Part shown: piece after piece, positions 1 to 32,758 of the stretch
How positions within the stretch are numbered: the first letter of the stretch is position 1
Layout of the letters: every line of letters begins with the position of its first letter
Origin: an uncultured Geobacter sp.
GTDB lineage: Bacteria; Desulfobacterota; Desulfuromonadia; Geobacterales; CAIOGM01
DNA length: 32,758 nucleotides
Direction of reading: 5' to 3'
NCBI GenBank assembly: GCA_903857795.1
Contig: CAIOGM010000107.1
Coordinates: 1 to 32,758 of the forward strand
Program-made: the position numbers and the translations under genes
Notes under the pieces: model-generated
What the model was told of the DNA's origin: nothing
Database searches by the model: none
The model's input: the letters and a program-made list of their open reading frames with translations, nothing else

Positions 1-78
1 AAGCGGCAGCTCCGCAAGGGGAATCTCATCGCCGCCGTAGACCAGAAGAACGTCTCACGGCTCATTCCGTACAAGTAA
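1..78 (+). CDS. rpmI: 50S ribosomal protein L35, C-terminal end (partial)
   Basis: The window opens inside a reading frame whose last 25 residues end in LIPYK before TAA at 76-78. Basic residues followed by a terminal PY-K pattern are typical of the L35 C-terminus, and rplT follows 70 bp downstream, the usual infC-rpmI-rplT order. The start lies outside the window. L35 is a small basic protein of the large ribosomal subunit. Confidence 0.85.
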   Translation, partial: KRQLRKGNLIAAVDQKNVSRLIPYK

Positions 79-148
79 CATCTTCCGTGAACCGTGAGGA
101 AACCGTCTCCCCTTACGGATCCGGCAAATACAACACAAGGAGCATCAG

Positions 149-505
149 ATGCCACGCGTAAAACGAGGATTTAAAGCGAGACAACGCCGGAACAAGGTTC
201 TTAAGCTGGCCAAGGGGTACCGCGGAGCCCGAAGCAAACTCTTCAGGAGTGCTACCGAGGCGGTCGACCGGGCCCTTAACTATGCGTTCCGCGACAGACG
301 GGTCAAGAAGCGCGATTTCCGCGCACTCTGGATCGCCCGGATCAATGCCGCCTCCCGGATCAACGGACTCTCTTACAGCAAGCTGATTCATGGTCTGAAA
401 GTGGCCCAGATCGAGATCGACCGGAAGATCCTGGCCGACCTGGCGGTCTCCGACCCCAAGGGGTTCACCATGATCTCCGACCGCGCCAAGGCCGCCTGCT
501 GCTGA
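149..505 (+). CDS. rplT: 50S ribosomal protein L20
   Basis: This 118-residue, strongly basic protein begins [20 protein letters not shown], the L20 signature, and has the family's usual length. L20 binds 23S rRNA early in large-subunit assembly and in several bacteria represses its own operon. The ATG is preceded by AAGGAG at a good distance. It follows rpmI and precedes pheS, as in many Proteobacteria. A hairpin with a T-run separates it from pheS. No L20-binding pseudoknot could be assessed because most of the upstream operon is outside the window. Confidence 0.97.
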
Positions 506-526
506 GCCGCTGAGCTCGACGAACAT

Positions 527-566
527 AAGGAAATGAGACGCCATCGGGTCTCATTTCCTTTTTTTT
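527..566 (+). terminator. Rho-independent terminator or attenuator between rplT and pheS
   Basis: A perfect 13-bp stem (527-539 with 548-560) closes an 8-nt loop and runs into eight T residues (559-566). It sits 22 bp after the rplT stop and 31 bp before the pheS ATG. No separate pheS promoter was recognised in the short gap, so it may only partly terminate. No Phe-rich leader peptide was seen. Confidence 0.85.
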
Positions 567-597
567 GCACAAGTCTCTGCTGTAAAGGAACTATTGC

Positions 598-1614
598 ATG
601 AAAGAACAACTGGACGCCCTTGCCGCCACCCTGTTCGCCGCCGTCGAGGCCGCCTCTTCCGAGAAGGATCTTCAGGAGCTGAAGGTCCGCTACCTGGGGA
701 AAAAGGGGGAGTTGACAGCGCTCATGAAGTGCCTCGGCGCCCTCTCCGCCGAAGAGCGCCCCCTGGTGGGGCAGCTGATCAATACGGTAAAAGGGCGGTT
801 TGAGGAGGAGTTTACCTCCCGCCTGGCCGCCGTGAAGGGGGCGGAGACCCGGCGTCGGCTTGCCTCGGAGCGGATCGATGTCACCCTCCCGGGACGGCGT
901 ACCGCCGTGGGGTCACGGCACCCGGTGACCCTGGTGGTGGAAGAGCTCTCCGAGATCTTTGCCGGCCTCGGGTTTCAGGTGGCCGAGGGGCCGGAGATCG
1001 AGCTGGACTTCTACAACTTCGAGGCGCTCAATTTCCCCGCGGACCACCCGGCCCGGGATATGCAGGATACCTTCTTCCTGGAAGGGAACCGCCTGCTCCG
1101 GACCCACACCTCGCCGGTCCAGGTCCGGACCATGCTGAAACATGCCCCTCCGGTGAGAATCATCGCCCCGGGGACGGTCTATCGCTGCGACTCCGACGCT
1201 ACCCACTCCCCCATGTTCCACCAGATTGAGGGGCTCATGGTTGACAAGGGGATCACCTTCGGCGATTTGAAGGGGATTCTCACCATCTTCATCAACCAAT
1301 ACTTCGGCAAGGGGGTCGGGATGCGGCTTCGTCCCAGCTTCTTCCCCTTCACGGAGCCTTCCGCCGAGATCGACATCGCCTGCGTCATCTGCAAGGGGAA
1401 GGGGTGCCGTGTCTGCAAGAACTCCGGCTGGCTGGAGATCCTGGGCGCCGGGATGGTGGACCCGGAAGTCTACCGCCATGTGGGGTATGACCCCGACGCC
1501 GTGACCGGCTTCGCCTTCGGTATGGGGATCGAGCGGATGGCCATGCTCAAGTACGGTATCAACGACATGCGCTACCTCTTCGAGAACGATATCCGGTTCC
1601 TGTCGCAATTCTGA
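598..1614 (+). CDS. pheS: Phenylalanine--tRNA ligase, alpha subunit
   Basis: Catalytic alpha subunit (338 aa, normal length) of the cytosolic alpha2-beta2 enzyme that charges tRNA-Phe. The N-terminus is the coiled-coil tRNA-contacting arm. The class II core follows, with motif 3 [11 protein letters not shown] at about residues 305-315. Cysteines C262-C273 ([12 protein letters not shown]) precede the [11 protein letters not shown] stretch usual in bacterial PheS. The ATG has AAAGGA upstream. It ends 15 bp before pheT and is clearly cotranscribed with it. Confidence 0.97.
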
Positions 1615-1629
1615 TTAACAGGGTTATCT

Positions 1630-4035
1630 ATGATCATCAGCTATAACTGGCTCAAGGATTTTGTCGAGTGTGATCTGGCGCCCCAGGATCTGGCGGAAGA
1701 GCTCACCATGCTCGGCCTGGAAGTCGAGGGGATGACCGGTGTCGGCGACGGATTTGACAGCGTCGTCGTGGCGCTGGTTGAGGAGAAACTCCAGCACCCC
1801 AATGCCGACAAGCTTTCGCTCTGCAAGGTCAACGACGGTTCCTCGGTGCACAACGTGGTCTGCGGCGCCCAGAACTTCAAGACAGGCGATCGGGTGGCTC
1901 TGGCGCGTCTCGGGACGGTGCTGCCGGGCGACTTCAAGATCAAGAAGTCCAAGATCCGGGGAGAAGAGTCGTGCGGCATGCTCTGCTCCCAGAAGGAGCT
2001 GGGGTTGGCCGAACTCTCGGACGGGATCATGGTCCTGACCACCGACCACCCCTTGGGGACCCCCCTCTTCGACGCCCTGGGGCTCAAGGACACCATCTTC
2101 GAGATCGGACTCACCCCCAACCGGGCTGACTGCCTCAGCGTCGTCGGCGTGGCCCGTGAGGTCGCGGCCAAGCTGGGGAAGAGTATCCACTTCCCCGGTC
2201 ACGACCCCCTGGAGAGCGGCCCCGCCATCGCCACCGTGGCGTCTGTCATCGTGGAGGATTCCGAGCTCTGTCCCCGCTACGCGGCCCGCTATATCAGCGG
2301 CTGCACCGTCGCGCCATCGCCGGCCTGGCTCGTCAAACGGCTGGAAGCGGTTGGGATGCGCTCCATCAATAATGTGGTCGATGTGACCAACTACGTCCTC
2401 ATGGAGTACGGGCACCCGCTGCACGCCTTCGATTTCGACCGGCTGGCCGGCGGGAAAATCATCGTTCGCCGGGCCGGAGAAGGGGAGCTCTTCACGACCC
2501 TGGACGGACAGGAGCGGCGACTCGTCTCCACAGACCTCACCATCCGTGACGGTGAACGGGCCGTGGCTTTGGCCGGGATCATGGGGGGAGAAAACTCCGA
2601 GATCGCGCCGGAGAGCACGAACATCCTTCTGGAGAGCGCCTGGTTCACTCCGTCGGCCATTCGCCGGAGCGGTAAACGGCTGGGGCTGCATACCGAATCC
2701 TCCCACCGCTTCGAGCGGGGGGCAGACATCGGGATCGTCACCCGGGCCCTGAACCGGGCCGCGGCCCTCATCTCCGAGCTCTCCGGTGGCGTCGTGGCCA
2801 AGGGGATCATCGACGTCTACCCCCACAAGGTCCATCCCCGGCAGGTACCCTTCCGGCTGGAGCGGGTCAATGCCGTTCTGGGGACCGACCTCTCCTCATC
2901 CCAGGTTCTCGATATCTTCGGACGGCTCCAGTTCCAGACTGTTGAACGGGAGCCGGGATTGATGACCGTGACGGTGCCGACCTTCCGGGTTGATATCGAG
3001 CGGGAGATCGACCTTATCGAAGAGGTGGCGCGGCTTCACGGCTTCAACGCCATACCGGCCACCATGCCGGTGGCGCGGGTTTTTTCCGACCGGCCGCCGC
3101 TGAGTCAGAAGGGGGCGAAGCTCCTCCGGGATCTCCTGACGACCCACGGCTTCAGCGAGGTGGTCAATTTCAGTTTCTTCGGTGCCGACCTGTTCGACAA
3201 GCTCCTCCTCCCGGTCGATGATCCCCGGAGGGAGACCATTCGGCTCCTCAACCCGCTCTCCGACGATCTGGCGGTCATGCGGAGCACGCTGCTCCCCGGC
3301 CTCCTCCAGACCACCGAGCGAAATCTGAGCCGTCGCTCACTGAATCTGCGGCTCTTCGAACTGCGGCGGGTCTATCATCCGGTTCCCGGTCAAGAGCTGG
3401 CCCATGAACCGCTCCACCTGGGGGCTATCCTCACGGGGCGGCGCAACCCCGAAGGGTGGAATCATGAAGAGGCGCCGGTGGATTTCTTCGACGCCAAGGG
3501 GTTGCTGGAGAACATCATTCATGAATTCCGGATCCGGGGACTCATCTACTCCACGGAAAAGCTGGAGCCGTTTTATCACCCCGGCAAGGGGTGCACCCTG
3601 GTAGTCGGAGGGGAAGAGCTCGGCTCCTGCGGTGAACTTCACCCGGAGCTGCTGGAGCGTTTTGCCATCGAGCAGCCGGTCTACTATCTGGAACTCGATT
3701 TCGAGAAGTTGATCAGGCTCGGCGGCGCCCCCCTGACTATCGTCCCTCCGTCCCGCTACCCCGACACCTTCCGGGATCTGGCCCTGCTTATAGACGAAGC
3801 TATGCCGGCGTCTCTGGTGCTGGAAGCCATCCGGACGCAAAAGATCAAGGAGATGGAGGGGGTGGAGCTGTTCGACCTCTATACGGGGGCCGGGATTCCC
3901 GAGGGGAAGAAGAGTATCGCCGTCCGTGTCCGCTACCGCTCCCCCGAACGGACCCTCACCGATGAGGAGGTTACCCCCCTCCACGCCCGGATCATCGAGC
4001 ATCTTGTTAAAAAATTAGCGATAACAGTCAGATAA
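1630..4035 (+). CDS. pheT: Phenylalanine--tRNA ligase, beta subunit
   Basis: At 801 residues this matches the normal length of the large PheRS subunit. The order is: N-terminal EMAP/OB tRNA-binding domain (about residues 40-150), the B3/B4 editing region that hydrolyses mischarged Tyr-tRNA-Phe, the B5 domain (about 400-475), a degenerate synthetase-like core, and a C-terminal ferredoxin-fold anticodon-binding domain (about 707-800) with the usual RYPDTFRDLALL stretch. It follows pheS by 15 bp. ihfA lies 103 bp downstream behind its own promoter-like sequence. Confidence 0.97.
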   Translation: MIISYNWLKDFVECDLAPQDLAEELTMLGLEVEGMTGVGDGFDSVVVALVEEKLQHPNADKLSLCKVNDGSSVHNVVCGAQNFKTGDRVALARLGTVLPGDFKIKKSKIRGEESCGMLCSQKELGLAELSDGIMVLTTDHPLGTPLFDALGLKDTIFEIGLTPNRADCLSVVGVAREVAAKLGKSIHFPGHDPLESGPAIATVASVIVEDSELCPRYAARYISGCTVAPSPAWLVKRLEAVGMRSINNVVDVTNYVLMEYGHPLHAFDFDRLAGGKIIVRRAGEGELFTTLDGQERRLVSTDLTIRDGERAVALAGIMGGENSEIAPESTNILLESAWFTPSAIRRSGKRLGLHTESSHRFERGADIGIVTRALNRAAALISELSGGVVAKGIIDVYPHKVHPRQVPFRLERVNAVLGTDLSSSQVLDIFGRLQFQTVEREPGLMTVTVPTFRVDIEREIDLIEEVARLHGFNAIPATMPVARVFSDRPPLSQKGAKLLRDLLTTHGFSEVVNFSFFGADLFDKLLLPVDDPRRETIRLLNPLSDDLAVMRSTLLPGLLQTTERNLSRRSLNLRLFELRRVYHPVPGQELAHEPLHLGAILTGRRNPEGWNHEEAPVDFFDAKGLLENIIHEFRIRGLIYSTEKLEPFYHPGKGCTLVVGGEELGSCGELHPELLERFAIEQPVYYLELDFEKLIRLGGAPLTIVPPSRYPDTFRDLALLIDEAMPASLVLEAIRTQKIKEMEGVELFDLYTGAGIPEGKKSIAVRVRYRSPERTLTDEEVTPLHARIIEHLVKKLAITVR

Positions 4036-4050
4036 AGAGAATAAAAAGGG

Positions 4051-4079
4051 TTGCCATTCCCTTGCCCCTATGTTATAAA
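4051..4079 (+). promoter_or_regulatory. Sigma-70-type promoter for ihfA
   Basis: TTGCCA (4051-4056) and TATAAA (4074-4079) are separated by 17 bp in the pheT-ihfA gap. The predicted start near 4086 leaves a leader of about 53 nt. In that leader a 7-bp inverted repeat (4100-4106 with 4120-4126) sits directly before the AGGGGA ribosome-binding site and could affect translation. Motif and spacing only. Confidence 0.6.
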
Positions 4080-4138
4080 GCCGAACTGCTTACGACAGCA
4101 GCGGTTGGAGAGCAGCTGTAACCGCTCAGGGGAAGACC

Positions 4139-4447
4139 ATGACCAAGGCTGATATCGTCGAAAAAATTTACGAGAAAGTCGGGTTCTCTAAGAAAGAATC
4201 TGCTGAACTCGTGGAGATGGTGTTCGATATCATGAAAGGTACCCTGGAGCGCGGCGAGAAGATCAAAGTGGCCGGCTTCGGTAATTTTGAGGTCAAGGCC
4301 AAGGCTGACCGGCGGGGTCGTAATCCGCAGACCGGCGAAGAGATTACCATCGCCGCCCGGCGTATTCTTACCTTCAAGCCGAGTCAGGTGCTCAAGAACG
4401 TCATCAATTCCAATGAACCACAGGAGTTGTTAGCCTGTAACGTATAG
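4139..4447 (+). CDS. ihfA: Integration host factor, alpha subunit
   Basis: A DNA-bending HU/IHF-family protein of 102 residues, beginning MTKADIVEKIYEKVGFSKKE. The beta-arm signature GRNPQTGEEI lies near residues 60-70 and a short tail ends the protein. The alpha assignment rests on this N-terminus and on its position directly after pheT, the standard ihfA location. IHF heterodimers bend DNA and assist sigma-54 promoters and site-specific recombination. A probable beta partner is at 23742-24020. The ATG has AGGGGA upstream. Confidence 0.93.
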   Translation: MTKADIVEKIYEKVGFSKKESAELVEMVFDIMKGTLERGEKIKVAGFGNFEVKAKADRRGRNPQTGEEITIAARRILTFKPSQVLKNVINSNEPQELLACNV

Positions 4448-4547
4448 TTAGTAGCACCCTCTGCGGCGTCCCCCGGTCGCTGAGGTGGCAGCAGCTGAAT
4501 GTGAAGCTTGTCGATCTCATTCAGGCATCAAAACCGTCAGCGCATGA

Positions 4548-4624
4548 CGGGGCGTAGCGCAGCCTGGTAGCGCACCAGACTGGGGGTCTGGTGGTCGCAA
4601 GTTCGAATCTTGTCGCCCCGACCA
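4548..4624 (+). tRNA. tRNA-Pro (anticodon GGG)
   Basis: A complete 77-nt cloverleaf. The acceptor pairs CGGGGCG (4548-4554) with CGCCCCG (4614-4620), followed by A and an encoded CCA. The anticodon stem CCAGA/TCTGG closes the loop CTGGGGG, giving GGG, which reads proline codons. The T-loop TTCGAAT is present. A terminator follows 10 bp later. Confidence 0.97.
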
Positions 4625-4634
4625 AAACAAAAGA

Positions 4635-4680
4635 GAAAACAGCCACTTCCGTTCTGGGATGTGGCTGTTTTCTTGTCTTT
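4635..4680 (+). terminator. Terminator after tRNA-Pro
   Basis: A 12-bp stem (4635-4646 with 4661-4672) closes a 14-nt loop and runs into a T-rich tail. The left arm is A-rich, so it may work in both directions. Confidence 0.8.
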
Positions 4681-4726
4681 TGCCGGATAATTTCACGACA
4701 GAATTCAATCAAAAACGGAGCAGAGA

Positions 4727-4915
4727 GTGAAGATGATGGATGTCAGCAGCGAGCAGGCTTATTTCATGGGATGTGTCGCCTGTCGGTTCGGCAGCGGGAT
4801 CGATGGCAATCCCTTTGAAGAGTACACAGTTGCCTGGAAGAAGTTTCGCGAGGGGTGGTTTCATGCCGAGGAGTATCCGTTCTCATTTCAGGGGGTAAAG
4901 CCGGCCTGCGCCTGA
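4727..4915 (+). CDS. Small Rmf/CrpP-like protein
   Basis: A 62-residue acidic/aromatic protein. The pattern E-A-Y-x2-G-x2-A ... G-x4-NPF ... W-x3-REGW (about residues 9-44) follows the spacing of ribosome modulation factor, where a G-x2-AG helix, a CPY motif and a GWR end appear in the same order. E. coli Rmf helps inactivate ribosomes as 100S dimers in stationary phase. The GTG start at 4727 has GGAG six bases upstream; ATG at 4733 in the same frame is an alternative. It is monocistronic between two terminators. It lacks the strong positive charge of Rmf, so a changed role is possible. The family link is by pattern only. Confidence 0.6.
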   Translation: MKMMDVSSEQAYFMGCVACRFGSGIDGNPFEEYTVAWKKFREGWFHAEEYPFSFQGVKPACA

Positions 4916-4981
4916 GGGATTTCCTGCCGGGACTCCTGGCCGCCCGGTCTGCCTGACGAGTTGCCGGACAGTACAACAAGA

Positions 4982-5031
4982 CCATAGAAACAGAAAAGCC
5001 CGCCATACTGCGGGCTTTTCTGTTTCTATGG
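4982..5031. terminator. Bidirectional terminator, 22-bp perfect palindrome
   Basis: A perfect 22-bp inverted repeat (4982-5003 with 5010-5031) closes a 6-nt loop. Its arms carry an A-tract on one side and a T-tract on the other around a GC core, so it can end transcripts from both the small gene on the plus strand and nrdJ, which stops 12 bp away on the minus strand. Confidence 0.88.
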
Positions 5032-5042
5032 CAGTCAAACGG

Positions 5043-7280
5043 TTACGCGCACTCGCTGTAGCCGCAGACCCTGCAGACCGCGCATCCACCCTCGTGCTCG
5101 ACGATGCCGCCGCACTCGGGACAGGCCCCCCGTTCCGCTACCTTCAGCGCCACATCCAGGTCGAGACCGCAGGAGGCCATGTGGGACTGGATCGCCTTGG
5201 CCACGGCGTCGGCGCAGGAGGTCACCTTGTTGTCGCCGAAACCGGATGGGCAGTGACAGGAGATCCCCAGGAGCTGCTTGACCACCTGGCGGGCCTGGAC
5301 ACCGCTGCGCCAGGCCAGGGAGACCATTCGGCCGATCGCCTCACTCTGGGAGGAGGCGCATCCTCCCGCCTTCCCCATGGTGGTGAAGAGCTCGAAGAGC
5401 CCTGCCTTGTCTTGGTTGATGGTCACGTAGAGCGGACCGCAGCCGGTCTGCATCTGGTAGGTCCAGCCGGTGAGGGCCTTGGGACGTTCCCGCTTGCTGG
5501 ATTTCTTGTCATCTCCATGGGGGATTGACTGCTCCTTCTCCGCCGGCTTCTCCTCTTTCTTGCCGGTGGAGAGGACCTGCTCGTCCCGGGAGCCGTCCCG
5601 GTAGATGGTGACCCCCTTGCAGTTCATCTGGTAGGCGAGCCGGTAGACCTTCTCCACCTCCTCCATGGTGGCGGAGTGGGGGAAATTAACGGTCTTGGAG
5701 ACGGCGTTATCGGTATGTTTCTGGAAGGCCGCCTGCATCTTGATATGGTCTTCGGGGGTGATGTCGTGGGCCGTGACGAACACCGCCCGGACATCGGAGG
5801 GGATCTCTTTGATATCCTGCACCGTGCCATGCTCGGCGATCCGCTGCATCAACTCTGCCGAATAAAACCCCCGCTCTTTGGCGATTCTCTCGAAGATCGG
5901 GTTCACCTCCACCAGAATGTTCTTGTCCATCACCTGTCTGACGTAGGAGACGGCGAAGAGCGGTTCTACGCCGGAGGAGGCGTTGGCCAGGATGGAGATG
6001 GTTCCCGTGGGGGCGATGGTGGTGACCGTGGCGTTGCGCATGGGCCCCCTGCCCGGAGCGTCGAAGATGGAACCGGTGAAGTTGGGGAAGAGCCCCCGTT
6101 CGGCTGCCAGATCGCGGGAAGCGGCGTGCCCCTCGTCGTTGATGAACTTCATCACCTTCTCGCCCAGCCTGATGGCTGCCGCCGAGTTGTAGGGAATCCC
6201 CAGGAGGATCAGGAGGTCTGCCCACCCCATGACCCCGAGACCGATCTTCCTGTTGGAGCGGGTCATGGTGTCGATCTGCTCCAGGGGATACTTGTTCACT
6301 TCGATAACGTTGTCCAGGAAACGGACCGCCAGCCGGACCGTCTCCTTCAGTTTCGGCCAATCCAGATCGCCGTCGAGTACCATTTTACCCAGGTTGATAG
6401 AGCCCAGGTTGCACGACTCATAGGGGAGGAGCGGCTGCTCGCCGCAGGGGTTAGTGGATTCGATCTCCCCCACCAGCGGCGTGGGGTTGTCCTTGTTGAG
6501 TCGGTCCAGGAAGATGATCCCCGGTTCGCCATTTTCCCATGCCTGCTTGACGATCCGGCTGAAGACCTTGCGGGCGTTGAGGGTGCCACAGGTTGCCTTG
6601 CTCCGCGGGTTAAAGAGGTTGTAGTCGGTATCCTTGTCCACCGCCTGCATGAACTCTTCGGTGATCCCCACGGAGATGTTGAAGTTGTTGAAGAGCTTCT
6701 GATCAGCCTTGCACATGATGAAATCCATGATGTCCGGATGATCGACCCGCAGGATCCCCATGTTTGCGCCGCGGCGGGTTCCCCCCTGCTTGATGGTCTC
6801 GGTGGCGATATCGAAGACCCTCATGAAGGAGATGGGGCCGCTGGAGACGCCGGAGGTGGACTGAACCACATCCTTGGCCGGCCTGAGCCGGGAGAAGGAG
6901 AAGCCGGTGCCGCCGCCGGACTTGTGGATGAGGGCGGTAAATTTTACCGCATCGAAGATCTCCTCCATGGAGTCTCCCACGGGGAGTACGAAGCAGGCTG
7001 AGAGCTGTCCCAGTTCCCTTCCGGCGTTCATGAGGGTGGGGGAGTTGGGAAGGAACTCCAGTCCGGTCATCATGGCGTAGAACCGGTCGGCCAGTCCCGT
7101 ACTGTCAGCCTGAGGGTCGAAGAGCCGGTCCGCGCCGGCGATGGTGTCAGCTACCCGCCGGAACATCTCTGCCGGCCCTTCCAGGACCTTTCCGCTATCG
7201 TCACGCCGGAGGTACCTCTTTTCCAGTACGGTTATGGCGTTTTGGGTCAGTGCTACGACGGTGTCTGCTGGCTGTTTCAT
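5043..7280 (-). CDS. nrdJ: Adenosylcobalamin-dependent ribonucleotide reductase (class II)
   Basis: Makes deoxyribonucleotides from ribonucleotides using a coenzyme B12-derived radical, with or without oxygen. The protein is 745 residues from the chosen ATG, which has GGGAG eight to nine bases upstream; the same frame is open a further 26 codons but without such a site. The reductase loop NPCGE (277-281) carries the radical-bearing Cys279 and Glu281, and Cys96 in LSACFVLP is a candidate redox partner. The last 25 residues form a Cys-rich, zinc-ribbon-like tail (CPECGG...CRVCGYSEC), typical of NrdJ and probably used for re-reduction. The promoter carries NrdR-like sites. No cobalamin riboswitch was recognised upstream. 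Confidence 0.96.
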   Translation of the reverse strand: MKQPADTVVALTQNAITVLEKRYLRRDDSGKVLEGPAEMFRRVADTIAGADRLFDPQADSTGLADRFYAMMTGLEFLPNSPTLMNAGRELGQLSACFVLPVGDSMEEIFDAVKFTALIHKSGGGTGFSFSRLRPAKDVVQSTSGVSSGPISFMRVFDIATETIKQGGTRRGANMGILRVDHPDIMDFIMCKADQKLFNNFNISVGITEEFMQAVDKDTDYNLFNPRSKATCGTLNARKVFSRIVKQAWENGEPGIIFLDRLNKDNPTPLVGEIESTNPCGEQPLLPYESCNLGSINLGKMVLDGDLDWPKLKETVRLAVRFLDNVIEVNKYPLEQIDTMTRSNRKIGLGVMGWADLLILLGIPYNSAAAIRLGEKVMKFINDEGHAASRDLAAERGLFPNFTGSIFDAPGRGPMRNATVTTIAPTGTISILANASSGVEPLFAVSYVRQVMDKNILVEVNPIFERIAKERGFYSAELMQRIAEHGTVQDIKEIPSDVRAVFVTAHDITPEDHIKMQAAFQKHTDNAVSKTVNFPHSATMEEVEKVYRLAYQMNCKGVTIYRDGSRDEQVLSTGKKEEKPAEKEQSIPHGDDKKSSKRERPKALTGWTYQMQTGCGPLYVTINQDKAGLFELFTTMGKAGGCASSQSEAIGRMVSLAWRSGVQARQVVKQLLGISCHCPSGFGDNKVTSCADAVAKAIQSHMASCGLDLDVALKVAERGACPECGGIVEHEGGCAVCRVCGYSECA

Positions 7281-7323
7281 GATGGCGTCTCTCCCGGGCA
7301 TATTCAGATCTGTGTTCTCTATC

Positions 7324-7339
7324 TCACTAGATATGGTGT
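7324..7339 (-). promoter_or_regulatory. NrdR box 1 upstream of nrdJ
   Basis: TCACTAGATATGGTGT matches the published palindromic NrdR consensus (acaCwAtATaTwGwgt) at about 13 of 16 positions. It lies just downstream of the predicted nrdJ -10. NrdR is the nucleotide-sensing repressor of ribonucleotide reductase genes; its own gene is not in this window. Confidence 0.65.
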
Positions 7340-7348
7340 AATGACGAG

Positions 7349-7378
7349 AATAAACCACAACATGTATGGGTGTGTCAA
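7349..7378 (-). promoter_or_regulatory. nrdJ promoter
   Basis: Read on the minus strand, TTGACA (7373-7378) and TTTATT (7349-7354) are 18 bp apart. NrdR box 2 fills the spacer and box 1 lies at the start of the transcript, so a bound repressor would block RNA polymerase. Confidence 0.55.
7355..7370 (-). promoter_or_regulatory. NrdR box 2 upstream of nrdJ
   Basis: CCACAACATGTATGGG is a weaker match (about 10-11 of 16), but it starts exactly 31 bp from box 1, close to three helical turns. NrdR boxes normally occur as in-phase pairs, which supports the call. It fills most of the spacer between the predicted -35 and -10. Confidence 0.5.
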
Positions 7379-7421
7379 GGAGTATAAAATTAAAATTTCC
7401 GGTCAGGCTATCCCCCTGAAA

Positions 7422-7439
7422 TGGCGAAAATTTCCGCCA
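7422..7439. promoter_or_regulatory. 18-bp near-perfect palindrome in the nrdJ/spoIID divergent gap
   Basis: TGGCGAAAATTTCCGCCA is palindromic except for one mismatched pair. It lies between the two divergent promoters, upstream of both, and looks like a dimeric regulator site. The binding protein is unknown. Confidence 0.35.
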
Positions 7440-7482
7440 CGGTACTGATGCCGGGTCGTGCCATGGTTGTATACGGATTAAC

Positions 7483-7511
7483 TTGACATTATCAGAGCCC
7501 CTCTCTATGAT
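7483..7511 (+). promoter_or_regulatory. Sigma-70 promoter of the SpoIID-like/queA operon
   Basis: TTGACA (7483-7488) and TATGAT (7506-7511) with a 17-bp spacer, near-consensus. The ATG follows 37 bp after the -10. Confidence 0.75.
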
Positions 7512-7547
7512 TCCCGCTGGCCGGACAACGGGTCATGGTGACAGGTA

Positions 7548-8678
7548 ATGAGGATGACGACAAAGGCGCTGACGCCTTTTTTTATTGTACTGCTCCTGAT
7601 GGCGCTGCTGCCGGCTTCGTCGACTCCTGCGGTGCGGCCGGAGATGATCCGGGTGGCGGTTCTCAAGGGGATCGATCAGCTGAAAATTGACGGCAGCGGG
7701 TTGCTGATCATGGACCGGCAGCGGGAACCGCTCCGCGTCACCCCTCCCCTGACGGTGAAGGGGGAGCGGAAGCGTCTCTGGGTCAATGGCAGAGAGGCGG
7801 CGTCTCTTCTCATCACCGCTTCGACCATGGTCATCGTGAACGGGAAGGGATACCGGGGCGTCATCGAAGTCATCCCCGCAGAACGGGGAGTGCTCGTGGT
7901 TGATGAACTCCCCCTGGAGGAGTACCTGATAGGATTGATCAACTGCGAGATCTCTTCCCTCTGGCCTCTGGAGGCGATCAAGGCACAGGCGGTGGTGGCC
8001 CGGACCTTCGCCCTCTACCAGAAGGAGAGCCGCAAGGGGGCGCTCTATCATCTCGAAGCAACGATCCTCGATCAAGTGTACGATGGCTGTTCGGTGGAAG
8101 ACGCCCGGGCGGCGTTCGGCGTCAGGGAGACGGCCGGAGAGGTGCTGACCTTCAATGGCGACCTGGCCCAGACCTTTTTCCACGCCAACTGTGGCGGGCA
8201 TACCGAGGCGGTAGAGCAGGTCTGGTCGGTACGGCGCCCCTATCTGACCGGCGTCACCTGCCGGTACTGCCTCGATGCGCCGACGGCGGCGTGGGAGAGT
8301 ACTCTTTCCCTCGCAAAGATCGAGGGGTTGCTGAAGGGGGCGGGGGTGGCGGCGCCGGCTCTGCGTGATCTCTCTGCAGGAACCCGTAACGGGAGCGGCC
8401 GTCTCCTGACGGTTCGTCTGACCTCGGCCAAGGGGGTTCGGGAGTTGGCGGCGACCTCCTTCCGCAAGGCGCTCGGTTCTACCGTCATCAGGAGCACGAA
8501 CTTCGAGATCGCCGTTTCCGGGGAGTCGGCCCGGTTTACCGGCAGCGGCTTCGGCCATGGGGTGGGACTCTGCCAGTGGGGGGCCCGGAGCAGGGCGGCT
8601 GACGGGTTCAGCTACCGTGAGATTCTCACCTACTACTATCCGGGGACGGTGCTCAGGAAGATGGCCAATGGTGTCTGA
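7548..8678 (+). CDS. SpoIID/LytB-domain cell-wall protein
   Basis: 376 residues. It begins with a hydrophobic signal or anchor segment (about residues 6-24), so the product should act outside the inner membrane. The SpoIID domain is marked by the LEEYLIG stretch (124-129), C133-E134 and [18 protein letters not shown] (139-156). Glu134 aligns with the catalytic acid of SpoIID lytic transglycosylases, which cleave glycan strands stripped of stem peptides. [12 protein letters not shown] motif closes the domain. In a non-sporulating lineage the likely role is peptidoglycan turnover. Its TGA overlaps the queA ATG by one base (TGATG), implying coupled translation. Confidence 0.88.
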
Positions 8679-9688
8679 TGCAGCTCGAAGAGTTTGATTT
8701 CCCTCTCCCCGAGGAGCTCATCGCCCAGGAACCGGCGGCAAGGCGGGACGGTTCCCGGCTCCTGCTCCTCGACCGGAAGAGCGGGGCGATGAGCCACTCC
8801 ACCTTCTCCCGGATCGTCGATCAGTTCCGGGAGGGGGATCTGCTGGCCATCAACACCACGCGGGTCATTCCTGCCAGGCTCCTGGGGCATAAGGAGAGCG
8901 GGGGGAGGGCGGAGCTTTTTCTCGTCAGGCAGACGGTGGACGGCTTCTGGCGCTGCCTCATCCGGGCTTCCAAGTCTCCCGGGCCGGGAACGGTCATCCT
9001 GCTCCCTGAAGGGGGCAGCGCTACGGTGATGAGCCGGGATGAAGAGAGCTGGACGGTGGAGATACACTCTCCCGGCGATTTTCAGCAGTGGTTGCTGCGC
9101 CATGGCCGGATGCCGCTCCCTCCCTATATACGCCGGGAGCCGCGGGATGAGGATCGGGAACGGTATCAGACGGTCTTTGCCGCCCATGAGGGGGCCGTGG
9201 CCGCCCCCACCGCGGGTCTCCATATGACGGACGAACTGCTGGCGGCCTTGCGGCTGCGGGGGGTAGAGCTGGTGCCGCTGACGCTCCATGTGGGGCTGGG
9301 CACCTTCCAGCCGATCCGGACGGCGAATCTGGCGGAGCACCGAATGCACCGGGAGTGGTACACGATTCCCGAGGAGAGTGCCGCTCTGGTGAACAGCGGC
9401 CGACGGGTTGTGGCGCTTGGGACCACGGCGGCCCGGGCGCTGGAGCATTCGGCTCTGACCCATGGCAGGGTAACGGCCGGCGACGCCGAGGCGGACATCT
9501 TCATCTATCCGGGGTACCGTTTTCGGGCCGTGGCGGGGCTCATCACCAACTTTCATCTCCCCAAATCCACTCTGCTGCTCCTGGTCTCGGCCTTTGCCGG
9601 AAGAGAGCCGCTCCTGGCGGCCTATGCCGAGGCGGTGGCCCGACGGTACCGGTTTTTCAGCTATGGCGACGCCATGATGATCGCGTAA
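8678..9688 (+). CDS. queA: S-adenosylmethionine:tRNA ribosyltransferase-isomerase
   Basis: Transfers and isomerises the ribosyl part of SAM onto 7-aminomethyl-7-deazaguanine in tRNA, giving epoxyqueuosine at position 34. The 336 residues have the usual family length. Recognisable stretches include the N-terminal [25 protein letters not shown], the [13 protein letters not shown] block and C-terminal [19 protein letters not shown]. The start overlaps the preceding stop. tgt, the next-but-one step earlier in the same pathway, follows 77 bp downstream. Confidence 0.96.
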
Positions 9689-9725
9689 CGGCGGATTGGA
9701 ATCACTCACCATTTTTTTTAACTTC

Positions 9726-10989
<1,264 letters not shown>

Positions 10990-11001
10990 AAAGGAGATTT
11001 T

Positions 11002-11325
11002 ATGTTTGGATTGGCTTTTGCAATGGGAACACCGCCAGGCGGAGCGGGCGCCGCCGGAGGTGCGTCGGCGTTCATGAATATCATTCCGCTGGTCTTCATG
11101 TTCGCTATCTTCTATTTCCTCCTCATCCGTCCTCAGCAGAAGAAGGCCAAGGAGCACAAGTCGCTCCTGGATGCTCTCAAGAAAGGGGACAGGGTGGTGA
11201 CTGCCGGCGGTATGCACGGCAAGGTGACCGCTCTCGACGACAAGCTCGTCACCCTCGAGATAGCAAACGGGGTCAATGTGAAGTTCAACAAGGGATTTAT
11301 CGGCAATGTGGAGCGGGAAGGGTAG
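11002..11325 (+). CDS. yajC: Sec translocon accessory subunit YajC
   Basis: A 107-residue protein with one membrane helix (about residues 25-45) preceded by a Gly/Ala-rich stretch, then the family signature FFLLIRPQQKK-like FYFLLIRPQQKKAKEH and a soluble domain with GDRVVTAGGMHGKV. YajC associates with SecDF and YidC in the inner membrane. AAAGGAG lies five bases before the ATG. secD follows immediately, the usual yajC-secD-secF order. Confidence 0.95.
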   Translation: MFGLAFAMGTPPGGAGAAGGASAFMNIIPLVFMFAIFYFLLIRPQQKKAKEHKSLLDALKKGDRVVTAGGMHGKVTALDDKLVTLEIANGVNVKFNKGFIGNVEREG

Positions 11326-11377
11326 TTCCCCTGGCTTGCGGTTTGATTTCCGCAGATATCTGAAAAGGAGTTCTGGT

Positions 11378-12976
11378 ATGTCCAAGGGGCTAACCTGGCG
11401 CATTGGTCTGATTGTGTTGTTTCTCGTGGGGTCGTTCATATACCTCATCCCCACGCTGGCTGGGGGCAAGCTTCCATCCTGGTGGGGGGGGCTCTTGCCC
11501 AAGGATAAGATCCATCTGGGGCTCGACCTCCAGGGGGGGACCCATCTGGTTCTTGAAGTGGATACGCCCAAGGCGGTGGAGGGGAAGTTGGACCTCATCA
11601 TCACCGACCTTGAGGACACCCTCAACAGCAAGACCATCCGTTTCAAGCAGATCGTCAAGGGGGGGAGTGACCGGATTGCGGTTACCCTCTATGATAAGAT
11701 GAGCGCCGACACGGTGGCGAAACTGCTCAAGGAGAAGTATCCCCAACTCGAACTGGCCGCGCCGGTTGACGAGGGGGGATTCTATGCCGTCTCTCTCAGG
11801 ATGGGGGAGAAGGAGCAGCAGGATACCCGTGACAAGGCGGTGGCCCAGGCGCTGGAGACCATCCGGAACCGGATAGACCAGTTCGGCGTCTCCGAGCCGG
11901 TGATTCAGCGGGAGGGGATCGATCACATCGTGGTGCAGCTCCCCGGCATCAAGGATCCGAAACGGGCCATCGAGCTGATCGGCAAGACCGCCCGTCTGGA
12001 GTTCAAGCTGGTGGACGAGGGGGCTAACCCGGCGCCAGGGATGCCGGTCCCGCCAGAGGATGAACGGCTTACGGAGAAGAAGGTCGACGCCGCCACCGGT
12101 GCCGTGACCGAGATTCCCCTGGTTCTCAAGAGAAAGACCCTCATCACCGGCGACCTCCTCACCGACGCCCAGGTCCGGATCGACTCCCAGTACAATCAGC
12201 CCTATGTGGCCATCGAGTTCAACTCCCTGGGGGCCAAGCTGTTTGATCAGGTGACCGCCGCCAATGTGGGGAAGCGGTTCGCCATCGTGCTTGACAACGC
12301 CATCTACTCCGCCCCGGTCATCAGGGAGCGCATCTCCGGCGGTAGCGCCCAAATCTCCGGCTCCTTCACCGAGAAGGAGGCCGCGGACCTGGCCATCGTC
12401 CTGCGGGCCGGAGCACTCCCTGCGCCGGTGAAGATCATCCAGAATGTCACCGTCGGACCGTCCCTGGGGCAGGATTCTATCAACAAAGGGCTCATGGCCG
12501 GCCTCATCGGGGTGATCCTGGTGGTCATCTTCATGACCATCTACTACAAGCTGTCGGGACTCATCGCCAATGTGGGGATGGTGCTGAACATAATCTATCT
12601 CATGGGCGCCCTGGCGGCTCTCGGTGCGACCCTGACGCTTCCCGGAATCGCGGCTATCGTGCTCCTCATCGGGATGTCGGTGGACTCCAACGTCCTCATC
12701 TTCGAGCGGATCAGGGAGGAGCTGCGGCTCGGCAAGACGGCCAAGGCCGCGGTGGACGCCGGGTATGACAAGGCGTTCCTCACGATCATGGACTCCCACG
12801 TGACGACGTTGATCACCGCCGCGGTCCTGTTCCAGTTCGGCACCGGGCCGGTGAAAGGGTTCGCCGTATCGCTTAGTCTCGGTATCATCATCAACCTGTT
12901 CACCTCGCTGCTGGGGACCAGGGTGATCTACGATTTCATCCTGGGGCGCACCCACGTGAAGAACCTGAGCATATAA
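11378..12976 (+). CDS. secD: Protein translocase subunit SecD
   Basis: 532 residues from the ATG at 11378, chosen because AAAAGGAG ends seven bases upstream; the frame stays open back into yajC but without a matching site. One N-terminal helix is followed by the large periplasmic P1 region (with LGLDLQGGTHLVLEV near its start), then five more helices. The segment SVDSNVLIFERIREEL, typical of RND-type SecD/SecF, lies near residues 430-450. SecD and SecF use the proton-motive force to help pull exported proteins across the membrane. Confidence 0.97.
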   Translation: MSKGLTWRIGLIVLFLVGSFIYLIPTLAGGKLPSWWGGLLPKDKIHLGLDLQGGTHLVLEVDTPKAVEGKLDLIITDLEDTLNSKTIRFKQIVKGGSDRIAVTLYDKMSADTVAKLLKEKYPQLELAAPVDEGGFYAVSLRMGEKEQQDTRDKAVAQALETIRNRIDQFGVSEPVIQREGIDHIVVQLPGIKDPKRAIELIGKTARLEFKLVDEGANPAPGMPVPPEDERLTEKKVDAATGAVTEIPLVLKRKTLITGDLLTDAQVRIDSQYNQPYVAIEFNSLGAKLFDQVTAANVGKRFAIVLDNAIYSAPVIRERISGGSAQISGSFTEKEAADLAIVLRAGALPAPVKIIQNVTVGPSLGQDSINKGLMAGLIGVILVVIFMTIYYKLSGLIANVGMVLNIIYLMGALAALGATLTLPGIAAIVLLIGMSVDSNVLIFERIREELRLGKTAKAAVDAGYDKAFLTIMDSHVTTLITAAVLFQFGTGPVKGFAVSLSLGIIINLFTSLLGTRVIYDFILGRTHVKNLSI

Positions 12977-12991
12977 GGGGGAGGGAGTAGC

Positions 12992-13891
12992 ATGGAACTC
13001 ATCGGTAAAACAAAAATAGATTTCATCGGCATGCGGAACATCTCCTTCATGATATCGGGTGTCATCGCCCTTGTCGGAATCATCGCCATCATCCAGATAT
13101 CCCGGGGCGCCGCCAACATGGGGATCGACTTCTCCGGGGGGACCGGGCTCCAGATCAAGTTTGCCAAGCCATTCACCACGGATGAGATCCGTAAGGCGCT
13201 GGCTGACAACGGGATCAAGGAGGTGGAACTCCAGGAGATCAAGGAGGGGAACCAGCTCCTGATCAAGATGCGCAAGAGCACGGCGCCGGTGGGAAAGATC
13301 GCCGAGACCATCGAGCAGGATTTCAAGAAGGCGCTTCCCGGAAACAGTTTCACCATTGAAAGCACCACGGAGATCGGCCCCTCCATCGGCGACAAGCTCC
13401 GCAAGGACACCCTCATCGCCGTGGCGCTCTCCCTCTTCTGTATCATCCTCTACATCGCCTGGCGGTTTGACTTCAAGTTCGGCATCGGCGCCACGGTGGC
13501 TACCCTGCACGATGTCCTGGCGATCTTGGCCGTCTTCTTTGTGATGAACAAGGAGGTCAACCTGCTCCTGATCACGGCGGTCCTGACAGTCGCCGGCTAC
13601 TCGCTTACCGATACGGTGGTGGTCTTCGACCGGATTCGGGAGAATCTGAAGAAGAACGCCAAGGATTCCATGAAGAACGTCTTCAATGCGAGTATCAACG
13701 AGGTTCTCTCCCGGACCATCGTCACCTCGCTGACCGTCTTCATGGCGGCCACCTCTCTCTGGCTCATGGGAGGCGAGGTGATACATGACTTTGCCTTTGC
13801 CCTCGTGGTTGGGGTGGCGGTTGGGACCTATTCGTCGATCTTTGTCGCCAGCCCGGTGGTGGTCATCCTGGAAGAGCGGGCAAAGAGCTAA
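12992..13891 (+). CDS. secF: Protein translocase subunit SecF
   Basis: 299 residues with six predicted membrane helices. It has GIDFSGGTGLQIKF after helix 1 and the RND-type motif SLTDTVVVFDRIRENL in the C-terminal half, both diagnostic of SecF. GGGGAGGGA precedes the ATG, 15 bp after the secD stop. It partners with SecD as a separate chain; the two are not fused here. Confidence 0.97.
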   Translation: MELIGKTKIDFIGMRNISFMISGVIALVGIIAIIQISRGAANMGIDFSGGTGLQIKFAKPFTTDEIRKALADNGIKEVELQEIKEGNQLLIKMRKSTAPVGKIAETIEQDFKKALPGNSFTIESTTEIGPSIGDKLRKDTLIAVALSLFCIILYIAWRFDFKFGIGATVATLHDVLAILAVFFVMNKEVNLLLITAVLTVAGYSLTDTVVVFDRIRENLKKNAKDSMKNVFNASINEVLSRTIVTSLTVFMAATSLWLMGGEVIHDFAFALVVGVAVGTYSSIFVASPVVVILEERAKS

Positions 13892-13913
13892 GCCTAACGA
13901 GGGAGTGTATCCG

Positions 13914-14468
13914 GTGAAAAAAGAAAACGTACTGTATATAGTCGTTGCGTTGCTGGTCGGTTTGCTGGGTGGGTATCTCGTCTTCAGCCTCGCCGGCGGG
14001 AAAAAACAGGCGGAAGCCCCCATGGCGGGAATCCCCATGGGCGCCGGTTCGCCTGCCGATTATCAGGCGCGGATAACCGAGGCGGAGAAGATCGTTGCCA
14101 AAGATCCCAAGAATTTTCAGGCATGGGTCTCCCTGGGTAATGACTATTTCGATACCTCGCAGCCCCAGAAGGCCATCGACGCCTATTCCAAGGCCCTGGA
14201 GATCAACCCCAACAGCCCCGATATCCTCACCGATCAAGGGGTCATGTTCCGGAAGGTGGGGTGGTTTGACAAGGCCTTGGCCAACTTCGAGAAGGCCCAG
14301 CAGGTGGAACCCAAGCATCTCCAGAGCCTCTATAATATCGGCGTGGTCTACATGGAGGATATGAAACAACCGGACAAGGCGTTCAAGGTCTGGAGTAAAT
14401 ACCTTGAACTGGACTCCACCAGCCCCACGGCCCAGCAGATCAAATCGGCCATGGAGAAGGGGAAGTAA
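13914..14468 (+). CDS. Membrane-anchored TPR protein
   Basis: 184 residues from a GTG with GGGAG eight bases upstream; an in-frame extension upstream overlaps secF and is not likely to be used. One membrane helix (about residues 7-27) is followed by a short linker and three tandem TPR units (about 60-165; for example AWVSLGNDYFDTSQPQKAI and SLYNIGVVYMEDMKQPDKA). It is probably inner-membrane with TPRs facing the periplasm, acting as a protein-interaction scaffold. It lies 22 bp after secF, so is probably cotranscribed; a link to secretion is inferred from position only. Confidence 0.8.
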   Translation: MKKENVLYIVVALLVGLLGGYLVFSLAGGKKQAEAPMAGIPMGAGSPADYQARITEAEKIVAKDPKNFQAWVSLGNDYFDTSQPQKAIDAYSKALEINPNSPDILTDQGVMFRKVGWFDKALANFEKAQQVEPKHLQSLYNIGVVYMEDMKQPDKAFKVWSKYLELDSTSPTAQQIKSAMEKGK

Positions 14469-14478
14469 CGGCGCTTAT

Positions 14479-14507
14479 CCACGAAGGCCACGAAGAAGCA
14501 CGAAGAA
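14479..14507. repeat. Short CCACGAAG-type tandem repeat
   Basis: Three degenerate direct copies of CCACGAAGR lie between the TPR gene stop and its terminator. Comparable CACGAAG runs occur between genes in many deltaproteobacterial genomes (general knowledge). No function is assigned. Confidence 0.6.
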
Positions 14508-14529
14508 AACCGAACAGACAAGCATTCTG

Positions 14530-14554
14530 AACCCCGCGTTATGCGGGGTTTTTT
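14530..14554 (+). terminator. Terminator after the yajC-secDF-TPR operon
   Basis: An 8-bp GC-rich stem AACCCCGC/GCGGGGTT closes a 5-nt loop and ends in six T residues. It lies 15 bp before the recJ ATG, so recJ may have only read-through or a nearby promoter that was not recognised. Confidence 0.85.
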
Positions 14555-14569
14555 GCAGGGGAGAGATGG

Positions 14570-16282
14570 ATGGAGCCGGTGAAGGAACGGCGATGGCGGC
14601 TGCGGGAGAGTGACGAGAGTGCGGTGGCGGCTGTGGCCGAAGGCGCCGGTGTCCCGGCGCTGCTGGCGCGGCTCATGGTCAACCGGGGGATCACCGACGC
14701 CGGTGCCGCCGGGCGGTTTCTCAACGCCGCCCTGGCCGACTGCCACGACCCGTTTCTCATGGGGGGGATGACGGAGGCGGTGGAGCGGCTCCTCGCGGCG
14801 CGACGGGACGGGGAACCGGTCTGCATCTACGGTGATTACGATGTGGACGGCATAACCGCCACGGCGCTCCTCATGGAGTTCTTCCGCAGCGTCGGTTTTG
14901 CCTGTTTCTATCACATCCCCAACCGGATGGAGCATGGCTACGGCCTGGCCGAGGCGGGGGTCAGGGCAGCGGCGGCCGCCGGCGCCCGGGTCATCGTCTC
15001 CGTTGACTGCGGCGTCACCGCCGTAACCGAGGCGCTGCTCTGCCGAACTCTTGGCGTCGATCTCATCATCACCGATCACCACACCCCCGGGGAGACCATC
15101 CCCGACGCCTGCGCCATCCTCAATCCCCATCTCCCCGGCTGTTCGTTCCCCTTCAAACTCCTTTCCGGCGTCGGAGTCGCCTTCAATCTCCTCATCGCCC
15201 TCCGGCTCCGGCTTCGGGAGAGCGGCGGGTTTGCGGTTGGCGGGATACCGAACCTGCGGGAGTATCTCGATCTGGTGGCGTTGGGGACCATCGCCGACAT
15301 CGTCCCACTGACGGGCGAGAACCGGCTCTTCGTCAGGTTCGGGCTCAAGGAGCTCACCGCAACACGCCGACCCGGCATCGCCGCCCTCAAGAGTGTCTCC
15401 GCGGTGACGGGTGAGGTCTCCGCCTACGATGTAGGGTTCAAGCTCGCCCCCCGGCTCAACGCCTGCGGCCGGCTGGAGGATGCGACCCGCGGGGTGGAGC
15501 TTCTCCTGAGCCGCGACCCGGAAGAAGCGGCGCTCATCGCCGGGGAGCTGGACGCCAGCAACGGCGAACGCCGGCAGCTGGAGCAGGAGATCCTTCAGGA
15601 TGCGCGGGCCAGGGTGGAGGCTGATCCTGTGGACCGGTTCGGGATCGTGCTGGCCTCCGAGGAGTGGCATCCGGGGGTCATCGGCATCGTCGCCTCGCGG
15701 TTGGTGGAGCTGTTCCATCGCCCCACGATCCTCATCGCCCTCATGGAGGGGAGCGGTCGCGGCTCCGGCAGGAGCATCCCCGCCTTCCATCTCTACAATG
15801 CTCTGGTCACCTGCTCGGGAAATCTTCTCAAGTTCGGCGGTCACAAGTACGCGGCCGGGCTCTCACTGGCCGGGGAAATGGTGGACCTCTTCGCCGAGGA
15901 GTTTAACGCCCATGCCGCCGGGGTGCTGGCGCCGGAAGATCTCACCCCCGATCTCCTCATCGACGCCGAGCTGGCGCATCATGAGGTTACCGCAGCGCTC
16001 CCCGGGCTCATCGCCCGGCTGGCGCCCCATGGAGCGGGGAACCCTGCGCCGCTTTTTCTCCTCCGTCGGGTGCCTATCCTGGACAGGAGGATTCTCAAGG
16101 AGAAACATCTCAAGTTGCGGGTGGCGCTCCCCTGCGGAGCGGTGGACGCCATCGCCTTCAACCTGGCCGACTTTGTCTGCAGCGGCGTCGTCGATCTGCT
16201 CTTTTCACCGGAGATAAATGTCTGGAACGGTAGGGAGAGCCTTCAGCTCAAGATCAAAGAGCTGCGCAACTCAGTTGACTAA
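14570..16282 (+). CDS. recJ: Single-stranded-DNA-specific exonuclease RecJ
   Basis: 570 residues, the usual RecJ length. DHH-family phosphoesterase motifs are intact: DYDVD (89-93), VDCG (Asp146) and DHH (169-171), then the DHHA1 nucleic-acid-binding part with SGRGSGRSIPAFHLYNAL and FGGHKYAAG, and a C-terminal OB-like domain. RecJ degrades single-stranded DNA 5' to 3' in recombination, mismatch and base-excision repair. GGGGAGAG precedes the ATG. Confidence 0.96.
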   Translation: MEPVKERRWRLRESDESAVAAVAEGAGVPALLARLMVNRGITDAGAAGRFLNAALADCHDPFLMGGMTEAVERLLAARRDGEPVCIYGDYDVDGITATALLMEFFRSVGFACFYHIPNRMEHGYGLAEAGVRAAAAAGARVIVSVDCGVTAVTEALLCRTLGVDLIITDHHTPGETIPDACAILNPHLPGCSFPFKLLSGVGVAFNLLIALRLRLRESGGFAVGGIPNLREYLDLVALGTIADIVPLTGENRLFVRFGLKELTATRRPGIAALKSVSAVTGEVSAYDVGFKLAPRLNACGRLEDATRGVELLLSRDPEEAALIAGELDASNGERRQLEQEILQDARARVEADPVDRFGIVLASEEWHPGVIGIVASRLVELFHRPTILIALMEGSGRGSGRSIPAFHLYNALVTCSGNLLKFGGHKYAAGLSLAGEMVDLFAEEFNAHAAGVLAPEDLTPDLLIDAELAHHEVTAALPGLIARLAPHGAGNPAPLFLLRRVPILDRRILKEKHLKLRVALPCGAVDAIAFNLADFVCSGVVDLLFSPEINVWNGRESLQLKIKELRNSVD

Positions 16283-16305
16283 AAAACAGTGAAGAGGAGA
16301 AGCGG

Positions 16306-16581
16306 ATGAACAAGGAAAAGGAACAGCAAGAGATCTCCGTTCTCGGACGGCTCCTCTCCATGGAGGCCTTTATCTTCCTCATGGGACTCGTCTCCCTGGG
16401 GTACGGGGTCGTCAACGGGATCGCCGTCAACGTCTTCTTCGGGCTATTCATCCTGGCAGGTGGGGTGGTGCTCTATTTTGTGAAGAGGAAGGACTGGAAG
16501 AAGCATTGGGAGGAGCAGGAGGCCATCAAGCTGCGACTCGATGAAATCAGGAAACGGGAGAAGGAGGCGCGAAAGCCATGA
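16306..16581 (+). CDS. Small two-helix membrane protein
   Basis: 91 residues. A short charged N-terminus is followed by two hydrophobic segments (about residues 19-39 and 42-60), then a highly charged, probably helical C-terminal tail rich in Lys, Glu and Arg. It lies 23 bp after recJ and overlaps the maf start by four bases (ATGA), so is part of the recJ-maf operon. AGAGGAGAAG precedes the ATG. The family was not recognised and no function is assigned. Confidence 0.75.
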   Translation: MNKEKEQQEISVLGRLLSMEAFIFLMGLVSLGYGVVNGIAVNVFFGLFILAGGVVLYFVKRKDWKKHWEEQEAIKLRLDEIRKREKEARKP

Positions 16582-17150
16582 GTAAAAGAAAAATCGTCCT
16601 GGCGTCGGCCTCACCCCGACGTAGCGAGCTCCTGGAGTCCGCGGGGATCAGCTTCTCGGTGGTTCCGGCGGATATTCCCGAAGAGCCGCTGCCGGGGGAG
16701 CCGCCGCCGGATCATGTGCTCCGCCTGGCTACCGAGAAGGCGCTGGTTGTGGCGAGAACCGTCCCGGGGGATATCTTCATCGGCGCCGATACCGTGGTGG
16801 TCTGCGAAGGGGAGATCATGGGGAAGCCGGTGGACGCCGCCGATGCCCGGCGGATGCTCTCCGCACTCTCCGGACGGAGCCACGACGTCATCACCGGCTT
16901 CGCCGTGCATGACCGGAGCGCCGACGTGACGCACGCCGAAGTTGTCAGCACCCATGTCATCTTCAAACCACTGACGCCGGCGGAGATCGACGCCTATATC
17001 GCCACCGGTTGCCCTTTCGACAAGGCGGGGGCCTACGCCATCCAGGGGGGGGCGGCGTACATGGTCCGGGGAATCGAAGGTTCCTACACCAACGTGGTGG
17101 GGTTACCGCTCTGCGAGGTGGTAGAGGTTCTCAGGCGCTTGGGGGCGTGA
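16578..17150 (+). CDS. maf: Maf-family nucleotide pyrophosphatase
   Basis: 190 residues, normal length. The N-terminal LASASPRRSELL phosphate-binding loop, GADTVVVCEGEIMGKP and FDKAGAYAIQG are Maf signatures with the catalytic Asp in the last. Family members hydrolyse nucleoside triphosphates, dTTP and UTP (YhdE type) or modified pyrimidines, to monophosphates, for house-cleaning or division control; the exact substrate cannot be read from sequence. It overlaps the preceding membrane-protein gene by four bases. Confidence 0.93.
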   Translation: MSKRKIVLASASPRRSELLESAGISFSVVPADIPEEPLPGEPPPDHVLRLATEKALVVARTVPGDIFIGADTVVVCEGEIMGKPVDAADARRMLSALSGRSHDVITGFAVHDRSADVTHAEVVSTHVIFKPLTPAEIDAYIATGCPFDKAGAYAIQGGAAYMVRGIEGSYTNVVGLPLCEVVEVLRRLGA

Positions 17151-17153
17151 CCG

Positions 17154-17171
17154 GATTAGCGATGATCTTCA
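17154..17171. repeat. Solo copy of an 18-bp terminal-repeat-like motif
   Basis: GATTAGCGATGATCTTCA, three bases after the maf stop, matches both ends of the insertion element at 30462-30620 (consensus GATTAGCGATRATMTTCA). Similarity to the left end there continues weakly for about another 12-25 bp. Only one end is present here. Confidence 0.7.
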
Positions 17172-17200
17172 CCTAAGCAGCAGCGACGTACCGGTAACAC

Positions 17201-17231
17201 AAAGAGCGACGGGTCAATCCCGTCGCTCTTT
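17201..17231 (+). terminator. Terminator of the recJ-maf operon
   Basis: A perfect 13-bp stem AAAGAGCGACGGG/CCCGTCGCTCTTT closes a 5-nt loop. The arms end in A and T runs, so it could also work in reverse. Confidence 0.85.
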
Positions 17232-17332
17232 ATCGTTTATTTTCGGCGTAACTGCGTCAAGGCTTTTTATCCACAGATAAAGGCGGATTAACACCGATGA
17301 CTGCACAACCAAGGTAACACAGTGTGAAAACT

Positions 17333-17424
17333 GTCTGAACCGGGATTTTCAGGATTACGGGATTTACTTAGATTGTGAATCGAAATCCTGAAAATCCTCG
17401 AATCCTGAAAATCCCGGTTCAGAC
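17333..17424. repeat. 24-bp perfect inverted repeat / dispersed GGGATTTTCAGGATT element
   Basis: Arms 17333-17356 and 17401-17424 are perfect 24-bp reverse complements around a 44-bp centre that holds a further AATCCTGAAAATCC-like copy. Its left half (17327-17384) recurs at 24534-24589 with roughly 85% identity. It lies between the convergent maf and HD-regulator genes and ends 8 bp from the latter's stop, where it could also terminate transcription. The rest of 17232-17432 holds a degenerate TTATCCACAGAT-type repeat and no gene. Confidence 0.8.
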
Positions 17425-17432
17425 GGGGGGTC

Positions 17433-18533
17433 CTACACGGCCAGCGTGCGCGTCACCGCATGGGTTACCGCGGACAGAAGCACCGGGTCGAAGAGGCACC
17501 CGCTCTGGCCGGTTAGCTTCTCTGCAACTCTGGCTCCGGTAACGGGGCCGTTTGACCGGTGAAAGGCGGCCTCACTCCAATTGGCAGCGGCGATGATCTG
17601 AGCTCCCAGCGGAATCTGCCGCCCAACGAGGCCGTCAGGGAAACCGCTGCCGTCGTAGGCCTCGTGATGGTGGCGAATGTAGAGCCCTATCTGCTGAAAC
17701 TCCTCGATCTTGGCGAAGGCGCTCTGCCCCCTCACGGAGTGGGACTGATACTCTCTGATCTCGTCCGGTGAATCCAGCATCCTCCCCTTGGCGAGAAGCC
17801 GGTCCGACAGCCCTATCTTGCCGGTATCATGGAGGAGCGCCGCCATCTTGATCTCATCACGGAGTGTACGCTCAAGCCCCAACTTCAAAGAGATCCGATC
17901 CGCGAGAACCGCAACGATGCGCAGATGTTCGTCAAGCCGCTGATTGCGCAGTCCCAGCATGTCGGCAAAGGAGAGGACTACCGCGTCACAGATCTTACGG
18001 CTTCGACTCTCCTGAAGATTCTTTTCCTGCAGCTGCTTGCGCAGCTGAACGGTCTGCTGAAGGAGTCTCTTCTTCATGTTGTCATTCCATTGAGAGAGCT
18101 CCTCGTTCTGTTGTCCGACCAGAGTGGTAAGGCGCTGATTCTCCATGGTCAGATGATACCGTCGGACCCCATCCCGTACAGTCTGCAACAACTCGGCATC
18201 ACCCCACGGCTTCGTCATGAAGCGATAGGCGCCCCCCTGATTGATGGCAGCGATGGTCGCGTCGATATCGGTGTATCCGGTCATGATCATGCGCGGAATG
18301 TGGGGGTGTGCTGCTGCCGCCTTCTGGAGAAAAGCGGCGCCGGTCATCTCCGGCATCCGCTGGTCGCTCAGGATCAGGCCGATATTGTTGCTCTCTCGGA
18401 GGATCGTCAGCCCTTCCGCGCCCGAGAGCGCCGTGACGACTCCGAACGCCTCACGCCGAAAGAGGCGGCGGAGGGAGTTGAGCACATTCTCCTCATCATC
18501 CACACAGAGAATGATGAGCGATGGAGAAGCCAC
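17433..18533 (-). CDS. Response regulator with receiver and variant HD-GYP domain
   Basis: 366 residues from a GTG that has AAGGGAG five bases upstream; several ATGs further up to 18626 are in frame but lack such a site. Receiver domain: acidic pair D12/D13 and phospho-acceptor Asp57 (SDQRMPEMTG). A probable coiled coil follows (about 130-190), then an HD domain with HD235-236 (LLHDTGKIGL), HHHE288-291 and GSGFP in place of GSGYP. The site normally holding Asp in VADxxDA reads AAN318WSEA, so one expected metal ligand is replaced. It would be a cyclic-di-GMP phosphodiesterase by family, or a binding or signalling-only version. No partner kinase is adjacent. Confidence 0.85.
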   Translation of the reverse strand: MASPSLIILCVDDEENVLNSLRRLFRREAFGVVTALSGAEGLTILRESNNIGLILSDQRMPEMTGAAFLQKAAAAHPHIPRMIMTGYTDIDATIAAINQGGAYRFMTKPWGDAELLQTVRDGVRRYHLTMENQRLTTLVGQQNEELSQWNDNMKKRLLQQTVQLRKQLQEKNLQESRSRKICDAVVLSFADMLGLRNQRLDEHLRIVAVLADRISLKLGLERTLRDEIKMAALLHDTGKIGLSDRLLAKGRMLDSPDEIREYQSHSVRGQSAFAKIEEFQQIGLYIRHHHEAYDGSGFPDGLVGRQIPLGAQIIAAANWSEAAFHRSNGPVTGARVAEKLTGQSGCLFDPVLLSAVTHAVTRTLAV

Positions 18534-18650
18534 ACCATCTCCCTTCATGCCCGATTCCAGAACCTCACCCATGCCGACCCCGCTATCCATAGTTAACAAG
18601 CCACTTAAAAGCCACAGAGCCATCACGTCGTAATGGTCTGAAGGTCCTAT

Positions 18651-18666
18651 ATCAAGGAGCGTGCCA
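18651..18666 (-). promoter_or_regulatory. Sigma-54-like promoter of the HD regulator
   Basis: On the minus strand TGGCACG-N4-TTGAT matches the -24/-12 consensus TGGCACG-N4-TTGCW at every fixed position except the C of the -12 GC. Predicted transcription starts near 18640, about 107 bases before the GTG. Confidence 0.45.
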
Positions 18667-18757
18667 ATGAGGGCCGGGGGATTCAGCGAGATATCCGGCT
18701 GTTGGATGGTGAAACTGATGGAATTCGGGAGAAACCCGGAGTCGGGCTAAAGAGATG

Positions 18758-18772
18758 TTACTTTTATTAACA
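18758..18772. promoter_or_regulatory. Possible activator site, proximal copy
   Basis: GTTACTTTTATTAAC, inside a longer inverted repeat GATGTTA-N7-TAACATC (18754-18774). It is about 125 bp upstream of the sigma-54-like start. Together with the copy at 18888 it looks like an upstream activating sequence; the binding protein is unknown. Confidence 0.4.
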
Positions 18773-18887
18773 TCAGGGCTGAGGCGGGTAATGTCCTGAA
18801 AATATGAACGATTATTGTTGAGGTGAACTCTGACGACATTCTGATGGAAGACGTAACGTGCCGTAATAATACATATGTATATGTTTT

Positions 18888-18902
18888 GTTAATTTTATTA
18901 AC
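18888..18902. promoter_or_regulatory. Possible activator site, distal copy
   Basis: GTTAATTTTATTAAC differs from the proximal copy at one position and lies exactly 130 bp further upstream. A perfect 12-bp palindrome ATACATATGTAT (18869-18880) sits next to it. The 440-bp gap from 18534 to 18974 holds no other gene-like sequence and is more AT-rich than its flanks. Confidence 0.4.
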
Positions 18903-18974
18903 CTGACCGGAGCTCTCTTCTGAGTGGCTCCCCCAGATTCTCTCCCGGGAGTTCCTGGCCCGGCGAAATAATCT

Positions 18975-19895
18975 TCACAGCTCCTCGGGGGTGAAGGCGA
19001 CAGCCTGGTCGATGGACGGGAGGTCCAGGAGGAGCATGACGAGACGGTCCACCCCCAGGGCGATGCCGGCGCACGGAGGGAGCGTCTTCAGGTCGTCCAG
19101 GAATGGCCGGGGAAGGGGGTAGGGGTCCTTGCCGGCGAGGCGGCGCTCTTCACGGTCCAGCCGGAACCGCTCCTCCTGTTCTGTCGGGTCGGTCAGCTCC
19201 GAGAAGGCGTTGGCCAGCTCTACCCCGCAGAGGTAGAGCTCGAACCGCTCCGCCACCCCCGGGTCGTCGCTCTTGCGTCGGGCCAGGGCGCCCCGGGCCG
19301 CCGGATAGTCGTAGAGGATGGTCGGTTGCCCGATCCCCAGCCGCGGTTCGATCTCCACCGCCATCAGTTCGTCGAACCGGTCGCAACGCAGCGCTTCCTC
19401 GGCAGAGAGGGGGGTGTAGCGGCGGAACGCCTCCCGTACGGAGAGCCGCTCCGCCGGCTGGGCCAGGTCCACCTCCGTTCCCTGGAAGCTGATCCGGGCC
19501 GAGCCCGGAACCGCAGCGGCTACAGAGCGGAGGAGCTCTTCGCAGTCGGTCATGAGATGGGTATAGTCGGCGCCGGTGCGGTACCACTCCAGCAGGGTGA
19601 ATTCGGGGAGGTGGAAACGTCCCCGCTCTTCGTCACGCCAGCAGTGGCAGATCTGGAAGATCCGCTCATGGCCAACCGCCAGGAGGCGTTTCATGGCCAA
19701 TTCCGGTGAGGTCTGGAGATACCAGTCGCGGGAGGGGAGGGCGTCGATGTACGGTTCGGGGGCCGGGGCGGGAATGCGAGAGGGGGTCTCCACCTGGAGA
19801 AACCCCCTCTCTTCAAAAAAATCGCGGATGGAGCGGATGATCCGGGCGCGCAGCGGCAGGGTCTGTTTCCTCCCCCACCGGGAGCTCTGGGGCAT
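18975..19895 (-). CDS. epmA: EF-P beta-lysylation ligase EpmA (GenX/PoxA)
   Basis: A lysyl-tRNA-synthetase-like class II core of 306 residues without an anticodon-binding domain, slightly shorter than E. coli EpmA. Motif 2 lies in RIFQICHCWRDEERGRFHLPEF (visible as the FQICHCWRDE core) and motif 3 in GIALGVDRLVMLLL near the end. EpmA attaches (R)-beta-lysine to a conserved lysine of EF-P, aiding translation of polyproline stretches. Its ATG overlaps the efp stop by one base (TAATG), so the enzyme and its substrate are translationally coupled. The lysine 2,3-aminomutase EpmB is not in the window. Confidence 0.93.
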   Translation of the reverse strand: MPQSSRWGRKQTLPLRARIIRSIRDFFEERGFLQVETPSRIPAPAPEPYIDALPSRDWYLQTSPELAMKRLLAVGHERIFQICHCWRDEERGRFHLPEFTLLEWYRTGADYTHLMTDCEELLRSVAAAVPGSARISFQGTEVDLAQPAERLSVREAFRRYTPLSAEEALRCDRFDELMAVEIEPRLGIGQPTILYDYPAARGALARRKSDDPGVAERFELYLCGVELANAFSELTDPTEQEERFRLDREERRLAGKDPYPLPRPFLDDLKTLPPCAGIALGVDRLVMLLLDLPSIDQAVAFTPEEL

Positions 19896-20458
19896 TACCC
19901 CTTGACCCTCGTCGAGTATTCACCGGTGCGGGTGTCGATCACGATCAGCTCTCCCTCCTCGATGAAGGGGGGGACGCGGAGCGTATACCCGGTCTCTACG
20001 GTGGCGGGTTTGGAGTCGCTCCCGGAGGTGTCTCCCTTGGCCCACGGTTCCGTGGCGGTGACCCGGAGATTGACGAAGTTGGGGAGATTCACGCCGATGG
20101 CCTTCTCCCGGTAGAGCAGAACTTCTACCTGCATGTTGTCGATGAGGAAAAACTTGGAATCCCCCAGGGCCGACTCATCCATGCTGACCTGATCGAAGGT
20201 CTGGGAGTCCATGAAGGTATAGTGGGTGTCCTCTTTATAGAGGTAGGTCATGCTCCGGTCTTCCAGGTTGGCCGGTTCGAAGCTCTCGCCGGAGCGGTAA
20301 GTCCGGTCGAGGGTGGTCCCGGTGATCATGTTCTTCATCTTGGTCCGGTAGAGAGCCTGTCCCTTGCCCGGCTTGGTGAAGTCGAAGGAGGTTACGAGAT
20401 ACGGTTCGTTATCAAGGGTGATCTTCAGCCCTTTGCGCAGATCTGCGGAGGTGTACAT
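19895..20458 (-). CDS. efp: Elongation factor P
   Basis: 187 residues, normal length, with the three-domain EF-P fold. The tip loop KPGKG holds Lys32, equivalent to E. coli Lys34, the residue modified by EpmA. The C-terminal VPPFIEEGELIVIDTRTGEY is the EF-P signature. EF-P relieves ribosome stalling at consecutive prolines. GAGGAA lies six bases before the ATG. It is followed by epmA with a one-base overlap and preceded by infA. Confidence 0.97.
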   Translation of the reverse strand: MYTSADLRKGLKITLDNEPYLVTSFDFTKPGKGQALYRTKMKNMITGTTLDRTYRSGESFEPANLEDRSMTYLYKEDTHYTFMDSQTFDQVSMDESALGDSKFFLIDNMQVEVLLYREKAIGVNLPNFVNLRVTATEPWAKGDTSGSDSKPATVETGYTLRVPPFIEEGELIVIDTRTGEYSTRVKG

Positions 20459-20479
20459 GCTGATTCCTCTTCATGAAAT

Positions 20480-20501
20480 AACCGGCAGAGATCTGCCGGT
20501 T
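20480..20501 (-). terminator. Hairpin between infA and efp
   Basis: A perfect 9-bp stem AACCGGCAG/CTGCCGGTT closes a 4-nt loop. The T-tail on the minus strand is short and interrupted, so it may be a weak terminator for infA or an attenuating hairpin 21 bases before the efp ATG. Confidence 0.55.
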
Positions 20502-20544
20502 TCTGGTGCAATGTGCCCCTCTGGTGTCAGATGCAGTTTTTAGG

Positions 20545-20763
20545 CTATTTGACCCGGTAGGTGATGCGACCTCTGGAGAGATCGTAGGGGGAGAGTTCGA
20601 CGGTGACCTTGTCACCCGGGAGAATCTTGATGAAATATTTTCTCATCTTCCCGGAAATGTGGGCCAGTACCACATGATCATTTTCCAGTTTCACCCGGAA
20701 CATGGCGTTGGGAAGGGGCTCGATGACCGTTCCTTCTACTTCAATTGCTTCTTCTTTACTCAT
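20545..20763 (-). CDS. infA: Translation initiation factor IF-1
   Basis: 72 residues, exactly the family length, from [25 protein letters not shown] precedes this ATG, and a ten-residue longer frame upstream is not needed. A single S1/OB fold with [26 protein letters not shown]-type core ([20 protein letters not shown]) and the ending [10 protein letters not shown]-1 blocks the A site during initiation. A possible promoter upstream on the minus strand is TTGCTT-16-TAAAGT. Confidence 0.97.
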
Positions 20764-20876
20764 CCTGTTTCCTTTCCCAAAAATAATTACCACACTTTAC
20801 CGATATTTTGGAAAAAAGCAAGCACTGAATTGCATCCGCCCAGGAGCGGGGGATGGGATACGGCGGAAATTGTTTC

Positions 20877-20904
20877 TTGCAAAATGCCGTTATTCCTGTA
20901 TTAT
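20877..20904 (+). promoter_or_regulatory. Promoter for the 134-aa gene and rlmD
   Basis: TTGCAA (20877-20882) and TATTAT (20899-20904) with a 16-bp spacer, 37 bp before the ATG at 20942. Divergent from infA. Confidence 0.55.
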
Positions 20905-20941
20905 TCTGGCTTTATTCTTTTCGGAAGAGACGACAATTCCC

Positions 20942-21346
20942 ATGACAGAGCAGCTACCCCTCCGGCGGATCGACCTGCCCAACTCCCTGCAACTCGTTTG
21001 CCATGATGATACGCGCCGCTATTTCGGAGATTATCATCTGGTCAGGTTGCTGCTGACGCTCCCCATACCGCTGGAGTCGCGATTTTTCGAGGATGAGGCG
21101 GCTTGTCTGGTGGCGCGAACTCTCCTGCCCGATCCGCTGCTCTACAGCCGTTCCGCCGAACGGATGGGGGTTCCCTCCGCCCAGGTGGAGGGGGTCCGGG
21201 TGCTTCTCATGGACGACCTCCTCTGTCATGCGGGGAGCTATCTCGGTTCGATGGAGTTCCCCCGGCGCTTCATTCAGGTGGAGCTGGCGAGGCTCCGTAC
21301 CGGCAAGAGGCGAACCATCGACTTCCCGGTCTTTCGGGGTGCGTGA
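20942..21346 (+). CDS. Conserved-looking hypothetical protein, 134 aa
   Basis: From the ATG at 20942, downstream of a good promoter and a GGAAGAG ribosome-binding site; in-frame codons further upstream overlap infA and are not plausible. It is soluble, rich in Leu and Arg, with no signal peptide and no family motif I recognise. Its last eight bases overlap the GTG of the methyltransferase gene, implying coupled translation and possibly a linked role in rRNA maturation, but that is only context. Confidence 0.65.
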   Translation: MTEQLPLRRIDLPNSLQLVCHDDTRRYFGDYHLVRLLLTLPIPLESRFFEDEAACLVARTLLPDPLLYSRSAERMGVPSAQVEGVRVLLMDDLLCHAGSYLGSMEFPRRFIQVELARLRTGKRRTIDFPVFRGA

Positions 21347-22661
21347 AGAGTGCATCGCCATCGACCGGCTCGCTTATGGCGGTGCCGGTTTCGGCCGGAT
21401 TCAGGGGAAGGCCTGCTTCGTCCCCTTCACCGTGCCGGGAGATCTGGCCCGGGTCCGGATTCTTAAGGAAACCGCCTCCTATGCCGAGGCCCGGCTCTGT
21501 GAGCTGCTGGAGAGTTCCCCCCTTCGGGTATCTCCCCCCTGTTCTCTCTTCGGCCGCTGCGGCGGCTGCCACTGGCAGCAGCTGGGGCATCCCACCCAGG
21601 TTGCCGCCAAGGAGGAGCTCTTCGCCGAGGCGCTCTGGCGTCTCGCCCGGGTGGAGCGGGAACGGCTCCTTCCGCCCCTGACCACTGACGCTCCGTGGGG
21701 CTACCGGTCGCGGGTTCAGCTGAAGCTTGACGGTCGGGGAGATGAGTTTCGTCTTGGGTTCTTCGCTCCGGGGAGTCATTCGGTGGTCGATCTCCCCGAC
21801 TCCTGTGCCGTGGCCCATCCGGCCATCAATGAAGCCATCAAGGCGCTGCGGCAGCTGTTGAGACAGCTCCCCCAACGGGACCGGTTTTCCACAGTCGATC
21901 TGGCGGCCGGTGAGGATGGAGCGGTGATCCTGACGCTTCATTACCAGGGGGAGCGGCCGGAGCGAGCCGCGGAGTTCTGGCGCAGCCGGCGCCATGAACT
22001 CCCCTCGGTGGCCGGCGCCCTGCTTCGGCAGGGGAAGCGGGGGGCGCTGACGAGCCTGTTCGGTCCTCGGCGGCTCGCCTATACTGTCCCTGCCACGGCC
22101 TCAGCTCATGACGGGGAGAGCCTGGAGCTCTCCTTTACCGCGGGTGCCTTTTCTCAGGTGAACTACCGGCAGAACCGGCTGCTGGTCCGAACGGCCTTGG
22201 AGTGGGGAAACTTCACCGGGCGGGAGCGGGTTCTGGACCTCTGCTGCGGCAACGGCAACTTTTCCCTCCCCATGGCGCGACATAGCCGAGAGGTGATCGG
22301 GCTGGAAACCGGAGCGCTCGCCGTGGCCGATGCCCGGCACAACGCCGGGGCACTCGGTATCCATAACGCCCGGTTCGAGGTTCTTGACGGGGCGGCAGGG
22401 GTGCGGCGGTTCATCGCCGCCGGGGAACGGTTCGATCTGGTTCTTCTGGACCCTCCCAGGAGCGGGGCGGCCGAGATGGCTGGACTTCTGGAGGGGCTCA
22501 TGGCGCAGAAGATTATCTACGTCTCCTGTGACCCCCAGACCCTGGGGCGCGACCTGGCCCGCTTGCAGCAGGGGGGGTATCGAGTGGTAACGGGGCGCGT
22601 GGTGGAGATGTTTCCCCAGACGTATCATATGGAGAGCATCACCCTGCTGGAGCGTGTTTGA
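21339..22661 (+). CDS. rlmD: RlmD/TrmA-type uracil-C5 methyltransferase with Fe-S cluster
   Basis: 440 residues from a GTG that begins the conserved region; the longer frame upstream codes shadow sequence of the previous gene. An N-terminal TRAM domain (KACFVPFTVPGDLARVRI) is followed by the iron-sulfur cysteines C68, C74, C77 (CSLFGRCGGC) and a candidate fourth, C156. The SAM-binding motif LDLCCGNGNF is near residue 299 and the nucleophile is C397 in YVSCDPQTL. The family makes m5U in 23S rRNA (positions 747 or 1939) or tRNA; the iron-sulfur motif favours rRNA enzymes. The exact target is not certain, and the symbol is the best guess. Confidence 0.85.
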   Translation: MREECIAIDRLAYGGAGFGRIQGKACFVPFTVPGDLARVRILKETASYAEARLCELLESSPLRVSPPCSLFGRCGGCHWQQLGHPTQVAAKEELFAEALWRLARVERERLLPPLTTDAPWGYRSRVQLKLDGRGDEFRLGFFAPGSHSVVDLPDSCAVAHPAINEAIKALRQLLRQLPQRDRFSTVDLAAGEDGAVILTLHYQGERPERAAEFWRSRRHELPSVAGALLRQGKRGALTSLFGPRRLAYTVPATASAHDGESLELSFTAGAFSQVNYRQNRLLVRTALEWGNFTGRERVLDLCCGNGNFSLPMARHSREVIGLETGALAVADARHNAGALGIHNARFEVLDGAAGVRRFIAAGERFDLVLLDPPRSGAAEMAGLLEGLMAQKIIYVSCDPQTLGRDLARLQQGGYRVVTGRVVEMFPQTYHMESITLLERV

Positions 22662-22675
22662 CCAAAGGAGGAGTA

Positions 22676-23716
22676 ATGGCTTTTTTCAAGAATCTGTTCG
22701 GCGGGAAGGACCCCCGCTCCTCTCTCCAGAAGGGGATCCGTCTCCTCTCAGAGGGGCGCTATGCCGAGGCCCGAGGGTGTCTGGAAGACGCCGCGGAGCG
22801 GTTAGGGGGAGATGACGGTGCCCTGCGTGGTGAGATCGCAGCTCGTCAGGAAGAGGCCGGTGACGCCCTTGCCGGCATGAATCTGGAGGAGGCGGAGCGG
22901 TGTCTCGATGACGGAGACGTTGCCAAGGCTCATGATCATCTGGAGTTGGCCCGCCGGTTTGCCGTCGCGAAATCGCTCCGTGATCGGACGGTGCAGCTCT
23001 CCCGACGTCTGACCGCCATGACAGCGGTCACCGATCCCGCCGATTCCACGGAGCAGGAGGGGAGCTGTGGTTCCTGCTCCGGCGGCGCCTCTTCCCCGGG
23101 GAAGAGCAGCGCCGAGCCGCAACCGGCGGCCTCGGACGGACACCTCTCAGCCGAAGAGCGGTTCGAGCTGATGACGGCAGCCTTGCCCGATGATCTGCCG
23201 CTCCGTTACCGGGCGCTGGGGGGGCGGTTTGCGGAGGCGTACCTCTTGTCACACGATGGCGATGACGAGGCTGCTGCCAGGATCCTCGGGTCGATTACCA
23301 TCCCGGCCTCCCAGGATATCATTCTCTATGAGCTGGCGCTCATTCGGCATCGACTGGGGGAGCAGCGGGAATGTGAGGCTCTTCTCCGCCAGGCTCTCAG
23401 GGTAAATGACCGGAATTCCCTCTGCTGTCTGGCGCTGGTGGATCTCTTTGCGGGGACGGGACGGTCCGAGGAGGCGCTGCTGCTCCTGGACGCCATGATC
23501 TCCGGAGAGCTGCTGCCGGCCCAGGCTCTCATGATCAGGGGGGATCTCCAGGAGCAGCTGGGGATGGAGGGGGAGGCGCTGGAGGGGTATGCGCGTCTCC
23601 TGGAGACATCGTACAAGAAGGAGGCCGCGACCAAGATCATCCCGATCCTTGAGAAGTTGGGCCGCGGTGAAGAGGCGCGGCGGATATTTAAACAGTACAT
23701 CAAAGGGTGCTGCTAG
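22676..23716 (+). CDS. TPR-repeat protein
   Basis: 346 residues from an ATG preceded by AAAGGAGGAG. TPR-like helical pairs occupy residues 16-110 (RYAEARGCLEDAAERL, AKAHDHLELARRF) and about 205-335 (RNSLCCLALVDLFAGTGRSEEALLLLD and following). A low-complexity Ser/Gly/Cys linker (SCGSCSGGASS, about 130-150) separates them. It has no signal peptide or membrane segment, so is probably cytoplasmic. It follows rlmD by 14 bp in an operon and precedes the IHF-beta-like gene by 25 bp. No specific function is recognised. Confidence 0.75.
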   Translation: MAFFKNLFGGKDPRSSLQKGIRLLSEGRYAEARGCLEDAAERLGGDDGALRGEIAARQEEAGDALAGMNLEEAERCLDDGDVAKAHDHLELARRFAVAKSLRDRTVQLSRRLTAMTAVTDPADSTEQEGSCGSCSGGASSPGKSSAEPQPAASDGHLSAEERFELMTAALPDDLPLRYRALGGRFAEAYLLSHDGDDEAAARILGSITIPASQDIILYELALIRHRLGEQRECEALLRQALRVNDRNSLCCLALVDLFAGTGRSEEALLLLDAMISGELLPAQALMIRGDLQEQLGMEGEALEGYARLLETSYKKEAATKIIPILEKLGRGEEARRIFKQYIKGCC

Positions 23717-23741
23717 GGAGAGGGCGCCGGGAGGGAATCCA

Positions 23742-24020
23742 ATGAACAGGTCCGAACTTATCGACTCTCTGGCAGCCAGGCGCAAGCTTACCACGAAGAA
23801 GTCCGAGGCGGTGGTCACCACGATCTTTGCGGCCATGGCGGATGCGCTGGCTTCAGGAGATCGAATTGAAATCAGGGGGTTCGGCAGTTTCGTCATCCGC
23901 GAATACTCCTCATACACCGGCCGAAACCCGAAGACCGGAGAGACCATAGGGGTTCAGCCGAAGAAACTTCCTTTCTTTAAAGTGGGGAAGGAGATTCGGG
24001 AACGGCTTGCCGGAGAGTAG
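23742..24020 (+). CDS. ihfB: HU/IHF-family DNA-binding protein, probable IHF beta
   Basis: 92 residues beginning MNRSELIDSLAARRKLTTKK, with the IHF-beta-like stretch GDRIEIRGFGSF and the DNA-intercalating arm GRNPKTGETI, ending ERLAGE. ERL-type ends and RIEIRGFGSF favour IHF-beta over HU. It would pair with the alpha subunit at 4139-4447. The ATG has GGGAGGGA upstream; a longer upstream frame overlaps the TPR gene and is not plausible. Some deltaproteobacteria carry several HU/IHF paralogues, so the symbol is a best guess. Confidence 0.82.
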   Translation: MNRSELIDSLAARRKLTTKKSEAVVTTIFAAMADALASGDRIEIRGFGSFVIREYSSYTGRNPKTGETIGVQPKKLPFFKVGKEIRERLAGE

Positions 24021-24111
24021 CCCCGGAACGGTCTGTCGCACCTCATCTCTTCCCGATTGATTCGTCTCACCCTGTGTCGGAGAAGAAATAACTTTTTATC
24101 ACCTCTTCTTC

Positions 24112-24140
24112 TTGACAGAAGGGATCAAAAACGGTATAAG
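24112..24140 (+). promoter_or_regulatory. tRNA-Cys promoter
   Basis: Perfect TTGACA (24112-24117), 17-bp spacer, TATAAG (24135-24140). The predicted start near 24147 is about 34 bp before the mature tRNA. Confidence 0.8.
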
Positions 24141-24177
24141 TGTGAACCGTTTTCCATAGAAACGGCAGTCGATTCAG

Positions 24178-24255
<78 letters not shown>

Positions 24256-24263
24256 ATAATAAC

Positions 24264-24300
24264 AAGGGGTTAGCCTATTTAAGGCTGACCCCTTTATTTA
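24264..24300 (+). terminator. Terminator after tRNA-Cys
   Basis: A 12-bp stem with one G-T pair (24264-24275 with 24283-24294) closes a 7-nt loop and leads into TTTATTTA. Confidence 0.8.
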
Positions 24301-24328
24301 TGGTGGGAGCATCCCTCAGGGAAAAAAA

Positions 24329-24354
24329 ACAACAACAATAGCGTTTGTTGTTGT
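24329..24354. repeat. ACAACAACAA inverted repeat
   Basis: Perfect 10-bp arms ACAACAACAA/TTGTTGTTGT with a 6-nt centre, preceded by eight A residues. It could be a reverse-direction terminator for the minus-strand receiver-PilZ gene, though about 300 bp from its stop. Confidence 0.5.
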
Positions 24355-24533
24355 CACGTATTCCAACTGTCCATTGTCGCAATGTCATCGGGGCCCGTAA
24401 GGGGAGCCAGCAGGTGGTGGCCGAAGAGATGATCCTCCGGGGTTGGCGGGGCAGAAAAGATTAAAAGACAAAAGCAGGCCAAGAGATTCGCGACCACGTA
24501 CGGAGTGCGTACTCATACCAACTCTCGACTCCG

Positions 24534-24589
24534 AAAACCGTCTGGATCGGGATTTTTATGATTACGGGATTTACTCGATTGTGGTTCAG
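24534..24589. repeat. Second copy of the dispersed GGGATTT...GATTACGGGATTTAC repeat
   Basis: Aligns with 17327-17384 at roughly 85% identity, sharing GATTACGGGATTTAC and GATTGTG, but lacks the matching right arm. The gap 24301-24651 otherwise shows no convincing gene; a 67-codon open frame (24443-24646) is mostly made of this repeat. Confidence 0.7.
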
Positions 24590-24651
24590 TTGCCAATTTT
24601 CTCGACGACATCATCGCGCGTCTCGCCAAGCCGGAAAATAAAGTAGTCGGC

Positions 24652-25356
24652 TCACTTCTCCAGTGTACGGAGGAACTGGGTCAGTCGCCCTTGGTCGGCG
24701 TCGGTCATGGCGAGGAACTGGACGCTGAACCCCGGCGGGAGTGTCGGCCGTTGGAGTGAACTCTTCGTGGAGATCCAGGTGATACGGCCCCACGCCTCGA
24801 TCCATTCATCCCCTGTTTCGTCGATGGCGAAGAGCACGTCCACCTGATCGTTCACCTCTCCCCGGGGAGGAGTCGAGATGTAGATCCCGTTGAGGGAGAG
24901 GTCCTCACAGGTCGCATCCCAGAGTTCACCCCGGCAGGAGACTCGCACCGGGGCATGCCACTGATGCCGCTGCTCTCTCCGGTCAATTTCCGAAATGAAC
25001 TCCCTCCCCATGGTCAGAAAATTGAGTCTTGTGAACGGTTTTATCAGATAGCCGCTGCACCCCGCGGCAGTACATCGTTCCCGGTCTTCCGCCAGGTCGG
25101 AGGTGGTGACAATGACGACAGGGATGCCGCTCAGTTCCGGTTCGGCCTTGAGTGCGGCGCAACAGGCGGCGCCGTCCATCTCCGGCATATAGAGATCCAT
25201 GAAGATCAGGTCCGGGCGGTGAAGTCGAGCGAGTTCCAGCGCTTCGTGGCCGGAGTTGGCGGTCAGAACCCGTACCGGGGAGTGGCTCAGCATCTCCTTC
25301 TCTAGAGTCAGGAAGAGTCTTGTGTCATCGACGAGCAGGATGGTATGCAGTATCAT
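24652..25356 (-). CDS. Response regulator with receiver and PilZ domains
   Basis: 234 residues from an ATG with GGAG seven bases upstream; an ATG eight codons earlier is less well placed. The receiver has D10/D11, phospho-acceptor Asp54 (FMDLYMPEMDG) and Lys106. The C-terminal half is a PilZ domain with both cyclic-di-GMP motifs, R126-x3-R130 and D152-x-S-x2-G157. It would join phosphorelay input to cyclic-di-GMP binding, probably affecting motility or surface behaviour. No kinase is adjacent. Confidence 0.92.
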   Translation of the reverse strand: MILHTILLVDDTRLFLTLEKEMLSHSPVRVLTANSGHEALELARLHRPDLIFMDLYMPEMDGAACCAALKAEPELSGIPVVIVTTSDLAEDRERCTAAGCSGYLIKPFTRLNFLTMGREFISEIDRREQRHQWHAPVRVSCRGELWDATCEDLSLNGIYISTPPRGEVNDQVDVLFAIDETGDEWIEAWGRITWISTKSSLQRPTLPPGFSVQFLAMTDADQGRLTQFLRTLEK

Positions 25357-25414
25357 GGTGATCTCCTGATTCATGCGCAACAGACAACATCAACGCATTT
25401 TGTTAAGTTCGCGC

Positions 25415-25444
25415 ATCGTACCCAATTTCCGGCCGAAGGTCCAA
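25415..25444 (-). promoter_or_regulatory. Promoter of the receiver-PilZ gene
   Basis: On the minus strand TTGGAC (25439-25444) and TACGAT (25415-25420) with an 18-bp spacer. Confidence 0.5.
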
Positions 25445-25485
25445 TTTTTTTACGGTTCGACCTCATAAGAGTGCGGATGCCATGC

Positions 25486-25514
25486 TTGACAAGGGGGAGG
25501 GGGGCGGCTACGAT
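25486..25514 (+). promoter_or_regulatory. Promoter of the ycf46-MFS-Nramp operon
   Basis: TTGACA (25486-25491), 17-bp spacer, TACGAT (25509-25514), 36 bp before the ATG. The divergent gene has the same TACGAT -10. Confidence 0.7.
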
Positions 25515-25550
25515 GGCCCCCACGTTACTTCCGGGGAACATGGGGGAGAG

Positions 25551-27053
25551 ATGGCGGAGAATCTGAATGCGCAGGAGTTGCTACGGCAGATCAGCAGCGG
25601 GGCCGGAGTCATCTATGTGGTGACCTCCAGCGAGCGGAGGCTGGAGCAGATGGTCGGCACCTGCGCCTCCCGGATCCGTGACGCCGGCACGCCGCTCATC
25701 TGGAACTGCGCCGACGGCCTCAGCCGTGACGGGGTCCTTATTCCCGATACCGGTGATCCACTCACCGCCCTCACCCTGGCGCTGGAGCAGCCCGACGCCC
25801 GGATACTCCTCTTCAAGGACCTCCCCTGTTTCTGGAACGACAACCCGCGGCTGGTCCGGCGGCTCAAGGAGCTGGCGTCCGGTTCGCGCGGGCGGGGTAA
25901 GGTGGTCATCATCTCCGGGGATGACTCCCGGATTCCCGAGACGCTCCGGGGGGAGTTGCTGCTCCTCACCCAGGGGCTGCCGACCCGCGAGGAGATCACC
26001 TCCTTCCTGGGGCAGCTCCGGGAGCGGGAACCGCTGCTCAACGGTCTCTGTGCCGCCGACCCGGAGCTCCTCCCCCGGCTGGTCCTGGCGGCCCAGGGGG
26101 TGGAGCTGGCCCCGCTGGAGCGGGCGATCCGGCTGCTCCGTCTCAGCCGGGCGCCCGACGGCGGTGATGTCATCCGCGCCCTCTTTTCCCTGAAACGGAA
26201 GATCATCGGCGACAGCGGCATCATGGAGTTCGTGGAGAACGACGTTGACGCGTCCCAGGTGGGGGGGATGGAGAACCTGAAACAGTGGCTCCTCCGCCGG
26301 GAGAAAGCCTACGGCCTGGCGGCCATCGGGTCGGGCAAGAGTCTCCCCAAGGGGATCCTCATCATGGGGGTCGCCGGCTGCGGAAAGTCGCTCTTCGTCA
26401 AGGCCGTTGCGGCCCAGTGGCGGCTGCCGCTGATCCGGCTGGATATGTCTTCTGTCTACGGCGGACTCTACGGATCACCGGAGGCCTCTTTGCAGCTGGC
26501 CTTCCGGAGGGCCGAGGCCATCGCCCCCTGCGTCCTCTGGATCGACGAGATCGAGGCGGGGATCTCTTCCCAAGGGTTCAAGTCCGAAGGGGGGAGCGCC
26601 TCCCGGGTGCTCGGTTCATTTCTCACCTGGATGCAGGAGAAAAAAGCGCCGGTCTTCGTGGCGGCCACCGCCAATGCCATTGAGCTGCTCCCGGCCGAAC
26701 TGCTCCGCAAGGGGCGCTTCGACGAGCTCTTCTACGCGGGGCTCCCCGATGGACCGGGGCGGGAGGAGATCTTCCGGATTCATCTGGCGCGGCAGGGGGT
26801 GTCTCCTTCGACCTATGACCTGCCGTTGTTGGCCGGCTCCACCCGGGGGTTCTCCGGTGCAGAGATCGAGCAGGCGGTTCTGGCCGGCTCCTTTGACGCC
26901 CTCTCCGAAGGGCGCCCCTTGGCCAGACAGGACCTCATGGCGGCGGTGAGCCGCACCGTACCGCTCTCGGTCACCATGGCCGATCAGATCAAGAAGATCG
27001 AGGCATGGGCCTTCAAGCGGGCGGTCCCGGCATCGGGTAAATTCAACCAATAG
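25551..27053 (+). CDS. Ycf46-type AAA+ ATPase
   Basis: 500 residues from an ATG preceded by GGGGGAGAG. The N-terminal half (about 1-225) resembles a degenerate nucleotide-binding domain with the [14 protein letters not shown] and RRLKELA stretches seen in the cyanobacterial and plastid Ycf46 family. The C-terminal AAA module has [10 protein letters not shown], Walker [10 protein letters not shown] (about 272-280), Walker [12 protein letters not shown] (about 327-336), ATAN sensor 1 and RKGRFDE (about 385) with the candidate arginine finger. Ycf46 has been linked to CO2 use in cyanobacteria; its biochemical substrate is not established. It is cotranscribed with two transporter genes. Confidence 0.88.
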
Positions 27054-27074
27054 AGTGCGGCAAGGGTTTTCGCC

Positions 27075-28247
27075 ATGAAGGGAATCACCGGCAATGTCCT
27101 GATCCTGGGGCTGGTCAGTTTCCTGACCGACGTCTCCAGCGAGATGATCTATCCGCTCCTGCCGCTCTTCCTCACCACCGTCCTGGGGAGCGGCCCGGCC
27201 TTTCTCGGGATTATCGAGGGGATCGCCGAATCCACCTCCTCGCTGCTCAAGCTTCTCTCCGGCATCGTCTCCGACCGTTGTCACGATCGCCGGGGATTGA
27301 TCCTGGGAGGGTACGGCCTCTCCTCCCTGGCGCGCCCCCTGGTGGCCGTGGCCACCGCTCCCCTGGGGGTGCTGGCGGTCCGGTTCCTCGACCGGGTGGG
27401 GAAGGGGATCCGGACATCCCCCCGGGACGCCCTCATCGCCGACTCCGTCGATCCCTCCCTGCGGGGGAGAGCCTTCGGCTTCCACCGCTCCATGGATCAT
27501 GCCGGCGCCCTGGTGGGACCGCTCATCGCCGCCGCTCTCCTGGGTTACGTCACCGTTGACCTCCGGACGGTATTCTGGTGGGCGGCGCTCCCCGGACTCC
27601 TGGCGGTCCTCCTCATCTTCTTCAAGGTTCGCGAAACCGGTAGAGAACTCCCCGTGCCCCCTCTGGACGGGTCGTTCCTCAAGAGTCTCCCCCGGGGACG
27701 GCTCCGAAACTACCTCCTCATCCTTCTTATCTTCACCCTGGGGAACTCATCGGATACCTTCCTCCTGCTCAAGGCGGGAAAGTGCGGGATCGGCATGGCG
27801 CAGATAACCCTCCTCTGGGCGCTCTTCCACCTGGTCAAGATGGCGGCGGCGCTCCCCTTCGGTGCACTCTCCGACCGGATCGGCCGCAAGGGGGTCATCG
27901 TCGCCGGGTGGCTGATCTACGCCGCGGCGTACCTGGGGTTCGCCAGCGCGGAGAGCGCCCCCCAGATCTGGGGGCTCTTCATCCTCTACGGCCTCTTCTA
28001 CGGCCTGACCGAGGGGGTGGAGAAGGCGCTCCTGGCAGACATCGCCGCTCCCGCGGAGCGGGGGGCCGCCTATGGCTGGTATAACTGTGCCCTGGGGATC
28101 GGGGCGCTGCCGGCGAGCCTCCTCTTCGGTCTCATCTGGGAGCGGTTCGGATCCGCTGCAGCCTTCACCCTCGGGGCGCTCCTGGCGGGGGGGGCGGCGT
28201 TGCTCCTTCTCCTGCTGCCGCTTCCCGGGCAGGGGGAGATTGCGTGA
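27075..28247 (+). CDS. Major facilitator superfamily transporter
   Basis: 390 residues with about twelve hydrophobic helices. The helix 2-3 loop SDRCHDRRGLILGGYGLSS fits the MFS G-x3-D-R-x-GRR-type motif, repeated at ALSDRIGRKGVIVAG in the second half. DRVGKGIRTSPRDALIAD is typical of a widespread, mostly uncharacterised MFS subgroup. It follows the AAA gene by 21 bp and overlaps the Nramp gene by four bases. The substrate cannot be predicted from sequence; the metal-transporter neighbour is suggestive only. Confidence 0.9.
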   Translation: MKGITGNVLILGLVSFLTDVSSEMIYPLLPLFLTTVLGSGPAFLGIIEGIAESTSSLLKLLSGIVSDRCHDRRGLILGGYGLSSLARPLVAVATAPLGVLAVRFLDRVGKGIRTSPRDALIADSVDPSLRGRAFGFHRSMDHAGALVGPLIAAALLGYVTVDLRTVFWWAALPGLLAVLLIFFKVRETGRELPVPPLDGSFLKSLPRGRLRNYLLILLIFTLGNSSDTFLLLKAGKCGIGMAQITLLWALFHLVKMAAALPFGALSDRIGRKGVIVAGWLIYAAAYLGFASAESAPQIWGLFILYGLFYGLTEGVEKALLADIAAPAERGAAYGWYNCALGIGALPASLLFGLIWERFGSAAAFTLGALLAGGAALLLLLLPLPGQGEIA

Positions 28248-29467
28248 TCCGGCGAATCAGGAATATCCTCACCTACATCGGCCCCGGCCTGCTGGTTACC
28301 GTCGGCTTCATCGATCCCGGCAACTGGGCCGCCAATGTGGCCGCCGGTTCCACCTATGGCTATTCGCTCCTCTGGATGGTCACCCTCTCTACCCTGATGC
28401 TGATCATCCTCCAGCACAACGCCGCCCACCTGGGGATCGCCACCGGGCTCTGTCTCTCCGAGGCGGCCACGGCCCATCTTCCCGGAGTGGTGGCCCTGCC
28501 GCTCCTGGCCACGGCGGTGCTGGCTGCCATCGCCACGGCCCTGGCGGAGATTCTCGGTGGCGCCATCGCCCTCAATCTCCTGGTCAAGACGCCGCTCATG
28601 GTCGGGTCGGTGATCATGGCGCTCACCTCCGGGCTCCTCTTCTTCACCAACGCCTATCGCCGGATCGAGAAGATCATCATTGGCTTCGTCTCCATCATCG
28701 GCCTCTCCTTCCTCTACGAGCTGAATCTCATGCCGATCCAGTGGGGGGAGGCGCTCTCCGGGTGGGTGACCCCTTCCTTCCCCCATGGGGCGATGCCGAT
28801 CATCATGAGTGTGCTCGGCGCGGTGGTGATGCCCCACAACCTCTTCCTCCATTCGGAGGTGATCCAGAGTCGCAAGTGGAACCGGGAGGATGAACAGATC
28901 ATCCGGAAGGAGCTCAACTGGGAGATTCTCGACACCGTAGCCTCCATGCTCATCGGGTGGGCCATCAACAGCGCCATGATCATCCTGGCGGCGGCCACCT
29001 TCTTCAGGAGCGGGACGAAGGTCACGGAGTTGGACCAGGCCCAGCAGATGCTTCGGCCTCTGGTGGGGGATTCGGCGGCGCTCATCTTCGGGGTGGCGCT
29101 CCTCTTTGCCGGGCTCTCATCCAGCATCACCGCGGGGATGGCGGGGGGGAGCATCTTCGCCGGGATCTTCGGCCGGGAGTACGACATAAAGGACCGCTAC
29201 ACCATCATCGGCTCACTCCTCACCCTCGGTGCGGCCACGCTCCTCATCTTCACCATCGGTGACCCTTTCCGGGGGCTCATCATCTCCCAGATGCTCCTGA
29301 GCATCCAGCTCCCTTTCACCATCGTGGGTCAGATAGTGCTTACCTCATCTCCCAAGGTCATGGGGAAGTACGCCAATCCGCTCCCCGAGCGGATCGCCCT
29401 CTGGCTCGTGGCAGCCATCGTCATCGGGCTCAACCTGTTGCTCTTGGGGACTCTGCTGAGAGGGTAG
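28244..29467 (+). CDS. Nramp-family divalent metal transporter
   Basis: 407 residues and about eleven helices. Both metal-binding motifs are intact: D24-P-G-N27 in helix 1 and A-V-V-M196-P-H198 in helix 6, where the Met favours Mn(II) or Fe(II) over Ca or Mg. Family members are proton-coupled importers (MntH type). The GTG start overlaps the MFS stop (GTGA) and has GGGGGAG upstream. The stop lies nine bases from the stop of the convergent toxin gene, marking the border between core and accessory DNA. Confidence 0.93.
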   Translation: MIRRIRNILTYIGPGLLVTVGFIDPGNWAANVAAGSTYGYSLLWMVTLSTLMLIILQHNAAHLGIATGLCLSEAATAHLPGVVALPLLATAVLAAIATALAEILGGAIALNLLVKTPLMVGSVIMALTSGLLFFTNAYRRIEKIIIGFVSIIGLSFLYELNLMPIQWGEALSGWVTPSFPHGAMPIIMSVLGAVVMPHNLFLHSEVIQSRKWNREDEQIIRKELNWEILDTVASMLIGWAINSAMIILAAATFFRSGTKVTELDQAQQMLRPLVGDSAALIFGVALLFAGLSSSITAGMAGGSIFAGIFGREYDIKDRYTIIGSLLTLGAATLLIFTIGDPFRGLIISQMLLSIQLPFTIVGQIVLTSSPKVMGKYANPLPERIALWLVAAIVIGLNLLLLGTLLRG

Positions 29468-29476
29468 GGGGAAAGG

Positions 29477-29743
29477 TTATCGGTAGACTTCGCGGCGGTT
29501 GCCGATCTTTATGACCAGGATGGTTATGGTGGCGTCTTGAATGTTGCAGATGATGCGGCAGTCGCCGACACGGTATTTCCAATAGTCGCCAAGGGGGCCG
29601 CTTAAGGTTTCCCCGATACAGCGCGGGTTTTCCAGTGTGGCTACCCGCTCCTCCAGGAACCGCGTGACTCGGATTCTGACTGGAGTGTCCAGACGTTTGA
29701 GCTGCTTCTCGGTATCACTTTGGTAGTTAATTTGCCAGGTCAA
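29477..29743 (-). CDS. RelE/ParE-type toxin, module A
   Basis: 88 residues with the family pattern: N-terminal KQLKRLD helix region, YWKYRVGDCRIICNI core strands and GNRREVYR ending. Such proteins are usually ribosome-dependent mRNA interferases (RelE) or gyrase inhibitors (ParE); the YRVGDYR core and R-x-VYR end favour the RelE side. It starts at TTG, overlapping the antitoxin stop by 17 bases, with GGAT seven bases upstream. It is roughly half identical to the module B toxin. Confidence 0.88.
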   Translation of the reverse strand: MTWQINYQSDTEKQLKRLDTPVRIRVTRFLEERVATLENPRCIGETLSGPLGDYWKYRVGDCRIICNIQDATITILVIKIGNRREVYR

Positions 29744-29954
29744 GGCGGCGATCCATTTCGGCAGAACTGATCACCTGCGACTTACCTGACTTGATGTCTG
29801 CCATGGCGGATACTGCGTCACGATAATCTTCCAGATCCTCCAGGTAGCGGTCAAGCGCTTCCCTTACCAAGGCGCTGCGACTCTTTCCCAGGTTTTTTGA
29901 TTCAAACTTCAGGTGCTCTTCAAGCCAGGGATCATTTATTTTAACTGCCAGCAT
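29727..29954 (-). CDS. Ribbon-helix-helix antitoxin, module A
   Basis: 75 residues from an ATG preceded by GAGGAGA. The N-terminus MLAVKINDPWLEEHL followed by GKSRSALVREALDRYL is a CopG/RelB-like ribbon-helix-helix DNA-binding fold; the C-terminal tail should wrap the toxin. It would repress its own operon. The gene ends inside the toxin start. Upstream is the DUF1640-like gene in the same direction, 71 bp away. Confidence 0.85.
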   Translation of the reverse strand: MLAVKINDPWLEEHLKFESKNLGKSRSALVREALDRYLEDLEDYRDAVSAMADIKSGKSQVISSAEMDRRLDLAN

Positions 29955-30025
29955 GGTTGCTCTCCTCTCTTCTCTGCTCTGCAGAGTATGACGATGTTGC
30001 GCCTTTTGTCCATGGAGGGGAGGGG

Positions 30026-30307
30026 TTATTTCGCCAGTCGCAGCATGAGCGCAACAATTACCCCGGTCTGCATGAAGATTAGCCCGACAACCCACTTGAT
30101 GATCTCTGCTTTGGCCTCGGCAAGGCGGGCATCAAGACGTAGCTCCGATTCCTTAACATCGCCCTTGGTGGCAAGGTCCCGATAATCAAACGCGGCTTGC
30201 AATGATTCCTGTTGAGCCATGGCCAGGGCTTCAGCTTGTTTCTCGGGGATACCTGATGCTTCCAGCGTCTTGATGAACTTGTGCGTGTCAAACGTCATTG
30301 TTGCCAT
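30026..30307 (-). CDS. DUF1640-like coiled-coil membrane protein, module A (full length)
   Basis: 93 residues. The N-terminal TFDTHKFIKTLEASGIPEKQ and ATKGDVKESELRLDARLAEA segments predict helices with coiled-coil character. A C-terminal membrane helix (about 71-88, VVGLIFMQTGVIVALML) would leave most of the protein in the cytoplasm. The layout matches the bacterial DUF1640/CCDC90-like group; its function is unknown. CAGGAGCG precedes the ATG. It is first in the transcription unit followed by antitoxin A and toxin A. Confidence 0.8.
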   Translation of the reverse strand: MATMTFDTHKFIKTLEASGIPEKQAEALAMAQQESLQAAFDYRDLATKGDVKESELRLDARLAEAKAEIIKWVVGLIFMQTGVIVALMLRLAK

Positions 30308-30461
30308 GGTTCGCTCCTGTCTGCTACTGGAGGGGAGGGATTATTTTTTGGCGCCGACTCGGTCCAACATCTCTGTTAACGTATCGATCATTCAAACGCG
30401 AACGAACGTAACACGAAAGGAGGTGGTTAGAAAGTGGGAATCGACCTGACAGCAACGAAAC
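30303..30461 (-). repeat. 159-bp leader repeat, copy A
   Basis: Matches 31408-31566 at all but three positions (offset 1,105 bp). On the minus strand it is the upstream leader of the DUF1640-like gene and ends at its start codon. It probably carries the module promoter, though I could not name a clear -35/-10. On the plus strand it carries AAAGGAGGTG followed by a GTG start and a short open frame. Confidence 0.92.
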
Positions 30462-30620
30462 ATTCACTCAACCGATTAGCGATAATCTTCAGCTAGCGTT
30501 TGCACCGACCCGTAGGAGCGTCCTTTAGGCGCGAATTCGCAACATCATTCGCGGCCGTAGGCCGCTCCTACAACTGTCTTCTTTTTACTTACTTACTGGT
30601 TGAATATCATCGCTAATCAG
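30462..30620. mobile_element. REP-hairpin insertion element with inverted ends
   Basis: A segment of about 159 bp that interrupts copy A of the leader: the sequence on its two sides (up to 30461, and from 30622) is contiguous in copy B at 31566-31568. Near its ends are inverted GATTAGCGATRATMTTCA motifs (30474-30491 and 30601-30618, 16 of 18 matching). It encodes no protein. Deletion from copy B is the alternative explanation. Confidence 0.65.
30512..30571. repeat. REP-type hairpin pair
   Basis: GTAGGAGCG (30512) to CGCTCCTAC (30571) are reverse complements, with inner CGCGAAT/ATTCGCG pairs around AACATC. This GTAGGAGCGGCC...GCGAAT type is a widespread bacterial interspersed palindrome (general knowledge). 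It lies at the centre of the insertion element. Confidence 0.75.
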
Positions 30621-30686
30621 GTTAACTCGTGGCTACAGGTAGAACAATCATTTGGTTTGCCTGCCCTGTAACATGCTCTGTTATTG

Positions 30687-30956
30687 CTATCGGTAGACTT
30701 CACGGCGGTTGCCGATTTCTACAACCACTATCGTCACAATATCGTCATGGATGGCGCATATAAGGCGGTAGTCGCCGACGCGATACCGCCAGTATGCTCC
30801 GAGTCGTGGCCCGATCAACGGCTTGCCAAGTGTGCGGGGATTTTCAGAACACGCCAATCGTTCCCTGAGGTAGGTGATAATTCGCTTCTGATTTTGTCGG
30901 TCCAAGCTGGCAAGTTGCTTCTTGGTGGATTCTGGCAGTTCAATTCGCCAGGCCAA
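30687..30956 (-). CDS. RelE/ParE-type toxin, module B
   Basis: 89 residues from a TTG start overlapping the antitoxin stop by 17 bases, with GGAG seven bases upstream. A longer frame reaching 31124 is antisense/other-frame read-through of the antitoxin gene. Core YWRYRVGDYRLICAI and ending GNRREVYR mirror the module A toxin. Toxin family and likely activity are as for module A, with residues different enough that cross-neutralisation is uncertain. Confidence 0.88.
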   Translation of the reverse strand: MAWRIELPESTKKQLASLDRQNQKRIITYLRERLACSENPRTLGKPLIGPRLGAYWRYRVGDYRLICAIHDDIVTIVVVEIGNRREVYR

Positions 30957-31167
30957 GTTCCCGCTCCACTTCTTCAAGGGTATAGGTTTTTTCCTTACCG
31001 GAATGAATATCGGCCATGCGCCGGTCACACTCCTCAAAGAGTTCCCAGTCATGCAAAACGTTGTTGACCAATTCATGCACAAAGGCAGTTCGGCTTTTGC
31101 CTTGCTGTTTGGCAAACTTGGCAAGGCGTCTTTCTGCGGTGCTATCTAATTTTATGGCGTGCAACAT
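30940..31167 (-). CDS. Ribbon-helix-helix antitoxin, module B
   Basis: 75 residues, identical in length to antitoxin A, from an ATG preceded by AAGGAGGAGAACAAA. MLHAIKLDSTAERRL then GKSRTAFVHELVNNVL gives the ribbon-helix-helix region; the shared elements with antitoxin A are mainly GKSR, MADI-SGK and the L-LAN end. The pair has clearly diverged, so this is not a recent duplicate of the protein-coding part. Confidence 0.85.
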   Translation of the reverse strand: MLHAIKLDSTAERRLAKFAKQQGKSRTAFVHELVNNVLHDWELFEECDRRMADIHSGKEKTYTLEEVERELGLAN

Positions 31168-31226
31168 TTTGTTCTCCTCCTTAATGTCGGCTTTGGTGGC
31201 GAGATCTTTCATTAGGTCCTCGCGCA

Positions 31227-31412
31227 TCACGCGAAGAACGTCTTGAGCACCAGAGCAACAACTCCGGCCAGAACTGTACCCATCATCCATTTTACGACAG
31301 CAAGCTCTATTTCCATCTTGCGTAGATCTTCTTTCGAGGCAAATGCCTTTAAGTCAGATCTCAGCAGAGCAATATCCCCCTTCGTGGCCAGATCCCGGTA
31401 ATCAAATGCCAT
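31227..31412 (-). CDS. DUF1640-like membrane protein, module B (N-terminally shortened)
   Basis: 61 residues. It begins MAFDYRDLATKGD, which lines up with residues 38-50 of the module A protein; the first 37 or so residues are absent while the start codon and CAGGAGCG site are kept. A helix follows, and a C-terminal membrane segment (about 39-58, VKWMMGTVLAGVVALVLKTF). It is either a functional short form or a decayed gene. It lies 59 bp upstream of antitoxin B in the same direction. Confidence 0.7.
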   Translation of the reverse strand: MAFDYRDLATKGDIALLRSDLKAFASKEDLRKMEIELAVVKWMMGTVLAGVVALVLKTFFA

Positions 31413-31566
31413 GGTTCGCTCCTGTCTGCTACTGGAGGGGAGGGATTATTTTTTTGCGCTGACTCGGTCCAACATCTCTGTTAACGTATCGATCATTCAA
31501 ACGCGAACGAACGTAACACGAAAGGAGGTGGTTAGAAAGTGGAAATCGACCTGACAGCAACGAAAC
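31408..31566 (-). repeat. 159-bp leader repeat, copy B
   Basis: Near-identical to 30303-30461 (three differences). Here it continues directly into a 29-bp stretch (31568-31596) that in copy A lies beyond the insertion element (30622-30650, two differences), so the true repeat unit is about 188 bp. Confidence 0.92.
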
Positions 31567-31668
31567 CTTAACTCATGGCCACAGGTAGAACAATCAACTG
31601 GTAGCAGGTTTGAGAGACTCTGCAGAGGTGGGTAACAGGGGAGGGGTGGGGCATACTGTTCACCGTGT

Positions 31669-31882
31669 GTGGTACAGTTACGGGAACACCTGGAAAACCA
31701 CCTGAAAGGGCTGTTTGAGGAAAAGAAAAAGCGCCCTGTCTACAATGAGATAGGACGCTTCTTTCGTTTAAATGGTGCCGAAGGCGAGACTCCGAGACAA
31801 GAATCTTGTAACCTGCTGAATCTACAGCTAAAATTGCTTCGTCGCTTCGTCCTCAAATCACCTTGATTTGTAGTGAAACTGT
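31669..31882. repeat. 214-bp segment bounded by 11-bp inverted repeats
   Basis: GTGGTACAGTT (31669-31679) and AACTGTACCAC (31872-31882) are perfect inverted repeats. Between them is an open frame of 65 codons (31669-31866) with a charged helical start, not recognised. The layout suggests a transposon-end pair or miniature element; no clear target-site duplication was found. Confidence is for the repeat, not for mobility. Confidence 0.5.
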
Positions 31883-31921
31883 ACCACTTTCAGTCTCAAA
31901 CAACAAGGCTTTATTCGTTAA

Positions 31922-31949
31922 GTATATAATCTCTAAGGGGATTATATAC
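31922..31949. repeat. AT-rich palindrome
   Basis: Perfect 10-bp arms GTATATAATC/GATTATATAC with an 8-nt centre, in the AT-rich stretch upstream of the replication-like gene. It could be an operator, terminator or origin hairpin. Confidence 0.5.
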
Positions 31950-32002
31950 CTTACTGTTTCGTATCCTCGCAGTAACTCCGTATGTTCCCCTCTTGCTTCC
32001 TC

Positions 32003-32022
32003 AGGTGCGACAAGTCGCACCT
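32003..32022. repeat. GC-rich palindrome upstream of the replication-like gene
   Basis: AGGTGCGACAAGTCGCACCT is a perfect 20-bp palindrome apart from the central AA. The rest of 31883-32185 shows a direct repeat of AACTAATTTC (around 32070-32095) and no other gene. Confidence 0.5.
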
Positions 32023-32185
32023 CCCCGAACTCCTACCCACTCCCCTTCCTTTAAAATTACTACAGCCCCGAACAACTAATTTCGAACTAATTTCAAGTTG
32101 GCTGACAGTTGAGTAATAAATTATAGCCTCAAAGTACAGAAAGTAGTTTGAGGGTAATTATTCTCTAAGCGACAAGGAGCATAAC

Positions 32186-32683
32186 ATGAACGTATCAGTA
32201 GGAGTAGACAAGCTTCACTTCACAATTCCATCGACCTACAGCCTTGATGAGATAGTCAACGGCCTTCCCGGATGGAACACACAACCTCTATTCCCCGGTA
32301 TAACCGCAGACATGTTTGAAGAGTCTTCACCAGAGAACCGAAAGCGATCCTGGTACAGGAAGCACTTCTATCTCAGAAGCGAATTAGGAGCCGTTTTAGT
32401 TGGAATCCATATGGACTCTGTATCCAAGTACGGCAAGAGAAATATGGTTCAGATAAACGGACTTGCGTTTTCTGAGAGCGCATTGAATCCTCTACGTAAG
32501 ATTGATCTTCAGTACCTTGCCCAGCGTATAACTGACCTTGAAGGAAAGATAACTGCTGTCGATACCTTTCTTGACGTAATTAGTCCGGCTGTACCTTTCG
32601 CTGAAATAGCTAGGCAGAGTCTAGCCCCGTCGCTGTTTCGAGTGGGTAGTTCACCAAATGGGGCGTCTCTGCGAGCGTTTTGA
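32186..32683 (+). CDS. Possible phage/plasmid replication initiator, N-terminal fragment
   Basis: 165 residues from an ATG with AAGGAG upstream. VGVDKLHFTIPSTYS at the start, MVQINGLAFSE in the middle and LEGKITAVDTFLDVI near residue 135 follow the order of conserved blocks in replication initiators of filamentous phages and small rolling-circle replicons (opening strand, Q-x-NG strand, IT-x-VD-x2-LD strand). Those proteins are usually 300 residues or more. Here the frame stops at 32683 just after base composition shifts to GC-rich near 32635, so it looks truncated by recombination. AT content and codon use differ from the core genes. The family call is tentative. Confidence 0.4.
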   Translation: MNVSVGVDKLHFTIPSTYSLDEIVNGLPGWNTQPLFPGITADMFEESSPENRKRSWYRKHFYLRSELGAVLVGIHMDSVSKYGKRNMVQINGLAFSESALNPLRKIDLQYLAQRITDLEGKITAVDTFLDVISPAVPFAEIARQSLAPSLFRVGSSPNGASLRAF

Positions 32684-32758
32684 CCACAGCATGAAGTCTG
32701 TCCACAGAGGGGTGAGCTTTGCCGGGGTGAGCGGCGTCCCCCCTCAACGCATGTGAAC

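Follow-up and report, generated by a model that had tools for sequence, protein, structure and literature searches.

What kind of replicon, if any, does the incomplete gene at the end of this contig belong to? The window, meaning the whole stretch of DNA analysed here, covers all 32758 bp of contig C107, from a genome of 4.05 Mb in 179 contigs, and the original prediction, made from its sequence alone, placed at its end the edge of a cut or recombined inovirus- or plasmid-like remnant with a truncated replication-initiator gene. The change in base composition on which this was partly based is real, but it does not start after 31883 as had been proposed. GC content drops earlier, from 0.609 (1-29467) to 0.505 (29468-31772) and then to 0.434 (31793-32615), before it reaches 0.607 (32624-32758), and the true edge is a 20-bp att repeat at 31773-31792. 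This repeat, the left edge of the element, duplicates the 3' end of tRNA-Leu(gag): it matches exactly C75:59691-59710, the final 20 bp of an intact gene for this tRNA on contig C75. The two att copies are oriented as expected for opposite ends of one element, and the element part on C75 has a similarly low GC content (0.426).

The same tRNA-Leu is found beside the same upstream genes in three genomes of the same genus, and terminator-like hairpins were seen by eye 3' of tRNA-Leu in same-genus genomes. In one of the three, G138, a 41-bp alignment (80%) runs about 21 bp beyond the repeat into the flank of the window, which weakly supports the flank being the former downstream region of the tRNA gene. 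The toxin modules next to the predicted remnant lie outside the att repeat, in the flanking chromosome. There, positions 29477-31290 (flank GC 0.505) hold two genes for ParE-type toxins; the antitoxin-like genes next to them match RHH_1 and Unstab_antitox slightly below the cut-off in both cases. An ORF for a CCDC90-like coiled-coil protein is also present there. The second toxin module is bracketed by stretches that look similar by eye (30619-30655 and 31569-31605; AACTCRTGGCYACAGGTAGAACAATCA), possibly the scar of a module duplication.

Inside the edge, both of the palindromes that had been pointed out are present. One, a 10-bp stem with an 8-nt loop at 31922-31949, is a candidate origin or regulatory site; the other is an 8-bp stem with a 4-nt loop at 32003-32022, with the 12-mer GCGACAAGTCGC at its core. 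When 31793-32185 was shuffled 1000 times with dinucleotides preserved, 4 shuffles had a stem of at least 10 bp and 0 had such a stem together with a second hairpin of at least 8 bp; the pair is thus rarer than expected by chance. The 12-mer has two matches in the whole genome, both within the element (the window palindrome and C75:64628-64639), compared with one for the reversed control pattern. Closer to the gene, a short hairpin (32127-32153, plus strand) contains a weak match to a motif from the upstream regions of related rep genes and is a candidate double-strand origin or promoter. Across 18 upstream regions of 400 bp, this 22-bp motif scored 327 bits in total, as against 227-239 bits in 12 shuffled sets, a signal that partly reflects shared descent because some of the regions come from close relatives. 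It exceeded 17 bits in 12 of the 18 sequences, and the best site in the window, 32132-32153 within the hairpin, scored 14.6 bits. The motif could represent either a promoter or an origin.

The gene itself proved to be a replication-initiator gene interrupted by an insertion sequence (IS). Its 165-codon ORF (32186-32683) consists of about 146 rep codons (32186-32623, plus strand), which match full-length relatives in both profile and single-protein searches and form the 5' part of a Rep_trans initiator gene, covering two of its three positions for metal ligands, and of 20 IS-derived residues from 32624 onwards. Repeat matches place the left end of an ISL3-type IS at 32624-32758, where the contig ends 135 bp into the insertion. 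The GC rise near 32635, soon after which the frame had been noted to end, is explained by the start of the insertion sequence at this point, and the IS also supplies the last 20 codons and the stop. The 8 bp before it (32616-32623, AGAGTCTA) are a target-site duplication, as the same 8 bp are found at the other end of the insertion (C75:66089-66096). The remaining part of rep lies at C75:65690-66118 on the minus strand, and when read over the empty site, rep is an open frame of 281 aa whose junction aligns with seven relatives (QSLP.NY). The truncated initiator gene of the original prediction is therefore a Rep_trans rep interrupted by an ISL3-type IS.

On C75, the other insertion end encodes the C-terminal 41 residues of a transposase (DDE_Tnp_ISL3, E 7.4e-5, 23.1 bits with a cut-off of 23), and the terminal inverted repeats at the two ends differ at 3 of their first 26 bases. 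An 8-bp target duplication is usual for the ISL3 family. The insertion resembles members of this family in its duplication, in its near-identical 26-bp ends and in the C-terminus of its transposase. Unlike them, it has an unassembled interior and a transposase known from the C-terminus alone; a search of the whole genome for a full ISL3 transposase returned only the 41-residue fragment. As the IS interior is missing from the assembly, no continuous sequence links C107 to C75, and the evidence that they are joined comes from the duplication, the reading frame and the att repeats. The IS-end DNA of the window is also found at C120:27838-27974 (100%) and C123:70831-70958 (99%), near contig ends. 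Elsewhere in the same genome, IS-like ends of about 30 bp were observed facing each other, 308 bp apart, at C110:28613-28920 (L005, L006), and also at C103:4439-4470 (L004); the facing ends are possibly a miniature (MITE-like) derivative.

The identity of the Rep protein was established through its relatives. The window fragment alone had no significant match in Pfam or PHROGs (TelA at E 0.28 is noise) and none in 50,697 phage records or in plasmid records, and as a single query the window protein matched nothing in IMG/VR or in GTDB contigs. Within the class, a single protein retrieved full-length relatives from 11 of 277 genomes, the source genome included, and a 10-row profile retrieved relatives from 38. 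A profile of closer relatives (alignment A2) had no match in IMG/VR and matched four loci in GTDB contigs; named relatives are from Geomonas oryzae S43 (locus L050), Geomonas sp. Red32, Geomonas propionica Red259 and a Geobacter sp. MAG. In a phylum-wide sample, the same profile found 4/395 genomes, all from the order of the host. A profile search against initiator families had been suggested as a check; the fragment, as mentioned, matched none, and all ten full-length relatives matched Rep_trans (PF02486), eight of them over the cut-off of 29.6 bits (L026 and L028 scored 28.1 and 21.6). The 10-row profile matched the solved structure of RepSTK1 (4cij; E 3.6e-18). When a relative was modelled with AlphaFold2 (mean pLDDT 79.6), the predicted structure matched 4cij at E 4.4e-16 (TM 0.66) and RepDE at E 6e-8. 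TATA-binding proteins also appeared among the structural matches, at E 5e-5 and weaker; the sheet of RepDE is compared with that of TBP in an excerpt of PMC4797284. Against 72,556 plasmid records, a relative gave weak matches, the best at E 5e-5 over 36% of the query.

We assigned roles to the active-site residues from excerpts of PMC4797284. The catalytic Tyr and all three acidic metal ligands are present across the two halves of rep, with both Asp ligands encoded in the window and the Tyr, the neighbouring Lys and the third-ligand Glu encoded on C75. As these fall on opposite sides of the insertion, the active site is split. Among 17 relatives, the Tyr and the third-ligand Glu are found in all 17, the first Asp in 12 (His in 5), the second Asp in 14 (His in 3), and the Lys near the Tyr in 13 (Arg in 4). 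Two residues before the Tyr there is a Cys here, and an Arg in just 1/17 relatives (Rep proteins of L022-L031, L083-L088 and C75 were compared). This Arg (R177 in RepSTK1, R189 in RepD) is described in the excerpts as important for activity and not strictly defining (PMC4797284), and since it is replaced, the activity of this Rep cannot simply be assumed. MobT relaxases of Firmicutes have the same Tyr and acidic ligands (PMC6499999, in part).

The rest of the element lies on C75, giving a length of about 7.2 kb from the coordinates, counting a single att copy and leaving out the insertion. From rep to the tRNA gene, it has ORFs of 195, 103, 72, 131 and 236 aa, followed by a 243-aa tyrosine recombinase (Phage_integrase) and a 568-aa tyrosine integrase (DUF6538 and Phage_integrase). 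The latter has an open frame and ends the series 102 bp from the tRNA-Leu gene, so that the integrase to be looked for beyond the window was indeed found, in a tRNA-proximal position. The 131- and 236-aa ORFs are lipoprotein-like by eye, and the 236-aa protein is 61% identical to a protein near a Rep_trans gene in G160; this lipoprotein-like cargo is common to L034:14613-15320 and L085:3309-3908, elements from two families of the order. By eye, the pattern of the 195-aa second gene resembles that of the second genes of relatives. The 103-aa ORF has two Cys pairs, and its likeness to the CxxC ORFs of relatives is unproven (best iterative match E 0.044). A Pfam scan of seven C75 proteins of the element or insertion detected no coupling-protein domain, and no origin of transfer was identified in the element. 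The term remnant used in the original prediction thus suits rep, which is broken, and does not suit the integrase and the other genes of the element, which are still open.

We consider it likely that the last ~1 kb of the window is the end of a ~7.2-kb integrated rolling-circle element of mobilizable type, with a rep disabled by the IS. The recombined plasmid-like element that had been suspected is borne out by the tRNA-derived att repeat, the integrase and the IS-split Rep_trans rep. The element lies between the two 20-bp att copies, with the integrase beside the tRNA and rep near the distal att site. In the past, the integrase would have recombined the two att copies and excised a circle, and Rep, with its catalytic Tyr and three acidic ligands, would have nicked an origin close to rep and driven rolling-circle replication. 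By analogy with a Firmicutes Rep_trans element, Rep was probably also the relaxase for mobilization by a helper, and the second recombinase may have resolved multimers. Because two metal ligands are now encoded on one side of the insertion and the Tyr and the third ligand on the other, replication and mobilization by the element's own Rep should be lost. The element might still be able to excise.

Two other accounts concern the status of the locus. The element could be a non-mobile remnant, a chance fragment of a plasmid or phage that has no function and no defined element around it, as the broken rep and the foreign composition would suggest. We give this little credence, as the matched 20-bp ends at a tRNA gene, the open 568-aa integrase adjacent to it and the occurrence of relatives with the same kinds of genes in several genera all argue against it. 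Alternatively, the appearance of a split gene could be an assembly artefact, in which contigs that have nothing to do with each other share a repeat at their ends; the window is indeed a whole contig, and at least two further contigs carry its end repeat at their own ends. Those two, C120 and C123, run on into different DNA, however, and what C75 supplies is precisely the stretch of the protein that the window lacks, in the correct frame, together with an identical 8-bp duplication and the corresponding att end; an artefact is therefore very improbable.

The remaining alternative is that the element is a filamentous phage of the inovirus type or depends on such a phage as its satellite; ssDNA made by Rep would then be packaged by Zot-type machinery, its own or that of a helper. 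Filamentous-phage satellites without coat genes are known. Zot is found in 10 of 23 further genomes of the order with more distant Reps, and eight of these (G206, G247, G249, G255, G257, G258, G269, G270) have it on the rep strand and no more than 10 kb from rep; these eight loci are probable inoviruses. In addition, an excerpt of PMC4797284 counts the CTX-phi replication protein, from a filamentous phage, among the Rep_trans members. Against this, a search for Zot (PF05707), which covered the source genome and 33 others, gave 0 matches and 0 candidates in the source genome, where a Zot-like gene beyond the window had been the thing to look for, and among the 11 genomes with close relatives (source included) only G194 has Zot, on a different contig. 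In trees (three rows with duplicates were dropped beforehand, and two rows, L073 and L078, are short), six of the eight Zot-linked Reps were included, and a single 15-row clade (100/99 and 99/99) contains all six. The window and C75 halves of rep, placed separately, both fall instead in a 7-row clade (100/100) with no Zot-linked member. Significant PHROGs matches of 10 element proteins were to integrases only, with none to structural proteins, although small coat proteins are easily missed, and a relative of the Rep matched the phage records, from which the window Rep is absent, at E 0.07 or weaker. On the basis of the Zot searches and trees, we rejected an inovirus for this element, contrary to that part of the original prediction, and consider the whole phage-or-satellite reading unlikely.

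A mobilizable-type integrated element also fits within a wider set of loci in the order. A relative of the 568-aa integrase is found at 9/16 relative loci searched, one of them partial. Four integrase-bearing or tRNA-linked layouts have tRNA genes beside them: L034 (Leu) and L039, L040 and L045 (all Arg-ccg). At L045, an exact 20-bp repeat of the tRNA-Arg 3' end is located 6.2 kb away, and rep lies inward of this far repeat by ~410 bp, matching the arrangement in the window; at L039 and L040, the repeats are imperfect only. In L042, L044, L047 and L048, halves of comM (Mg-chelatase-like), cut at about the same place, adjoin rep. The ends of the L048 element bear inverted CAAGACCCAATT / AATTGGGTCT, and a direct repeat flanking this comM-inserted element was sought and not found. 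One idea is that an element could guard against its own removal by disrupting a gene for transformation. The source genome has a second Rep_trans locus (G000:C35, L083:8662-13786), with rep, a small CxxC-type ORF, a lipoprotein-like gene, a serine resolvase and a DUF6538 integrase. An ordinary chromosomal gene, the other identity considered for the truncated ORF, was rejected in view of this truncation and of relatives that adjoin integrases or lie inside comM.

In literature of partial coverage, we found no description of such elements in the order of the host. We tentatively propose, as a possibility that we would not yet favor, that they represent an undescribed family of integrating elements of ~6-8 kb in one Gram-negative order, of which the window would hold a broken member, with a Rep_trans protein whose active site is altered by the lack of the Arg before the Tyr and with entry at tRNA genes or comM. 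Such elements might spread via hijacked conjugative or filamentous-phage machinery and would correspond, in this Gram-negative order, to the mobilizable elements with Rep_trans proteins in Firmicutes, the group for which Rep_trans relaxases on integrative elements are described (PMC7563843, PMC5704250; excerpts of both). Related initiators on small tRNA-integrated elements of a Gram-negative order would widen the range of the Rep_trans mobility strategy and would supply a defined set of intact relatives for testing. For annotators, the orphan rep fragment at this contig end is best read as an insertion-split mobile element and not as phage.

Among known systems, the pT181-type plasmids (RepC, RepD) and pSTK1 of Geobacillus (RepSTK1) share the initiator fold and the active-site positions; they are free plasmids, whereas the element here is tRNA-integrated and has integrases. 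CTX-phi-type inoviruses share the initiator superfamily, and related Reps lie near Zot in the eight genomes of the host's order, but the source genome is without Zot and its Rep falls in a different clade. A close parallel is with the small integrative mobilizable elements (IMEs) of Firmicutes that use Rep_trans relaxases of MobT type. In the excerpts available, a Rep_trans relaxase is shown to mobilize such an IME in Streptococcus (PMC7563843), and MobT of Tn916 and ICEBs1 also initiates rolling-circle replication of the excised element (PMC5704250). Many Rep_trans IMEs, though not all, have a coupling protein. The element described here differs from these in belonging to a Gram-negative order, in being known from sequence, with neither coupling protein nor oriT identified, and in its IS-broken rep, the replaced Arg before the Tyr and the presence of a second recombinase. 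Like these IMEs, of which the streptococcal IME_oriT is an example, it is small, integrated and bounded by direct repeats, and it combines a site-specific integrase and varied cargo with a Rep_trans protein that has the catalytic Tyr and acidic ligands (PMC7563843, PMC5704250; in part).
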